A stretch of DNA of 64,000 nucleotides from assembly GCF_013839515.1 (NCBI RefSeq), contig NZ_JACDNQ010000016.1, forward strand, positions 1-64,000, in the 5' to 3' direction. This DNA is from Natronomonas salinimetallica. GTDB lineage: Archaea > Halobacteriota > Halobacteria > Halobacteriales > Haloarculaceae. Made by a program: the position numbers and the translations under genes. The notes beneath the pieces were generated by a model. That model was given only the letters and a program-made list of their open reading frames with translations, was not told the origin of the DNA and did no database searches. Positions 1 through 64,000 of this stretch are shown piece by piece (position 1 is the first letter of the stretch; each line of letters begins with the position of its first letter).

Positions 1-258
1 ACGAAGAGACTTGGATTTGCTAAATCTTGGATCGACAAATTCCTGGGTCCCTATTTGCAAAAATTATCTTGACCATTACGCTCTGCCAGTGGCCCCTCCC
101 TCAACGAGCGAGGTCGCAAGACCGAGCGAAGTAGGGAGGGGTCGGTTACTCAGTACTCTGTCAATCGCTGTCCTCAACACACACACAACGCGCCATGCGT
201 GTCGTTTCGTTCGTTCTGGGCCAGTATCTTTTTGCACGCCCCGTCCGGATTGCCGTCG
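1..258. other. Intergenic stretch, no gene recognised
   Basis: The first 90 bases are clearly richer in A and T than the rest of the window and contain no convincing reading frame. A hairpin follows at 93-141. A TATA-like stretch at about 225-233 lies 26-34 bases before the ATG at 259 and is the likely promoter of the next gene. The left part may be the upstream region of a gene outside the window. Confidence 0.5.
93..141. repeat. Inverted repeat / hairpin
   Basis: CCCCTCCCT (93-101) pairs perfectly with AGGGAGGGG (133-141), and an inner GGTC/GACC stem closes a GCAA loop (112-123). The arms between them carry the direct repeat GAGCGA and do not pair. It could be a transcription terminator or a small dispersed element. 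No U-run shows which strand it would serve. Confidence 0.55.
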
Positions 259-726
259 ATGAGTACCGACCGATTCGGGATCGAAATGACGAATGCGGAG
301 ATCGAGGCGTTTCTGGCGGAACGGGGGCACGGCGTCCTTTCGTTCGGTGGAGCGGCCCCGTACGGGATCCCGCTCTCGTTCGGCTACGACGACCCGCAGA
401 ACCGCTGTATCTTTCAGTTGTTCTCCGGGTCCGAGAGCAAAAAGCGCTCGTCACTCGCGGCGACCGATGCGGTGAGCCTCGTCGCCTACGAGTGGGCGGG
501 CGTCGATGACTGGCGAAGCGTCGTCGTTGACGGACAGCTAGGTGTCACCGATCCCGGCATGCCGGAGGCACAGGCGGTGAGCGAAATCTTCGCCGAACAC
601 GGGTCTGTCGTCGGTACGGAGGTGTTCAACCGCCCGCTCGAGGAGCTAGAGTCCGAATGGTACGAACTGGACATCGAACGGATGAGTGGATACGAGTCCC
701 CGATACCGGGGTACCGTTCCGGATGA
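259..726 (+). CDS. Pyridoxamine 5'-phosphate oxidase-like small flavoprotein
   Basis: This 155-residue protein resembles the haloarchaeal pyridoxamine-phosphate-oxidase-like family, a split beta-barrel fold that usually binds FMN or F420. The N-terminus (MTNAEIEAFLAERGHGVLSF) followed by PYGIPLSFGYD is typical, and FQLFSGSESKKRSSL near residue 65 fits the cofactor phosphate-binding strand. I chose the ATG at 259 over the one at 199 because a TATA-like element at 225-233 predicts transcription beginning at 259. The substrate cannot be deduced. It stands alone, followed by a tandem repeat and an unrelated membrane gene. Confidence 0.75.
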   Translation: MSTDRFGIEMTNAEIEAFLAERGHGVLSFGGAAPYGIPLSFGYDDPQNRCIFQLFSGSESKKRSSLAATDAVSLVAYEWAGVDDWRSVVVDGQLGVTDPGMPEAQAVSEIFAEHGSVVGTEVFNRPLEELESEWYELDIERMSGYESPIPGYRSG

Positions 727-803
727 GCGGATCGAGGGCGGGACCGGGACGGGCGAGCCAATACATCCTTTTTCATTGCCCCGCTACGTGAACCCGAACC
801 GAT

Positions 804-890
804 GGGGACGAACCACGGGGGACCGACGGGGACGAACCACGGGGGACCGACGGGGACGAACCACGGGGGACCGACGGGGACGAGCCGCGG
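804..890. repeat. Tandem repeat, 24-bp unit, about 3.6 copies
   Basis: Three identical 24-bp units (804-827, 828-851, 852-875), each beginning GGGGACGAACCACGGG, are followed by a diverged partial unit to about 890. The array ends 39 bases before the start of the DUF418 gene. No spacer sequences separate the units, so this is a minisatellite and not a CRISPR array. Confidence 0.95.
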
Positions 891-929
891 AGCCCCCACA
901 ACACGGGCGAACGAGGCGGGGCATCACGG

Positions 930-2135
930 ATGACTCGGGAGAGCGCTCCGACCCCGCCGTCGGAACGAATCGTTAGCCTCGACGTTCTCCGGGGGTTCGC
1001 GCTCCTCGGCATCCTGATCATCAACATCCGACTGTTCTCGATGCCGGAGTTGGCGCTTCTCAATCCGCACGCGTACGGCGATTTGACGGGGGCGAACTAC
1101 TGGGTCTGGCTCCTCGGTCACGTCCTCGCCGAGGGGAAGTTCATCACGCTTTTCACCTTTCTGTTCGGGGCCGGCGTCGTGTTGTTCACCGGCGGTTCCG
1201 AGCGAAACGGGCGGTCCGTCCGGCGGCTGTACTACCGGCGCTCGGCCCTGCTCGTCGCCTTCGGCCTCGGGCACGCCTACCTGCTCTGGTACGGCGACGT
1301 CCTCTTTGCGTACGGCGTGTGTGCGTTCGTGGTCGTCGCCTTCCGGGATCGGTCGGTCCGATCGCTCCTCGTGATCGGCACGCTGTTGTACGCCGTTCCC
1401 TCGGTCATCGAGGTACTCTCGGGGCTGACGGCGGGGGCGGCCGCCATCTCTGACTCCTGGCAGCCGGCCGAATCGGTCATCCGAGCGGAGATCGAGGCCT
1501 ACCGTGGCGGCTGGCTGGCCCAAATGGAGCATCGGGTCCCGTCCTCCTTCCGTCGGCAGACTGCGGGGCTTTTGGGCTACACGGGCTGGCGCGTCAGCGG
1601 CGCGATGCTGTTCGGCATGGCGCTTTTCAAATCGGGCGTGTTGGGAAACGATCGATCCTCGGGGTTCTATACCCGGCTGATCGTCGGCGGCGCTGTCGTC
1701 GGGCTCGGGACGGTTCTGGCGGGCGTAGCGTACATCCGAGCCAACGACTGGAGTGCCGGGGCGGCGCTGTTTTGGCGGCAGTTCAACTACTGGGGCGCGC
1801 TCCCGCTCGCCGCGGCCTACAGCGGGGCGATCGTTCGCTACTGCCGGTGGCGGCCCGACGGCACCGAGACGAAGGCGCTGGCGGCGGTGGGCCGGACAGC
1901 GTTCAGCAACTACCTCCTGCAGACGGTCCTCGCCACGTCGGTGTTTTACGGCCACGGCCTCGGCCTGTTCGGATCGGTAAGCCGGACGGAGGCGCTCGCC
2001 GTCGTCGTGGGGATCTGGGCGCTCCAGATCCCGCTGTCGGTGGCGTGGCTGCGACGCTTCCGGTTCGGCCCCATGGAGTGGCTCTGGCGCGTGCTGACCT
2101 ACGGACGACGCCAGCCGCTCCGCTCCGAGGGGTGA
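930..2135 (+). CDS. DUF418 (YeiB-like) multipass membrane protein
   Basis: The 401-residue protein carries the family signature SLDVLRGFALLGILIINI at residues 16-33 and the C-terminal DUF418 hallmarks, including FGPMEWLWRVLTYG near the end. Several hydrophobic segments are spread along its length, so it sits in the cytoplasmic membrane. YeiB relatives belong to a wider acyltransferase-like membrane group and their activity is unproven. Length is normal for the family. No TATA box is evident in the usual place, because a 24-bp tandem array fills 804-890. It appears to be a single-gene unit. Confidence 0.88.
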   Translation: MTRESAPTPPSERIVSLDVLRGFALLGILIINIRLFSMPELALLNPHAYGDLTGANYWVWLLGHVLAEGKFITLFTFLFGAGVVLFTGGSERNGRSVRRLYYRRSALLVAFGLGHAYLLWYGDVLFAYGVCAFVVVAFRDRSVRSLLVIGTLLYAVPSVIEVLSGLTAGAAAISDSWQPAESVIRAEIEAYRGGWLAQMEHRVPSSFRRQTAGLLGYTGWRVSGAMLFGMALFKSGVLGNDRSSGFYTRLIVGGAVVGLGTVLAGVAYIRANDWSAGAALFWRQFNYWGALPLAAAYSGAIVRYCRWRPDGTETKALAAVGRTAFSNYLLQTVLATSVFYGHGLGLFGSVSRTEALAVVVGIWALQIPLSVAWLRRFRFGPMEWLWRVLTYGRRQPLRSEG

Positions 2136-2352
2136 TACGGACTGGTACAGAACGGGCCAGCGCGCGCCGGGCCGGATCGGCGCGCGCCGGTGGCCGACGA
2201 CGACAGTCCGCACGAGCAAGACCGACGTCGCTTGATCCCGTTCGGACGCCTTCGGCCGATATCGGGAAGCGAAACGGTGCCCGAGTTTCACCAAACGACG
2301 GTGGAGTTCGATGTGGTATGTCGGGTATGGGAGTCCACGGACTCGACTGGAC

Positions 2353-2462
2353 ATCGATCCGACAACGGGGCGGCAGCCGGATATCGATCCGACAACGGGG
2401 CGGCAGCCGGATATCGATCCGACAACGGGGCGGCAGCCGGATATCGATCCGACAACGGGGCG
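2353..2462. repeat. Tandem repeat, 30-bp unit, about 3.7 copies
   Basis: Identical 30-bp units start at 2353, 2383 and 2413, and a truncated fourth starts at 2443. Each begins ATCGATCCGACAACGGGG. The array lies between the DUF418 gene and the histidine kinase, just before a duplicated TATA element. There are no spacers. Confidence 0.95.
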
Positions 2463-2482
2463 CGGAGAGCGCGTCCAACGAC

Positions 2483-2524
2483 GGATGCCAGTTATAACAG
2501 TCCGGATGCCGGTTATAACCGTCC
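2483..2524 (+). promoter_or_regulatory. Tandemly duplicated 21-bp promoter element
   Basis: Two adjacent 21-bp units (2483-2503 and 2504-2524) differ at only two positions. Each contains a TATA-like GTTATAAC (2491-2498, 2512-2519), and the second is the perfect palindrome GGTTATAACC. Transcription would begin near 2521 or 2542, shortly before the histidine kinase start. Duplicating a whole TATA element is unusual and may give two start points. Confidence 0.55.
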
Positions 2525-2587
2525 AGATGTCGTCCCGTCACTGCTCGGCGCACCGGGCGGGTGCCCCCCGAAGAGCGGTATCCGGGG

Positions 2588-3694
2588 ATGTCTGAGGCGA
2601 CTCGCCGGCGACGTGTCGGGCTGTTGCTCGGCTCGTTCGGGGTCGCGTTTGCCGTCTTCGGGTTGGTACTGTGGTTCGTGTCGGTCCGTCCCCGGACGGC
2701 CGAACTCAACCGGGCCGTGTTGGGGATCGTCGCCCACGTGCTCTTCGGCTACGTGGTCGTGACGTCCGGACTCGTCTTCCTCGGAGAGGAGTCCGCCGCC
2801 ACACGGGAGTTCCTCGCCACGAAGTGGTGTCTCGGCGGGGCGACGTTTCTGGGTGGGCTCGTCATCTGGGGTGCGCTCCCCGAGTTCCGTTCGGGAGCGA
2901 TCACCCTCGGCACGCTCCAGGGGTTCGCCATCGTCGGTACCGTCGGCGCGGCCGCGGGCATTCTGATCGGGCTGAACCGCGGGCGGACCGGACGGAACGG
3001 ACGGTTCGCCGACCGGACGGACGATCGCGAGGAGACGCTCGTCTTCCTCCTGCGATTGCTCGAACACGACGTCCGAAACCACGTGATCGCGATCTCGAAC
3101 CACGCCGATTCGATCCGCCCTTCGACGTTCGACCCGTCACCGACCCCCTCCGAAGCGATCGACGACCGGGCCGCGAGCATCGAACGGCTGCTCGATACGG
3201 CGAGCGTCGTAATCGAGTCCGAAGCCGACGACGGGGGATTCGACGCGATCGACGTCGGCGCTGTGCTCCGCGAGCAACTCGCCGTCGTCCGGTCGGACTC
3301 GCCGGCGGTCGAGATCGAGGTCGACCTCGAAGATCACCTCTACGTCGAGTGCGATCGCTTCGTCGGCGAGCTGTTCGGGAACATCCTCGAGAACGCGGTC
3401 GTTCACAACGCGCCGGCGGAGCTCACGGTATCGGTCACCGCGACCGAACTCGGCGATGCGGTCGAAATCGAGATCGCCGACGACGGCGGCGGGATCCCGC
3501 CCGAAATCCGCGAGGAGCTCTTCGAGCCGGGCGTTCACGCTCACGGAAGCCCGGGTGACGGCATCGGGCTGTATCTCGTCGGGCGGCTCGTCGACGCGTA
3601 CGGCGGCCACATTTCGGTCTCGGACCGATCCCCGAGCGGGACGCGGTTTCGGATCCGGTTTCCCCGCGCCCGGCCGGATACGGAAACGCGGTAG
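2588..3694 (+). CDS. Membrane sensor histidine kinase
   Basis: The N-terminal 150 residues hold four predicted membrane helices with little outside the membrane, followed by the phospho-acceptor region LLRLLEHDVRNHVI, where the His is the likely phosphorylation site. The ATPase domain shows an N-box (GNILENAVVHN), a G1 box (DDGGGIPPEIREELFEPG) and a G2 box (GDGIGLYLVGRLV). It therefore probably senses a membrane or small-molecule signal and autophosphorylates in the cytoplasm. No response regulator lies next to it. The ATG at 2588 is preferred, and a GTG at 2561 is possible given the promoter at 2483-2524. Its last codons lie inside a 32-bp tandem repeat. Confidence 0.88.
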   Translation: MSEATRRRRVGLLLGSFGVAFAVFGLVLWFVSVRPRTAELNRAVLGIVAHVLFGYVVVTSGLVFLGEESAATREFLATKWCLGGATFLGGLVIWGALPEFRSGAITLGTLQGFAIVGTVGAAAGILIGLNRGRTGRNGRFADRTDDREETLVFLLRLLEHDVRNHVIAISNHADSIRPSTFDPSPTPSEAIDDRAASIERLLDTASVVIESEADDGGFDAIDVGAVLREQLAVVRSDSPAVEIEVDLEDHLYVECDRFVGELFGNILENAVVHNAPAELTVSVTATELGDAVEIEIADDGGGIPPEIREELFEPGVHAHGSPGDGIGLYLVGRLVDAYGGHISVSDRSPSGTRFRIRFPRARPDTETR

Positions 3695-3774
3695 GAACGA
3701 CGCGGCCGGATACGGAAACGCGGTAGGAACGACGCGGCCGGATACGGAAACGCGGTAGGAACGACGCGGCCGGA
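3671..3774. repeat. Tandem repeat, 32-bp unit, spans a stop codon
   Basis: Units of 32 bp at 3671-3702, 3703-3734 and 3735-3766 are identical, with a short fourth fragment to 3774. The first unit encodes the last residues (RPDTETR) and stop codon of the histidine kinase, so the array looks like repeated duplication of the gene end. It stops about 20 bases before the TATA box of the next gene. Confidence 0.95.
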
Positions 3775-3794
3775 CCCCGGTGATCGTACCCAAC

Positions 3795-3804
3795 GATCTT
3801 ATCC
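3795..3804 (+). promoter_or_regulatory. TATA box of the NmrA-like gene
   Basis: GATCTTATCC is centred 27 bases before the ATG at 3827, the spacing expected for a leaderless haloarchaeal transcript. Confidence 0.5.
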
Positions 3805-3826
3805 ATGGGAGATGTAGACACGACAA

Positions 3827-4717
3827 ATGCGGGCATTAGTTGTCGGAGCCACGGGGTTCGTCGGCGAGCGGCTGGTTCGATCGCTCGACGAACGGGGCCA
3901 CGACGTCGTCGCGTTCTCGCGAAGCGCCGACGGCGAGTCGTTTCCGGACGGCGTCGAACCGTTTAGCGGCGACCTCGGCGCTCCCGAGTCCCTCGAGGGG
4001 CTGTGTGAGGACGTCGACGTCGCGTACTACCTGATTCACTCGCTCACCTCGGAGAACTTCGCGGAACTGGATCGCGAGTACGCGGCCCGGTTCCGGGAGC
4101 TCGCCTCGGCGGCTGGCGTCGATCGGGTCGTCTACCTGAGCGGGATAAGCGGCGACGAGACGGACCTCTCGCCGCATCTCGCCTCCCGTCGCGAAGTCGA
4201 GACCGTCCTCTCCGAGGGGACCTTCGATCTGACTGTCCTCCGGGCGGCGGTGATCATCGGTCCGGAGAGTGCGAGTTTCCGCATCGTCGACGATCTGACC
4301 GACCGGCTGCCGATACTGGTGGTCCCGCAGTGGGTTCGGACGCCGTGTCAGCCGATCGGTATCAGGGACGCGATCGCGTATCTCACCGGGCTGTTGGACG
4401 TCGGAGAAACCCGGGGCGAAACGTACGATATCGGCGGTCCATCGGTGTGTTCCTACGAGACGCTGCTTCGACTGACGGCCGAGGAGAAGGGGCGGCGGAT
4501 ACGCATCATCCCGGTCCCGGTGATGACGCCGAAGCTCTCCTCACACTGGCTGCGGTTCACGACGGACGTCCAGTACGCGATCGCGCGTCCGCTGGCCGAG
4601 AGCATGCGACATCCGGTAACCGTACGCGAGACCCACGATCTCCAGGACGTGCTCCCGATCGATCGGACGTCGATCAAGACGGCCATCGCGGAGTCGCTCT
4701 CCGAGTCCGCCAGATAA
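3827..4717 (+). CDS. NAD(P)-binding NmrA/epimerase-like protein
   Basis: A Rossmann fold opens the 296-residue protein (VVGATGFVGERLV, residues 5-17), followed by VAYYLIHSL and an atypical-SDR pattern like the complex I 39-kDa subunit and YbjT/NmrA proteins. These bind NAD(P)H and act either as reductases or as redox sensors. Here no catalytic YxxxK motif is evident, so a sensing or quinone-linked role is possible. The start is supported by a TATA box 27 bases upstream. The gene stands alone between two unrelated genes. Confidence 0.82.
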   Translation: MRALVVGATGFVGERLVRSLDERGHDVVAFSRSADGESFPDGVEPFSGDLGAPESLEGLCEDVDVAYYLIHSLTSENFAELDREYAARFRELASAAGVDRVVYLSGISGDETDLSPHLASRREVETVLSEGTFDLTVLRAAVIIGPESASFRIVDDLTDRLPILVVPQWVRTPCQPIGIRDAIAYLTGLLDVGETRGETYDIGGPSVCSYETLLRLTAEEKGRRIRIIPVPVMTPKLSSHWLRFTTDVQYAIARPLAESMRHPVTVRETHDLQDVLPIDRTSIKTAIAESLSESAR

Positions 4718-4942
4718 CAGCGACCGGCGCGTCATCGCCCACACGGGTCAACGACGGTCGGTACCGGACGACACCAGCCCGGTCCGTTCCCCGAGCCGGT
4801 TCGGATCGGTCCGCAGTGGAATAAAGACGTCCACAGCACGGAGCGTTCCGTCGACCCTGCCGGTGGATCCGGAGGGCGACCGGGATGACCGCCCCCCGGC
4901 GGCACGCGTGGGTTTTTATCCGACCGCGACGAGAGTCATCGT

Positions 4943-6811
4943 ATGTCCGATCTGGGCGATTTCACGAACTACGACCCCGACGACGGGGGCAGGGGGAACC
5001 AGGGGGCCGATGCCGACCCCGGTTCGGGGGCGACGGCGGGAGGCGGCGGCAGGGTGGATGAGGACAGCGGAGCGGACGAACACGACGGTGGGACCGAGGT
5101 CGACGACGACTTCGAGCCGATGTCGGTCTCGCCCGTCGGAAGCGACCGCGGCATCGGGACGCTGTCGGCCTCGGACGGGCTCGTCGTCAGCGAGACCGAC
5201 GACGACACCCGCCTCCGGGCGTACGTCACCGTCGCGAACCGGTCGGCGGTCCGCATCGGAAGCTACGTCGTCGCCGCCTACCCGGACGGCGAACGCCTCT
5301 TTTGTCGTATCGTCGCCCTGGAGTACGCCCAGGAGTTCCGCTCGGACGACGCGACGGAGATCCACGCCAGACGGGCGATGCGCCGCGACGGGATCGACGA
5401 ACAGGACTACAAGTTCATGGCGACGCTCGAACCGGTCGCCGTGCTGTATTCGGAGGGCGGCGAGCTCAAACGCCGCATGACCGACCGGGTGCCGAAACCC
5501 GAGACCGTCGTCCGGCAGGCAAAGGACAGCACGGAGATCAAGACGGGGCTAAAGATCCCCGAGACGGGCGTCTTTCTCGGCCACCTCGCCGTCGGCGGCG
5601 AGAAGGTCCGGACCGCTGCCACCCCGCCGACCATCGACTATCGGCTGAAAGACGACTACGAGGCGGGCGATCCCCTCGTGTTCAGACACACCCTCGTCGC
5701 CGGCGGGACGGGATCGGGCAAGACCCACGGCGCGAAGAACGTCCTCCGGCAGTATCTCGCCGACGGACGTCGGTACCCGACCGAGGACGGACGGACGGTC
5801 GCCCCGGCGCTCGTCCAGTTCGACCCACAGGACGAGTACGCCCAGCTACACGACGACAACCCCGAGATCGACGCCGATTACGAGCGCCGACTGGAGCGGG
5901 AGGGGATCGCCCACGGCGGGATCGAGGACACGAAAGCGTTCGTCCCGAACGTCGGCGAGGCGACCTACGCGGCGGCCCACCACGGCGCGGAGCAAGTCGA
6001 GTTCACGATCCCCTTCTCTATGGTCTTCGAGAACCCCTGGCTCGTCGCCGGGAGCGGCCTCAACGACAACCAATACGGTGCGCTGGTCGGCGTGTTGCTC
6101 CCGACGTTCAAACGCCAGTACGGCTCCGGAGCCACCTACGAGCAGTTCCGGACGTTTCTGGACGACCCCGCGCTCAGAGAGGAACTCGACGAATCCGGAC
6201 GCGTCCACGAGGCGACCTTCGATGCGATCCGACGGCGGATCCGGGGGTTCGGGTCGGTGTTCGACGGGGACGCACGCCCGATCACCGACCTCGTCGACGC
6301 GTTCGTCCGCCCCGGCGGCGTGACGACGGTTCCGACGTACCACATCAACGATTCGCGGGCGACGACGACGGTCGTACTCGCGCTCGCCTCGCTTCTGGTC
6401 GACGAGAAGCTCTCGAACGACCCGACCTACGACCGGATCAAGGAGACGCCGCTCGTGTTGGGGATGGACGAGGCCCACACCTTCTTGACCGACGCCGACA
6501 GCGTCCAGGCCGACCGGGTGATCGGCAAGTTCGCGGAAGCGGCGAAACAGGGCCGCAAGGAACGGCTCGGCCTCTTTCTCATCACACAGGACCCACAGGA
6601 CATCGCCGACCCGATCTTCAAACAGATCAACACCACCGTCGTGTTGAATCTCGGCGACGAGGACGCGATCAAGGCGGTCAACATCCCCTCGAATCTGGAG
6701 GGGAAAGTCCCCTACATGGAGAAGGGGCAGATGGTCGTCTACTCGCCGGACAACTCAGAGCCCGTCGAGTTGATCGGCCTCCCGCGATGTCTGACGAAGC
6801 ACGGCCGGTGA
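4943..6811 (+). CDS. HerA-like DNA-translocase-type ATPase (DUF87)
   Basis: The 622-residue protein begins with about 60 Gly/Asp-rich, probably disordered residues, then a beta-rich HAS-barrel-like region (about 60-180), then a FtsK/HerA P-loop domain. The Walker A is GGTGSGKT (residues 254-261), and the Walker B LGMDEAHTFL lies near 505-514. Glutamine-rich sensor sequence LITQDPQDIADPIF follows. HerA proteins form hexamers that pump DNA and often pair with the NurA nuclease, but neither nurA nor mre11/rad50 is beside it, so this is a stand-alone relative. A TATA-like GTTTTTATCC lies about 28 bases before the start. Confidence 0.85.
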   Translation: MSDLGDFTNYDPDDGGRGNQGADADPGSGATAGGGGRVDEDSGADEHDGGTEVDDDFEPMSVSPVGSDRGIGTLSASDGLVVSETDDDTRLRAYVTVANRSAVRIGSYVVAAYPDGERLFCRIVALEYAQEFRSDDATEIHARRAMRRDGIDEQDYKFMATLEPVAVLYSEGGELKRRMTDRVPKPETVVRQAKDSTEIKTGLKIPETGVFLGHLAVGGEKVRTAATPPTIDYRLKDDYEAGDPLVFRHTLVAGGTGSGKTHGAKNVLRQYLADGRRYPTEDGRTVAPALVQFDPQDEYAQLHDDNPEIDADYERRLEREGIAHGGIEDTKAFVPNVGEATYAAAHHGAEQVEFTIPFSMVFENPWLVAGSGLNDNQYGALVGVLLPTFKRQYGSGATYEQFRTFLDDPALREELDESGRVHEATFDAIRRRIRGFGSVFDGDARPITDLVDAFVRPGGVTTVPTYHINDSRATTTVVLALASLLVDEKLSNDPTYDRIKETPLVLGMDEAHTFLTDADSVQADRVIGKFAEAAKQGRKERLGLFLITQDPQDIADPIFKQINTTVVLNLGDEDAIKAVNIPSNLEGKVPYMEKGQMVVYSPDNSEPVELIGLPRCLTKHGR

Positions 6812-7015
6812 CGGGTGTCATACCGTCGGCGGGAGGCGTCGAGACTGTCGGCTTGAAACGGCACGGGGCCCCGCCGAGCGTAGCCGCCGTCCCGTCCGAC
6901 GGTAGCCACGGTGGTCGCTGCGGTGTGGCACGGACGCGGTCGCGGAGTCGGGCGAGCCCGCGCTGAGGCGGGTGAAACAGGGGTACACAGACACACAGCT
7001 GCCCGGCCGCGTCGC

Positions 7016-7978
7016 TCAGAAGATGTCGGCTTGCCGGTACACGGAGATCCCCTCGTCCGTGATCTCGTAGGGCTTCGTCTCCCGGGAGTGGTTGGCGTTT
7101 CGGATCTTCTGAATCTCGACGGCCAGCCGCGTCTCGCCGAACTCCGAGCGGACGTACTGCAGGACGAACACGGCGTCCGTGAGGTACTCGATGATGCCGT
7201 GTTTCGACGTGTAGGGGTCTTGGTCGCTCGCCTCGCTCGTCAGCATGGTCGTGACGCCGGCCCGCTTGAGCGACTTCGTGAAGTCGAATATCTCGGTCCG
7301 TCGTTTGGCCTGGCTGTCGTACATCATCTCGAGCAGGGAGACGGAGTCGAGCACGAGGCGGTCGGCCCCGAACTCCGAGATGAGCCGCGGGAGATCTCCA
7401 CGGATCGAGGTGAGGCTGTTAGCCATCTCGATCGGGTCGAGGTCGACGATTGCCAGCCGGTCCTCGTCGAGATACTCCCGGAAGCTCCAGTCTTTCTCCT
7501 CGGCCGCCCGTTCGACGGCCTGGGCGCTCTCCTCGAGGGTGATATAAACCCCTTTTTCCCCCTCGGCGAGCCCGTGGTCGAGAAACTGCAGTCCGAACGT
7601 CGTCTTCCCGGTCCCGGCCGACCCCATCGCGACCATGAGCGACCGCTCGGGGACCCCACCTTGGATCATCTGATCGAGGCCCTGAACCCCGAGTTCGATG
7701 CGCGGAATCTGCGAGTCGAGCTCCTCCTCGAACTCGTCGTCGCCACCCTCGGGTCCCGAACCGAAGGCGGCCTCGAAGTCGTCGGCGGTCGGCTCGTCGT
7801 CCTCGGATTCCGAACCGAAGGCGGCCTCGAAGTCGTCGGCGGTCGGCTCGTCGTCCTCGGATTCCGAACCGAAGGCGGCCTCGAAGTCGTCGGTGGTCGG
7901 CTCGTCGCCTTCGGAGTCGTCATCGGAGTCGTCATCGACGGGGGCGCGATCGCGCTCGAACCAGTCGTCGTCGCTCAT
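7016..7978 (-). CDS. KaiC/RAD55-type ATPase with acidic N-terminal repeats
   Basis: Residues 91-320 form a single KaiC/RecA-fold domain with Walker A GSAGTGKT (119-126), a glutamate pair in TLEES (147-151) and Walker B RLVLDSVS (207-214). Haloarchaea carry many such single-domain proteins, usually of unknown role and sometimes tied to signalling or taxis. The first 90 residues are acidic and carry three 18-residue repeats built on DDFEAAFG (residues 25-78). This tail is probably disordered and could be a docking platform. It is read leftward, divergent from nadK. Confidence 0.85.
   Translation of the reverse strand: MSDDDWFERDRAPVDDDSDDDSEGDEPTTDDFEAAFGSESEDDEPTADDFEAAFGSESEDDEPTADDFEAAFGSGPEGGDDEFEEELDSQIPRIELGVQGLDQMIQGGVPERSLMVAMGSAGTGKTTFGLQFLDHGLAEGEKGVYITLEESAQAVERAAEEKDWSFREYLDEDRLAIVDLDPIEMANSLTSIRGDLPRLISEFGADRLVLDSVSLLEMMYDSQAKRRTEIFDFTKSLKRAGVTTMLTSEASDQDPYTSKHGIIEYLTDAVFVLQYVRSEFGETRLAVEIQKIRNANHSRETKPYEITDEGISVYRQADIF
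7745..7906 (-). repeat. In-frame 54-bp tandem repeat (three units)
   Basis: Three 54-bp units encode 18 residues each in the acidic tail of the KaiC-like ATPase. The first two protein units differ at one residue (T/A), and the third diverges at its end. The unit length is a multiple of three, so copy number can change without breaking the frame. Confidence 0.92.
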
Positions 7979-8030
7979 CCCGCACCCCCGATGGACTCGT
8001 CCATGGCCAGCGTTCGGGGTCCGGGGACTT

Positions 8031-8108
8031 ATACTGACGGCTCTGTGCCCGTGTGCGCTGTCGACGCCCCGCGGCCGGCTCTCCTCACGTCGGCATAGCC
8101 GTCAGTAT
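8031..8108. repeat. Perfect 12-bp inverted repeat, 78 bp overall
   Basis: ATACTGACGGCT (8031-8042) and AGCCGTCAGTAT (8097-8108) are exact reverse complements, 54 bases apart. They lie between the divergent KaiC-like and nadK genes. They could be two binding sites for a shared regulator, or ends of a tiny element. No target duplication is visible. Confidence 0.7.
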
Positions 8109-8203
8109 TATGCCACCGATCCCGAGGCGGATCCCGGCTACGGCCCTCGATCGCTGCCGGGTAGTCGGGGGGCTTTTGTCGTCGGCTGTCGAACGTCGAT
8201 CCG

Positions 8204-9016
8204 ATGCACATCGGCGTTATCGCGAAGCGGGACACCCCTCGCGCCGTCGAGCTCGCCGACCGGATCAGCCGGCACATCGACGCGGACGTGACGCTCGACG
8301 CGTTGACCGCCGACGCGCTGGGAACGGAGGGACGCTCCGTCGGGGAGCTGTCGGCGTGTGATCTCGTCGTCTCGATCGGCGGCGACGGCACGTTTTTGTT
8401 CGCCGCTCGGGAGGTCTCGCCGACGCCGATCGTGGGCGTCAACCTCGGAGAGGTCGGATTTTTGAACGCCGTCTCGCCGACGGACTGCGTCGAGGCCGTC
8501 CGCTCGGCCGTCGGTCGGATCGAGGCCGGCGAGGCGACGTTCCAGGAACTGCCGCAGATCCGCGTCGAGGGCGACGGCTGGGAGCTTCCGGCCGCGGTCA
8601 ACGAGATCGTCGTTCTCAGCCCCCAGCGCGGTCGGGACAACGGGATCGGCTTCGAGATCCGCGTCGACGGAGAGCGTTACTCCGCCGGAAACGGCGACGG
8701 CGTTTTGATCTCGACGCCAACGGGGTCGACGGCGTACAACCTCAGCGAGGGTGGACCGCTCGTACACCCGGACCTCCACGCGTTCGTCGTCACCGAGATG
8801 TGTCCGAGCGAGCCGATGCCGTCGCTCGCCGTCCCGACCGCGGCGGAGTTGACGGTGTCGATCGAGGATGCCGGATACGCGTTCGTCGTCGCCGACGGCC
8901 GAAGCCGCGAGCGCGTCGATCCGCCGACCTCCGTGGCCCTTCGGCTCGCCGAGACTCCCGTCCGGATCGCCGGACCGCCCCTGGAGTTCTTTACCGCGCT
9001 CGGGAAACTAGAGTGA
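8204..9016 (+). CDS. nadK: NAD kinase
   Basis: This enzyme phosphorylates NAD+ (or NADH) to NADP(H) in the cytoplasm. The diagnostic GGDGTFL motif sits at about residues 63-69, followed by GVNLGEVGFLN and the NAD-binding STPTGSTAYNLSEGGPLVHPD region written here in part (GSTAYNLSEGGP). At 270 residues it matches archaeal NAD kinases. It is followed on the same strand by mptA, with about 75 bases between them. Confidence 0.93.
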   Translation: MHIGVIAKRDTPRAVELADRISRHIDADVTLDALTADALGTEGRSVGELSACDLVVSIGGDGTFLFAAREVSPTPIVGVNLGEVGFLNAVSPTDCVEAVRSAVGRIEAGEATFQELPQIRVEGDGWELPAAVNEIVVLSPQRGRDNGIGFEIRVDGERYSAGNGDGVLISTPTGSTAYNLSEGGPLVHPDLHAFVVTEMCPSEPMPSLAVPTAAELTVSIEDAGYAFVVADGRSRERVDPPTSVALRLAETPVRIAGPPLEFFTALGKLE

Positions 9017-9090
9017 GGTCTCCCGCCCGAGCGAGCCGCCCCCTGCCCCTTCCGAAAGCGATAATGGGTACAAGGCCTTTTAAATAGCCA

Positions 9091-10032
9091 ATGAGTCAGC
9101 AGCTGCCGGACGTCCAGGCGTCCAGTCCCGAAGTCAGCGTCGGGCTCAACCGCGTCGGTGTCACCGGTGTCGAAAAGCTCGTCAAACTCCACCGGCCCGG
9201 AGATCGGCCCATCGTCCTGATGGCGGAGTTCGAGGTCTTCGTCGACCTTCCGGGCTGGCGGAAGGGCGCGGACATGAGCCGAAACATGGAGGTCGTCGAC
9301 GAGATGCTCGAGGAAGCCGTCTCCGAGCCCGCCCTCCGTGTCGAGGACGTCTGCGGTGACGTCGCCGAACGCCTGATCGACAAACACGAGTACACGACGC
9401 AAGCCGAGGTCCGCATGGAAGCGGAGTACATGATCCGCGAGGCGACGCCGGCGACCGACCGGCCGACGCAGGCGACGGCCGACATCATCGCCTCCGCGAC
9501 CGCCAGCGAGGACGGTACCACGCGCGAGGAGATCGGCTGTCACGTCGTGGGTATGACGGTCTGTCCCTGCTCGCAGGGGATGAGCGAGTCCCGGGCACGG
9601 GACGTCCTCGAGGATCTCGACGTCGACCGCGGGACGATCGACGAGTTCCTCTCCGAGGTGCCCCAGCCCGGACACTCCCAGCGCGGGCACGCGACGCTGA
9701 CCGTCGAAACGGCCGGGCAGCCCCAGGTCGACCTCAACGAACTCATCGATGTCGCCCGGGACTCGATGAGTGCGCGGATCTACAACCTCGCGAAGCGGCC
9801 CGACGAGGACCACATGACCTTCGAAAGCCACAGCGACGCGAAATTCGTCGAGGACTGCGTTCGGGCGATGGCCGAAGGACTCGTCGAGGCGTACCCCGAC
9901 CTGCCCGACGATACGGTCGTCCGCATGGAACAGTCGAACGACGAGTCGATCCACCAACACAACGCCCACGCCGAGCGCGTCGCCGAGTTCGGACGGCTCA
10001 AATCCGAACTCGACAGGGATACCGATTCCTGA
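9091..10032 (+). CDS. mptA: GTP cyclohydrolase MptA (FolE2 family)
   Basis: MptA converts GTP to 7,8-dihydroneopterin 2',3'-cyclic phosphate, the first step of archaeal pterin synthesis and, in haloarchaea, also the entry to folate and queuosine/archaeosine precursors. The 313-residue sequence has the family's metal-site cysteines in [11 protein letters not shown] (about residues 155-165) and the histidine-rich [11 protein letters not shown]. The N-terminus ([13 protein letters not shown]) is the usual haloarchaeal one, which supports this ATG. A TTTTAAAT stretch only about 10 bases before the ATG is too close to be its TATA box, and the A/T stretch near 9060 is a better candidate. Confidence 0.93.
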
Positions 10033-10105
10033 GTGACATTCTACCGCGTTCGACGGGGGCGTGAGAACGGACCCCGACGGCCCGACGGCCGATCGAACGC
10101 CGGGG

Positions 10106-11722
10106 TTACGGTGTCGGCCCCTCGGCGGCGCGTTCGAGCAGTTCGTCGGGCGTCTCGGCCGGTACCGTCTCCTCACCGCCCCGAACGACGACGGCGTCCG
10201 TACGATCCTCGGGAACGACGACCTTTTCGTGGTCGGCGATACGGAGGGCCGCACGGTGGAGGTCCGTCCCCGCGGTCGGGGTTCGAACGACGAGGGGGTC
10301 GTAGTGGGCACGCGTACAAGCCGCGGCGTAGTCCGCCGCCTCCACGCCCATCCGGTCGTAGGCACCGGCGAAGGAGGCGAGCGCGGCCTCGGCGACCTCG
10401 TCGTAGCGTGTCTCGCCCGTGAGCGCCCCGAGGTCGAGGAGCGCATCGGCCATCTCCGCGTTCGTCCCGAGGGGATAGAGGGGCCGATCGAGTAGCCCCG
10501 GACCCACCGGATCGCCGTCGCGGAACGAGCCGTCGGCGGCGACGAGACGATCGATCGCGTCGTCGGCGACCGCCCGCGCCGGAGTGAGCCACCCGTCTGG
10601 ACCGGTCACCTGCGCCGCGGCGGTCATCCCGGCGAGGAGCCGCGCGTGATCGGCGAGGAGGCCGGATTCGCTTCGCTCGTCGTCGAAGTGTTTGACCCGG
10701 CCCTCCGTGACGAGCGTATCGAGGACGGCTTCGAGTGCGCGCTCGGCACGTCGGGTCGCACCCTCGTGGTCGGTGAGGGCGGCGAACCGAAACAGCGCGT
10801 CGGCGGCGATCCCGTTCCTGTCGGCGAAGACCGTCCGATCGACCTGTGGGGGGTCGGCGTCCTCGCGTTCGGTCGGTTCGAGCGTATAATATTCGCTCGC
10901 CGCCTGGCTGGCGGCGAACGCGTCGCCGGTCCAGGCGGTCGTCGTCAGATATTCGACCGCCTGTTCGGCGGTTTGTCGGTACGACTCCTCGCCCGTGTAG
11001 AGATAGCCGGCGGTGAACGCCCGGACCAGCGCCGCGTTCTCGTCGACCAGCTTTTCGCGGTGGGGCTCTCCCCAGCGTCGCGTCTCGGCGAAGCGGTAGA
11101 ACCCGCCGTCGTAGGTGTCGAACAGATGCGCCCGAACGGCCTCGAGCGTCCGGGTGCCGCGGTTGCGATCCCGCTTGAGCGCGAACTCGATCGTACGGGG
11201 AAGCGGGAACTTCGCGTCAGTGCCCCACCCGCCGTACTCCTCGTCGAACGCCGCCGCGATCTGTTCGACCATGTGGGCCTCGACGTCGGCGGTCACCTCG
11301 CCGGCGGGGCGGTCGGTACTCGAGACCGACCGGGGGACGCGGCCGGCGGAGCGGCCTTTCGCGTCCCAGGAGGCCCGGACGCTGTCGAGGACCTGCCGAA
11401 GGCCGTCGGAGCCCAGATACGTCGCCCCCGAGAGCACCTCCCCGTCGGGGGTGAGAAAGACGGTCGTCGGGAACCCACCCATGTTGTACCGCTCCCGAAT
11501 ACGGGGGCGTCTGTCGACGTCGACCCGGACCGGGACGAAGCGCTCGCCGATGTTGGCGGCGAGTTTCGGATCGCTGTAGGACTCCTCGTCCATCCGGTGA
11601 CACCACTCACACCACGGCGCGGTCAACGAACACAGTACGGGCTTGCCGGTACGTTCGGCGGTCTCGAAGGCCTCGGACCCCCACTCGTGCCAGTCGACGA
11701 GCGTCCCGTCACGGAAAGTCAT
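10106..11722 (-). CDS. Thioredoxin-domain protein, DUF255/YyaL family
   Basis: The 538-residue protein starts with a thioredoxin-like domain with active site CEWC (APWCEWCHRMDEESY) and the cis-proline region GGFPTTVFLTPDG. It continues into a long alpha/alpha-barrel region like six-hairpin glycosidases. Relatives are bacterial YyaL and animal SPATA20, and no activity is proven. I chose the ATG at 11722 (TFRDGTLVDWHEW), because the longer frame to 11809 adds 29 basic residues unlike the family. It ends about 75 bases from mptA, convergently. Confidence 0.86.
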   Translation of the reverse strand: MTFRDGTLVDWHEWGSEAFETAERTGKPVLCSLTAPWCEWCHRMDEESYSDPKLAANIGERFVPVRVDVDRRPRIRERYNMGGFPTTVFLTPDGEVLSGATYLGSDGLRQVLDSVRASWDAKGRSAGRVPRSVSSTDRPAGEVTADVEAHMVEQIAAAFDEEYGGWGTDAKFPLPRTIEFALKRDRNRGTRTLEAVRAHLFDTYDGGFYRFAETRRWGEPHREKLVDENAALVRAFTAGYLYTGEESYRQTAEQAVEYLTTTAWTGDAFAASQAASEYYTLEPTEREDADPPQVDRTVFADRNGIAADALFRFAALTDHEGATRRAERALEAVLDTLVTEGRVKHFDDERSESGLLADHARLLAGMTAAAQVTGPDGWLTPARAVADDAIDRLVAADGSFRDGDPVGPGLLDRPLYPLGTNAEMADALLDLGALTGETRYDEVAEAALASFAGAYDRMGVEAADYAAACTRAHYDPLVVRTPTAGTDLHRAALRIADHEKVVVPEDRTDAVVVRGGEETVPAETPDELLERAAEGPTP

Positions 11723-11823
11723 ACGTCGGATTTCGGGGGCAACGACGAAAGGGCTTCGAACCGACGCCGCGAGCCGGCGGGTCCGCTGTCGGTTCCGCCC
11801 GATCGACACGCGAACGCCCTGGA

Positions 11824-13422
11824 CTATCCCCGATCACCCAACACGAGGATCCGGAGGATGTCGCCGTAGGCGGGCCGTGTGATCAACACGCCGATCAACA
11901 CGCCGACGATCGTCACGATCGCAAAGCCCTGCAGATCGCCGAGCGAGAGGACGGCAAGCGGCGACATCGCGACGATCGTCGTCGCCGCCGCGGCCCCGAT
12001 GACCCAGAAGGCCTTCCGGAACCGCGATTCGAACACCCTCGACGTGTTGACGTCGCCCTGTTGCATGATCTCGTCGGCGATTATCACGAGGTCGTCGACC
12101 CCGGTCCCGATCACCGCGATGAAGCCGGCGATGTGCGAGAGGTCCAACGGCAAACTCACCGCGGCCGCGAAGCCGAGAAGGATATACACCTCCGCCGCCG
12201 CCGTGAGCAACATCGGCGCGGCGACCTCGGCGCGCCGATACCGCAGGAAGATCATGAGCGAGACGGCGAGCACCGCAGTGACACCGGTCACGAGCGACAG
12301 CGGCTTGAACTGCTCGGCGAGACTCGGCAGCAAAAAGAACGTCGTCCCGCGGTTCTCGATGTCGAGATTGGTTCGGAGCGCGCCGGCACGCATGTTGATT
12401 TCGAGTTCGCGGGCGTCGTCGAACGACGTCGTCGTCGTCCGATAGGAGGGGTCCTCGTCGAAGGCACCGCTTGCGAACGACGAGGAGAGACTCGGCGCGA
12501 TGCCGGCCGCAAAGACCACCTCACCGTCGAGGACGGTCAACAGACACCGGCCGGGGTCGTCGGCGGTGTTCGCCTCGAGGGAGGCGTTCAAATCGTAGGT
12601 ACACCGCGTACCGCCCTGCTGGTCGAAGCCGTTGGCCCGCATCGATTCGCCGAAGCGCTCGCCAGCCTCGTCGCTCAGCCGGATGGGAACGTACGTCTCG
12701 CCTTGCTCTTGTTGGGCCCCGCCGATGTCGGCGAGGTCCTCCTGGTCGAGCAGCGAATCGGTCTCGTAGGTCCCGTTCTCGTCCGGGTACAGCGCCACGA
12801 TCTCGACCTGTCCGCGGTCCCCGATGAGATCTATGACCTCCGTCCGATTCGCGCCGGGAACCTCGACGACCATGAACTGCTGGCCGGGGGCGGAGACCTG
12901 CGTGGCCGACCCCCCACCGAGGCCCCGCTCGCGGAGCCGTTCGTTCAAGACGTCCTCGGAGTTGTCACGGGTATCGGAGGTGACGCCCATCCGGACGTCA
13001 CCTTCCTCGGTCGGGTAGCCGGCCGCCGAGAGCGCGTCGGCGAACTCGGCTTGGGTCGTGTTCCCGACGACGTCGTCGTCGAACACCTCGACCGCCCCCG
13101 CCTCGGCGTCGGCCCGGACATCGCTCGCGCCCAGTTCGAGTTCGTCCTGCAACGTCGATTCGATCGCCCGCTCGTCGTCCGGCCCGATCTCGAGCCCCGA
13201 GACGGTCATCCCGACGAACGGCGCTCGCACCTGTGTGCCGCCGGAGAGTTCCAGCCCGAACTGCAGGTTGGTGTACTGTGAGCCCGACGCCGTATCGACG
13301 TCGTCGCCCGGACCCAAGATGCCGCCGCTGCCGCCGAAGGGCGCGAAGACGGCGACCGTACTCACGAGCAAGAAGACGGTGAGCAGCCAGACGCGCCAGT
13401 GTTTCTTGATATGGAGTTTCAT
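11824..13422 (-). CDS. secD: Protein-export membrane protein SecD
   Basis: SecD forms with SecF a proton-driven membrane complex that helps move proteins through SecYEG. The 532-residue sequence has a first membrane helix, then the conserved FGLELSGGTQV motif, a large extracytoplasmic domain and a C-terminal block of five helices with GTGVDDLVIIADEIM in the channel region. Its start overlaps the stop of secF by 4 bases (ATGA), so the two are translationally coupled. Haloarchaea lack a canonical SecA, so SecDF works from the outside. Confidence 0.95.
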   Translation of the reverse strand: MKLHIKKHWRVWLLTVFLLVSTVAVFAPFGGSGGILGPGDDVDTASGSQYTNLQFGLELSGGTQVRAPFVGMTVSGLEIGPDDERAIESTLQDELELGASDVRADAEAGAVEVFDDDVVGNTTQAEFADALSAAGYPTEEGDVRMGVTSDTRDNSEDVLNERLRERGLGGGSATQVSAPGQQFMVVEVPGANRTEVIDLIGDRGQVEIVALYPDENGTYETDSLLDQEDLADIGGAQQEQGETYVPIRLSDEAGERFGESMRANGFDQQGGTRCTYDLNASLEANTADDPGRCLLTVLDGEVVFAAGIAPSLSSSFASGAFDEDPSYRTTTTSFDDARELEINMRAGALRTNLDIENRGTTFFLLPSLAEQFKPLSLVTGVTAVLAVSLMIFLRYRRAEVAAPMLLTAAAEVYILLGFAAAVSLPLDLSHIAGFIAVIGTGVDDLVIIADEIMQQGDVNTSRVFESRFRKAFWVIGAAAATTIVAMSPLAVLSLGDLQGFAIVTIVGVLIGVLITRPAYGDILRILVLGDRG

Positions 13423-14276
13423 TTGGCAATCCCCTCGTATTTATAATAACGAAGCAGGCTCACGTTGAGCAGGTACGTGTTCATCAGATCGGTCAGCAGG
13501 CCGAAAACGAGTATCAGTCCGACGTCGGGCAAGAGCGGAATCCCGAGCAGATAGGAGACGACCGTCATCACGATCATCGCGGCGATCGAGGTCGTCGTCA
13601 TCGTTATGCCGGTCCGCATCGCGCGGAACGTCGAGGTGTAGAAATCACCGCGGCGTCTGAGAACGTGGTTGTTCAACAGCAGATCCGAGTCGACGGAGTA
13701 CCCGACAAGCATCAAGAGCGCAGCGACCGTCCCGAGCGTCAACTCGATGTCGAATAGCCGCATCAACGCCAGCGGGATCACGATATCGGAGAACGCCGAA
13801 GCGATGACGGCGATCGATGGGATGAACGTCCGAAACATCAACGCGACGAGGGCTGCCATCCCGCCGAAGGCGACCATCAGCCCGAAGATCGCCTGCCGCT
13901 GTGAGTCGGAGGCGAAACTCGCAGAGCGCTCGCCGACCGATTCGATCTCGTAGCCGGCGGCCTCGGCCTGCTCGAGCAGCGGGTCAGCGTCGTCCGCCTG
14001 GAAGGTCAACTGGTAGGTGTCCGTCTGGCCGGCGATCGGCGTGATCGAATCGACGTCCTCATCGAAGGTCGACGTGATCTCCGCTGGGGAATCGTCGGTG
14101 ACGACCTGCATCTCGGTGCCACCGGTGAACTCGATGCCAAGCGCCACCGGGAGGCCCGTAAGCGCTGTCGCGACCGTGAGAACGACGATCGCGACGGCCA
14201 ACAGCGCGATCGGGATCGCCACCAGTTGGCGGTTGGTGTACTCCGTGTAATCGACGTCCGGTACCGACGCATCCAT
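13419..14276 (-). CDS. secF: Protein-export membrane protein SecF
   Basis: The 285-residue partner of SecD shows the matching motif LGIEFTGGTEM after its first helix, and the channel sequence YSVDSDLLLNNHVLRRR in the C-terminal helices. It is the first gene of the secF-secD pair. A TATA-like CCTTATTCG (reverse strand, about 14297-14305) is about 26 bases before the start, giving a short-leader or leaderless mRNA. Confidence 0.95.
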   Translation of the reverse strand: MDASVPDVDYTEYTNRQLVAIPIALLAVAIVVLTVATALTGLPVALGIEFTGGTEMQVVTDDSPAEITSTFDEDVDSITPIAGQTDTYQLTFQADDADPLLEQAEAAGYEIESVGERSASFASDSQRQAIFGLMVAFGGMAALVALMFRTFIPSIAVIASAFSDIVIPLALMRLFDIELTLGTVAALLMLVGYSVDSDLLLNNHVLRRRGDFYTSTFRAMRTGITMTTTSIAAMIVMTVVSYLLGIPLLPDVGLILVFGLLTDLMNTYLLNVSLLRYYKYEGIAK

Positions 14277-14376
14277 GCCTCCCGATGTGAATCCCCTGCG
14301 AATAAGGGTTGTCGTTCGCCTCTCGGGGAGCCGTGATCCGGGAGGGATATCCTCACAAGGCGTCGCCGGACGGGAC

Positions 14377-14793
14377 CTAGTCGGTGACGACTATCGCACC
14401 GATCATGCCGCTCGGCTCGTGGGGAATACAGAGGTAGTTGTGTCGACCGGGAACCTCGAAGGTGTATTCGTACATCTCGCCGGGGGGGATGTTGCCGCCG
14501 CCGGTTGCGTGCCACTCTTGACGGGCGGTTTCGAGGTCATCGTAGCCGCCGGAAGCGAAGTATTCGGCCTCGTCCGGGATCGTTTCTTCGTAGGCGGTGA
14601 CGGTGTGACCGCGCGAACCGTTGTTTCCCCAGACGACGGTTTCGCCCACTGAGACCTCGTAGGTCTCGGGGAGGAAGGCGTTTTGAGACATCCCGATATC
14701 GAAATCGTCGTCACTGAGTCCGCCGTCGAGACAGCCCGAAAGCGAGAGTGCCGTCGCGGTTCCGGCGGCTGCGATGAACGCCCGTCTGTCCAT
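14377..14793 (-). CDS. Halocyanin-like blue-copper lipoprotein
   Basis: The 138-residue precursor has a twin-arginine signal (DRRAF) and a lipobox LSGC, so Cys21 is the probable lipid anchor and the mature protein faces outward from the membrane. The plastocyanin-like domain keeps the type I copper ligands His63, Cys122, His125 and Met130 (NYLCIPHEPSGM). Such proteins shuttle electrons between membrane complexes. A TATA-like TACATATCAC (reverse strand) lies about 25 bases before the start. No oxidase or nitrite reductase is nearby to name its partner. Confidence 0.88.
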   Translation of the reverse strand: MDRRAFIAAAGTATALSLSGCLDGGLSDDDFDIGMSQNAFLPETYEVSVGETVVWGNNGSRGHTVTAYEETIPDEAEYFASGGYDDLETARQEWHATGGGNIPPGEMYEYTFEVPGRHNYLCIPHEPSGMIGAIVVTD

Positions 14794-14955
14794 ATCCCCA
14801 TTTGCGATCGGACAGTGATATGTACCCCGATTCCGGACGGACGTGTCCCTCGTACTCCCGACAGCGGGCCGTCCGCGGTCGACGGTACCGACCGGCCGAT
14901 TGCGGACGGAAACGAACCTACTAAGTCGGCAGTCGCCTACCGCCGAGGTAGAGTT

Positions 14956-15660
14956 ATGCAGCCGCGGTTCCTCGGGCGATTGGGAGTCGCCGACCTGGTG
15001 ACGGCCACGAACGCCGCGATCGGCTTCGCCGCCGTTGTGATCGCCATCGCCGACCCGGGCCTCGCGGCGAGACTGATCTTACTCGCGGCCATCGCCGACG
15101 GACTCGACGGCATCATCGCCCGCCGCCGTGGCGGAACCGCCGTCGGCCCGATTCTCGATTCACTCGCCGACGTCGCCTCCTTCGGTGTCGCCCCCGCGAC
15201 CCTGGTGTACGTAGTCGTCACGGGCGACAGCGCGCTCGCCGTCGGCACTGGTGGGGGCGACGTCCTCGCCGCCGGCGTGGCTATCGCCGTCCCGGCGATA
15301 TACGTCTCTATGGCGGTCATCCGGCTCGCGTTCTATATGCTCCACGACGGCGACCGCGCCGAGACGGAAGGCGTCCAGACGACGCTGGCTGCGACGGTAC
15401 TCGCCGTGGCGTATCTGGCCGGGATCGCGGGGCCGGCGGCGCTGATCGGTCTGCTCGCGTTGTTTACGTATCTGATGGTCGCGCCGATAACGTACCCTGA
15501 CCTGTACGCCCGCGACGCGGTGATCCTCGGCGGCTTACAGGCGCTTACGGTGGCCTTCCCGACGGCACTCAACAGGACGTTTCCGCGCTCGCTTTTGCTC
15601 TTTGCAGTCGGGTATCTCGTCCTCGCGCCGTTTATATACTGGCGGGAGACAGAGACCTGA
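14956..15660 (+). CDS. pssA: Archaetidylserine synthase (CDP-alcohol transferase)
   Basis: The 234-residue membrane protein carries the complete CDP-alcohol phosphotransferase signature, with D48, D51, G52, A55, R56, G64, D68 and D72 (ADGLDGIIARRRGG then ILDSLADVASFG). Relatives join CDP-archaeol to L-serine, and the closest family pattern is phosphatidylserine synthase type II. About seven hydrophobic segments follow. I chose the ATG at 14956 because the frame before it is low-complexity and would overlap the promoter of the divergent halocyanin gene. Serine is the best guess for the acceptor. Confidence 0.85.
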   Translation: MQPRFLGRLGVADLVTATNAAIGFAAVVIAIADPGLAARLILLAAIADGLDGIIARRRGGTAVGPILDSLADVASFGVAPATLVYVVVTGDSALAVGTGGGDVLAAGVAIAVPAIYVSMAVIRLAFYMLHDGDRAETEGVQTTLAATVLAVAYLAGIAGPAALIGLLALFTYLMVAPITYPDLYARDAVILGGLQALTVAFPTALNRTFPRSLLLFAVGYLVLAPFIYWRETET

Positions 15661-15771
15661 CGGAGCCGTACGGGCCCGAACTGCCGGAAGCCCCCGCGGC
15701 GTTCGATGCGTCGTTTTCGCTGCCGTCAGACGGATCGCCTCGGCTCACGTCACAGAGCCCTCGAAGAACAT

Positions 15772-15845
15772 AGCGGGAGGACGATTTGAACGTCCGATCT
15801 CCGGGTTATGAGCCCGGCGGAATCTCCTGGCTATCCCATCCCGCT
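15772..15845 (-). tRNA. Initiator tRNA-Met (CAU)
   Basis: Read on the reverse strand, an AGCGGGA/TCCCGCT acceptor stem closes a cloverleaf with anticodon loop CTCATAA (anticodon CAU). The anticodon stem carries the three consecutive G-C pairs typical of initiator tRNAs (CCGGG/CCCGG), and the T-arm contains GTTCAAATC. An A-start acceptor also fits archaeal initiator tRNA. No intron is visible, and CCA is not encoded. Confidence 0.9.
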
Positions 15846-15929
15846 ATCATCCTGTAGTCCACTCCAACCATTAAGGGTTGTGATTGACCTGCCGTCTGTG
15901 GAATCCACCCGTGGCAACTCCACTCGCTA

Positions 15930-16379
15930 TCACTCGTGGACCCGCCAAGTAAACAGGCTCTCCGTGACGTAGTTGACGACCATCCCACAGCAGATCCCCG
16001 CACCGCTCGCGACGAGAAGCCACAAATCGAGGCCGAGCACGGACAGGTCGACGTGAAGCCACCGGTAGACGGCCGAAAAGACGACGAGCTGGACGGCGAT
16101 GCCGCCGATCCGGACGACGTTCGAGGTCGCCAGCCGCCGCATCGTGGGGAGCACTCCGGGCCGCCCCGCCCCGGCGAACGTCCAGCGCTCGTTGAGCAAG
16201 AACATCACGACGATCGCCGACTCGATACCCACGAACTTGGCCGTCTCCGGCGTGAGCCCAGCCGTCGCGAGCGTGAGTAAGATGGCGTTGTCACAGAGCG
16301 CGCCGACGGCCCCGACGCCGGCGAACCGACCGAACCGAAACGGGGCATACAGCGTCTCGCCGAGCTCCTTGGCGTTCAT
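15930..16379 (-). CDS. GtrA-family membrane protein
   Basis: The 149-residue protein has four membrane helices and the GtrA pattern (FGRFAGVGAVGALCDNAILLTL at the start, and NYVTESLFTWRV near the end). GtrA proteins are thought to flip or handle lipid-linked sugars. Its start overlaps the stop of the upstream glycosyltransferase by 4 bases, so the pair probably makes and moves a polyprenyl-phosphate sugar for cell-surface glycosylation. Confidence 0.88.
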   Translation of the reverse strand: MNAKELGETLYAPFRFGRFAGVGAVGALCDNAILLTLATAGLTPETAKFVGIESAIVVMFLLNERWTFAGAGRPGVLPTMRRLATSNVVRIGGIAVQLVVFSAVYRWLHVDLSVLGLDLWLLVASGAGICCGMVVNYVTESLFTWRVHE

Positions 16380-17143
16380 TGTCGGTGTCGTTCTATCAGC
16401 GCGGTTGGGCCGTCCTCGCGCCCAGGAGTACGATAGAACGGATCCCCCGTGAGGTGCTTCGCCCGACGCCGGGTCACCACGAGGGCTTTCGCCATCGACA
16501 GCGTCGTCTTGATCGGGTCGACCGTCGAACCGGGGCGGTCCTCCCAGACGATCGGAACCTCACGGACCGACAGTCCGAGGGCTCCGGCCACCGCGATGAG
16601 TTCGAGATCCCAGGCGAACCCGGGCTCGTATAGGTGATGTCGGACGGTTCCCCAGGCGTCGGCGGTGAGCGCCTTCGCCCCGCATTGGTAGTCGTATAAC
16701 GCCGAATCGAGCGACTGACGCGCGAACCACGCGAACCCATCGCCGAGCAGCCGACGGACGAGCGTCCGGTTCCCGACGACAGTCGAGTCGGGGTGCCGTC
16801 TCGATCCGGCCGCGACGTCGGCGTCACGGAGCCCCTCGACAACACGTACGAACTCCGAAGCTGGCGTACTGCCGTCGGCGTCGGCAAAGGCGAGGCGGTC
16901 GGTCGAGAGCGTCTCGAATCCGGCCGTGATGGCCGCGCCTTTTCCCCGCCGGTACGGGACCGCGTTCACTGCCACGGACGGAAGGTCGGCGGCCGAAACC
17001 GCCCGTGTGACCCCTGCGCTCGGGTCGTCGATCTCGACGCGGATCACCTCGGGATCGAGTTCGGCATCCAGATCCCGGAGATACGTCGTTAGCCGCTCGA
17101 CGTCCGGCCGGAACGCCGGAATCACGATCCCGAGGCTGCTCAT
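16376..17143 (-). CDS. Family 2 glycosyltransferase (dolichyl-phosphate sugar synthase type)
   Basis: The 255-residue GT-A enzyme shows GIVIPAF at the N-terminus, RGKGAAITAGF, the metal-binding ADADGST and YDYQCGAKAL, all typical of dolichyl-phosphate glucose/mannose synthases. It likely transfers a sugar from a nucleotide donor to a polyprenyl phosphate at the inner membrane face. The ATG at 17143 was chosen, and the frame upstream to 17278 reads through the divergent promoter and a tandem repeat. It is coupled to the GtrA gene downstream. Confidence 0.88.
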   Translation of the reverse strand: MSSLGIVIPAFRPDVERLTTYLRDLDAELDPEVIRVEIDDPSAGVTRAVSAADLPSVAVNAVPYRRGKGAAITAGFETLSTDRLAFADADGSTPASEFVRVVEGLRDADVAAGSRRHPDSTVVGNRTLVRRLLGDGFAWFARQSLDSALYDYQCGAKALTADAWGTVRHHLYEPGFAWDLELIAVAGALGLSVREVPIVWEDRPGSTVDPIKTTLSMAKALVVTRRRAKHLTGDPFYRTPGREDGPTALIERHRQ

Positions 17144-17212
17144 AGGACGTCCTGACGCCGCCGTGCGCAAAAACGATTCGACTCGCGTCGCTTCCCGACG
17201 GCCCATACCGGC

Positions 17213-17258
17213 CACCAGCGGTCCGCGTAGACCCACACCAGCGGTCCGCGTGGACCCA
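17213..17258. repeat. Tandem duplication, 23-bp unit, two copies
   Basis: Units at 17213-17235 and 17236-17258, each beginning CACCAGCGGTCCGCGT, differ at one base. The pair ends five bases before the TATA box of the DUF2298 gene, between two divergent genes. Confidence 0.9.
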
Positions 17259-17262
17259 CAAG

Positions 17263-17270
17263 CAATATAC
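17263..17270 (+). promoter_or_regulatory. TATA box of the DUF2298 gene
   Basis: The CAATATACGG stretch is centred about 28 bases before the ATG at 17295, giving a leaderless mRNA. A 23-bp duplication lies directly upstream of it. Confidence 0.5.
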
Positions 17271-17294
17271 GGCCACACGTCGGCGATACGCGTG

Positions 17295-19535
17295 ATGGAG
17301 TACGGGCTGGTCGTCGTCTGGCTCGCCGCCTATCTCGCGATCGGAGCGCTCGCGCTCCCGTTCGTCGCTACGGTCTTTTCGGGAATTCACGACCGCGGCG
17401 TCGCCTTCGCGGTTCCGAGCGGACTCGCCACGATCACTCTCGTCGGCTACCTCGTCGGCCACGTCGCCTTCGGGCTTCCGGCGCTGTCCGCCGGCGTCGC
17501 CGTCCTCGCCGTTTTGAGCTTTCGATCCGGGGGAGTCGGTCGGCGTGTCTGGCGCGCATACGCCGAAGTCGCGGCGGTCTTCGCCGTCGCGTTCCTGTTC
17601 ATGCTTTCGATTCGGGCCGCTTCGCCGGCAATCGCGCCGCTGCCGCTCTCGGCCGGCGAGAAGTTCCTCGATTACGGGCTGCTCCGGTCGCTGCTCCGCA
17701 GTCCAACGCTTCCGCCCGAGGACATGTGGTTCGCGGGCGAATCGGTCCAGTATTACTACGGCGGACAGATGTTGACCGCGCTTTTGGCGACACTCACCGG
17801 GACGGCTCCGCGGTTCGCGTACAACCTCTCGTTGGCCGGCGTCTACGCGACCCTCCTCACCACCGCATACGGGCTGGCTGGTGCGATCGCGTTCGACCAC
17901 GGCGTACCGCGGCGTACCGCCGCGGGCCTCGGAGCGTTCTTCGTCGGGCTCGCCGGAAACCTCCACACTGCGGTCCGGGTCGTGGCCTGGGTACTCCCCT
18001 CGGGGGCCATCACCGCACTTCCCGGTCTCCGTTCGGATCACGGACTCCTCTCGTGGACGCCGTCGGCGTTTTCATACTGGGATGCGAGCCGGGTCGTCGA
18101 CGGGGCGATCAACGAGTTCCCGCTGTTTGCGTGGCTCAACGGTGATCTTCACGCCCACATGATCACGACGCCGTTTACGCTGCTCGTTGCCGGGCTGTGT
18201 TACAGTTACTGGCGGACCCCCGACGACGACCGAACGCGACGGCGGCGACTACTGCTCGCGACAGCGCCGGTCGCGGGCGTACTCGCGATCACGAACACGT
18301 GGGATTTCCCCGTCGCCGGCGGACTGGTCTTTTTGACGATCGCCTTTGGGCCGGCCGACCCGGCGACGTTGCTGCCGGGATCTACCGGTCGTCCGGGACC
18401 GACAGAAAACCGGCTCGCCGAGGAACTCCGCCGGGACGGGCTGGCACTCCTCGGTGCGGTCACGGTGCTCGTCGTCGGGGGGCTGCTCGTCGCCCCGTTT
18501 TGGCTCTCGAGTGCGAGCACCCGGAGCCTCGGCGTGTTCCCACCGAGAAGCGATATGTGGCCGCTGTTGATCGTACACGGTGGCTTCCTGTTGCTCTTTG
18601 TTCCGTATCTTGGGGGGGGGATCGCCGGCTCCCTCGAGGGCCGGCCGATCGCTGTCGGCGCTGCGGGCACGATCGGGGCAGCCCTCGCGTGGTTCGCCGG
18701 CTTCGCCGCTTTCGCGTTGTTCGGCCCCCTGTTGCTCGCCGCGTGGCTGTTGCTCCGGACCCGGACCGACATCGGCTTCGAGACCCTGTTGGTGATCGGC
18801 GGGCTCGGACTCGCTCTCGTCGTCGAGGTCGCCTACGTGGTCGAACCGCATCAGCAGGGCACGGGACTGGATCGGCTGAACACCGTATTCAAGGTCTATT
18901 CACAGGTGTGGGTCCTCTGGGCACCGGCGGCTGGCGTCGTTGCCGCACGGCTACTTGATCCCTCCAGTTGGCCCGGTGTGGTCGACACCGTGCGATGGCG
19001 ACGGATCGGGATCGCCATCGTCTGTGTCACGATCGCAGCGAGCGGACTCTACGCGGGTTTCGCCGTGCCGGCACACCTCGGCGGCGATCCGGTTGGGAGC
19101 GACGGGGCGACACTCGACGGGGAAGCCTACGTCGCTGCGACGTATCCCGAAGAGGCTGCGGCGATCGCGTGGCTCGACGACCGTGAGGGACAGCCGACGA
19201 TCGTGACCGCCGCGCCCGGCGGCTATCGATGGGCGCCGGACGAGGGCGAAGGCGCGGCCGCGCCGGCGAGTTTGACTGGAATCCCGACCGTACTCGGCTG
19301 GATGCACGAGAAGCAATACCGGGGCAATGACCCCTATGAGACGCGACTCCGGGACGTGAACACGATCTACGAAGGTGATCCCGACCGACAGTCGGAACTG
19401 CTCGATCGCTACGACGTCGAGTACGTCTACGTCGGGCCGGCCGAACGGGCGAGATACGACCTCACGATCCAGGGACATCGGCGGCTCACCCCGTCGTTCG
19501 AGGGCGGTGACGTCGTCATCTACGAGGTCCGATGA
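17295..19535 (+). CDS. DUF2298 large membrane protein (YYY family)
   Basis: The 746-residue protein is mostly membrane helices (a dozen or more) and carries the family's hallmark GESVQYYYGGQM near residue 155, preceded by EKFLDYGLLRSLLRSPTLPP. Other conserved pieces are FAYNLSLAG, LNGDLHAHMITTPF and TNTWDFPVAGG. The family resembles GT-C glycosyltransferase-like membrane proteins, and it often sits with GtrA and GT2 genes, as here. I infer a role in surface or lipid-linked sugar transfer. The ATG at 17295 is chosen from the TATA box; a GTG three bases earlier is possible. Confidence 0.82.
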   Translation: MEYGLVVVWLAAYLAIGALALPFVATVFSGIHDRGVAFAVPSGLATITLVGYLVGHVAFGLPALSAGVAVLAVLSFRSGGVGRRVWRAYAEVAAVFAVAFLFMLSIRAASPAIAPLPLSAGEKFLDYGLLRSLLRSPTLPPEDMWFAGESVQYYYGGQMLTALLATLTGTAPRFAYNLSLAGVYATLLTTAYGLAGAIAFDHGVPRRTAAGLGAFFVGLAGNLHTAVRVVAWVLPSGAITALPGLRSDHGLLSWTPSAFSYWDASRVVDGAINEFPLFAWLNGDLHAHMITTPFTLLVAGLCYSYWRTPDDDRTRRRRLLLATAPVAGVLAITNTWDFPVAGGLVFLTIAFGPADPATLLPGSTGRPGPTENRLAEELRRDGLALLGAVTVLVVGGLLVAPFWLSSASTRSLGVFPPRSDMWPLLIVHGGFLLLFVPYLGGGIAGSLEGRPIAVGAAGTIGAALAWFAGFAAFALFGPLLLAAWLLLRTRTDIGFETLLVIGGLGLALVVEVAYVVEPHQQGTGLDRLNTVFKVYSQVWVLWAPAAGVVAARLLDPSSWPGVVDTVRWRRIGIAIVCVTIAASGLYAGFAVPAHLGGDPVGSDGATLDGEAYVAATYPEEAAAIAWLDDREGQPTIVTAAPGGYRWAPDEGEGAAAPASLTGIPTVLGWMHEKQYRGNDPYETRLRDVNTIYEGDPDRQSELLDRYDVEYVYVGPAERARYDLTIQGHRRLTPSFEGGDVVIYEVR

Positions 19536-19657
19536 GGGACGGCCGTGTTTGTATCGAACAGGCGGTGGGGGCTCCCGACGACGATCCGTCCACCGCGCTC
19601 CCGCTCGCGGATCGTCGGTACCCGGTCAGCGCATACGCCGGTTGGCCCCGTCATCAC

Positions 19658-19915
19658 TTATAAAATATCGCCCGGTTGGCCGGCTTCGGCCGATCGCTCG
19701 GCGACCTCGATGAGCGTCTCCCAGGTATTCACTCCGGCCCGGAGGGAGACGAGGTCGGCCGCGTCGATCCCGACCCGAACCACAGAGCCGTCGACGGCCA
19801 GCGTCGCCGTCGCTCGGTCGCCGTCGATCTCGCCCAGCTCCCCGCCCACCGCGTCGGCGACGAGCGCGGCGGCTTCAGGGGAACGGTACTGAAAACGCAA
19901 GTCGGCGGTGTGCAC
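19658..19915 (-). CDS. pcc1: KEOPS complex subunit Pcc1
   Basis: This 85-residue protein matches Pcc1, the small dimer-forming subunit of the KEOPS complex that makes the universal t6A37 modification of ANN-decoding tRNAs. Characteristic parts are the SPEAAALVADAV helix and the LVSLRAGVNTW helix near the end. It starts with GTG, one base beyond the stop codon of rpoP, and is the last gene of an informational operon (rpl37ae, rpoP, pcc1). Confidence 0.9.
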   Translation of the reverse strand: MHTADLRFQYRSPEAAALVADAVGGELGEIDGDRATATLAVDGSVVRVGIDAADLVSLRAGVNTWETLIEVAERSAEAGQPGDIL

Positions 19916-19916
19916 G

Positions 19917-20051
19917 TTAGTTGACGTTGACTTCCTTGATATCGCGACTCCGCTCTTTCAACAGAACGCGATGACCGCAGTACGGACAACGGACGCCGCC
20001 GTACTCGTCGAGTTCGACGTCTCGCTTACAGCGGGAACACTTGTAGCTCAT
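19917..20051 (-). CDS. rpoP: RNA polymerase subunit P (Rpc10-like)
   Basis: The 44-residue zinc-ribbon subunit of archaeal RNA polymerase reads [19 protein letters not shown] and then [15 protein letters not shown]. Both CxxC knuckles (C5/C8 and C22/C25) are intact. It helps assemble the polymerase core. It lies between rpl37ae (four bases away) and pcc1 (one base), a common haloarchaeal arrangement. Its intact zinc site contrasts with the neighbouring L37Ae. Confidence 0.95.
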
Positions 20052-20055
20052 CTAT

Positions 20056-20316
20056 CTATTCGTCGTCGCCGATCGCAGCCCGGATGGATCGCTTGACGGT
20101 CTTTCCGGCCGGCGTCTGGGGACGGTAGGCACCGCCCGTGAACGTCTCGCCGGTCTCCTCGTTGACCCAGATTCCGGTGCCGACGCGCGTGACGTCGTCA
20201 CCATCGACGGTCGCGCTCTCCGCATCGCCTTCGATCTCCGCGACGCGGCGGCGTGCGACCCGTCCATAGCGTGCGCCGAACCGGCCGGCGCTTCCTGTCG
20301 TATCGTCGGTAGCCAT
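20056..20316 (-). CDS. rpl37ae: 50S ribosomal protein L37Ae, cysteine-free variant
   Basis: The flanks are unmistakable: [21 protein letters not shown] at the N-terminus (given in part), RVGTGIW in the middle and [20 protein letters not shown] at the C-terminus. L37Ae normally holds a zinc ion with two CxxC pairs on either side of the GTGIW segment. Here the 86-residue protein has no cysteine at all: the first pair aligns with ATVDGD and the second with VNEETGE. The gene is first in the rpl37ae-rpoP-pcc1 unit and has no frameshift, so it looks functional, with a zinc-independent fold. Confidence 0.92.
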
Positions 20317-20399
20317 AGTATCGTTACATCACCACAGCGAAGTGATAAACCCCACGTTTCGCGGCGGCCAGTACGGCCACGACGTCCGGCACGGATGGA

Positions 20400-21122
20400 T
20401 TAGCCTTTCAGTTCCGACTCCGAGAGCGCGTCGTTGAGGTCCGCACGGACGTGCTCGCCGAGCTCCCGGTCGCCGGCCGTCGTGACGATCCGATTCTCCT
20501 GGACGCTCGATCCGTCTCGGATCAGTAACCGGACGTTGCCGTGTTGGTCGGCGCGGGTGGCTTTCGCCCGGACGCCCGTCCGGGAACTCGACCCGCCCGC
20601 GTCGATCGGTCCCGGGATGATCTTTTTGACGTGCGGGTGTTCCGCGACGGTTTCGAGCGCGCGACGGCCGTCCCGGCCACCGATGAGCGTGCTGTGGCTG
20701 CCGCCGAGTTTTTCGGCGACGGTGGCCTCGACGACCTCCAATGCGGGGTCACCGCGCTTTCGTCTGACCGCGTCGACCGGGTCGTCGTCCTCGACCCGAT
20801 AAAAGGGGTGATGAAGCTCCCCGCGGACCGCGGCGATTACCTCTCTGTCCCCGGTCGCGTACACCTCTTCCGGGCGCTTTCGTCGGGCTTCGTCGGCGAT
20901 CCGCCCCGCGAAGTTCCGGAGTTCGGTCGGTGCCCACCGCTGATCGGCCTCGCGTTTCGTCGTCACCGTCCGCTGGCCAACGATCTCGTCGTCGAAAAGC
21001 GACGTGACCGTCGCCCGTTCGCGGTCGCACTCGAGTACGACGACGTCGGTGTTTCGGCTCCGACAGACCAGACAGTAATCGCCTGGTCGGTCGAGCGGCG
21101 ACGCACAGCACCGACACTCCAT
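20400..21122 (-). CDS. DUF2103 putative metal-binding protein
   Basis: The 240-residue protein begins with a zinc-ribbon-like CRCCASPLDRPGDYCLVC. It then has a middle domain of unknown role, and the DUF2103 signature in the C-terminal half (GGSHSTLIGGRDGR and HPHVKKIIPGPID). I chose the ATG at 21122 because it places the cysteine motif at the N-terminus; the longer frame to 21266 adds an unrelated stretch. It sits between truD and rpl37ae on the same strand, so a link to RNA modification or translation is plausible but inferred. Confidence 0.8.
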   Translation of the reverse strand: MECRCCASPLDRPGDYCLVCRSRNTDVVVLECDRERATVTSLFDDEIVGQRTVTTKREADQRWAPTELRNFAGRIADEARRKRPEEVYATGDREVIAAVRGELHHPFYRVEDDDPVDAVRRKRGDPALEVVEATVAEKLGGSHSTLIGGRDGRRALETVAEHPHVKKIIPGPIDAGGSSSRTGVRAKATRADQHGNVRLLIRDGSSVQENRIVTTAGDRELGEHVRADLNDALSESELKG

Positions 21123-21274
21123 GTCCGACGGAACGCGGTCGAGCCCGATAAGCAGGGCGGTTCCAGTGTTCACGCTCGGTGTGCGCCGCGAGTGCGTGTG
21201 TAGCCGAGCCGTAGCTCCTACCCCCGGTCCACGCTCGCAATGATCGATCCCGTCCACGCGCGGCATCGTCCCGC

Positions 21275-22600
21275 TCAGGCGAGATTGCCCGGATCGCCCT
21301 TCAGGAACTCACGGGCGAGAACCGTCGCGTAGCTTCCGTTCGGTAGCGAAAACCGAAGCGTAAGCGGATCGAGTTCGACGACGAGATCCGTTTCCACCCG
21401 GATCGCCCGCCGTGTCCCCTCGGAGCCGAACTCACCCGGTCGGTCGAAATCCCCGCGTTCGAGGCCGAGATCCGCCAATACGCTCCAGGCGATCTCCGCC
21501 GGCTCCCCCGTCCCGAACTCGGTCCCGGTACCGACGAGCGGGGCGGTGACGAACGCCCGCCCCCGCTTACAGTGACGGCGGATCGTTTCCAGTTGGGATG
21601 TCTCGACGGTTTGTGATCGCCCCGGGTCGGGAAGCCCGTCGTCATCGGCGAAGCAGACGACGTCACCCACAACCGGCTGTCCGAACGGGAGTCCCCTGCG
21701 GAGCCGCTCCGAAAGCATTCGGTTGAACGCGTACGACTGGGCGGCGTTCGTGAACATCCGCTGGAGGTTCGTCGGCAGGGTTTCGAGGGCGGCGCGGTAG
21801 TCCTCCGGTCCAGTCGCCCCCTCGGCTAACCGTCCGGCGATCGCTCGCTCGAACCGGAGTCCGCCGGGGAGGAGTTCGTTCGCGTCCGCCCACTCGCGTT
21901 CCTCGGCGAGTCTGGTCCGTGCGGCCTGTGTCCGCTCGGGTTCGCGTTCGCTGGACTCACAGACGTATCGGACCGCGGCGGACTCCCAGTCGCCGCGGAC
22001 GACGTCGAGTCCGACGCGGTGGGTGATCGACCGCATCGATCCGAAGCGCTGTTGGCCGAAGTAGTTCGGGACGGCGGCCCCGTCGGACGCATCCCCGTCG
22101 TCCGCCCCAAACCGGCGGAGTTCGTCCGCGATTCGCTCGGCGTTTTCGGGGCGTTCGGCGTCGCGGACTATCACCTCGAATTCGTTGCCCGCGAGGTCCC
22201 CGAACAACACCGGCCGGCCGGCCCGCCCCAGGGGTTCGATCTCCGCTCCGTCGACTGACGGTAACTCGTTGTCCCCGTATTTGATCGAAAACAGCTGCGT
22301 CGTAATGGCGTGTTTGTCCTTCGTTCCGGCCCACGAGACGCGTTCGCGACTGACCCCTAGCCGTTTCGAGAGCGCCGACGCGAAGTCGTTCGTATCCCAC
22401 CGTCGCAGCGTCGCCCGGAAGACGAGATGCGGGTACGAACCGACGTCGGCGTCGAGATCACGGAGGTCCGCGCCGAACGACTCCCGTTCGTCGACCCGGA
22501 AGTCCTCGGGACGATCACGGAGACGACCGCCGGTCCCGTCGGTTTCGGAGACGTAATACTCGATCCCGACAGCCGCCTCGATCGGGGAGGAGTCGCGCAT
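21275..22600 (-). CDS. truD: tRNA pseudouridine(13) synthase TruD
   Basis: TruD isomerises uridine 13 in tRNA. The 441-residue sequence contains the catalytic motif [14 protein letters not shown] (Asp95 the likely nucleophile), RPEDFRVDE at the start and [11 protein letters not shown] in the middle, with an archaeal-length insertion domain between. It is followed by the DUF2103 gene on the same strand. In many haloarchaea it directly follows pth2, and here a divergent flavin oxidoreductase gene has come between them. Confidence 0.94.
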
Positions 22601-22692
22601 GTGATACTGCGTCTCCGGGAGGTGGGCGTTTTACGATACCGATTCGGGCCAGAGAAGCCAAGCTTCTTCATAATACCATCCGAACTGCGATC

Positions 22693-23766
22693 GTGCATCT
22701 CTTTACCCCGTTCGAGTGCCGGGACGTAACGGCGAGAAATCGCGTGACGGTCTCGCCGATGTGTCAGTACGCCTGTGAAGACGAGGACGGACTCGCGGAC
22801 GATTGGCATCTCGTCCATCTCGGCAGTCGAGCGACCGGCGGTGCCGGGATCGTGATGACGGAAGCGACCGCGGTCACCCCTCGAGGACGCATCTCCCCGC
22901 AGGACCTCGGCATCTGGAGCGACGAACACGCGGCGGCACTCGAGTCGGTCACCGAATATATCGCCTCCCAGGGTGCGCTCTCGGCCATCCAACTCGCCCA
23001 CGCCGGTCGGAAGGCGTCGACGTCCCGGCCCTCCGAGGGCGGCGACCCGGTCCACGGGGATTCGGGATGGACGCCGGTCGGGCCGACCGACGAGCCGTGG
23101 CCCCACGGGGACTCGATCGCGACCGAACGGCTCGATTCGGCGGGGATCGAACGCGTAAAGCGGGCGTTCGTCGACGCCGCCGTCCGGGCTCTCGACGCCG
23201 GGTTCGACATCCTCGAGATCCATGCGGCACACGGCTACCTGCTTCACGAGTTCCTCTCACCGGTGACGAACACCCGCGAGGACGAGTACGGCGGCGATTT
23301 CGAGGGTCGGACCCGACTCCTCAAGGACGTCGTCACGGACGTCCGGGAGGCAGTTCCCGACGGAACGCCCGTCTTCGTCCGCCTCTCGGCGACGGACTGG
23401 CTCTCGGACCGCCGGTCCTGGACTGTGGAGGCCTCGAGCCGCCTCGCCGGGGAACTACAGCCGCTCGGCGTCGATCTCGTCGACGTGAGCGCGGGTGGGA
23501 TCCACCCCGATCAGCAAGTCCCCGATACCGGCCCGCACTATCAAGTGCCCTACGCCGAGCGGATCGGAGAGAGCGGAACGCCGGTCGGCGCGGTCGGCGG
23601 AATCACGACCCCGGAGGGAGCTGACGAGGTGATCAGAAACGACCGTGCCGACCTCGCGGTCGTCGGCCGCGAACATCTCCGTGACCCGTACTTCGCGATC
23701 CGGGCCGCGGAGGCGTTAGGCTACGACGCGCCGGTCCCGAGACAATACGAGAGAGGGTTCGAGTAA
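22693..23766 (+). CDS. Old Yellow Enzyme-family NADH:flavin oxidoreductase
   Basis: The 357-residue TIM barrel belongs to the YqjM-like branch of FMN ene-reductases: VSPMCQYACEDEDGLADDWH carries the branch's Cys near residue 25, with HAGRKAS, EIHAAHGYLLHEFLSP (substrate histidines) and the C-terminal phosphate loop (VGREHLRDPYFA). It likely reduces activated C=C bonds with NADPH. It starts with GTG and is divergent from truD and convergent with pth2. Confidence 0.9.
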   Translation: MHLFTPFECRDVTARNRVTVSPMCQYACEDEDGLADDWHLVHLGSRATGGAGIVMTEATAVTPRGRISPQDLGIWSDEHAAALESVTEYIASQGALSAIQLAHAGRKASTSRPSEGGDPVHGDSGWTPVGPTDEPWPHGDSIATERLDSAGIERVKRAFVDAAVRALDAGFDILEIHAAHGYLLHEFLSPVTNTREDEYGGDFEGRTRLLKDVVTDVREAVPDGTPVFVRLSATDWLSDRRSWTVEASSRLAGELQPLGVDLVDVSAGGIHPDQQVPDTGPHYQVPYAERIGESGTPVGAVGGITTPEGADEVIRNDRADLAVVGREHLRDPYFAIRAAEALGYDAPVPRQYERGFE

Positions 23767-23784
23767 CGAGTGCGCCACGGACCG

Positions 23785-24123
23785 TCAATAGAGGCTCAGG
23801 TCCCCGGTCACGTTATCGACGACGTGTTCCGGACCGGGACCGACGGCGAGGGCCGTCACCGTCCCCGGCTCCAGTTGTGTGTGGCCGGCGTCGCTGACGA
23901 TCGCGTGCGGGAGCCGTTCTTGGCGCGCCCGATCGGCGAGGCGACGCAACTGCTTCTCGCCGGAACCCTTCAGGACGATCTTCTTTTGACCGCCGGATTT
24001 CCACGCCTTCCGGGCATCCGGATCGGCGTCCTCGTACGCCTTCAGCGAGGCGTGTGCGACCTGCGCGGCGAGCTTTCCGGTTCCCATTCCGACGTCCGTC
24101 CGAGCCACGATCGCCTGTTTCAT
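23785..24123 (-). CDS. pth2: Peptidyl-tRNA hydrolase Pth2
   Basis: The 112-residue archaeal/eukaryotic-type hydrolase releases peptides from stalled peptidyl-tRNA. Signature pieces are [21 protein letters not shown], given in part, then [16 protein letters not shown] and ISDAGxTQ-like [13 protein letters not shown], and a C-terminal [10 protein letters not shown]. It is full length. It ends 19 bases from the convergent flavin oxidoreductase. Confidence 0.95.
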
Positions 24124-24164
24124 ACGAGCCCTCTCGGGTGTCCCGGCCCTGAACGTTCCGGACG

Positions 24165-25292
24165 CTACGTCGGCCGAAGCGTCAGTTCGTCCGGTTCCAT
24201 CCCCGTCTCGTCAGCGAGGTCATCGAGCGCAGCCGCGGTGACCGAGCCCGGCGAAATATCCGCATCCTTCCACGCCGGAAGGCGGGTGTCCGCTCCCGGT
24301 CGCCCGACGGTATCGGCGTAGGCGTCGATCTGCGTCAACTCGGCCTCGTGGTCGTACTCGAGGTCGTTGAAGCCGGCATCGAGCGCGTAGGCGTCCGCGA
24401 GCCGTTCGGCCGCCTCCCGATACCGTGCGTCGAGCGTGTCATACACCGGTTCGCAGCCGTTGTCCTCGACGGCCCGAAGCAACGCCTCCCCGACCTGCTC
24501 GGACATGTCCGAGAGCCCGCTCGGCCCGGAGACGGACCGGTGATCGTGCTCGTGGATCCCCAGATCGACCTGTGCGGACCCCGCCGCGCCGACCAGCCGG
24601 AACGCCTCACCGAGCGTCCCGACCTCCAGGCCCCACCCACGCTGGATTCGGAGCCGGCGCGCAAGCCATCCGGTCGTCGCGAACTCACCGGCCAGGGCGT
24701 ACCGAAACGAGCCGAGATACCGGAGGATCGAATCGTCGCGGTCGGCCGCGAGCGCCTCGATCATCGGCCGATAGAACAGTCGGAAGAGCCGGCCGTACAG
24801 CCGGTCGTTCTCGACGCGGGCGTAGTAGCCCTTCGAGAACGCCGCCCCGTGTGCGAGCGGAAAGAGCAGTTTGGCGACGTGACGCTCGTCGTAGCTCTTC
24901 GTGTCCGCGTCGTGGACGACGACGTATTCGCTGTCGCTTGCGAGTCCGAGCGCGAGCCACACGTCTCGGCCTTTACCCCGCGGCCCGTCGAGCCCTGCCT
25001 CCGAGAGGCGCTCCGAAAGGCGCGGGCCGTCACACCAAAGAACCGATAACGGGAGGTCGAACCCCGAGAGCCACTGGACGACCGAGCCGACGTGCTCCTC
25101 GGAGGCCCGGAGTGAGACGACGACGCGCTCCGGGGAGACCGCCTCGAGCGCGGAGAAGACGCGCTCCGTGGCCAAGCCCGTGTGTTCTCGCTCCGTCATC
25201 GGGACGACGACGGTCGCGCTGTCGGTCGGCGCGTTCGGGCGAGCGTCCCCGAAGTCGTGAAGCGTCGTAACCGGCTCCTGTACGTATTCCAT
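24165..25292 (-). CDS. GT81-like glycosyltransferase (glucosyl-3-phosphoglycerate synthase type)
   Basis: The 375-residue protein resembles glucosyl/mannosyl-3-phosphoglycerate synthases of family GT81: [12 protein letters not shown] near the start, the metal-binding [27 protein letters not shown], and the acceptor region [19 protein letters not shown]. Such enzymes make phosphorylated precursors of glucosylglycerate, a compatible solute. The natural substrate in this haloarchaeon is not shown. I chose the ATG at 25292, because upstream sequence to 25478 overlaps the end of the SDR gene. Confidence 0.7.
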
Positions 25293-25389
25293 CGCCCGTA
25301 CACAGGGTTCCGACGTCGAAAAAGGGTCTGCTTGCGGCATCGTCTGTCGGCTGGTACGGCTCCAGCCGCGACGCTGTCGGACGTAAGCG

Positions 25390-26274
25390 TCAGTTCGCGT
25401 TACTGTGGGCGTCGATCGCTGGCCGGTAGCCCTCCCGGTAGGTCGGATACCGGAACTCGTAGCCGAGTTCACGGACACGATCGTTCGAGCACCGCTTGCT
25501 CGTCAGGATTCGCCGCCGGGCCGCCTCCGGGAGCCCATCGTCGTCTAGGCGGTCAGCTTTGGTCCGTTTCGGCGGGCGTCCGACGCCGCATTCGTCGGCG
25601 AGCCAGTCGGCAAACGCCCACTTGTCGACCGGTTCGTCGTCGACCGCAACGAGTACCTCCTCGGGGGTCGATTCGAGCATGAACCGGACGATCCCGGCCG
25701 CATCGTCGCGGTGAATCATGTTCAGATAGCCCTCCGTTACGGGGCCATCGAGGTACCGTTCGAGGCGGTAGCGATCCGGGCCGTAGAGACCGGCAAACCG
25801 GGCGACACTCCCGTCGATACCGTATTCCGGGGCGATCTCGCGGGCGATCCGTTCGGCTTCCGTGAGTACCCGCGTCTTTTCGGTCGTCGGGGTGAGCGGC
25901 GTGTCCTCGTCGACGAACTCGCCGCCGTGATCACCGTAGACGCCCGTACTCGAGGTATACACCAGCCGGTTCGGCGGCGACGCGCGCGATCCGAACGTCT
26001 CGATCGCCGTCCGGAGGCCGTCGACGTAGACGCGCTCGGCCGCCTCCGCCCCCCGGCCACCGGAGGACGCCGCGAAGACGAGCGCGTCGACGTCCGGAAC
26101 CGCCTCGAGGGCGTCCGGATCCGTCGCGTCGGCTCGGACGGCGTCGGCGCCGGTCGCCTCGACGGCCTCGATGCCGGCGTCGGATCGCCGAACCCCGACG
26201 ACCTCGTGGTCCTCGAGGAGCTGGCGAGCGAGCTCGAGTCCGACGTATCCACATCCGAGGATACCGACTCGCAT
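25390..26274 (-). CDS. NAD-dependent epimerase/dehydratase-like SDR protein
   Basis: The 294-residue Rossmann protein begins MRVGILGCGYVGLELA and resembles the YeeZ-type atypical SDRs, with TSSTGVYGDHGG holding the likely catalytic Ser/Tyr. It probably acts on a nucleotide- or sugar-like substrate, but none can be named. Two bases separate it from the small gene upstream, and the two are probably cotranscribed. Confidence 0.82.
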   Translation of the reverse strand: MRVGILGCGYVGLELARQLLEDHEVVGVRRSDAGIEAVEATGADAVRADATDPDALEAVPDVDALVFAASSGGRGAEAAERVYVDGLRTAIETFGSRASPPNRLVYTSSTGVYGDHGGEFVDEDTPLTPTTEKTRVLTEAERIAREIAPEYGIDGSVARFAGLYGPDRYRLERYLDGPVTEGYLNMIHRDDAAGIVRFMLESTPEEVLVAVDDEPVDKWAFADWLADECGVGRPPKRTKADRLDDDGLPEAARRRILTSKRCSNDRVRELGYEFRYPTYREGYRPAIDAHSNAN

Positions 26275-26276
26275 CG

Positions 26277-26702
26277 CTATCGGGCCCCTTCGATGTACTG
26301 ATACAGCAACACGAACTCCTCGAGGGTCATGGGGAATCTCCCCTCGACCTTCGATTGTATCTCGCGGGCCTCGAGTTCGCCCTCGATCCCCGATTCGACG
26401 GCCTCGACGTCTAAAACCGCGGTCGTCATCCCCATGAGGAGTTCGTCCCTGGCGATGGCGGCGATCGTCTCGCTGTCCGGTGTATCGTCCGAAACCGCGA
26501 GTATCGAGGCGACCTCCTCGAGCGTCAGTTCGGGAGCCTCCCCGTCGAGCAGAGATCGCAGTACGGCTGGATCGACCCTGGACGCTTCGGCGACCGAGTC
26601 GACACCGTACTCGTCGACCTGCGTTGCGAGCGCGTCGAGATATCGATCGTGGATTTCCGAGGGAGCCAGATCACCGGGCGTGTCCGCGATTTCGTGGAGC
26701 AT
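26277..26702 (-). CDS. Small conserved haloarchaeal protein (DUF5791-like)
   Basis: The 141-residue protein is acidic and helical, with no membrane segment or cysteine. It looks like a family I remember as DUF5791, which I cannot verify here. The middle (VDPAVLRSLLDGEAPELTLEEVASIL) reads like a small helix-turn-helix-like segment. It lies directly before the SDR gene, two bases apart. Function unknown. Confidence 0.65.
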   Translation of the reverse strand: MLHEIADTPGDLAPSEIHDRYLDALATQVDEYGVDSVAEASRVDPAVLRSLLDGEAPELTLEEVASILAVSDDTPDSETIAAIARDELLMGMTTAVLDVEAVESGIEGELEAREIQSKVEGRFPMTLEEFVLLYQYIEGAR

Positions 26703-26744
26703 ATCGCCCGTTCGGCCTCCCCGTTCAAGTAGCGTTCGGGCCGC

Positions 26745-29639
26745 CTACGAACCCCACCCCGGCGACCGTTTGATCGGTTTGCCGTCGGTATCGCCGACGC
26801 CTCGGGGTCCCGGTGGGACGACGACGACGACCGCGGTCCGGGTCCGAACGGTGACCCGTTCGGCCGTTCCGAGGCGCTCGATGTCGCCGTCGTGTGTCAC
26901 CCAGGCGGTCCGGCCATCCCGGAGATACGCCATCGTCGCGGCCCCGTCGCCCCGGTTCGTCCTGACCGCGAACCGTTCGTACTGCCCCGAGAGGCTGACA
27001 TACCACACGTTCGCGGTAGCGAACCAATAGCCCGGGACCGGTAGGATCGGTAATCCGGCCGGAACCGCCCCGAGTCGGTCGCCGAGCAGGCGAACCCGGG
27101 CACGCTCGGCCCCGCTCTCGATTCCGTCCGCGAGGACGTCCTCGAGTTCCTCGCCGTATTCGTTCTTTGCCCCTCGCTGTGCCGCGGTCGTCGTCGGTTC
27201 CGGTGGACGGGCGGCGTCGTCCTCCAGCGTAGAATCGAGCGTCGTCTCCAATCGGAGCTCGATCCGCTCGCGGGTCGGTGGCCCGTCGATCGAGGCCGCG
27301 GCCCGTTCGATCGTCGTGCCGTTCGTGAGCATGAGCGCCTCCTCGGCGGCCGGAGCGTGGACACGGAGCGCCGCCTCGGCCTCGTGTTCGGGAACGCCCG
27401 AATCGACGAGGTCGGCGACCAGCTCTCCGCGAACGTGATCGGTCGCGTCTTCGACCTCCGTCTCCAGTTCGTCGTATTTCGACATGCCAGGACGCATCGC
27501 ATCGAGCGTCCGCGCCGCCGTCGACAGCGAAACGCGGCCAGTGCTGAGAAACGGGATCCGATCGAAGATCCCGCTCGCCACCTGGCTGTGCGGCGACGAA
27601 AAGACGCTGACGGTCTTCGTCGAGAGCGGGTAGACGCTGCCGCCGCCGCGGGCGTCGATCCGATCGCGGGTCACGCCACTCGTCGTGAGATACGAGGGCG
27701 CGGTCTCGACCGCGAGCGAGAGGTTTCCGGCAGGATCGGCTATCGGTTCCGCATCCGGCCTCGATGCCCCTCGGTGGGCGGCCAGCGCGCCGTCGAGGCG
27801 GTCGGTACCGAGATACTCGCCCAGGGCGTCCTCGATGCCGGCGTTGGTACCGTCCGAAGCCGAGACTCTCCGGTCGAGTTCCGAGTCGAGAGCCCCCATA
27901 TACGTGAGTCGACCCGCCTGGATCGTCCGCTCGTGTGCCGACCGGTCGGCTTCGATCAGCAACTCACCGCGCATTCCGTCGAACTCGTCGCGGAGCCGTT
28001 CTGCGGGATCCGCCCGACCGGTTCCGACTGACGGGGCCGGAAGCGTGAGCGAAACGTCGCTAACACGGTCCCGGACGGTGCCGATGTCGGCTTCGACGGT
28101 CGAGCGGTCGATCGACCACCCCGCCGTTGCGGTCGCCGTCGCCCGAACCGACTCCCCTGTCGCTGCCGCTTTCGCTGCGTCCTCGAACCCGCCTACATCC
28201 CTGATCGCACGCCGGCCGGCTCGGTCGGCGGCACGGCTGAGATGCCCGTCGACCCGGCCGTCGGGCACCCCTTTCATCGGCACCGTTCGCGCCTGCGCCG
28301 CGATCCGGACGCGGTAGCTCCGCTCGGTAACCGACGTCGTGGACTCCGTCTCGTTGTCCTTCTCCCAGTCCCGGATCGTCGTTCTCGTCACCGTTACGTC
28401 GTACCGGCCGGTATCGACGGTCGTCCATCCGGTCGCGCTCGGCCCGCCGCTACCGGCCCGGTCGGCGTCGACGGATTCGTCGGTATCGACGGACGTGAGC
28501 GTCCAGCCGTATCCGGGCGATCTGTCCCCTCGGCGTGATCGATCCCGGAACGCCGTCGTCGTCGCGATGCGCGCTTCGACCGTGTGGACTCGATCGATGC
28601 GTTCTTCGAGCCGATCGGGACCGGTCACGCCGATCGTATCGGCGAATGCGCGGTCGGCCGAAGTATCGATGTCGGCGGTCACCACGGGGGTATCGGGCTC
28701 CTCGCGCCAGGTCCCGACCGGCTGTTCGGGCGGCGGAGCCGGACCCAGCGCGTCGGCACCTTTGAGTACTGTGTCGGTCCACTCTTTGTCCCCACCGACC
28801 CCGACGAGGGCGTCCGTCGTCGCGATTCGCCGGCCTGCGGCCGCAACGCCGCGGTGGCCGTTCGGGTCCGCCTCACCGAACGTCGCCCGCTGTTCGGCGA
28901 GCAACGCGTCGTTCGTCGCCAACTCGACGTGTCGCGTGCCGAGCACCGTCGATATCGGTGCGCCACCGTATTGGGCGTATCCGCGGACCCACGCGATCGG
29001 GTAGAGCCGAGCGGTGACTCGCCGCCCGAGTCCGCGCTGGAGCACCGGTGCGTTCGCTCGCGTCTCGAAGCGCTCGGTTCGATCGTGTAACAGCAAGGCG
29101 GGATTGGAGACGACGAACGTCGGGGATCGCTCGACGCTCCTCAGCGCCCGGCCGTCCCTCGTCGCGGCGAAGTTTACGCCGTCGATCTCGACGGCCATCG
29201 CGGCCTCGTCCTCGCCCGCCCGTCCGATATCGACCCGTTCGATCGCGGCCCGATACCCCTTTGTCGTCGGTTCGACGGCCGGCAGTGAGGCCGAGACCGT
29301 GACCGCCCCCCGTGTCGCTTCGACGCCGTCGAGTCGGTCGGCGGCGCGCAAATAGAGCCGCAGTCGGAGCGCGTCCCGGAACGGCTTGCTCCCGTTTAGC
29401 GCCCGTCCGGCGGGCGTGTCGGCCGGCTCCGTGACGGGATCGATCGCGGCGTTCGTTGCGGCGGTATCTGCCGCACCGCGTAGCTCCGTCAGGGCGGCGG
29501 CGGCCGCACCGTCCATCGCGTCCTCGATGGCGGGGGTCCCGTCCGAGGGCTGTACCACGGTCGTCGCTGCCAGCGTCGTGCTCGTGAGGAGCAACAGAAC
29601 CCCGACGAGCGCGAACGGGACGCGACCGCGGTCGTTCAC
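26745..29639 (-). CDS. Large exported protein of the pilus-like operon
   Basis: This 964-residue protein has one hydrophobic helix at the very N-terminus (PFALVGVLLLLTSTTLAATTV) and no other clear membrane segment, so most of it is probably outside the cell. The remainder is rich in Asp, Thr, Ala and Arg with no domain I recognise. It is last in the pilus-like operon. A GTG at 29639 overlaps the stop of the preceding gene (GTGA), matching the coupling seen elsewhere in this operon, so I prefer it to the GTG at 29648. It may be a pilus tip adhesin or an assembly factor. Confidence 0.72.
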   Translation of the reverse strand: MNDRGRVPFALVGVLLLLTSTTLAATTVVQPSDGTPAIEDAMDGAAAAALTELRGAADTAATNAAIDPVTEPADTPAGRALNGSKPFRDALRLRLYLRAADRLDGVEATRGAVTVSASLPAVEPTTKGYRAAIERVDIGRAGEDEAAMAVEIDGVNFAATRDGRALRSVERSPTFVVSNPALLLHDRTERFETRANAPVLQRGLGRRVTARLYPIAWVRGYAQYGGAPISTVLGTRHVELATNDALLAEQRATFGEADPNGHRGVAAAGRRIATTDALVGVGGDKEWTDTVLKGADALGPAPPPEQPVGTWREEPDTPVVTADIDTSADRAFADTIGVTGPDRLEERIDRVHTVEARIATTTAFRDRSRRGDRSPGYGWTLTSVDTDESVDADRAGSGGPSATGWTTVDTGRYDVTVTRTTIRDWEKDNETESTTSVTERSYRVRIAAQARTVPMKGVPDGRVDGHLSRAADRAGRRAIRDVGGFEDAAKAAATGESVRATATATAGWSIDRSTVEADIGTVRDRVSDVSLTLPAPSVGTGRADPAERLRDEFDGMRGELLIEADRSAHERTIQAGRLTYMGALDSELDRRVSASDGTNAGIEDALGEYLGTDRLDGALAAHRGASRPDAEPIADPAGNLSLAVETAPSYLTTSGVTRDRIDARGGGSVYPLSTKTVSVFSSPHSQVASGIFDRIPFLSTGRVSLSTAARTLDAMRPGMSKYDELETEVEDATDHVRGELVADLVDSGVPEHEAEAALRVHAPAAEEALMLTNGTTIERAAASIDGPPTRERIELRLETTLDSTLEDDAARPPEPTTTAAQRGAKNEYGEELEDVLADGIESGAERARVRLLGDRLGAVPAGLPILPVPGYWFATANVWYVSLSGQYERFAVRTNRGDGAATMAYLRDGRTAWVTHDGDIERLGTAERVTVRTRTAVVVVVPPGPRGVGDTDGKPIKRSPGWGS

Positions 29640-30409
29640 GGCTCCCACCGCCGAACGACGATCTCGACGCGCCCGGACGCCGTGCCGTCCGGCACGGTCT
29701 CGGACGCGCTGCTGTCCGAACGCAGGTCGGCTTCGAGGCGGCCGGCGAGTCCGGCGGCGAGCCGCTCGTTCGCCAGCCTCGGCGATGCGTCGACGATCGC
29801 GTCGTCGACGTCGACGGCCAGGAGTTCGGCGATCGAACGGTACCGGTCCGCGCCCTGGGCCGCAGTCCGGGGATCGACGAGCCGGAGTCTGGTCCGTTCC
29901 GGCGGGAAGAGCCGACGTATGTACGCCTCGGCGACTGCCGTGGCGAACGATTCGGTCGATTCAGGGGACTCGGGGGTCGACAGACCGCTGTCGACCGTCA
30001 ATCGCGTCGCGGCCACGTCGGCCGTCGAGGGTGGTATCGGGCCGACCGTGATCTCCCCTTCGAGTGGTGCCTCGGGGTACGGTACCCACCGGGTGGTGAT
30101 CCGAACCCGGTCGGCCGTCCGGTACCCGACCACGCGGCGGGTCGCGGCGGGATACGACGACGGGACGAGTCGATCGCCATCGAGCACAGCAGCGAGCACC
30201 GTTGCACGCGTGAGGTGCTGTGCGAGCGTCCCGTGGGATTCGTGGCCGTCTTCGACCGGAACGGTCGCCGTCACGGTCCCGACCGACACCGCGCTCGGAT
30301 CGCTGTCGACCGTCGATCGCCAGCCCTCCTCGGGGACAGCAACAGCGAGCGTACCGATGGCAACGCCGACCAACACGAGACAGATCGTGACGTCGAGTAC
30401 GGTACTCAC
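29636..30409 (-). CDS. Exported accessory protein with prepilin-like N-terminus
   Basis: With the GTG at 30409, which overlaps the stop of the gene before it, the 257-residue protein opens STVLDVTICLVLVGVAIGTL, a hydrophobic helix right at the N-terminus as in type IV pilin-like proteins. The rest is soluble and acidic, with no recognised domain. GTG codons at 30421 and 30427 are alternative starts. By position it belongs to the machine built by the PilB and PilC homologues of this operon. Confidence 0.65.
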   Translation of the reverse strand: MSTVLDVTICLVLVGVAIGTLAVAVPEEGWRSTVDSDPSAVSVGTVTATVPVEDGHESHGTLAQHLTRATVLAAVLDGDRLVPSSYPAATRRVVGYRTADRVRITTRWVPYPEAPLEGEITVGPIPPSTADVAATRLTVDSGLSTPESPESTESFATAVAEAYIRRLFPPERTRLRLVDPRTAAQGADRYRSIAELLAVDVDDAIVDASPRLANERLAAGLAGRLEADLRSDSSASETVPDGTASGRVEIVVRRWEP

Positions 30410-30801
30410 ACCTCGGGCCACGTACACACCTCCAGCGTCCCCGGCCGAACTATCCCCGGAGCGGTGCGAACACGTACCGTTCGCCGAACACAGCCGCCGG
30501 TCGACGACCGCCTCGGGCCGCCGTGCCACACGTCGGATCCACTCCGAAGGGTAGCGTTCATCCCGTACCCGTTGGGGCTGGCGGCGTCGGCCGACCCCTC
30601 GATCGGCGGCTGGAGGACTCCCAGCGAGGACGCCTCGTCGACGAACCGGTCTGCGGCGACCGGTGCCATCTCGGATTCGATCGTCAGCGAGGGGAGCGTC
30701 GAATCCAGTGCCCCGACGTACAGCGAGAGGCCGACACCGAGCGCAAACACCGCTACGAGCGCGGCGAGCGGTTCGGTCTGACCCCTACCCGACGAGGACA
30801 A
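30406..30801 (-). CDS. Small prepilin-like protein
   Basis: The 131-residue protein carries RGQTEPLAALVAVFALGVGL, closely matching the class III (pilin-type) signal and hydrophobic helix of haloarchaeal pilins: basic residues, then G-Q-T-E-P, then a helix. Cleavage by the prepilin peptidase would fall before the QTEP part. The only start after the upstream gene's end is a TTG at 30801, so the start is uncertain. A Cys near the end (VRRTVR preceded by GGCV) and one in EVCTWPEV could form a disulfide. It may be a minor pilin. Confidence 0.6.
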   Translation of the reverse strand: MSSSGRGQTEPLAALVAVFALGVGLSLYVGALDSTLPSLTIESEMAPVAADRFVDEASSLGVLQPPIEGSADAASPNGYGMNATLRSGSDVWHGGPRRSSTGGCVRRTVRVRTAPGIVRPGTLEVCTWPEV

Positions 30802-31252
30802 CGTCGGTTCCCTCCCATCGAACCCGGCGGGCCAGGAGTCGGTCGGTTCCCTGCCACTGCGGTTCGGTCTCTCTCGCCCGTTGTACGGCTCGTTCGAACT
30901 CGTCGGGCGTCCGGAAGGCCCGCTCGGGAGGCTCGCCGAGAAGCGCCGCTCGGAGTGCATTGTCCCTAACGACCGGGACGACCGGACCGTAGCCGAACCG
31001 GGCGTGTTCGGTGCCACCCGGGCCGCGGAGGGAGATCGAGTCGGCCCCGACACGCGCGGTTTCGGCGTTCGAGAGCGGGTGTTTTCCCACCGCGGCGTGC
31101 TCGCTCGCGGCGACGCTGTCGACCGTCCGTGCCGCCCCGGATGCGTCCGGCGGGACCGCCGATGGAAGAGCACTCACCATCCCGACCGCGGTCCCGCTGA
31201 CTATCGTCAGCCCGATCCAGACGTACCACGCGTCCAAGGGCATCTCGAACAT
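30785..31252 (-). CDS. Membrane-anchored accessory protein of the pilus-like operon
   Basis: The 155-residue protein has one N-terminal helix (WYVWIGLTIVSGTAVGMVSAL) and an otherwise soluble acidic domain without cysteines. I do not recognise it beyond a family seen beside haloarchaeal PilB/PilC genes. A TATA box at 31274-31283 lies 26 bases before its ATG, so transcription of the accessory genes can begin here, independent of pilC. Confidence 0.68.
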   Translation of the reverse strand: MFEMPLDAWYVWIGLTIVSGTAVGMVSALPSAVPPDASGAARTVDSVAASEHAAVGKHPLSNAETARVGADSISLRGPGGTEHARFGYGPVVPVVRDNALRAALLGEPPERAFRTPDEFERAVQRARETEPQWQGTDRLLARRVRWEGTDVVLVG

Positions 31253-31273
31253 GGGCGGTCTGGCCCCGTCTTG

Positions 31274-31283
31274 GGTTATAAAC
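31274..31283 (-). promoter_or_regulatory. Internal TATA box before the accessory genes
   Basis: GTTTATAACC (reverse strand) overlaps the end of the pilC-like gene and is centred about 26 bases before the ATG at 31252. It would drive a leaderless mRNA for the four accessory genes. Confidence 0.5.
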
Positions 31284-32973
31284 CTCCGGAGACGCCCGAC
31301 GTGACAAAAACCGCCAGCAGGTACGTCGCCGTCGCGGTACAGAGCGCGATCCCGACCCGGTAGCCGACGGTCGCCCGGTCGAGCCCGCGCTGTAGCCCCG
31401 TCGAAAGTCCCGTCAGGACCGCGGCCATGAGGAGCACATAGACGCCGACGGCGATTCCGAGGCCGGCTGTCTCGGGAGCGCTCCCGTTCAGCGCATCCGT
31501 CGTTCCGACACTGTCCGCGAGCGCGACGGTGGCACCGCCAACGAGCGGCCCGAAGAACGCAGCGGTGTTCGAAAGCGTCGACGTCACGCGGGCGAGATCC
31601 TGTCTGGCGTCCCGCTCGACGCGACCGAGTTCGTCGAGGTGATCCGCCGTCTCGACGAGCGCCCTGCCGGCTGGAGCCCCGGTTCCCGCTGCCATCCCGA
31701 GCAGCCGGGCCATGCTCTCGGCCCGCTGGCTCGGAAGTCCGTCGAGCGCGCCGTGTTCGCCGACGAACGCGACTTCGACACCGACGCGGAGTTGGCGTTG
31801 GCGCCTGGCCGCGGCCCGGAAGGTATCACCCGCGATCCCGTCGAGTTCTCCGGCCGCATCGGCGACCGCCTGCTCGACGGCGATCCCATCGGAGACACGG
31901 CGACCGACGAGATAGAGCGCGTCGGAAAGCGCCGATTCGAGCGTATCCGCTCGCTTCCTGACGGCGACGACTGGGTGATATCGGACGAACAGGGCGACGC
32001 CGACGGCGAACCCAACGACGGTAAGCGGCACGGTCCACCGGGGGAGAAACGTCCGGGCTGTGAGCCCACCGGCGAGTCCCGCACCAGCACCCGCCCCGAG
32101 GTAGATGGCGGGGTGGGTCGCCACCTCGGCGTCGATGGGGGCCGGTGGGAACGCGACTGGACGGTTCGCGAGCAGCCAGCCGCTCCCACAGAGCAATCCG
32201 GCGGGGAGGGCGAGGTCGTATATCGCAACGATCGCGGGCAGCGTCGCCTCGACACCGGCCGCACCTGCCGCCGGCAACACGCTGACCAGCGCGAGGGGAA
32301 GCAGGACGCCGAAGGCATACATCGCCGTCGACGGTCCCCGAAGCGAGTCTGCGGCCTCCGTCGCCCGGTCCCGTGTGCCGTCCAGGATTGTCCTCATTGC
32401 ACGGTCGAGCGTCCTGTCGCGTTCGGCGGCGGGGGCATCTGCGGCGGCTTCGACGAGCGTCAGCGAGCGATACAGCGCCGGAAACCGCCCCCGCCAGGCC
32501 TCGGCGAACGCGCCGAGTCCGGACAGCGGCGTTCCGCGGGCACGCCCGACGTGATCGGCGAGGCGGCCACCGAGGCGCCCCTCCGTTTCGGCGGCGAAAG
32601 CGGCGGCCTCCTCGGCCGCCGGCGCGATCCGCATCCGCAGGACGGCACGGCTAACCACCGTCGGCGCGGTGCCGAGCGTCCGGCTTCGGCGGGCGCTGGC
32701 GACCGCGAGGATACCGCCGCGTGCGAGGACCGCCGCTCCGGAGCCGAGACCCGCGGCGGCGACGAGCAGCGACGGCCGACCGAGGCCGATCGCGATCGCC
32801 CCGAGACACAGGCCGACGGCGATACCGGTCCCGTCGGCCGCGGCGGCGAGCGCCTCGGGATCGCCATCGAGGAAGGGGGCGAGCGCCCGGATCGACGCCG
32901 GCGTCGAGGATCGCGGTGACAGCGCCGCGAACGTCCGGAGCAGCCGGGAGCGGCCGGATGACACCGTACTCAT
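31276..32973 (-). CDS. Type IV pilus membrane platform protein (PilC/TadC-like)
   Basis: The 565-residue membrane protein has two T2SS-F-like halves: a cytoplasmic helical bundle (about residues 130-210), a block of helices (about 215-340), a second bundle and C-terminal helices (to about 560). This is the inner-membrane platform that works with the secretion ATPase to add pilins to a filament. Its ATG overlaps the stop of the pilB-like gene (ATGA). Haloarchaea carry several pilB-pilC pairs. Confidence 0.86.
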   Translation of the reverse strand: MSTVSSGRSRLLRTFAALSPRSSTPASIRALAPFLDGDPEALAAAADGTGIAVGLCLGAIAIGLGRPSLLVAAAGLGSGAAVLARGGILAVASARRSRTLGTAPTVVSRAVLRMRIAPAAEEAAAFAAETEGRLGGRLADHVGRARGTPLSGLGAFAEAWRGRFPALYRSLTLVEAAADAPAAERDRTLDRAMRTILDGTRDRATEAADSLRGPSTAMYAFGVLLPLALVSVLPAAGAAGVEATLPAIVAIYDLALPAGLLCGSGWLLANRPVAFPPAPIDAEVATHPAIYLGAGAGAGLAGGLTARTFLPRWTVPLTVVGFAVGVALFVRYHPVVAVRKRADTLESALSDALYLVGRRVSDGIAVEQAVADAAGELDGIAGDTFRAAARRQRQLRVGVEVAFVGEHGALDGLPSQRAESMARLLGMAAGTGAPAGRALVETADHLDELGRVERDARQDLARVTSTLSNTAAFFGPLVGGATVALADSVGTTDALNGSAPETAGLGIAVGVYVLLMAAVLTGLSTGLQRGLDRATVGYRVGIALCTATATYLLAVFVTSGVSGGL

Positions 32974-34751
32974 CCCCCCAGTTGAGCGGTCCGTTTCCGG
33001 ATCGCCGCCTCGACGTCGGCGGCGGTCTCTGTCGGCGTCGACAGGTCTTCGACGAGGCGGGCATCAGCCAGTTGAACGGTCTCCGAGTCGGCGTCGTACA
33101 GCGACTCGAAGTCGATGCCATCGCGGGCCCGTCGGACCGCCTCGATCGACCGAACCCGCCGCCGCCGTGAGCCGCTGTCCTCGTAGGCTTCGACCGCGAC
33201 GACCAGATCCGTGTCGGCGAACGCCGACTCCGCGACGCCGAGGTCGGTGACGACGCGCTCTCTGACGGACTCGCCGTCGCCGCCGTGGATCGTTCCGAGG
33301 ACCGTCCCGTCGGCCGCACCGACCCGCATGGCCTCGTATAACACCTGGGCCTCCTCGCCGCGGACTTCGCCGACGACCAGCGCCCCGTCACCGAGCCGAA
33401 GCGCCGTCCTGAGCGCCTCGGTGGCGGTGATAGACGCGCCGTCCCCCGTCGTCACCCGGAGCGGCTGGACGTCTCGGCCGTCACGTTGAAGCTCCGAGAC
33501 CGGGAGCTCGGGCGTGTCCTCGATGGCGACCGTCCGGACGTCGGGTGGGATCTCCCACAGCAACGCCCCGAGAAGCGTCGTCTTGCCGGCTCCCCGCGAC
33601 CCGGCCAGAAGCGTCGCCGCGCCGCGTTTCGTCGCCACGGAGAGGAACGCCGCGACCTCCGCAGAGAGCGTCCCGTTGTCGACGAGATCAGCGATCCGGA
33701 ACGCCTCCTCGTCGTGTGCCCGGAAGGTAAACCCGGTGCCGTCGCTCACGGGGTCCGTCACCCCGGCAATCCGTACCCGCCGGCCGCCGGCGTCGGCGGT
33801 CGCATCGAGTGTCGGGCTGGCCTGTGAAAACGCCCGCCCGCTCGATCGTCGGAACCGCGACGCCAGCGCCGCGACGCCGTCCTCGGTGAGCCTGACGTTC
33901 GTCCGAAACGTCTCGCCGTCACAGCGGACCCGGATGCGGTTGTCGGCGACGGGGGCCGTAACGAACGCGTCAGTCACGCCCGGATCGGCAAAACAGTCCT
34001 CGAGGACCCCGAGTCCGCGCGTGTGCTTGGTGAGTGCGGCGGACAGCGTTCCGACCGGTTGATCCGGGCCGGCGACGGATCGGACTGCACGAGTAGGTGC
34101 CCGCTGGCCGCCTCCGATCGCGCCGCGGGCCAGTCGGCCGTGTGCCTCGGCGAGCGTCGCGGTGTCCTCGGGGTCGAGGCGGTGTTCGGCGGGTGTGAGA
34201 TGGTACGTTGCCATCTCGCCGCCGTCGTACCGGCGGACGATCGCGCCCGTATCGAGCTCGTATCGATCCCGGAGCGTCGCGTCCGCCGGAGGGCGGGTGG
34301 CGACTCGGGATCTGGCGACCGTGGGGCCGATCTGTGGCCGCAACGCCGTCGGGTAGTCGCTCCCGAGGAACGCAGCCAGCCCGGTCTCCGCGACCAGCCC
34401 AGCGACGGGGCCGGTTCGCCCGGCCGCCGCGGTCGCCGCCCCGAGAGGATCCTCCCGCGCCCGCTCGGCGAGCGCCCCGTCGTGAAACGTCGCGGCGTCG
34501 GCGAACCGGCCGGCAGCGACGAGGAATCCGGCAGCCCCGTCCTCATAGGCCCGTTCGAACCCGGCCGACCGCGTCCGAACGGACGCTATGTCTCGGCGTT
34601 CGAGCGCCTCGATGACGGTTCGCCGGCAGGCCGGTTCCTCACTGAGACGCCCGCCGCCGGGGCACTCGTCGCTTTCGACGGAGAGGCAGTCGGCCTCGAA
34701 CGTCGGCTCACAGCGACACTCGGCCTCCGATGACAGCAGTCGGGCGAACAC
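32970..34751 (-). CDS. Type II/IV secretion ATPase (PilB/TadA-like)
   Basis: The 593-residue hexameric ATPase powers pilus assembly. The core has Walker A GSRGAGKTTLL, an Asp box (RTVAIEDTPELP), a Walker B-type GALVVGEVRGEEA and a His box (GTIHGGDGES). The N-terminus has a cysteine cluster (C12, C14, C22, C30, C42, around CRCEPTF and ECPGGG) that could bind metal. It starts with GTG under its own TATA box at 34773-34782 and is coupled to the pilC-like gene. Confidence 0.9.
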   Translation of the reverse strand: MFARLLSSEAECRCEPTFEADCLSVESDECPGGGRLSEEPACRRTVIEALERRDIASVRTRSAGFERAYEDGAAGFLVAAGRFADAATFHDGALAERAREDPLGAATAAAGRTGPVAGLVAETGLAAFLGSDYPTALRPQIGPTVARSRVATRPPADATLRDRYELDTGAIVRRYDGGEMATYHLTPAEHRLDPEDTATLAEAHGRLARGAIGGGQRAPTRAVRSVAGPDQPVGTLSAALTKHTRGLGVLEDCFADPGVTDAFVTAPVADNRIRVRCDGETFRTNVRLTEDGVAALASRFRRSSGRAFSQASPTLDATADAGGRRVRIAGVTDPVSDGTGFTFRAHDEEAFRIADLVDNGTLSAEVAAFLSVATKRGAATLLAGSRGAGKTTLLGALLWEIPPDVRTVAIEDTPELPVSELQRDGRDVQPLRVTTGDGASITATEALRTALRLGDGALVVGEVRGEEAQVLYEAMRVGAADGTVLGTIHGGDGESVRERVVTDLGVAESAFADTDLVVAVEAYEDSGSRRRRVRSIEAVRRARDGIDFESLYDADSETVQLADARLVEDLSTPTETAADVEAAIRKRTAQLGG

Positions 34752-34772
34752 GGGGTGCCTGGCTGCGGGTTC

Positions 34773-34782
34773 GTATTTAAAC
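34773..34782 (-). promoter_or_regulatory. TATA box of the pilB-like gene
   Basis: GTTTAAATAC (reverse strand) covers the stop codon region of the previous gene and is centred 27 bases before the GTG at 34751. It fits a leaderless mRNA. Confidence 0.5.
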
Positions 34783-35205
34783 CCTTCCCGGACTGATCCG
34801 CAGCCGAACGACGGCCCCGTCGCCGGTCCGAACGAGCGACAGTCGGATATGCGTCCGCTCGCTGACGGTCGCCGGCGAGTCGATACGGACCGGAACCGCG
34901 GGCGTCACGGTTTCGTTCCGCCCGGTCGGCGACTCCCACCGCAGGGCACCGTCCGTAATCCGGAACCTCCCGGAGTCTACGAACGTCGGCTCCGGCGGGC
35001 GTAACGTGACGGTCGTCGCGGCCGGCTTCCGCACCGGATCGACGGGGTCGTTTTCCGCGGCGAGCCGTTCTGCGGCGTCGGACAGGCGTTGGAGTTCCTC
35101 GAGTGCGAGCGTAGTACTCCGATCGCTGTCGGCGCGTTCCGCGCTCGGCATCACGAGGCCGAATATCGCGGCGGCCAACGCGACGGCGAGGACGACGCGG
35201 ATCAC
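34777..35205 (-). CDS. Small exported protein upstream of pilB
   Basis: The 142-residue protein has a hydrophobic N-terminal helix (IRVVLAVALAAAIFGLVMP) followed by a helical and then beta-rich soluble domain (RITDGALRWESPTGRNETVT). It could be a signal-anchored or secreted subunit. No known domain is recognised. Its GTG start overlaps the stop of the coiled-coil gene (GTGA). Confidence 0.68.
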   Translation of the reverse strand: MIRVVLAVALAAAIFGLVMPSAERADSDRSTTLALEELQRLSDAAERLAAENDPVDPVRKPAATTVTLRPPEPTFVDSGRFRITDGALRWESPTGRNETVTPAVPVRIDSPATVSERTHIRLSLVRTGDGAVVRLRISPGRV

Positions 35206-35768
35206 AGCCGCTCTCGAAGCCGGGCCAGCGGCGTCGATCGCCCCCCGGATCGTCCGTCCGCCGGTGGCTCCGCCCCCGATGCCGGGTCGTGATGGGGATC
35301 CGAGACGAGGTCGGCGTCGCGGCCGGCGTCAGGACCGAAGGCGGAACCGGATCCGCGGCCCGGCTCGGATTCGGAGGGGGGATCGGCCGTCGGATCGCGT
35401 CGGGGCGGAGCGACGTTTCTCTCGACGGCCTCCGCCTTCCGGAGCGCGCGGTCGGCCCGTAGTTCGACCTCCTCGTTGACCGCCCGAACCGAGCCGACGT
35501 AGCCACGAAGCGCCTGCACCGCGGCTTCGAGTTCGGCGATGCGGGTCTCCAGCTCGTCGAGTCGGTCAGCCCGTTCGAGCGGTTCTTCCTCCGAAAGCGC
35601 CCGTTCGACGGCTTCGAGCCGCCGGTCGATGGTCTCACGATCGTGGGTACGGTCGTGGTTACGATCGTGGGTGCGGTCGTGGGTACGATCGTGGGTACGG
35701 TCGTGGGTACGATCGTGGGTGCGGTCGTGGGTACGATCGTGGGTGCGGTCGGCCTCGGTCGGGGACAT
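35202..35768 (-). CDS. Coiled-coil protein with THDR repeats
   Basis: The first gene of the pilus-like operon encodes 188 residues. Residues 9-44 are nine tandem copies of THDR (one is NHDR). Residues 45-115 form a coiled coil (IDRRLEAVERAL, DELETRIAELEAAVQALR), and the C-terminal part is Gly/Asp/Pro-rich. The TATA box at 35791-35800 lies 28 bases before the ATG, so the repeat region is translated. The repeat is likely disordered and highly charged, with possible metal binding by its histidines. The coiled coil may bridge the ATPase and platform. Confidence 0.72.
   Translation of the reverse strand: MSPTEADRTHDRTHDRTHDRTHDRTHDRTHDRTHDRNHDRTHDRETIDRRLEAVERALSEEEPLERADRLDELETRIAELEAAVQALRGYVGSVRAVNEEVELRADRALRKAEAVERNVAPPRRDPTADPPSESEPGRGSGSAFGPDAGRDADLVSDPHHDPASGAEPPADGRSGGRSTPLARLRERL
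35637..35744 (-). repeat. In-frame 12-bp tandem repeat encoding THDR
   Basis: Nine 12-bp units encode THDR (the eighth NHDR). On the forward strand the core is GGTACGATCGTG and GGTGCGGTCGTG variants. The unit is a multiple of three, so copy number can change without loss of frame. Confidence 0.93.
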
Positions 35769-35790
35769 AGAGCCAGCTGGCTCGCTCTCG

Positions 35791-35800
35791 GTTATAAATC
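35791..35800 (-). promoter_or_regulatory. TATA box of the pilus-like operon
   Basis: GATTTATAAC (reverse strand) is centred 28 bases before the ATG at 35768, indicating a leaderless operon mRNA that begins at the coiled-coil gene. Confidence 0.55.
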
Positions 35801-35836
35801 ACCGGCAGTATCACGGCCGGCCGAGCGTCGTCTCGA

Positions 35837-36619
35837 TCAGTCGCCTCCGTCCTCACGGTGGCTCGGATGCGTCGTCGGCTCGTCCGAATGCGGCGTCTCG
35901 AACGCCTCGGCCATCAGCGCCATCGACTCCCGCTCGCGCCGTCGGCGTTCCTCGGTATCGATCTCCTCGCATCCGGGCGGCACGTCCCGACCCCGATCGG
36001 TGAAGTACCCCTCCGGGGCGACCCAGTCGTGATAGAAGGGTACGTCGGAGTCCCCGATCAGCGTCAACGCGACGTCGGCCCCATGGCCCGCACAGACGAC
36101 TGTCTGGTGGGCCTCACCGGCGATCCGGCCGGCGGCGTAGAGCCCCTCGAGGCCGGTTCGGCCCCCATCGTCGACGTCAACGTAGGTCTTCGAGCCCCGA
36201 TCGACGAGGTCGACCGATTCGAGATCCCGGAGGTACTCGGGGTCGCTCCAGGATGCCGCGAGGACGTAGTCGGCTGTGAGCGCGGACGGGCCGTCCATCG
36301 CGTCGTCGTCGGCCTCGATCCGGACTCGGAACCGGCCATCCTCCGGGACGACGTCCCTCGCGCGTCCCTCCTCGAGGAGACAGCCGTTGCGCTCCGCACC
36401 GCGTTCGAGCAGGTCGGCGAACAGCCGAGGGTTGACGCCGGCGGGAAATCCCGGTACGTTTTCGAGGTGTGCGTTCCGCCGGAGGATCGACTCGCCGCCA
36501 CCGAGAACGGCGGCATCGAACCCCGCGCGGGCGAGGAAGGTGCCAGCGGTCAGGCCGGCGACGCCGCCGCCGATGACGACGACTCGCGGGGCGTTGCACT
36601 TCGGATCCGGATCGCTCAT
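35837..36619 (-). CDS. FAD-dependent oxidoreductase, thioredoxin-reductase-like, no CxxC
   Basis: The 260-residue flavoprotein has an N-terminal dinucleotide fold (VVVIGGGVAGLTAGTFLARAG) and a C-terminal FAD motif (GLEGLYAAGRIAGEAHQ). It is shorter than thioredoxin reductase: it lacks a separate NADPH domain and the redox CxxC. The single Cys in VVCAGHGAD may matter. Such proteins are common in haloarchaea and of unknown partner. Its start overlaps the stop of a possible 30-codon leader ORF (36616-36708). Confidence 0.8.
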   Translation of the reverse strand: MSDPDPKCNAPRVVVIGGGVAGLTAGTFLARAGFDAAVLGGGESILRRNAHLENVPGFPAGVNPRLFADLLERGAERNGCLLEEGRARDVVPEDGRFRVRIEADDDAMDGPSALTADYVLAASWSDPEYLRDLESVDLVDRGSKTYVDVDDGGRTGLEGLYAAGRIAGEAHQTVVCAGHGADVALTLIGDSDVPFYHDWVAPEGYFTDRGRDVPPGCEEIDTEERRRRERESMALMAEAFETPHSDEPTTHPSHREDGGD

Positions 36620-36708
36620 ACCGGGGGATCGGCGGGGCCCCCTACAAGCGTCCCGGTTTCGACGGGCGGATCTTTGACGAACGTCGCAGTACGGCCGTGA
36701 GCGAGCAT
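36616..36708 (-). CDS. Possible 30-codon leader ORF coupled to the flavoprotein
   Basis: A palindromic TATA (GTTTATAAAC, 36777-36786) would start a transcript near 36755, some 136 bases before the flavoprotein. In that leader, an ATG at 36708 opens 30 codons ending GGPADPPV, whose TGA overlaps the flavoprotein ATG (ATGA). The codons are of normal haloarchaeal type. It may be a small protein, a coupling device, or chance. Confidence 0.25.
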   Translation of the reverse strand: MLAHGRTATFVKDPPVETGTLVGGPADPPV

Positions 36709-36778
36709 GGACCCTACGATGTCGACGTAGACGACCTGCGCGGCTGCGACAGGTCGATGGCTCGATCCGGACCCGCGT

Positions 36779-38074
36779 TTATAAACTATCTCGGGCGGAT
36801 CGGCGGCGTTCGCGGACGTACAACAGAAGCGTGCTGCCGAACGCGAGGAGGACCGCCCCGGTCGTGATCGCGAACGCGACCCGGTAGCCGAACTCGGTGT
36901 AGGTGACCGTCCCGGCGACCACGTCACCGGTCCGGTACCGGTCGACGGCGATCCCCATAAGCGTCGGCAGAACGGTCGCGCCGAAAAAGCCCGCGCCGTT
37001 GACGGTCCCGGTCGCAACGCCGCTGGCCTCGGCGGGATATCGCTCCTTGATCACCGGCAACGCGAGGATGGACACGCCGATACCGCTCCCGATACAGAAG
37101 TAGGCGGCGGCGACGACGAATAGCGGCGGTGATCCGAAAACGGGAATCACCGCCAAGACGAGCGCAAAGAGCCCGAAGCCGACGACCATCGGCAGGAGCC
37201 GCCGTCCGATCCGATCGGATATCCATCCGACGCCGGGACCGCCGACGAGGATTCCGACCGAGCCTAACAGGGTGAAATACGACGCCGTCGTGACGTCGAG
37301 ACCGTACACCGCGACCAGATACGGGACGCCCCAGAGGCCGATCACCGTCAGAATCGTCCCCATCCCCGAAAAGAACGCGAGCGAGAGCAGCCACTGGTCG
37401 GGGTCACCCAGCAACTCCCGGAGGTAGCCGCCGGTCTCGGAGAGCGACACGGTGGACTGCTCGGGGACGTTTTCGATCGGATCGAGGCCCGCTGCCGCGG
37501 GTGACTGACGCGCCAGTACGAAGACCGCGGCGGCCGATACGAACCCGATAACGGCGAGCGCAAACACCGTCGGCCGCCAGCCGAACCGCCCCACGGCGAC
37601 CGCGAGTGGCGTCGTCGCGAAGATCGCCCCGACGCCCGCGATCCCCGAGGTCAGTCCGGCCATCGTCGCGAACTCGTCGACCCGATACCAGTTGGCACAA
37701 AACCGGAGGATGGAGACGAAAATGACGCCGCTGCCGAGGCCGATCACTGCCCGCGAGAGGGCCGCCGAGAGGTAGCCCCCGCTGGCGGTGAAACCGATCG
37801 CACCGAGGCTGAGGACGAACGCGCCGATCGAACCGACGTATCGCGGGCCGTATCGGTCCGCAAGCACCCCGGTCGGGACCTGGATGAACGCGTAGATCAC
37901 GAAAAACGAGGCGTGAAGCGTCCCGAGTTGGGCCGCCGTGATCCCGAAATCGGCGCTCAGTTGCTCGGAGAGTACGGCTGTCGACAGTCGGTGGACGTTG
38001 ACCAACAGAAAGACCAGGGCCAACGCCCCCCACGCGAGCCAGCGTCGCCTGGTCGGGTCCCTACACAGGTTCAC
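36779..38074 (-). CDS. MFS transporter
   Basis: The 431-residue protein has about twelve membrane helices and typical MFS loops (VLADRYGPRYVGSIG after helix 2 and a second SDRIGRRLLPM loop in the second half). Substrate cannot be read from the sequence, and the pattern is that of the general sugar/organic-anion type. It starts with GTG. A perfect palindrome at 38081-38105 lies seven bases before the start, which suggests repressor control. Confidence 0.85.
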   Translation of the reverse strand: MNLCRDPTRRRWLAWGALALVFLLVNVHRLSTAVLSEQLSADFGITAAQLGTLHASFFVIYAFIQVPTGVLADRYGPRYVGSIGAFVLSLGAIGFTASGGYLSAALSRAVIGLGSGVIFVSILRFCANWYRVDEFATMAGLTSGIAGVGAIFATTPLAVAVGRFGWRPTVFALAVIGFVSAAAVFVLARQSPAAAGLDPIENVPEQSTVSLSETGGYLRELLGDPDQWLLSLAFFSGMGTILTVIGLWGVPYLVAVYGLDVTTASYFTLLGSVGILVGGPGVGWISDRIGRRLLPMVVGFGLFALVLAVIPVFGSPPLFVVAAAYFCIGSGIGVSILALPVIKERYPAEASGVATGTVNGAGFFGATVLPTLMGIAVDRYRTGDVVAGTVTYTEFGYRVAFAITTGAVLLAFGSTLLLYVRERRRSARDSL

Positions 38075-38388
38075 GCCGGACGTTTACCGCATCCTTTGGT
38101 AAACGTTGTGATGTGACTTCCGCCACGGGTTGTGTTGCGATTTCCCTCCTCGGGGGATGAAACCGGGGGCGGACGGCCACGGACGTGGAAGGGTGCCGAA
38201 ACGCGACGGTCGCCCTCCCTTGTTGACCATCATCCGTACGGTTCGGCGATGGCCGGCACGCCGGCACGGCGATCCGTCCCATACTGCCGGACGTCCGTTC
38301 GTGAACATCTGAACCGTTGCATGTCCGAACCGCCGGTCGAACGTGCGTGTCGACTGCCCCGCGATTCGAGTCGGTACGTCCGGCAGTA
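38075..38388. other. 314-bp intergenic region with two inverted repeats
   Basis: It lies between the MFS gene (read leftward) and the end of the thioredoxin-reductase-like gene. It holds a palindrome at 38081-38105 and a 14-bp inverted repeat pair at 38281-38294 and 38376-38389. I see no gene, no RNA and no clear TATA box. Confidence 0.6.
38081..38105. promoter_or_regulatory. Palindromic operator-like site
   Basis: CGTTTACC and GGTAAACG are exact reverse complements separated by nine bases, and the site ends seven bases before the MFS gene start codon. Its position fits a repressor or translation-controlling element. Confidence 0.5.
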
Positions 38389-38389
38389 T
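38281..38389. repeat. Perfect 14-bp inverted repeat, 109 bp overall
   Basis: ATACTGCCGGACGT (38281-38294) is matched exactly by ACGTCCGGCAGTAT (38376-38389), with 81 bases between. The right copy touches the stop codon of the thioredoxin-reductase-like gene. The ends resemble those of the 12-bp pair at 8031-8108 (both begin ATACTG and end CAGTAT). No flanking duplication is visible. Confidence 0.7.
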
Positions 38390-39459
38390 CAGTCGTCGCC
38401 CGGAGCCGACTGTTCCTCGCGCGGTCCGCCGGGATGGCCCTCGTGGGTGACGGCGTGGGACAACAGCCGCTCCGAGATCGCGGGGACGTCCGATTCGCTA
38501 ACGGGTCCGCGCTCCTCGATCTCTTCGGGGGTGCGGGGGAACGACCGGAGGTCGTAGTGGTTGCCGATCCCACAGCGGGCTCCCTCGCCCATCGCGGTCG
38601 GGATCTGGTTGTGCCCGGGCGTGACGTCGCCGACGGCGTAGACGCCGTCGACGCTCGTACGGCCGTGGTCGTCGACCGCGATCGTGCCGTCGTCGTTCAA
38701 TTCGACGCCGAGCGACCCGGCGAGGCCGGTGTTGTAATCGGAGCCGTACATCGGGAATCCGCCGCGGTACGCCCGAACGGTCCCGTCCTCGAACTCGAAT
38801 GCCGAGAGCCAGCCGTCGTCGTCTTTTTCCATACCGACGACCTCGTCGTGGACGACGTCGACCGGGTGGTTTTCGAGCATCGTCGCGGACTCCTCGGACC
38901 ACTCGACGTCGTCGCCGCGGGTGAGGAGGTCCACGTCGGGCGTGAAATTCAACATGATCATCGCGACGTGGGCGGCGGCGTCGTTGGTCCCCATCACGTA
39001 CACCGGTTCGTCGACGAACATGTACGCATCGCAGTGTAGACACCAGTGGAGCCCCTTGCCGGTTCGTGGCAGAGGGGGTTCGGGGCGCTCGTCAGAGAAC
39101 CCGGTCGCGAGGACGACGTGGTCGGTCGTTATCTCGACGCTGCCGGCCGTCACACGGAATCCGGTCCCGTCCGCGTTTCCGTCACCCTCCCCGGCGCCGA
39201 GCGGGTCGACGTCGGTGACGCGGTCCTGTACGTAATCGGCACCGTACTCCTCGACCTGCTCGATCGCCGTCGAGAGGAACTCGTTGCCGGAGACGTCCTC
39301 CGTGACGCCGATGACGTTGTGCGTATCGAGCATCATCGCCGCCCGGCCGCCACCGCGGTTGATGACCGCCGTGTCGTGTCCGAGTCGGGTCGCATACAAC
39401 GCCGCCGTCAGCCCGGCCGGACCGCCGCCGACAACCGTCACCTGGTAGTGGTCCATCAT
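38389..39459 (-). CDS. Thioredoxin-reductase-like flavoprotein with CLHC
   Basis: The 356-residue protein has the two nucleotide-binding folds of thioredoxin reductase (VVGGGPAGLTAALYATRLG and a second fold following) and a CxxC-type pair Cys140/Cys143 in HWCLHCDAY. The C-terminal FAD motif is DGVYAVGDVTPGHNQ. CLHC differs from the canonical CATC, and the extra loop at residues 85-100 is unusual, so the partner may not be ordinary thioredoxin. A second ATG at 39456 is an equal start. Confidence 0.85.
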   Translation of the reverse strand: MMDHYQVTVVGGGPAGLTAALYATRLGHDTAVINRGGGRAAMMLDTHNVIGVTEDVSGNEFLSTAIEQVEEYGADYVQDRVTDVDPLGAGEGDGNADGTGFRVTAGSVEITTDHVVLATGFSDERPEPPLPRTGKGLHWCLHCDAYMFVDEPVYVMGTNDAAAHVAMIMLNFTPDVDLLTRGDDVEWSEESATMLENHPVDVVHDEVVGMEKDDDGWLSAFEFEDGTVRAYRGGFPMYGSDYNTGLAGSLGVELNDDGTIAVDDHGRTSVDGVYAVGDVTPGHNQIPTAMGEGARCGIGNHYDLRSFPRTPEEIEERGPVSESDVPAISERLLSHAVTHEGHPGGPREEQSAPGDD

Positions 39460-39687
39460 CGAACTTCTCTACAGAGCCCAACGGGTTAACTTTCCGGCCG
39501 GTGTGTCCCGGCGGTGAACGATCGGAGGACGGACCACAGCGGGCCGCCGAAGCGCCGATCCGACCGCCCGGCTGCGGTATGGGACAGCCAAACATGGCGA
39601 AGGACAGGTGATATAAGTAATGAACTCCTATATTCGGACGGACCACTCGCGTCAGGGGAGAGACCCCCGCTGTGGGACAGGGATACT

Positions 39688-40317
39688 ATGACCAGTCGCG
39701 TATACAGACTTCATTCGACGCTGGAACTGCAACTCGAAGACGTCCACGAGTTCTTCGACGAGTACGACCTGCCGGTCGAAATCGAGGACGTCGACGTAAC
39801 GAGACGGAACAACACGCTCATCGTCAGCGCGATCGCCGCCGAGGACAACATCTCGAAATACACCCCGACGGCGCAGCTGAAGGCGAGCATCACCGAAAAC
39901 CGGCTTTACGAGACCGAGGACGGGTGGCAGGAGACGCCGCCCGAACCGGACAACGGCGCGTCGGTCGGCGATGACGACGGCCCGCAGTGGGGGAGCTTCG
40001 GCGACGGCGATCAGACACAGGAGGAGCCCGAAATCAACTCGAAGCTCGTCGAATACGCGTGTTTCAAAGGCGACCGCGAGACCGTCCTCCAGAACACCGC
40101 TTTGCAGTACCCGATGTTCGAGGTACTGTGTTCGCTCGCGGAGTACGCCGAAAAGGGGACGTTGACCGCCATCGCGGCCGTCGACGACGAACTGGAGGCG
40201 ATCCGGATCGTCGACGGCGAGGAGCGATCGGCGAGCGTCGAGGTCGTCGACGATCCCAGAGACCACGAATCCGAGAACACGGTCGACTGGCGCGACAACA
40301 AGTTCATCAGCAGCTGA
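39688..40317 (+). CDS. Conserved haloarchaeal protein of unknown function (DUF7110-like)
   Basis: The 209-residue acidic protein is soluble and lacks catalytic motifs. I recall it as a haloarchaea-only family (DUF7110), unverified. Its recognisable parts are RVYRLHSTLELQLEDV at the start, NNTLIVSAIAAEDNISKYTP in the middle and VDWRDNKFISS at the end. The ATG at 39688 is favoured, as upstream frame sequence is promoter-like. A TATA-like GATATAAG near 39610 would give a leader of about 50 bases. Confidence 0.72.
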   Translation: MTSRVYRLHSTLELQLEDVHEFFDEYDLPVEIEDVDVTRRNNTLIVSAIAAEDNISKYTPTAQLKASITENRLYETEDGWQETPPEPDNGASVGDDDGPQWGSFGDGDQTQEEPEINSKLVEYACFKGDRETVLQNTALQYPMFEVLCSLAEYAEKGTLTAIAAVDDELEAIRIVDGEERSASVEVVDDPRDHESENTVDWRDNKFISS

Positions 40318-40407
40318 TCCGTTTTCCCGCGGCTTCTTCCATCTGACCGAGAGCGGTCTCTCGACCCGACCGGTACGTTCTAGTAGGGCGACGGGCGAAC
40401 TCCGACC

Positions 40408-41355
40408 GTGTCGCTCGTCGCCGCACTCACCGAGTCGATCCTCCCCGTGCTCTCGATCGCCGGGGTCGGCTACGTCCTCGGACGGGGTCGCGAAATAAAC
40501 GTCGACGCGATCGCGACGGTGACGATTTACGTGCTGACGCCGGCGCTGGTGTTTCATAGCCTGGTGACGACCCCGATCGGAGAGCGGACCGCGTTCGTCC
40601 TCGGTGCCGGCGTAACCGCCTATACGTTCGGAATGCTCGCGCTCGCCGCCGGCGTCGGATCCGCACTCGGCGAGTCCGGGGCGACGTACGGCGGCCTGTT
40701 GCTTTCGAGCTCGTTTCCCAACGCCGGGAACTACGGGATTCCACTGGCGGCGTTCGCCTTCGGGGCGGTCGGCCGGTCGACCGCGGTCCTTTATATCGTG
40801 TTTCAGAGCGTGTTGATGTACACCGTCGGGGTATCGATCGCCTCACGCGGATCCTCGACGTCGACGAAGGGGGCCGCCTTGGAAATCTTCCGGCTCCCGC
40901 TCGTCTATGCGGTCGTTGCCGCGCCGCTCGTCCGGCTGTTGGGTGCTGTTCCCGCCGACGGGAGTCCGGCGATGGACGTCCTCCGGCTGACGGGGGATGC
41001 CGCGATCCCGGTCATGTTGCTCCTGCTCGGGATCCAGTTGGCGAACACGACGTACGGCAGCGCCGTCCGCCAGACGGTTCCCGCGTTCGTCCTCAAACTC
41101 GTCGTCTCGCCCGCCCTCGCGATCGGGGTCGCGCTCGCGTTCGGACTCGGCGGGGACGTCGGGCGGGTGTTCGTTCTCGCGTGTGCGATGCCCGCCGCCG
41201 TGACGCCGCTGCTTTTGACGATCGAGTACGACACCGGCGGCGAGGGGATAACCGCCCCCGAATACGTGAGCACGGCGATCCTGTTGACGACCGTCGGAAG
41301 CATCGGCACGTTGACCGTCCTGTTGTTCGTGTTGCGGTCTGGACTGCTCATTTGA
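40408..41355 (+). CDS. AEC-family carrier (auxin-efflux-carrier type)
   Basis: The 315-residue membrane protein has about ten helices with the two inverted halves of the AEC/BASS fold, including SSSFPNAGNYGIPLAA in the first half and LLTIEYDTGGE in the second, with helix-break signatures. AEC carriers move small organic acids or amino-acid derivatives. The start is GTG. A 200-bp G-rich array follows directly. Confidence 0.82.
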   Translation: MSLVAALTESILPVLSIAGVGYVLGRGREINVDAIATVTIYVLTPALVFHSLVTTPIGERTAFVLGAGVTAYTFGMLALAAGVGSALGESGATYGGLLLSSSFPNAGNYGIPLAAFAFGAVGRSTAVLYIVFQSVLMYTVGVSIASRGSSTSTKGAALEIFRLPLVYAVVAAPLVRLLGAVPADGSPAMDVLRLTGDAAIPVMLLLLGIQLANTTYGSAVRQTVPAFVLKLVVSPALAIGVALAFGLGGDVGRVFVLACAMPAAVTPLLLTIEYDTGGEGITAPEYVSTAILLTTVGSIGTLTVLLFVLRSGLLI

Positions 41356-41561
41356 CGGAGGCGGTGCGGTGCGGGGGCGGAGGCGGAGGCAGTACGGGTG
41401 CGGAGGCGGTGCGGGGGCGGAGGCGGTGCGGTGCGGGTACGGAGGCAGTACGGTACGGGGCGGGGGCGGAGGCGGTGCGGTGCGGGGGCGGAGGCGGTGC
41501 GGGTGCGGAGGCGGTGCGGTGCGGGGGCGGAGGCGGAGGCGGGGCGGGGGCGGACCGGTCC
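41356..41561. repeat. G-rich minisatellite, GCGGAGGCGGTGCGG-type units
   Basis: Over 200 bases are built from GGAGGCGGTGC and GCGGGGGCGGAGG modules with frequent runs of four or five G. C occurs almost only in CGG, so the strand is strikingly G-biased. It fills the gap between the AEC gene and the bioY promoter. Such G-runs could form G-quadruplexes. Confidence 0.93.
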
Positions 41562-41567
41562 CCGTCT

Positions 41568-41595
41568 GTCAACCGATATAATGAATACAGTTGAC
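41568..41595. promoter_or_regulatory. Biotin-repressor-like operator over the bioY TATA box
   Basis: GTCAAC (41568-41573) and GTTGAC (41590-41595) are exact reverse complements with a 16-base spacer. A TATA-like GATATAATG (41575-41583) lies within the spacer, about 27-35 bases before the bioY ATG at 41610. BirA operators known from bacteria and reported in archaea have similar half-sites (GTAAAC or GTTAAC types) with a spacer of about 15-16, so this is a good candidate. Confidence 0.55.
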
Positions 41596-41609
41596 GAAAA
41601 TGCCATTAC

Positions 41610-42194
41610 ATGAGCAACTCGACATCGACCGACGTGGACCTTGTGGGCGATGAGACCGCCCAAAACGTCGCGCGTGCAGCGCTCTTTGCCGCTCTCATGG
41701 GCGCGTTCTCGTACGTCTCGTTCCCGTATCCGCTCTCCCCCGCTCCGGTCACCTTACAGGTGCTCGGCGTCTTCCTCGCCGGGCTGTTTCTCGGCCCACT
41801 GTGGGGGGGCGCATCGATGGTACTGTACCTGCTCGCCGGCGCGCTCGGTGCCCCCGTCTTCGCGGGCGGCGGTGCCGGGATCGGCGTGTTGCTCGGCCCG
41901 ACGGGCGGGTATCTCTTTTCGTATGCGGTCGCGGCGGTCGTCGTCGGCGCGATCGCCCACGGCAACGGCGGGCTTCGGCCGCTCGCCGAGACCTCGACCG
42001 CCCGTCTGCTCGTGGGTATGGCCGCCGCCACCATCGTCATCTACGGGATCGGCGTCCCGTTCCTGTGGTGGAACCTCGATATGACGCTGCGTACCGCCGT
42101 GATCACCGGGGCGGCCGTCTTCGTCCCGGCCGAAGCGGTGAAGATGGCCGCGGCGGTCGGGATCGTCAGAAGCGATGCGATCCGCGCCGGATGA
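41610..42194 (+). CDS. bioY: Biotin ECF transporter substrate-binding subunit BioY
   Basis: BioY (194 residues, about six helices) is the membrane S-component that captures biotin for the ECF transporter. Typical parts are ALFAALMGAFSYVSFPYPLS, PVTLQVLGVFLAGLFLGP and the LLGPTGGYLFSY loop. The following genes encode the ATPase and T-component, overlapped by 4 bases at the first junction, so bioY-bioM-bioN is an operon. Control by BirA is suggested by the operator at 41568-41595. Confidence 0.93.
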   Translation: MSNSTSTDVDLVGDETAQNVARAALFAALMGAFSYVSFPYPLSPAPVTLQVLGVFLAGLFLGPLWGGASMVLYLLAGALGAPVFAGGGAGIGVLLGPTGGYLFSYAVAAVVVGAIAHGNGGLRPLAETSTARLLVGMAAATIVIYGIGVPFLWWNLDMTLRTAVITGAAVFVPAEAVKMAAAVGIVRSDAIRAG

Positions 42195-42886
42195 TCGCCG
42201 TCCGGGACCTCCGCGCTCGGCGCGGCGGAACGGTGGTTCTCGACGGGCTCTCGCTGCGGATCGAGGACGGCGAATTCCTCGTCGTCGCCGGGGCGAACGG
42301 TTCCGGAAAGACGACGCTCGTTCGGCATTTCAACGGCCTTCTCGAACCGGAATCGGGCTCCGTCTCCGTCGACGGAACCGACGCCTCGGAGGATCCACTC
42401 GCCGCCCGTACGGCCGTCGGAATGGTGTTTCAGAACCCCCGTGACTGCTTCGTCGCCGCGACCGTCGGCGCGGACGTCGCATTCGGCCCCGAAAACCTCG
42501 GGCTCGCCCGCGGGGAGATCGACCGGCGGGTAACGGACGCCCTCGACGCGGTGGACATGACCGACCACCGTGGGGCCCGTATCGATCGGCTTTCGGGGGG
42601 CCAACAGGCGCGGGTCGCCATCGCGGGAGCGCTCGCGATGGAGCCGAACCACCTCGTCCTCGACGAGCCGTTCGCGGGCCTCGACCACCCGGCACGGCGG
42701 TCGATCCGCCGACGGCTCGAGGCCCTCTCGGCCGACCGGACGAGCGTGATCGTCGTCACACACGACCTCCAGGCGTTCGGCGACATCGCCGACCGGATCG
42801 TCGTCGTCTCGGAGGGGACGGTCGCACTCGAACCCGACTCCCCGAGGGACGAACGGCTCGAAGCGTTCGGCATCCGACCGTGCTGA
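42191..42886 (+). CDS. bioM: ECF transporter ATPase (BioM-type)
   Basis: The 231-residue ABC ATPase drives biotin import with BioY and BioN. It has Walker A GANGSGKTTLV, Q-loop FQNPRDCF, signature LSGGQQARVA, Walker B HLVLDEPFAGLD and the switch histidine in VVTHDLQ. Its ATG overlaps the stop of bioY (ATGA), and its end overlaps bioN by 7 bases. Confidence 0.93.
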   Translation: MIAVRDLRARRGGTVVLDGLSLRIEDGEFLVVAGANGSGKTTLVRHFNGLLEPESGSVSVDGTDASEDPLAARTAVGMVFQNPRDCFVAATVGADVAFGPENLGLARGEIDRRVTDALDAVDMTDHRGARIDRLSGGQQARVAIAGALAMEPNHLVLDEPFAGLDHPARRSIRRRLEALSADRTSVIVVTHDLQAFGDIADRIVVVSEGTVALEPDSPRDERLEAFGIRPC

Positions 42887-43644
42887 GCTACGAACCGGGC
42901 GATTCGCTCGCCCACCGGCTCGACCCGCGATCGAAACTCGCCGTCCAGATCGGGTTCGCGGCGGCGGCGTTCGCCCACACGACGCCCCGCGGGCTGGCGG
43001 CTCTGACCGTCGTGACGCTCGCCGTGTTGTATCTCGCTCGGACCGATCCCCGGCGGGTGGTGTGGGCGTTTCGGTTCGTCGTGCCGTTTCTCATCGCCGC
43101 TCCGCTTCTCGACGGGTTCGCCTGGGGCGTGTGGTTCGTCCCCGCCGAAGCGGTCGGGCCCGCCCTCGCCGGCTACCGCGTTCTGCTCGTGTTGGGCGTC
43201 GCCGCCGCGTACGTCCGGACCACGCCCGTCCGGGACTCCCGGGCGGCCATTCAGTGGGCGGTCCCCGGTCGGGTCGGACAGTTCCTCGGGATGGGTGTCG
43301 CGTTCGTCTTCCGGTTTCTGCCGGTCTTACGGGCCGACGTCGGCCGGATCCGGGACGCCCACCGGGCGCGGCTCGGGACCGAACGGTCGGTCCCGGATCG
43401 GATGGGGATGCTCGTGACCGCGGCGTTCAATCGGGCCTTCGAACGGGCCGATCGCTTCGCCGTGGCGCTGCGGGCACGGTGTTTCTCGTGGAACCCGACG
43501 CTGCCGGAACTGCGCTTCTCACGGCTCGACGCCGCCGCGCTCGCCGTTGCGGCGACGTTCGTCGTACTCTCGCTCGTGACCGTGGTTCCCCCTCGGACCG
43601 TTCTCTCGATGTCCGTCGGTTTCGTCCCGGTCGGCACCCGCTGA
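42880..43644 (+). CDS. bioN: ECF transporter transmembrane coupling protein (BioN-type)
   Basis: The 254-residue CbiQ-like T-component has about five helices. Two coupling helices around RIRDAHRARLGTE and RADRFAVALRARCF carry the Ala-Arg-type motifs that contact the ATPase. It starts with GTG overlapping bioM and completes the bioYMN operon. The next gene has its own TATA box. Confidence 0.9.
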   Translation: MLSYEPGDSLAHRLDPRSKLAVQIGFAAAAFAHTTPRGLAALTVVTLAVLYLARTDPRRVVWAFRFVVPFLIAAPLLDGFAWGVWFVPAEAVGPALAGYRVLLVLGVAAAYVRTTPVRDSRAAIQWAVPGRVGQFLGMGVAFVFRFLPVLRADVGRIRDAHRARLGTERSVPDRMGMLVTAAFNRAFERADRFAVALRARCFSWNPTLPELRFSRLDAAALAVAATFVVLSLVTVVPPRTVLSMSVGFVPVGTR

Positions 43645-43670
43645 CGCACACCGTCACGAACGTCCGTGTA

Positions 43671-43682
43671 ACAAAACTTAAG
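43671..43682 (+). promoter_or_regulatory. TATA box of the HdrD-like gene
   Basis: ACAAAACTTAAG (43671-43682) is centred about 30 bases before the ATG at 43707, suggesting a leaderless mRNA. Confidence 0.45.
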
Positions 43683-43706
43683 CGGGTCCGATCCTCCCTC
43701 AATTGT

Positions 43707-45887
43707 ATGCTCCCCGTGGCTCCATTGCAGGCCGACGAGGTTACCCGCAAGACCTTCTGGCTCATCTCCACGCACGAAAAGGCCCTGTTTTATTTCCTCG
43801 CGACCGTCACTGTGGTCGTCTTCGCCTACGGTACTTACGGCCGCTTTGCCCGCTATGCCCGCGGCTCCGACGATCCCTTCGACCGCCTCGACAACCTCCC
43901 CGCCCGCATTGCCGCCGCAGCCAAAACCGTCGCCTCCAACGAAAAACAGTTCAACCGCGATCTGGTCGGCGGCCTCATGCACGCCTTTATCCTCTGGGGC
44001 TTTCTCGCGCTGTTGATCGCCACCACCATCCTCTTTATCGACGAGTGGTACCGCGTGCTCACCATCGCACTCGGCGACCGACAGTCCTTCTGGGTCGGCG
44101 ACTTCTATCTCTCCTACCAGCTCGTCGTCGACGCCCTCGGGCTGCTCTTCGTCGTCGGCCTCGGCGTCGCCATCTGGCGGCGCTATGTCGTCCGCACCGA
44201 CCGCCTTCACGGCAAACACACCGACTGGGAGGACGACTTCCTCGTGTGGTCGCTGTTCGCCCTCGGGGTGGGTGGCTTCCTGTTGGAAGGGCTGCGCATC
44301 CTCGGGTCCGGCGCGGCGATTCCCACCGTCGAACCCGTCAGTTTCGTCGGGACCGCGACCGCGCTTGGACTCGCCGGCCTCGGTATGGACGCCTCCATGG
44401 CGGCCGCCGTCTACCCCCTCGCCTGGTGGTCCCACGCGCTGATCGCGTTCCTCTTTATCGCCATCATCCCCTACGCGAAGCCGTTCCACATGCTCTCGTC
44501 GTTCGCCAACGTCGTCGCCAGAGACGACACCGCCGGTGCCCGTCTCCCCGGTATCCCTGCCGACCTCGACGCCACCAACGCCGAATCCATCGACGATTTC
44601 TCCTGGAAAGAACTGCTCGATCAGGACGCCTGCACGAAGTGTGGCCGCTGTTCGTCCGTCTGCCCCGCGAAGGCCTCGGGCCGGCCGCTCGATCCCCGCG
44701 ACGTCATTCTCGATCTGAAGGCGTATCGCGAATCGCTCGAACGCGACGGCGGCGACACCGAGGAGATCGTCGCCGACGGCGGCGTCATCGACCGCTCGAC
44801 GATGGAGTCGTGTATGTCCTGTATGGCCTGTATGGACGCCTGTCCGGTCGAGATCGAACACCTCACGAGCTTCACCCGGCTGAACCGCCAACTGACCGAC
44901 CAGGGCGACATCCAGCCGAGCCTCCAGGAGGTCTTCCAGAACGTGATGACGAAGGGCAACACCTTCGGTGAGTCGCCGACCGCCCGGGGCGAGTGGACCG
45001 ACGCCCTCGAATTCGAGGTGGCGGACGCCCGCGAGACGGAGGTGGAGTATCTGTGGTACGTCGGCGACTATCCGTCCTACGACGACCGCAACAAGAAGGT
45101 CGCCCGGTCGCTGGCGAAGATCTTCGAGGCGGCGGACGTCGAGGTCGGGATTCTGTACGACGAGGAGGTATACGACGGCAACGACATCCGCCGCGTGGGC
45201 GAGGAGTTTCTCTACATCGAGCAGGCGGGGACGCTGATCGACTCCTTCGAGGCGTGTGCGTTCGAGACGATCGTCTGTACGGACCCGCACTCGTACAACA
45301 CGTTCGCAAACGAGTACCCGGAGGTCGACTTCGAGGAGTTCGCCGACGATCCCATGATGGAGTTCGACGTCGAGGGGTCGTGGAACGCCGACGGTGAGAT
45401 CGGGGTATATCACTGGACGCAGGCGATCGAGGAGTTAGTGGAGGCGGGCGCGCTCGGGCTGGAGGGGACGGAGTTGGACCACACGGTGACGTACCACGAC
45501 CCGTGTCATCTGGGGCGGTACAACGACGAGTACGAGGCACCGCGGGAGCTGATCCGGGCGACGGGGTGTGACCTCGAGGAGATGCCGCGGAACCGGGCGA
45601 ACAGTTTCTGCTGTGGCGGCGGTGGCGGGGGGCTGTGGATGGAGTTAGAGGAGGAGGAGAAACCGAGCGAGGAGCGTCTGCGTGAGGCCCTGGAGGACAC
45701 CGACGCCGGCGGGGCAGTCGAGAAGTTCGTCGTTGCCTGTCCGATGTGTATGACGATGTACGAGGACGGGCGGAAGACGGGCGGGTTCGAGGACGACATC
45801 GAGATCGTCGACGTCGCCGAGTTGCTCGTCGAGGCCCTCGAAGCCGACGGTGCGGATGGTTTCCCGACGGATACCACGGGGCCGTGA
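43707..45887 (+). CDS. Membrane-bound HdrD/LutA-like iron-sulfur reductase
   Basis: The 726-residue protein fuses a membrane part (about 1-290, several helices with histidines, like a cytochrome b/NarI-type subunit) to a ferredoxin domain with two [4Fe-4S] motifs (CTKCGRCSSVCP near 309 and CMSCMACMDACP near 369). Two CCG-type cysteine-rich units follow: CHLGRYND near 600 with SFCCGGGGGG near 635, and CPMCMTMYED near 679. Such proteins pass electrons between membrane quinones and soluble donors, as in lactate/glycolate or heterodisulfide-type reactions. Third codon bases shift from C in the first half to G in the second half. The ATG follows the TATA box at 43671. Confidence 0.85.
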   Translation: MLPVAPLQADEVTRKTFWLISTHEKALFYFLATVTVVVFAYGTYGRFARYARGSDDPFDRLDNLPARIAAAAKTVASNEKQFNRDLVGGLMHAFILWGFLALLIATTILFIDEWYRVLTIALGDRQSFWVGDFYLSYQLVVDALGLLFVVGLGVAIWRRYVVRTDRLHGKHTDWEDDFLVWSLFALGVGGFLLEGLRILGSGAAIPTVEPVSFVGTATALGLAGLGMDASMAAAVYPLAWWSHALIAFLFIAIIPYAKPFHMLSSFANVVARDDTAGARLPGIPADLDATNAESIDDFSWKELLDQDACTKCGRCSSVCPAKASGRPLDPRDVILDLKAYRESLERDGGDTEEIVADGGVIDRSTMESCMSCMACMDACPVEIEHLTSFTRLNRQLTDQGDIQPSLQEVFQNVMTKGNTFGESPTARGEWTDALEFEVADARETEVEYLWYVGDYPSYDDRNKKVARSLAKIFEAADVEVGILYDEEVYDGNDIRRVGEEFLYIEQAGTLIDSFEACAFETIVCTDPHSYNTFANEYPEVDFEEFADDPMMEFDVEGSWNADGEIGVYHWTQAIEELVEAGALGLEGTELDHTVTYHDPCHLGRYNDEYEAPRELIRATGCDLEEMPRNRANSFCCGGGGGGLWMELEEEEKPSEERLREALEDTDAGGAVEKFVVACPMCMTMYEDGRKTGGFEDDIEIVDVAELLVEALEADGADGFPTDTTGP

Positions 45888-45908
45888 CGGGTATCCAGTA
45901 CGGGCAAG

Positions 45909-45916
45909 TTTAAATA
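45909..45916 (+). promoter_or_regulatory. TATA box of leuA
   Basis: TTTAAATA is centred about 30 bases before the ATG at 45943. It shows that transcription and the natural start codon belong to the frame that is later broken. Confidence 0.55.
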
Positions 45917-45942
45917 GGACGAAGACGGTTAGTCAAACTGCA

Positions 45943-47158
45943 ATGACACAGCACGAGGATACGTCGGCTTCGCCGGCGGATCGAGTTCTTCCAGGGCACA
46001 CTAGATAGTACCTCAGAGATAAGTGAGGCCCGAATTTTCGATACGACGCTGCGCGACGGCGAACAATCCCCTCGAACATCGTTCTCCTACGAGGACAAAC
46101 GGGAGATCGCCTCCATCCTCGATGACATGGGGACCCACGTCATCGAAGCCGGCTTCCCGGTGAACTCCGAGGCGGAGTTCGAAGCCGTCAGGGACATCGC
46201 CGAGGCGACGTCCGCCACGGTCTGTGGGCTCGCCCGCGTCGTGGACAAGGACATCGACGCCGCCCTCGATTCAGGCGTCGAGATGGTGCACGTGTTCGCA
46301 TCGACGAGCGACGTACAGCTACAGGATTCGATGCACGCTACCCGCCAGGAAGCGCTCGAACGGTCCGTCGAGGCCGTCGAGCGTGTCACTGACGCCGGCG
46401 CCACCTGTATGTTCTCTCCGATGGACGTCACGCGCACCGAGGAATCGTTCGTAATTGACGTCGTCGAGGCCGTCTCCGACGCCGGGACGGACTGGATCAA
46501 CCTCCCCGATACCTGCGGGGTCGCAACGCCGCGACGGTTCTACGACATGGTCGAGACCGTCGTCTCACACACCGATGCGCGCGTCGACGTCCACACCCAC
46601 GACGACTTCGGGTTGGCCTCGGCGAACGCCCTCTCGGGCTACGAGGCCGGCGCCTCGCAGGCGCAGGTGTCGGTCAACGGGATCGGCGAGCGCGCCGGCA
46701 ACGCGGCCTACGAGGAGGTCGTCATGGCGCTTGAATCGCTGTACGACGTCGATACCGGCATCGGTACCCGCCGGATCACCGAACTGGCACAGGTCGTCGA
46801 GGCGAAAAGCGACATGCCGATCCCGGCGAACAAGCCGGTCGTGGGGAGCAACGCCTTCTCTCACGAGTCCGGTATCCACGCCGCCGGGGTCATCGAGAAC
46901 TCCGACACCTTCGAACCGGGCGTGATGACGCCGGAGATGGTCGGCGCGACCCGACAGTTGGTGTTGGGCAAACACACCGGCACCCACTCGGTCCGCGAAC
47001 GGCTCGAGGACGCCGGATTCGAGCCGACCGAAGCGGAGGTCCGCGAAGTGACCCGGATGGTCAAAGACCGCGGCGCGGAACAAGAAGAGATCACCTTCGA
47101 GCGGCTCAAGGAGTTCGCCAAGGAGATCGGCGTCCGACGCGAGGAGGTTCGAATCTAA
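45943..47158 (+). pseudogene. leuA: 2-isopropylmalate synthase, frameshifted near the start
   Basis: LeuA joins acetyl-CoA and 2-oxoisovalerate, the first step to leucine. The ATG after the TATA box reads MTQHEDTSASPADRV and stops at TAG 46006-46008. From about 45983, a second frame reads EFFQGTLDSTSEISE and then the catalytic FDTTLRDGEQSP, running to 47158 with all downstream motifs (HTHDDFGLA, GIGERAGNAA, SHESGIHAAG). The join needs a shift of +1 (or loss of two or five bases). A lost copy of a CGAGT repeat would do it, since GATCGAGTCGAGTTC would encode DRVEF. No start codon lies in the second frame before 46127, and starting there would lose the catalytic motif. Otherwise the sequence is well preserved. 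Confidence 0.78.
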
Positions 47159-47245
47159 GAATGAGCCCGCCGGCCGTTCGCTCCCGTCCGGAGCGACCGG
47201 TACCCGCGAGCGGTGCGGCGGTCGGCGGAACCGCGACGCGGAACG

Positions 47246-47256
47246 CTTATAAATAT
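47246..47256 (+). promoter_or_regulatory. Distal TATA box of the ilv operon
   Basis: CTTATAAATAT is centred about 28 bases before the ATG at 47279, as expected for a leaderless leader ORF. This would make an ilvB mRNA with about 214 bases of leader. Confidence 0.6.
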
Positions 47257-47278
47257 CCGCGATACAACACACGTAGTG

Positions 47279-47356
47279 ATGACGGGTACGATGGCCGGTA
47301 CGGCTGCTCAAGCGGGCACCGTCAGCCTCGTGTCCGGTATTGTAGGGGCTTGCTAG
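47279..47356 (+). CDS. Putative 25-residue ilv leader peptide
   Basis: Directly at the predicted transcription start, the ORF reads MTGTMAGTAAQAGTVSLVSG and ends IVGAC before TAG (47354-47356). Five of its last eleven residues are branched-chain (V15, L17, V18, I21, V22). The stop codon falls in the loop and stem of the hairpin at 47344-47361. This layout resembles bacterial ilv leader peptides. It is not a recognised protein family, and its expression is unproven. Confidence 0.4.
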   Translation: MTGTMAGTAAQAGTVSLVSGIVGAC

Positions 47357-47361
47357 CCCCT
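47344..47361 (+). terminator. Attenuator-like hairpin in the ilv leader
   Basis: AGGGGCT (47344-47350) pairs perfectly with AGCCCCT (47355-47361) around a TGCT loop. The same AGGGGCT arm can pair with AGCCTC (47324-47329, one G-U), and that stretch can instead pair with GGCTG (47302-47306). So 1:2, 2:3 and 3:4 pairings exclude each other. A weak T-containing stretch (CACTTCTTACG) follows. Confidence 0.4.
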
Positions 47362-47457
47362 CACTCACACTTCTTACGATCGCGGTTCGTATCGGACACA
47401 GACCACTCCACAGCCGGAACAATGCATACACGAGACACCAATCGGCGGTATCGGACG

Positions 47458-47467
47458 ACTAATATCG
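47458..47467 (+). promoter_or_regulatory. Possible second TATA box before ilvB
   Basis: ACTAATATCG is centred about 30 bases before the ilvB ATG. It would give a leaderless ilvB mRNA independent of the leader region, so the operon may have two promoters. Confidence 0.35.
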
Positions 47468-47492
47468 ACGCGGAGCGAGCGGAGGACACACG

Positions 47493-49235
47493 ATGAGCAA
47501 AGAACAACCGCGACCTGCCCCGGATACGGAGGAGGAATCGATCACGGAGGAAATCGAAACGGGGGCCGACGCGGTCGTTCGCGCCCTCGAGAACGCGGGG
47601 GTCGAACACCTCTTCGGCGTTCAGGGCGGCGCGATCATGCCGGTGTACGACGCCCTCTACTACTCCGATATGACGCACGTCACGATGGCACACGAACAGG
47701 GCGCAGCCCACGCGGCCGATGCCTACGGCATCGTCACCGGGGACCCGGGCGTCTGTATGGCGACGTCGGGACCGGGTGCGACGAACCTGGTGACCGGCAT
47801 CGCCGACGCCAGCATGGATTCGGACCCGCTGATCGCGCTGACCGGACAGGTGCCGACGGATTTCGTCGGCAACGACGCGTTCCAGGAGACGGATACGATC
47901 GGCGTCACTGCCCCGATCACGAAGGCCAATACCTTCGCCGACGACGCCGAGTCGGTCGGCACCGACGTCGGCACGGCGTTCGCGCTCGCCGAGAGCGGCC
48001 GCCAGGGACCGACGCTCGTCGACCTCCCGAAGGACGTGACCAACGCCTCTGCGAGGGACGACCCCGGATCGCCGATGCTCCCCGAGACGTACGACCCGCC
48101 GGAGACGGCGGAACCGGACGCGGTTTCGGAGGCGGCAGACACGCTGTCACAGGCGGAGAAACCGGTGATCCTCGCCGGCGGCGGCGTCATCAAGGCCGAC
48201 GCGAGCGACGAGCTCCGGCGGTTCGCGATGGAACACGAGATCCCGGTCATCACGACGATGCCGGGGACCGGCTCCTTCCCCGAGGACCACGAACTCTCCC
48301 TCGAAATCGCGGGCATGCACGGTACCGGCTATGCCAACATGGCGATCACCGTGACCGACTGCATGCTGGCTGTCGGGACCCGCTTCGACGACCGGCTCAC
48401 GGGCGACGTCGAGACGTTCGCACCCGATGCGGAGGTCATCCACGTCGATATCGATCCCGCCGAGATATCGAAGAACATCGAGGCGGACCACCCGCTCATC
48501 GGTGACGCCAAGGCGGTGCTCGATCAGCTCGCTGACGCGATGGTCCGATCGCCGTCGACGGAGGCGTGGCTCGAGCAGTGCGACACGTGGAAGGACGAGT
48601 ACCCGATGGACTATGCGGCTCCCGAGGACGACCCCGTCAAGCCCCAGTACGTCGTCGAAATCTTCGATGAAAAGACCGACGACGACACGGTCGTCACGAC
48701 GGGTGTCGGCCAACACCAGATGTGGGCCTGGCAGTACTGGACGTGGACCGAGCCCCGGACGTGGGTGACCTCTCACGGCCTCGGAACGATGGGCTATGGA
48801 CTGCCCTCGGCGATCGGTGCGAAGTTCGCGGCCCCCGATCGGGACGTCGTCTGTTTCGACGGCGACGGCTCGTTCCTCATGACGTGTCAGGAGCTGTCGG
48901 TCGCCGTCCGGGAGAACCTCGACATCGTGGTCGTGATTCTCAACAACGACGCGATCGGGATGGTCCGCCAGTGGCAGGACGCCTTCTTCGGCGAGCGCCA
49001 CATGGCCTCGGAGTACCCGTGGATCCCCGAGTTCGATACGCTGGCCGAGGCGTTCGGCGCGCGCGGCTTCCGGATCGACACCTATGGCGAGGTCGAAAAC
49101 GTCGTCGAGGAGGCCCTCGAATACGATGGTCCGAGCGTGGTCGACGTCCACATCGACCCCGAGGAGAACGTCTATCCGATGGTCCCAAGCGGCGGGGACA
49201 ACGGACTGTTTGCCCTGACGGAGGACCAGCTATGA
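47493..49235 (+). CDS. ilvB: Acetolactate synthase large subunit
   Basis: The 580-residue ThDP enzyme condenses two pyruvates (or pyruvate with 2-oxobutanoate) in valine, leucine and isoleucine synthesis. The glutamate motif is in MAHEQGAAHAADAYG, the FAD-binding middle is present, and the ThDP-Mg site is GDGSFLMTCQELSVA with VILNN. A GGAGG Shine-Dalgarno (47481-47485) sits 7 bases before the ATG. The stop overlaps ilvN. Confidence 0.95.
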   Translation: MSKEQPRPAPDTEEESITEEIETGADAVVRALENAGVEHLFGVQGGAIMPVYDALYYSDMTHVTMAHEQGAAHAADAYGIVTGDPGVCMATSGPGATNLVTGIADASMDSDPLIALTGQVPTDFVGNDAFQETDTIGVTAPITKANTFADDAESVGTDVGTAFALAESGRQGPTLVDLPKDVTNASARDDPGSPMLPETYDPPETAEPDAVSEAADTLSQAEKPVILAGGGVIKADASDELRRFAMEHEIPVITTMPGTGSFPEDHELSLEIAGMHGTGYANMAITVTDCMLAVGTRFDDRLTGDVETFAPDAEVIHVDIDPAEISKNIEADHPLIGDAKAVLDQLADAMVRSPSTEAWLEQCDTWKDEYPMDYAAPEDDPVKPQYVVEIFDEKTDDDTVVTTGVGQHQMWAWQYWTWTEPRTWVTSHGLGTMGYGLPSAIGAKFAAPDRDVVCFDGDGSFLMTCQELSVAVRENLDIVVVILNNDAIGMVRQWQDAFFGERHMASEYPWIPEFDTLAEAFGARGFRIDTYGEVENVVEEALEYDGPSVVDVHIDPEENVYPMVPSGGDNGLFALTEDQL

Positions 49236-49864
49236 GCCGCCGACAGGACGTTCGCCGGACCGGCCTCGAAGGGCCGCCGCCGGAGGAACGGACCCGACCG
49301 GTCGGCCGGCGAAACTCACAGGGCATCCGCATCGATCCCGAAATCGAAGCCGAACACGAATCCCGACGGACGACGATTTCGGCGTACGTGAAAGACGAAC
49401 CCGGCGTCCTAGCGCGTGTCTCGGGGCTGTTCCACAGACGCCAGTTTAACATCGAATCGCTCACCGTCGGTCCGACCCAAAACGAAGGGTACTCACGGAT
49501 CACCCTCGTCGTCGAGGAACCCGATCCGGGGATCGACCAGATCAAAAAGCAGCTGAACAAGGTGATCCCGGTCGTCCACGTCCGGGAACTGGATTCGGAT
49601 CCGGTGGCCGTCGAGCTCGTCATCCTCAAAGTCGACGGCGACGAACCGGACAAAGTGCAGGCGATCACGGAGATGTACGGCGGCGAGACGCTCGACGCCG
49701 GCCCCCGGACCGTTACCGTCCAGATCACCGGCTCGGAGGGCAAAATCGACGACGCGATCGACGCCTACAAGCAGTTCGGCATTCGCGAAATCGCACGGAC
49801 GGGGCAGGCAGCGCTGGCCCGCGGTGAGGAGGAGACGGCGATGGTCGAGGAGAAACACACCTGA
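49232..49864 (+). CDS. ilvN: Acetolactate synthase small (regulatory) subunit
   Basis: The 210-residue regulatory subunit gives valine feedback control of IlvB. An N-terminal extension of about 45 residues precedes the ACT domain ([20 protein letters not shown]), followed by a C-terminal half ([20 protein letters not shown]). Its ATG overlaps the stop of ilvB (ATGA), so synthesis of the two is coupled. Confidence 0.93.
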
Positions 49865-49869
49865 TCACG

Positions 49870-50868
<999 letters not shown>

Positions 50869-50880
50869 AACCGACCGACA

Positions 50881-51135
50881 ATGACAGACGAATCCGAGAC
50901 ACTGGGAGGGATCAGCCACACCAACCCCTACACGGGGCGGGTGTTCGGCGAGACACAGACGTATAGCCGAGGAAAGACGATCGCGGCGGACGGCGGCGGA
51001 GCCGACACTGACGACGGAACAGATACGGAGGCGGACGGCGACTCCCGAACGCTCTCGGATGTCTCCCACGCCGTGGGGGACGATCCGGACGCCACACAGC
51101 GGACCTTCGATCGCGGGAGGGGTGAGAGCGAGTGA
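50881..51135 (+). CDS. Small acidic protein between ilvC and leuC
   Basis: The 84-residue protein is acidic and probably disordered, beginning [20 protein letters not shown], with no Cys and no membrane segment. Its stop overlaps the GTG of leuC (GTGA), so the reading frame is used. I think this gene is conserved at the same place in haloarchaeal leu operons but cannot confirm it. A role as a regulator or partner of IlvC or LeuC is only inferred. Confidence 0.72.
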
Positions 51136-52556
51136 GCGAGAGAACGCTGTACGACAAGGTCTGGGAGAACCACAAGGTAACCACGTTGCCGAACGGACAG
51201 GATCAGCTGTTCGTCGGGCTACATCTCATCCACGAAGTGACGAGCCCACAGGCGTTCGGGATGCTCCAGGAACGCGACCTCGAGGTCGCACGCCCGGATC
51301 TGACGCACGCGACGGTCGATCACATCGTGCCGACGAGCGACCGTGATCGCCCCTTCGAGAACGAGGCGGCCGAGGAGATGATGGCCGAACTGGAGGAGAA
51401 CGTCCGTTCGGTGGGCATCGAGTTCGACGATCCGACGACGGGCAAACAGGGAATCGTCCACGTCATCGGGCCGGAGCAGGGGATCACCCAACCCGGCATG
51501 ACGATCGTCTGTGGCGATAGCCACACCTCGACGCACGGTGCGTTCGGTGCGTTGGCCTTCGGCATCGGCACCTCTCAGATCCGTGATGTGTTGGCGACAC
51601 AGACCGTCGCCATGGAAAAAAAGAAGGTTCGGAAGATCGAGGTCACGGGCGAACTCGGCGACGACGTCACGGCAAAGGACGTCATTTTGACGATCATTCG
51701 CCGTCTGGGAACCGACGGCGGCGTCGGATACGTCTACGAGTACGCCGGCGAAGCGATCGAGAGCCTCGGCATGGAGGGTCGGATGTCGATCTGTAACATG
51801 TCAATCGAGGGCGGCGCCCGCGCGGGGTACGTCAATCCCGACGAGACGACCTACGAGTGGCTCGAAGGGACCGACGAGTTCGAGGACGATCCCGAGCGCT
51901 TCGAGGAGCTGAAATCCTACTGGGAGTCCATCGGCTCCGACGAGGACGCCGAGTACGACGACGTGGTTACGATCGACGGATCGGAGATCGAGCCGGTCGT
52001 CACGTGGGGGACGACCCCCGGCCAGGGGATCGGCATCACCGAGGAGATCCCCGACCCCGAGTCGCTCCCGGATGACAAACAGGACACCGCCCGGCGAGCA
52101 CAAGAGCACATGCGCGTCGCCCCCGGCGATACGATGGAGGGATACGACATCGACGTCGCGTTCCTCGGTTCCTGTACGAATGCCAGGCTGCCCGATCTCC
52201 GGGCGGCCGCGGAGATCATACGGGGACGAGCGGTCGACGACTCGGTACGTGCGATGGTCGTCCCGGGCAGCCAACGCGTCAAGGCGGCCGCCGAGCGTGA
52301 AGGACTCGACGAAATCTTCACCGAGGCCGGCTTCGATTGGCGTGATGCCGGCTGTTCGATGTGTCTCGGCATGAACGACGACCAACTCGTCGGCGACGAA
52401 GCATCGGCGTCCTCGTCGAACCGGAACTTCGTCGGCCGACAGGGTTCCAAGGACGGCCGGACCGTTCTGATGAGCCCCCAGATGGTCGCCGCCGCGGCGG
52501 TCACCGGCGAGGTGACGGACGTCCGCGAACTGCCGAAAGTGGAGGTGAAAGCATGA
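51132..52556 (+). CDS. leuC: 3-isopropylmalate dehydratase large subunit
   Basis: With LeuD this [4Fe-4S] enzyme interconverts 2- and 3-isopropylmalate. The 474-residue aconitase-type protein has [20 protein letters not shown], the cluster cysteines in GSCTNARL and GCSMCLGMN, and a GSQRV-like loop (VVPGSQRVK). It starts with GTG overlapping the small gene upstream, and its stop overlaps leuD by 4 bases. Confidence 0.95.
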
Positions 52557-53197
52557 GCGACCCCAAGGAAATCCCGAGCGTAGCGCACGTCGAAGGCAGT
52601 GGGATACCGGTCCACGGGAACGACATCGATACGGACCAGATCATCCCGGCACGCTTCATGAAGGTCGTTACGTTCGACGGGCTGGGCGAGTTTGCCTTCT
52701 TCGATCAGCGCTTCGACGACGAGGACAACGAGAAAGAACACCCGTTCAACGAGGAGCAGTATCAGGATGCGAACGTCCTCGTCGTCAACGCCAACTTCGG
52801 CTGCGGCTCCTCGCGCGAGCACGCCCCGCAGGCGCTCGTCCGCTGGGGCATCGACGCTATTATCGGCGAATCGTTCGCCGAGATCTTCGCCGGGAACTGC
52901 CTCGCACTCGGCGTTCCCACGGCGACCGCCGACAGCGAGACGATCGAGACGCTACAGTCGTGGATCGAGGACAACCCCGACGGCGATATCGAGATCGACG
53001 TCGCAGCCGAAACCGTGACCTACGACGGAAGGACGATCGACGTGGACGTCGACGAAGCCCAGCGGAAGGCGCTCGTCGACGGGATCTGGGATACGACCGC
53101 GTTGATGAACTCCAACACGGAGTCGATCGAACGGACGGCGGCGGCGCTGCCCTACGTCGAGAACCCGAAAGTCCAGACGGGACGGTCGGATGACTGA
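52553..53197 (+). CDS. leuD: 3-isopropylmalate dehydratase small subunit
   Basis: The 214-residue swivel subunit shows [14 protein letters not shown] and the substrate loop [16 protein letters not shown]. Together with leuC and leuB it completes leucine synthesis. ATGA overlaps with leuC and an overlap of 8 bases with leuB indicate coupled translation. Confidence 0.95.
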
Positions 53198-54170
53198 GGA
53201 GATCGCGGTCATCCCCGGCGACGGAATCGGAGGCGAGGTCGTACCGGCAGCCATCGAGGTCCTCGAAGCGCTCGATCCCGACTTCGAGTTCGTCGAGGGC
53301 GAAGCCGGCGACCACGTCCTCGAATCGCGTGGTGAGGCGCTCCCCGATGAGACCTACGAGTTGGCGGCCGACGCCGATGCGACGCTTTTCGGTGCGGCGG
53401 GTGAGACTGCGGCGGACGTCATCCTCCCGCTCCGCGAGGCCGTCGGCTCCTTCGCGAACGTCCGGCCCGCACGAGCGTATCCGGGCGTCGACTCGCTTCG
53501 CCCGGAGACGGATCTCGTCTTCGTCCGCGAGAACACCGAAGGCGTCTACAGCGGCATCGAAAACGAGATCGCCGACGGCGTGACGACGCTGACCCGCGTG
53601 GTCACCGACGAGGCGTCCCGAAAGATCGCCCAGTACGGTTTCGAGTACGCGGAGGCGAACGGCTACGGTGACGTGACCGTCGCTCACAAGGCCAACGTGA
53701 TGCGGACGACCGATGGACGGTTCCTCGAAAGCGTCGAACGCGTCGCCGAGGAGGGCGGCTACGAGCACGACGAGGCGCTCATGGATGCGCTGGCGATGCA
53801 TCTACTTCTCCGGCCGGAGGAGTACGGCGTCGTGATCTGTCCGAACCTCGCCGGCGATGTGCTCTCGGATCTCGCCGCCGGGTTGGTTGGCGGACTCGGG
53901 CTGTTGCCGAGCGCCAACGTCGGCGAGGGGAACGCCCTCTTCGAGCCGGTTCACGGATCGGCACCGGACATCGCCGGACAGGGGATCGCAAACCCCGCCG
54001 CGACGGTGCTGTCTGCGGCGATGTTGCTCGATCACCTCGGCTACGATGGTGAGGCCGAGCGGGTCAGGACCGCGGTCGAAGCCGTCCTCAAGGAGGGACC
54101 CCGGACGCCGGACCTCGGCGGCCACGCGTCGACGGCCGACGTGACCGCAGCGATCGTCGACCGGGTGTAG
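53190..54170 (+). CDS. leuB: 3-isopropylmalate dehydrogenase
   Basis: The 326-residue beta-decarboxylating dehydrogenase (NAD-dependent by family) shows [22 protein letters not shown], the metal and substrate site [16 protein letters not shown], and [19 protein letters not shown]. It oxidises 3-isopropylmalate in leucine synthesis and ends the operon. The similarity to isocitrate dehydrogenases is expected and the context decides the name. Confidence 0.93.
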
Positions 54171-54626
54171 CTACTCGTCGGCCGCCTCGCCCCTGATTTT
54201 TTCCCACCGACCCTCGGATTCGAGATGAGCCTGCAGCTCGACGGCATACTCGGCGACAAGCGCCTCGGCGGCCTCCAGTTTCCCCTCGTCAACGCCACCT
54301 GGGCCGCCGCTTTCGCTCCCCATCCCGATCGCGTCGAGGACGGTCTCGAATATTCCGCCGCCGGCGTCGGCGTCGTCTTGCGGAGCTCCCCCCATCGGAT
54401 CCATCTCGGCGATCTTTTCGATCTCGGGCATCATCCCGCGGAGCTCGTCGGTGTTCGCGACGAGTTCGGCGGTCGCCCCGTCGTCGGGGTTTTTGATCTC
54501 GAACGTCGTCGCGGTCATGATGAGTCCCCACTCCTGTCGGGTGAAGCGGGAGTCCTCGACGCGGGCGGAGAACTCGCCGTCGACGGTCATCCGGTCGCCG
54601 ACGATCATGTCCTGCCAATCGGTCAT
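54171..54626 (-). CDS. Small haloarchaeal protein (DUF5799-like)
   Basis: The 151-residue protein is acidic, with a beta-rich N-terminus (DWQDMIVGDRMTVDGEFS) and a helical C-terminus. The family looks like one I know as DUF5799, unverified. A TATA box (reverse strand, 54651-54660, CTTATATACG on the forward strand) lies about 29 bases before the ATG at 54626, which decides the start. It converges on leuB. Function unknown. Confidence 0.72.
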   Translation of the reverse strand: MTDWQDMIVGDRMTVDGEFSARVEDSRFTRQEWGLIMTATTFEIKNPDDGATAELVANTDELRGMMPEIEKIAEMDPMGGAPQDDADAGGGIFETVLDAIGMGSESGGPGGVDEGKLEAAEALVAEYAVELQAHLESEGRWEKIRGEAADE

Positions 54627-54965
54627 GCGTCCGTGTAGGGACTCCACCGTCTTATATACGGGTGCGTGTGATCGAAGGATCCGGATCGCGTGGCGAACAG
54701 GCGGCAACGATACTGTCCGGCGGCCGCGCTATATCCGACGCCGAACAGCGGTCGATTCGGGCATACGGGCTCTGGCCGCGTCTTGGTATATAAACAGCCG
54801 GATGAGACCGGTCGGGACGTACGGTCGGAGGGGTACCGCAAAAAAAGCGCTGGCGAAGGGGATCGTTCGGGAATGTCGACGAGAAAGACGACTCATACTG
54901 TCGGCGATACCGATCTCAAGATATCTGCGCCCCCAGGGGAACAGTTCGTCACTATAACAGAAAGA
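54627..54965. other. 339-bp intergenic region, promoters but no firm gene
   Basis: It holds the TATA box of the small gene to the left (54651-54660), a second TATA-like TATATAAA (54787-54794) and a run of seven A (54840-54846). A 43-codon frame from ATG 54873 runs into the OsmC gene but uses rare codons, so I do not call it. Confidence 0.5.
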
Positions 54966-55364
54966 TCAGAACGCGTTCGGTGTGACGTCGATTTCAGCAT
55001 GTAGCGACTCTTTCATCGCCGCGTGAACGTGACAGATGCCCTCGCCGAGCTCGACGACGTCGTCGATCTCTTCGTCGGTGAGCTCCGCCTCGACGTAGAG
55101 ATGAAACCGAACTCCGGTGAGGTCGTCGCTGTCGTCGAGGTCGGCTTCGGCCTCCGTTTCGACCTTCCCGAGGTCGATACCGAGTTGCCGGTTCGCGCCG
55201 GCCCGGCAGGCGAAGCTGAAACAGGACGCGTAGTCGGCGACGAGCACTTCGTTCGGCGTCGGCCCCTCCGAGCCAGTCGCGTCGATGCTGAGTTCGAAAT
55301 CGCCCGCACGGCTCAGGGAGTGATACGCGTCCTCGTTGACGGTCGTCGTCTCGATGTCAGCCAT
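54966..55364 (-). CDS. OsmC-family peroxiredoxin-like protein
   Basis: The 132-residue protein has the OsmC fold signature: FELSIDATGSEGPTPNEVL, then ADYASCFSFACR with Cys48, and the second conserved Cys near the end in GEGICHVHAAMKES. These two cysteines are the peroxidatic and resolving pair that detoxify organic hydroperoxides. I chose the ATG at 55364; the one at 55373 is also plausible. Confidence 0.88.
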   Translation of the reverse strand: MADIETTTVNEDAYHSLSRAGDFELSIDATGSEGPTPNEVLVADYASCFSFACRAGANRQLGIDLGKVETEAEADLDDSDDLTGVRFHLYVEAELTDEEIDDVVELGEGICHVHAAMKESLHAEIDVTPNAF

Positions 55365-55438
55365 ACTACCCATACTGTCTCGGGCCGAGTACAAAAATCC
55401 TGGAGTCCGACGAACGGACGGGCGGATCGGCGACCCGG

Positions 55439-56164
55439 CTACTCGAGGACGAACGACTCGTCGCCCTCGAGGATCACCGGTTCGGCTACGGCACCGGTGG
55501 CTTTCAGTTCGCGTTCGAACTCGTCGGTGTCGAGCTCGATGGGTGCGAACGTATCGTAGTGCATCGGTGCGGCGTAGTCGGCCCCGACCCAGTCGGCCGC
55601 AACGGCGGCTTGGGCCGGCCCCATCGTGAAGTGATCGCCCGCCGGCAGCGCGGCGAAGTCGGGTTTGAGGAACGGGCCGATGACCTCTCGCATCTCGACC
55701 ATGAGACTTGTATCACCCGCGTGATAAAATGCCGTGCTGTCGGTGTCGGACTGTTGGGTCGGCTTCGCATCCGAGATCACGAACCCGGCCGGCATTCCCG
55801 CCGACGTCTCGTATCCCGTCTCGATGCCGTTCGAGTGATCGGCCCGGACCATCGTCACCCACGCGTCGCCGCACTCGACGGTCCCGCCGAGGTTCATCCC
55901 CATGCCGCCAACGGCGTCCTCGAAGCCGTAGTTGTCCTCGGCATAGGCGACGAGCTCGGGCGTCGCAACGAGGGTGGCATCGCTGAACGCGCCCGCGTGG
56001 GCGACGTGGTCCTCGTGGCCGTGGGTCAACAGAACGTAGTCGGGGTCGTCGACGTCCTCGGGATCGAGGGCCGTCTGGGGGTTCCCGAAGAACGGATCGA
56101 CGAGCAGGTCGGTACCGGCAACGGTAACGTACCAAGTGGAGTGGCCATGCCAAGTGAGTTCCAT
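55439..56164 (-). CDS. Metallo-beta-lactamase-fold hydrolase (UPF0173)
   Basis: The 241-residue protein starts [13 protein letters not shown] and has the metal-binding [11 protein letters not shown] motif, plus [10 protein letters not shown] and [14 protein letters not shown], all typical of the UPF0173 metal-dependent hydrolases. The substrate is unknown. An alternative ATG eight codons upstream (56188) is possible. It diverges from the GNAT gene. Confidence 0.92.
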
Positions 56165-56257
56165 TGCAGGCGGACGTATTCGGCTCATCGTCTTAAAAAT
56201 GGGGTGTCTCTCCAGCCCGACCGACGGCGTTAGGGGGAGCGATACGTACGGTAGCGT

Positions 56258-56755
56258 ATGGAGATCCGACGGATCGATGGTGGGGTCCCGACCGATGCCA
56301 TCGCGGTGCGGCGGGCGGTGTTCATCGACGAACAGGGTGTCCCCGAGGCGCGCGAACTCGACGGAAAAGACAGGGAGTCGACCCACTTCGTGGCCTACGA
56401 CGACGGGGAGCCGATCGGGACCGCTCGCTTTCGGGAGTACGAGTACGTCGGGGAGGCGGAACGAACGGGGGGAACGGACGGCGAGGGGACATCCGACAGC
56501 GGCGGGACGTCCGACAGCGGCGGGACCGTAAAAATCGAACGCGTCGCGGTCGTCGCCGATCGTCGGGGCGAGGGGATCGGTCGCGAACTGATGCTCGCGA
56601 TCGAACGCGCCGTCGCGGCGGCGGGCTACGACCGGATCGTCCTCCACGCACAGGTCCCGGTGATCGATTTTTATGAATCCCTCGGCTACGATACCGTCGG
56701 TGACCGCTTCGAGGAGGCCGAAATTCCACACCAGAGGATGACGAAGGTGCTGTGA
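56258..56755 (+). CDS. GNAT N-acetyltransferase
   Basis: The 165-residue ElaA-like acetyltransferase has [14 protein letters not shown] at the start, the acetyl-CoA loop [17 protein letters not shown], and [19 protein letters not shown] Ser/Gly/Thr insert between them contains two copies of TSDSGG, encoded by an 18-bp direct repeat. Substrate unknown. Confidence 0.9.
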
Positions 56756-56794
56756 TCGAAAGATGCGAGACCGGTGGGCGGAAAAGACCGAATC

Positions 56795-56885
56795 GGAATT
56801 GGATCGGGGATTGGAGTGGGGATTGGGATCGGATTGGATCGGGGATTGGAGTGGGGATTGGGATCGGATTGGATCGGGGATTGGG
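56795..56885. repeat. Tandem repeat, 35-bp unit, about 2.6 copies
   Basis: Units of 35 bases (56796-56830, 56831-56865 and a partial 56866-56885), each made from GGATTGGATCGGGGATTGG-like modules, fill the gap before the FAH gene. The first unit has one extra base. The array ends about 13 bases before the TATA box. It is G-rich with almost no C. Confidence 0.9.
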
Positions 56886-56895
56886 GTCCGGGAAC

Positions 56896-56905
56896 GCTTA
56901 TAATC
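56896..56905 (+). promoter_or_regulatory. TATA box of the FAH gene
   Basis: GCTTATAATC is centred about 27 bases before the second ATG at 56927, which decides the start of the FAH gene. Confidence 0.5.
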
Positions 56906-56926
56906 GCGGCGGGCGTGATGCAGGCA

Positions 56927-57691
56927 ATGCGACAGATACGGTTCCGCGACTCCGATGGCGACGTCCGCTACGGCGAGTTGACCGACGACGGAACGATCCG
57001 CGCCGATCCGAAACGCGAAGGGCGGGTCACGGACGTGGTCGAGGCGTTCGACGTCGACGCCGTGGACGTCCTCCCCCCGTGTGAGCCCTCGAAGATCGTC
57101 TGCATCGGACTGAACTACGCCGATCACGCCGAAGAGCAGGGGATGGACGTGCCGGACCGGCCCCTGCTGTTTTTGAAAACGCCGAACGCGGTCGCGAGCC
57201 ACGGATCGACGCTCGAACTCCTCCCCGGAACGGATCGACTCGAATACGAGGCCGAGCTCGGCGTCGTCATCGGCCGGCGGTGTCGAAACGTCGATGCGGC
57301 CGACGCCGGGGACGTCATCGCCGGGTTCACCTGCGTCAACGACGTCTCCAACCGCGACGACCAGCGCGTCGAGACGAACTGGGTCCGAGGGAAATCATTC
57401 GACGATGCGGCCCCGATCGGCCCGGTCATCGCCTCCTCCGAGGCGGTCCCGGAGGACGCCGCGGTCCGATGTCACCTCAACGGCGAATGCAAACAGGACT
57501 CCTCTCGCGACCAGTTCATCTTCGACATCCCGGAGCTGATCGAGGAGATAACGGCGTATATGACGCTGGAGGAGGGAGACGTGATTTCGACGGGGACGCC
57601 GGAGGGCGTGGGTCCGCTCGAAGACGGTGACACCGTCGAAATAGAGATCGAAGGCGTTGGAACGCTCGAAAATCAGGTTCGGATCCCCTGA
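56927..57691 (+). CDS. Fumarylacetoacetate hydrolase-family protein
   Basis: The 254-residue FAH-family enzyme has [14 protein letters not shown], the metal-ligand [34 protein letters not shown] and the closing [15 protein letters not shown]. The family cleaves or decarboxylates beta-diketo acids (for example acylpyruvates), and the exact substrate is not shown. I chose the ATG at 56927 from the TATA box; one at 56918 is possible. Confidence 0.9.
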
Positions 57692-57767
57692 GACGGACTG
57701 GTGTCGTCGTCTCCCGGTGTGTGCCGAACTCGGCCGGACACTCGCCGACACGTCGGGCGCGATCCGC

Positions 57768-58226
57768 CTAGAGGATCGAAGCCGGCGTCCCGAGCAGCCC
57801 GGCGACGACGAGCAGGCCGACCGCAGCGGCCGCGGCGAGGAGATAGAACGGCCGGGCGTCCCGGGCCGGCTGACGGATCTTGTCTTTTTCCACCCCACGC
57901 ATCGCCTTCGCGCTCCCGACTTCGACGAGGGCGGCGAGGCCGAACCAAAGCGTCAACATAACCAAGACGAGAGAGCCGCTCGTCGTCCCCGTCAGCGTCC
58001 CCACCGTATACTGGGTTCCGGCGAGGTGTCCGCCCGTCAAAAACACCAACAGCGCGCTGCCTCGGGTCACCCACCGAAGCGTGGAGACGACGCTGCCGAA
58101 CGCCGCCGGTGAGAGCTCTCCGTCCATCGCGAGCGGGAGTACCGCCGCGGCGACGAAAAGCACTGAGCCGGCCCAAAGCGCCGAAAATCCGGTGTGTATC
58201 GTATACATCGCGGTGTCTAGAGCCAT
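57768..58226 (-). CDS. Small CopD-like membrane protein
   Basis: The 152-residue protein has four membrane helices and His/Gly-rich turns (HTGFSALWAGSVLFVAAAVL, FLTGGHLAGTQY) that resemble the CopD-like domain. It may bind heme or copper, but no conserved ligand set is complete enough to say. It stands alone, read leftward, before mobA. Confidence 0.68.
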   Translation of the reverse strand: MALDTAMYTIHTGFSALWAGSVLFVAAAVLPLAMDGELSPAAFGSVVSTLRWVTRGSALLVFLTGGHLAGTQYTVGTLTGTTSGSLVLVMLTLWFGLAALVEVGSAKAMRGVEKDKIRQPARDARPFYLLAAAAAVGLLVVAGLLGTPASIL

Positions 58227-58310
58227 ACGGGATCGCCGAGCGCGAGAGGTATATACCTCATCGTCCCGGAATCGCCTGCCTGCGGGCCGCTTCGGGGTCG
58301 GCTCGTCGGC

Positions 58311-58919
58311 CTATATGAGCCGGGATTCGGCCCACTCGACGTCCTCGGGCGTGTCGATGCTTTCGAAGCTATCGAGCGAGCCGTGCTCCAGCAGTTCCTC
58401 GCGGTCGACGACCACCCGATCGAGCGTCGAGAGCGGCTCGATGATCCGTGGATTCCCCCCTTCGAGGGCCCGCTCACACGCCGCGATCGACGGGGACGTT
58501 TTATAAACGGCGTGGAGCGGCTCGAACCACTCCCCCGGCCGTGGGACGGCGGCCTCGCGGTCCGCCGCGCGCTCGAACAGATACCGGATCAGGTCGGCGT
58601 CTAAAAACGGCATGTCGGCGGCGACGACGGCGGAGTACTCCGCCCCTGCCGCTTCGAGACCGGTCTCGATCCCGGCGACCGGCCCGCGGTCTGGGACTGC
58701 GTCGGTGGCAAATCGATATTCGAGCTCCCCGAGCGCCCCGGCAATCGGGCCGCGTTGCTCCTCGCGGCAGTTGACGATTAGTTCGTCGGTCACCACACAC
58801 AGCCGGTTTGCGACCCGCCGTATCAGTGGTGTCCCGGCCACGTCGGCGACGGTTTTTTCGGTTCCGCCCATCCGAACCGACCGACCGCCGGCGACGATCA
58901 CACCGCTCCTGTGTGTCAT
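58311..58919 (-). CDS. mobA: Molybdenum cofactor guanylyltransferase
   Basis: MobA attaches GMP to molybdopterin. The 202-residue nucleotidyltransferase has VIVAGGRSVRMGGTEKT as its GTP-binding signature, VADMPFLDADLI as the metal site and a DTPEDVEWAE tail. Length is normal for the family. No other molybdenum gene is near. It is divergent from hisC. Confidence 0.88.
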   Translation of the reverse strand: MTHRSGVIVAGGRSVRMGGTEKTVADVAGTPLIRRVANRLCVVTDELIVNCREEQRGPIAGALGELEYRFATDAVPDRGPVAGIETGLEAAGAEYSAVVAADMPFLDADLIRYLFERAADREAAVPRPGEWFEPLHAVYKTSPSIAACERALEGGNPRIIEPLSTLDRVVVDREELLEHGSLDSFESIDTPEDVEWAESRLI

Positions 58920-59100
58920 CTACTGGCCGCTACCGCGTCCGCCCTTTTGAACTGAACGGTCCTCGCGATATATTGCGGGCGGGCGAGCGGCGGTCGGATC
59001 CGAGACGACAGCGGAGCCCGCGGTCGGACGGCGACGCGGGCCGCCGTCGTCCTCGGTCCGTTGCGCACTTCTTAAGACCGACGGACCGCTTGATCCAGGC

Positions 59101-60168
59101 ATGCATCCACGGGACCTCTCGGATCACGTCGCCTACGAGGCTGGTCGGGGGATAGAGGAGGTGGCCCGCGAGTTGGGCCTCGATCCCGACGACCTCATAA
59201 AGCTCTCATCGAACGAGAACGCGTTCGGTCCCGCCCCGAAGGCGGTCGAGGCGATCCAGGAGTACGCACCGTCGGTCCACAGCTATCCGAAGTCCTCCGC
59301 GGCCGATCTCAGGGAGCGACTGGCCGAAATCAACGGCGTCGACCCCGGACAGATATGGCTCGCAAACGGCGGCGATGGGGCTCTCGACTATCTCGCTCGG
59401 GCGTTTTTGACCCCCGGAGACGACGTCCTCGTCCCTCGTCCGGGGTTCGCGTACTACGCCATGAGCGCCCGGTATCACCACGGATCGGTCACCGAGTACC
59501 CGATCCGGAAGTCCGCGGACTTCGAGCAGTCGGCCGAGACGGTGCTCGAACACTACGATGGCGAGCGAATCGTCTATCTCACGAGCCCCCACAACCCGAC
59601 CGGCAGCGAGATCGCGCGCTCGGCCGTCGAGGCGATCGCCGAGGGGACCGGCGAGGAGACGCTCACGCTCGTCGACGAGGCGTACATCGAGTTCTCGGAA
59701 TCGCCCTCCGCGGCCGGTCTCGTCGGGAAGCGAGAGGACGTGGCGGTCCTTCGGACGTTCTCGAAGGCGTACGGCCTCGCCGGGCTCCGGCTCGGGTACG
59801 CGGTCGTCCCCCCGGCGTGGGCCGACGCCTACGCCCGCGTCAACACCCCGTTTGCGGCCTCCGAGATCGCCTGCCGGGCCGGCCTCGCGGCCCTCGAGGA
59901 CGACGCGCACGTCGAGGAGACGGTCGAGACCGCGGCGTGGGCCAGAGAGTACGTCTCCGGGACGATCGAGTGTCCCACGTGGGAGAGCGCGGGGAACTTC
60001 GTCCTCTGTGAGGTGGGCGACGGGAGCGAGATCGCCGACGCGGCCCAACGCGAGGGGATCATCGTCCGCGATACGACCTCGTTCGGTCTGCCGGAGTGTG
60101 TCCGAATCACCTGCGGGACGCGCCCGGAAACGAAGCGTGCAGTGGAGGTGCTCAACGGACTCCTATGA
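59101..60168 (+). CDS. hisC: Histidinol-phosphate aminotransferase
   Basis: The 355-residue PLP enzyme transaminates imidazole-acetol phosphate in histidine synthesis. It shows LSSNENAFGP, YLTSPHNPTGS, LVDEAYIEFSE and the PLP lysine in RTFSKAYGLAGLRLGY. A TATA-like CTTCTTAAG is about 28 bases before the ATG. Its stop overlaps the start of the kinase gene, forming a three-gene unit (hisC, AK6-type kinase, CDP-alcohol transferase). Confidence 0.92.
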   Translation: MHPRDLSDHVAYEAGRGIEEVARELGLDPDDLIKLSSNENAFGPAPKAVEAIQEYAPSVHSYPKSSAADLRERLAEINGVDPGQIWLANGGDGALDYLARAFLTPGDDVLVPRPGFAYYAMSARYHHGSVTEYPIRKSADFEQSAETVLEHYDGERIVYLTSPHNPTGSEIARSAVEAIAEGTGEETLTLVDEAYIEFSESPSAAGLVGKREDVAVLRTFSKAYGLAGLRLGYAVVPPAWADAYARVNTPFAASEIACRAGLAALEDDAHVEETVETAAWAREYVSGTIECPTWESAGNFVLCEVGDGSEIADAAQREGIIVRDTTSFGLPECVRITCGTRPETKRAVEVLNGLL

Positions 60169-60671
60169 GGGTCGCAGTGACCGGAACGCCCGGCGTCGGC
60201 AAGACGACGGCGACGGAGCTCGTCGGAACGGATCTGGACGTGCTCCACTTGAACGACCTCGTTCGCGAGGAGGACCTCACCGAGGGGACCGACGAGGAGC
60301 GCGACAGCCTCGTGGTCGACCTCGAGGCGGTCTCGGAGCGGCTCGGGGGCCGTACGGACGTACTCGTCGAATCGCACGTCGCCCACCACCTCGATGTCGA
60401 TCGCGTGATCGTGTTGCGCTGCCGTCCCGCCCTGCTCGAGACGCGGCTGTCCGATCGCGGCGAAACGGACGCGAAAGCGGCCGAGAACGCTGAAGCGGAG
60501 GCGCTCGACGTGATCCTCTCGGAGGCCGTCGATCGACACGGGATCGACTCTGTCTACGAGATCGATACCACGGAACGGACCGTCGAGGCGGTCGCGGCGG
60601 ACATCGAGGCGGTGCTCGCCGGGGAACGCCGACCGTCCGCCGGGACGGTCGACTTTACGGGGTATCTGTGA
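60165..60671 (+). CDS. AK6/Fap7-type adenylate kinase
   Basis: The 168-residue NMP kinase opens AVTGTPGVGKTTATELV, a P-loop, and matches the AK6/Fap7-like family that is linked to late small-subunit ribosome maturation in eukaryotes and archaea. VLRCRPALLETRLSDRG forms the lid-like region. Its ATG overlaps the stop of hisC (ATGA), and its stop overlaps the next gene by 4 bases. The rare codon-poor lid is short. Confidence 0.88.
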   Translation: MRVAVTGTPGVGKTTATELVGTDLDVLHLNDLVREEDLTEGTDEERDSLVVDLEAVSERLGGRTDVLVESHVAHHLDVDRVIVLRCRPALLETRLSDRGETDAKAAENAEAEALDVILSEAVDRHGIDSVYEIDTTERTVEAVAADIEAVLAGERRPSAGTVDFTGYL

Positions 60672-61297
60672 CGCTGGATCGACTCCGGCCGCTGGCCGAG
60701 CGCATGCTCGATCCCTTCGTGGGGGCGGCCGACCGGGTCGGCCTGACGCCCGACGGCGTGAGCGTCATCGCGTTCGGGTTCGCCGTCCTGGCTGGAGGCG
60801 TCTACGCCCTCGCCGGCACGGAACTGTTCGGCGTCGGGGGCAGGCCGATGCTGTACCTCGCGGGAGCGTTCTTCGTCCTCTCGAACGGCTGGATGGATCT
60901 CGTAGACGGGGCCTTGGCCCGCCGGCAGGGAACGAACTCGGTGTCGGGAGATCTGCTGGATCACGTCCTCGATCGCTACGCCGACATCGTCATCATCGCC
61001 GGCCTCGCCGCGGGTACGGAGTCGTACGGTCTCGGTATGTTCGCCGTCACGGGCGTGTTGATGACCTCCTATCTCGGTACGCAGGCACAGGCGGTGGGGC
61101 TCGATCGTGTCTACGGCGGGGTCGTCGGACGCGCCGATCGACTCGCGCTGATCGGGGTCGTCACGGCGGTCGCTGCCGCCGTTCCCGGACCGATCGCGGG
61201 GCTCTCGCTCGTCGAATGGCTATTGGGCTTTCTCGCCGTCGTCGGGCACCTGACCGCGATCCAGCGGTTTTACGGCTCGATGGGCGCACTCCGGTGA
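60668..61297 (+). CDS. CDP-alcohol phosphatidyltransferase (archaetidylinositol-phosphate synthase type)
   Basis: The 209-residue membrane enzyme has the full signature in DLVDGALARRQGTNSVSGDL and then LDHVLDRYAD, with about six helices. It joins CDP-archaeol to an alcohol, and archaeal relatives next to hisC-AK6 genes act on inositol-phosphate or glycerol-phosphate. The exact acceptor is uncertain. GTG start, coupled to the kinase gene. Confidence 0.85.
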   Translation: MTLDRLRPLAERMLDPFVGAADRVGLTPDGVSVIAFGFAVLAGGVYALAGTELFGVGGRPMLYLAGAFFVLSNGWMDLVDGALARRQGTNSVSGDLLDHVLDRYADIVIIAGLAAGTESYGLGMFAVTGVLMTSYLGTQAQAVGLDRVYGGVVGRADRLALIGVVTAVAAAVPGPIAGLSLVEWLLGFLAVVGHLTAIQRFYGSMGALR

Positions 61298-61372
61298 ACG
61301 TCACGGGGACGAAGCGAGAGATGCCCCCTGAAACCCGGAAAACCCTTTTGTGCCGACGCAGTAACGTCCGGT

Positions 61373-61897
61373 ATGGTCCAGTGTGAGATGTGCGGCACCG
61401 AGACGGGGTCGCCGAAGACAGTCAAGATCGAGGGGGCAGAACTCGACGTGTGCGACGAGTGCGCCGACTTCGGGACGGAGGTGCGGACCGAAGAGACCTC
61501 CTCGACGTCGACGAAGTACTCGACGTCGTCCTCGTCGGGCTCGGGTTCGTCGTCATCCTCACGCGGGTCCTCGGAGAACTCCGGTGGCGGTAGCCGTCGA
61601 GACATGTTCGACGAGATGGACGAGGTCGTCCAGGATTACGACGACCGGATCCGCACCGCCCGCGAGTCCGAGGGGATAACCCAGGAGGAACTCGCCGACC
61701 GGCTCAACGAGAAGGCGAGTCTCATCCGCAAACTGGAGCGCGGCGACGTGCTCCCGAGCGACAGTATCCAGCGAAAACTGGAGCGTAGCCTCGAAATCAA
61801 CCTCTCGATGGGTGGCTCGGGGGACGACGCCGAGTGGTCCGGTGGCTCGTCGACGGGCGGGACGACGCTCGGCGACGTCGTCAAACGCAAGGACTGA
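61373..61897 (+). CDS. Archaeal MBF1-type transcription factor
   Basis: The 174-residue protein starts with a zinc ribbon (CEMCGTE near residue 4 and CDECADF near 28), a Ser/Gly-rich linker (about 40-75) and a Cro/C1 helix-turn-helix (ITQEELADRLNEKASLIRKLERG, given in part as EELADRLNEKASLIRKLE). This is the archaeal multiprotein bridging factor family. The long Ser-rich linker is unusually extended. It stands alone with a TATA-like CCCTTTTG about 29 bases upstream. Confidence 0.9.
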   Translation: MVQCEMCGTETGSPKTVKIEGAELDVCDECADFGTEVRTEETSSTSTKYSTSSSSGSGSSSSSRGSSENSGGGSRRDMFDEMDEVVQDYDDRIRTARESEGITQEELADRLNEKASLIRKLERGDVLPSDSIQRKLERSLEINLSMGGSGDDAEWSGGSSTGGTTLGDVVKRKD

Positions 61898-62018
61898 CGC
61901 GGCTTCGCGGTCGAGCCGCGCTCGAACCCCTGTTTTGCCGGTCGAGCCGCCCCCGAGCCGCTGTTTTTGTGGTCGAAACGACCCGAATCACTTTTTAATG
62001 GTAGGGGGAACACCCCGT

Positions 62019-62879
62019 ATGGCGACGGGATCGGCAAACGACGACGGGCCGACGGGACGAGAGCGCCTTCCGTCGGTTCGGGCGGGCGGGCGGGCGCTGC
62101 TGTCGGCGCTCGTCTCGACGCCGGGGCGAAGCACGGCGACGCTCCTCGTCGTCGGCCCCTACGTGTGGGTCGGATACTACATCGTCGGGACCGCGAGCGG
62201 CCGACTCGGCGACGTCATCATCGGCGGCGACTGGCTGACCCTCGTGTTTACCACCTACGCGCTGTTGTCCGCGCTCGCGCTCGCCCACCGGATCCTCCGG
62301 GTGGGGCTGACGTCGTTGACCGTGGAGTACCTCCTCGACGTCGTCGCGTTGACCTGGCTGACGGCGTTTTATTTCGTTTGGATGCTCGCACGGGAGCCGG
62401 TCTCGACGTCGACGACGGTCTCGGAACTGTACGCACCGGTCCTTGCGGGTGATCAGGGGGCACTGCTTCAGGCCGGGACGGTGGCGGTCGTCGCGGTCGT
62501 CGCGGCGGGAATCGTTCTGTTCCCCCGCGAGGACCGTCGGCCGTTCAAAAACGAGTTCCGGACGGCGCTCGTCACCTTCCCGGTCGTCGTGACCGCGCTC
62601 GTGGTGGGGCTCCGGCCCGGCCCGGACTCGCTGGTGTGGTCGCTGGTCGGCGGGGTCTTCCTCGGGACGCTTCTCGGCGGCCTCGGCCGCATCCACGTGA
62701 TCGCAAGCGCCATCGCGAGGGGGATATTCGCGGCGCTGTCGCTTTTCGTGTGGACGATCGGCGCGCTCGGCTGGGTTCTCGTCTACCGTCGGCCGCCGCC
62801 GAACGACCACGTCGTTCTCGAGCACGCCGGGTGGGCGCGGGGTGACGGGCGGAACAAAGAGGAGAGAGACCGCCGGTGA
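62019..62879 (+). CDS. Haloarchaeal multipass membrane protein
   Basis: The 286-residue protein has about seven membrane helices and no recognised domain. The first 30 residues are charged and disordered-looking. A TATA-like CTTTTTAATG (61991-62000) supports the ATG at 62019, not the one at 61998. Its stop overlaps the GTG of the next gene, so the two are linked and by position may belong to the archaellum/cell-surface set. Function unknown. Confidence 0.75.
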   Translation: MATGSANDDGPTGRERLPSVRAGGRALLSALVSTPGRSTATLLVVGPYVWVGYYIVGTASGRLGDVIIGGDWLTLVFTTYALLSALALAHRILRVGLTSLTVEYLLDVVALTWLTAFYFVWMLAREPVSTSTTVSELYAPVLAGDQGALLQAGTVAVVAVVAAGIVLFPREDRRPFKNEFRTALVTFPVVVTALVVGLRPGPDSLVWSLVGGVFLGTLLGGLGRIHVIASAIARGIFAALSLFVWTIGALGWVLVYRRPPPNDHVVLEHAGWARGDGRNKEERDRR

Positions 62880-63103
62880 CGGGGTTCGATCTCCACGGCG
62901 AACGCCACCGACTCAAACAGCTCACCGACGACGGCGACACGAAGCTCTTCGAAAACAGGGACGGCGTCGCGTGTCCGGCCTGCGGGGAGCCGTTCGGTCG
63001 GCTGTTCGTTATCGGGCGCGAGACGGTTTCGTTCCCGGAGAACGACGGGTCGCGGTTCTGTCTCGTCCACGGGGACGACACCGTTCACCTGTTTCGACAC
63101 TGA
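62876..63103 (+). CDS. Small CxxC protein next to the archaellum genes
   Basis: The 75-residue protein has ACPACGEPFGRLFVIG (a CxxC knuckle) and a C-terminal CLVHGDDTVHLF, which together can bind one zinc. Relatives are known from haloarchaeal archaellum clusters, but their function is unknown. It starts with GTG overlapping the gene before it (GTGA). Confidence 0.75.
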   Translation: MTGFDLHGERHRLKQLTDDGDTKLFENRDGVACPACGEPFGRLFVIGRETVSFPENDGSRFCLVHGDDTVHLFRH

Positions 63104-63434
63104 CCGGTGGACGGTCAGGGACGTTTATATCGGCCCTCCCGGTACCGTCTCCGGTCACCGACCCTATCCCCGCCGGGAAAACCGGCTGACTGCACCCGTA
63201 TTTCGCTTCGACTCTCCCCGTAACACGCGCGGTGAAACGCCCCAAACCTAATTAGTGGATATGGACCTACCGGGAAGCAACGCGGTTTCGATGCCCGACG
63301 TCCGGCGGAGACGCTGCGGGATCGCTTCCCCGGAGACGCTGCGGAAGGGATCCGCCGGAGACACTGCGGGGAGACCGTCCCCGGAGCCGACGACCTGGAA
63401 CCGACACCGACCCGACCGACACGAGACACTCACA
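63104..63434. other. 331-bp intergenic region with repeats
   Basis: It holds a TATA-like GTTTATAT (63123-63130), a palindrome CTAATTAG (63249-63256), and three copies of a 14-base CGGAGACGCTGCGG-type repeat at 63305, 63331 and 63356. An in-frame ATG at 63261 joins the next gene frame, but the region reads like leader sequence, not a domain. Confidence 0.5.
63305..63370. repeat. Imperfect 25-26-bp tandem repeat, three copies
   Basis: CGGAGACGCTGCGG recurs at about 63305, 63331 and 63356 (last with one change, CGGAGACACTGCGG). It lies 65 bases before the archaellum gene start, in its presumed leader. Confidence 0.75.
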
Positions 63435-64000
63435 ATGATCGACAATCTGCTTGGCGGTGGCGACGACGATTCCGACGAGAGCGGCACGGACGACATGGAC
63501 GGTGGGTTGTTCGACGGTGATGGGGGTGGCGGCGGCATGATGGACGACGGCGACGGGATGGACGACGGCGATATGATGGGCGGCGGTGCGATGGACGGCG
63601 GCGGCGATCTGATGGGCGACGGCGACGACGTGATGGGCGACGGTGAAATGGGATTCGACGGTATGGACGACGGCGGGGGGTCGACCTCCGCGGAGGTCGA
63701 CAACCGCATCGACGAACTCGAAAACGAGGTCGCCTCGCTGTCGTCGACGGTCAACACGGTCAAAAGCGAAAACGAACAAATAAGCGAGTCCGTCGGCGAC
63801 GTCGAGGAGAACGTCCGAAAGCTGCTCGAAGTCTACGAGATGGTGACCCGCGGCGTGAACCCGTTCGTGGACGAAAGCGAGATGGGGGACGCCTTCGGCG
63901 GTGGCGGCGGCGCGGGAGAGGGTGGCTCGATGGGGCTCTTCGGTGGCGACGACGAGGAGGAGACGGCGGACGTCGACGCGTCCGTGGCCGACGCGGATGC
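63435..64000 (+). CDS. arlCE: Archaellum accessory protein, FlaC/FlaE type, partial
   Basis: The visible 188 residues start MIDNLLGGGDDDSDE with a Gly/Asp/Met-rich acidic stretch, followed by a coiled coil (DNRIDELENEVASLSSTVN and SENEQISESVGDVEENVRKLL) and the diagnostic VYEMVTRGVNPFVDE. This is the FlaC/E region of archaellum (flagellar) accessory proteins, which form the cytosolic ring and link chemotaxis signals to the motor. It is cut off by the end of the window, so a fused FlaD part may follow. Confidence 0.85.
   Translation, partial: MIDNLLGGGDDDSDESGTDDMDGGLFDGDGGGGGMMDDGDGMDDGDMMGGGAMDGGGDLMGDGDDVMGDGEMGFDGMDDGGGSTSAEVDNRIDELENEVASLSSTVNTVKSENEQISESVGDVEENVRKLLEVYEMVTRGVNPFVDESEMGDAFGGGGGAGEGGSMGLFGGDDEEETADVDASVADAD

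Follow-up and report, generated by a model that had tools for sequence, protein, structure and literature searches.

A cysteine-free ribosomal protein eL43 in a haloarchaeon and the probable exchange of its zinc-ribbon block among related lineages

An earlier note on this DNA described a gene for the ribosomal protein eL43 (L37Ae) that has lost the cysteines of the two CxxC pairs by which this protein holds zinc around a GTGIW strand. Is such a gene a working eL43, and how did a haloarchaeon come by it? The gene was analysed in the window, i.e. the whole stretch of 64,000 nucleotides from Natronomonas salinimetallica (Table 1). Its open reading frame starts with ATG and is translated into a protein without any cysteine, in which both CxxC pairs are absent, as the earlier note had stated. 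The Pfam model Ribosomal_L37ae (PF01780) matched residues 6-81 with 79 bits at a cut-off of 21.9. Two NCBIfam equivalog models gave 83.3 and 69.9 bits, under their cut-offs of 87 and 95.8, as expected because the cysteine columns are missing. The gene is located directly upstream of rpoP and pcc1. The gene on its other side (20400-21266, minus strand) encodes a DUF2103 predicted metal-binding protein (PF09876, 132 bits) with a CxxC...CxxC stretch before the domain, and its start codon is uncertain.

Table 1 Features of the eL43 locus in the window and the eL24 gene of the same genome
Feature	Position	Strand	Evidence
rpl43e (L37Ae/eL43), cysteine-free form, 86 aa	20056..20316	-	ORF translation, Pfam, PDB match, single-copy check
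Swapped block in place of the zinc ribbon, residues 30-60; identity tracks class, not taxonomy	20137..20229	-	Alignment and per-part identity
Residues 35-41, ATVDGDD, at the former first CxxC knuckle; region 4 residues shorter than in zinc-binding relatives	20194..20214	-	Alignment
Residues 51-57, VNEETGE, at the former second CxxC knuckle (xCxxCGY), length unchanged	20146..20166	-	Alignment
rpoP (subunit P of the DNA-directed RNA polymerase), with its two CxxC pairs intact; downstream neighbour of eL43	19917..20051	-	
pcc1 (KEOPS subunit), conserved downstream of eL43 and in the same orientation in both classes	19658..19915	-	
eL24 of the same genome	contig C26 about 43031-43201 (L261:1273-1704)	-	Two of four zinc ligands lost

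The way in which the cysteines were lost was read from an alignment with zinc-binding relatives. The GTGIW strand and both ends of the protein are unchanged, in agreement with the earlier note. That all four cysteines were replaced, as it also held, is true for the second pair, where WxCxxCGY has become WVNEETGE and the cysteines are changed to N and T. The first pair was removed differently, by a deletion of four residues from the region that reads DHxCPxCGxDxVDR in the zinc-type relatives. Among congeners, dS exceeded dN by a wide margin, both in the block and in the flanks. This is purifying selection and the gene, which is otherwise intact as claimed, is therefore not a decaying copy. A search for a second, cysteine-bearing copy, which the earlier note had proposed, returned none, and the single L37Ae gene is that of the window (99.96% complete genome, assembled in 30 contigs). 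The best explanation is that the gene encodes a functional, zinc-free (C-) form of eL43, the only eL43 that this haloarchaeon has; to judge from its sequence, it is without the usual way of holding zinc.

The best PDB sequence match was the chain 9l94_R (E 9e-35), a cysteine-free eL43 of a solved ribosome, and sister entries were matched as well. According to the chain sequences, eL43 and eL24 are both zinc-free in 9l94. An AlphaFold2 model built from 33 sequences had a mean pLDDT of 46 and a pTM of 0.28 and was unusable for the geometry of the turns. With this model as the query, Foldseek gave eL43 of H. marismortui (1s72_Z) as the top match, but only with an E of 1.8e-3 and an rmsd of 9. We propose that two short turns, VDGD and NEETGE, take the place of the CxxC knuckles around the GTGIW strand. 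The ribbon would then probably fold metal-free and be held by the unchanged rRNA-binding ends. This turn model draws on the sequence and on the fact that a ribosome such as 9l94 exists.

The occurrence of the two forms was surveyed in 392 haloarchaeal genomes with the L37Ae family profile. The family was found in 390 of them and the scores were bimodal, with modes around E 1e-32 (about 123 genomes) and 1e-22 (about 267), from which the class counts were taken. In all the sequences that were read, the high-score mode had both CxxC pairs and the low-score mode had none. Among 207 distinct proteins, 92 carried both pairs and 115 had no cysteine in the zinc region. No intermediates were observed, so that eL43 exists here in only two states, with 0 or 4 ligands. 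The CxxC pairs define the C+ subform and not the eL43 family, since they are also missing in about two thirds of the sampled haloarchaeal proteins. The cysteine-free form is neither rare nor new; the earlier note had allowed that the change might turn out to be widespread and old, and this is what was found. None of the examined genomes with two L37Ae matches had both forms. The second matches, considered as zinc-bearing paralogues, were rejected because they scored 21-27 bits and were partial or zinc-ribbon-like, or were a duplicate at a contig end. A pattern scan of a 393-genome sample of the phylum did not find the C- signature outside the class Halobacteria, and there is thus no sign of an outside donor. 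The two genomes in which no eL43 was recognised at E 0.001 (G331 and G349, family f4, both >90% complete) probably have assembly gaps. In one C- Halomarina (G408) RYGR is changed to RYGC, with a cysteine for the second arginine; this is outside the zinc site and is either neutral or an error of sequencing.

The distribution of the zinc finger was described in a 2021 review by Pfeiffer and Dyall-Smith. According to this review, all Halobacteriales have the finger of eL43, Haloferacales lack it and in Natrialbales it is found very rarely (PMC8305020, section 3.8c). We found C- proteins in members of the NCBI order Halobacteriales, namely Natronomonas aquatica, four Halovenus, two Halocatena and Halomarina halobia. 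The statement that all Halobacteriales keep the finger is contradicted by Natronomonas, Halovenus, Halocatena and a part of Halomarina.

The earlier note had also suggested that the cysteine-free form might mark one clade. This does not hold. Both classes occur within six GTDB families (f1, f3, f4, f7, f8 and f9) and within three genera: Halomarina (g10; 4 C-, 3 C+), Halococcus (g37; 2 C-, 8 C+) and g42 (3 of each). With these groups accepted as natural, the mixture within families and genera is in itself enough to require at least about eight state changes, whatever the backbone of the tree. A neighbour tree was made from five genes next to eL43 and eL24 (80 genomes, 473 columns), and eL43 changed its state 13 times on it; several backbone forks are open and family f1 is not one group, so that this count is rough. 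In the tree, the three C+ Halomarina are nested in C- Halomarina with SH-aLRT values of 97 and 99%, and the two C- Halococcus in C+ Halococcus with a value of 99%. In g42, zinc-type eL43 is likewise nested in a zinc-free clade. Since the nesting is observed in both senses in Halomarina and Halococcus, exchange would have occurred in both directions.

To see which part of the gene was exchanged, identity was computed once over the ends and once over the block (residues 30-60). Each part offers 31-52 columns, so that the contrasts are coarse. Congeners of opposite class were 85% identical in the ends and 36% in the block. For proteins of the same class from different families the values were 77% and 66%, respectively. 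The ends track taxonomy, whereas a zinc block of about 31-35 codons tracks the class. In family f9, for example, the C-terminal sequence RPQTPAGRTVxRSIRAALDESDDE is common to the C+ and the C- proteins. The best explanation for these patterns is a block replacement by homologous recombination. The mosaic identity and the patchy distribution suggest a single origin of the C- block within the haloarchaea, followed by exchange between lineages in both directions at the eL43 locus. The ends, which are near-invariant, would have served as the recombination arms and only the middle would have changed. Three C+ genes found in C- families (G258, G238 and G265) have ends that also resemble those of other families of the same class, and this looks like a transfer of the whole gene.

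A similar pair of forms appears to exist for eL24. The zinc site of eL24 in the same genome is ruined and reads CDYSG...FADAKC instead of CDYCG...FCSSKC. This protein also has an acidic C-terminal extension after the zinc region with three VEDDEAGTEAD-like repeats. In the 80 genomes two classes of eL24 were observed, a zinc class (CxYCG...CSxKC) and a zinc-free class (CD[FY][ST]G...K[AC]). The states of eL43 and eL24 were concordant in 66 of the 80 genomes, 36 with both proteins of the zinc type and 30 with both zinc-free, and discordant in the other 14 (8 and 6). The association gave a Fisher p of 5e-9, uncorrected for relatedness. A likelihood model of dependent evolution was better than independence (LR 28.2, p 1e-5). 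The stricter independent-pairs test, with a mean of 4.7 pairs for and 0.1 against, was not significant (p about 0.06). The two proteins tend to share their state. In the genus to which the window belongs, two genomes (G251 and G352) combine a zinc-free eL43 with a zinc-type eL24, and the eL24 state varies inside this genus. In the literature, which was covered in part, no paper on the loss of the eL24 zinc site in haloarchaea was found.

The other zinc proteins of the genome bear on the zinc-independent ribosome that the earlier note had proposed. The zinc sites of eL43 and eL24 are lost, and to this extent the proposal is supported. The proteins eL37, eL42 and eS27 keep all of their four ligands each, and RpoP keeps all of its ligands as well, so that the ribosome could be zinc-free in part at most. 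A scan that covered about 389 kb of the genome together with the window found no uS14, eS31 or eL40. Taken together, we regard it as fairly likely that the window carries a sole, functional, zinc-free eL43 whose block was exchanged by recombination and whose state is linked to that of eL24.

Instead of an exchange, a common selection could have led many haloarchaeal lineages to lose zinc binding independently. Acidic, cysteine-poor proteomes would favour the loss of cysteines, the haloarchaeal TFE has lost metal ligands too (PMC5861453), and the zinc-free eL24 retains one or two leftover cysteines, as in a gradual loss. However, the identical four-residue deletion and the block VDGDxVxRxGTGIWxNEETGE are present in all C- families, intermediates are lacking among the distinct eL43 proteins, and the zinc-type genes within zinc-free genera would need to have regained four cysteines and four residues. 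Convergent loss is therefore unlikely. Two old paralogues, of which each lineage kept one, would account for the discrete classes and for the patchiness. The ancestor would have had a zinc and a zinc-free eL43, perhaps as a switch for zinc supply as in bacteria, whose ribosomal proteins behave in this way (PMC3353972, PMC3087516). Against this stand the genomes examined, none with both forms, the position of pcc1, which follows eL43 in the same orientation whatever the class, and the ends that track taxonomy, which is unexpected for two old paralogues; we consider such an origin quite improbable. An ordinary vertical variant, with one loss each in Haloferacales, Natrialbales and here and no wider meaning, would agree with the published distribution by order (PMC8305020) and with families f3 and f4, which are nearly all C-, but the mixed states in three genera and six families and the reversals speak against it and make it very doubtful.

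The exchange of the eL43 block, together with a linked state of eL24, may be part of a wider pattern. Zinc and zinc-free versions of eL43 and eL24 could form a pool that moves among haloarchaea, with blocks recombined both ways, selection matching the states and partly zinc-free ribosomes as the result. We put this forward only tentatively. If it holds, haloarchaea swap two core ribosomal proteins for which strictly vertical inheritance is often assumed, and the losses of two zinc sites in the large subunit are linked. Species of Halomarina or Halococcus that differ in one site would then offer a natural test of the role of zinc in the archaeal ribosome, caution would be advised against the use of eL43 and eL24 as marker genes, and the bacterial C+/C- story would be extended to archaea. 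Most worth a specialist's time are the patchy exchange of an internal block in eL43 and the linked state of eL24. As the driver, a reduced need for zinc or cysteine in the cells is our guess; a sparing of either would be plausible by analogy to the bacterial C- proteins (PMC3087516) and the haloarchaeal TFE (PMC5861453).

The closest known case is HVO_0654 of Haloferax volcanii (PMC8305020), the same protein with the same loss of the C2-C2 zinc finger as the eL43 of the window. The main text of that review has neither the block exchange nor the link to eL24, and both come from the present analysis. Apparently new are the exceptions in the Halobacteriales, the two discrete and repeatedly switching eL43 classes with block replacement, and the parallel split of eL24. 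The haloarchaeal TFE alpha/beta (PMC5861453) is also a core information-processing protein with a halophile-specific loss of zinc or Fe-S ligands. It is a transcription factor, however, and the degenerate TFE alpha ribbon of Haloferax still binds zinc weakly by one cysteine, whereas C- eL43 has none. The analogy to the cysteine-free ribosomal proteins of bacteria, which the earlier note had drawn, is apt. S4 (PMC3087516) and the L31/L33/L36 paralogues are likewise essential, exist in zinc and zinc-free forms and are patchily distributed. They were spread by gene transfer, which the patchiness and the mosaic identity strongly suggest for eL43 too. The haloarchaeal case differs from these in being archaeal and in having no examined genome with both forms, so that a switch by zinc supply is not visible, and only an internal block of the gene seems to be exchanged.
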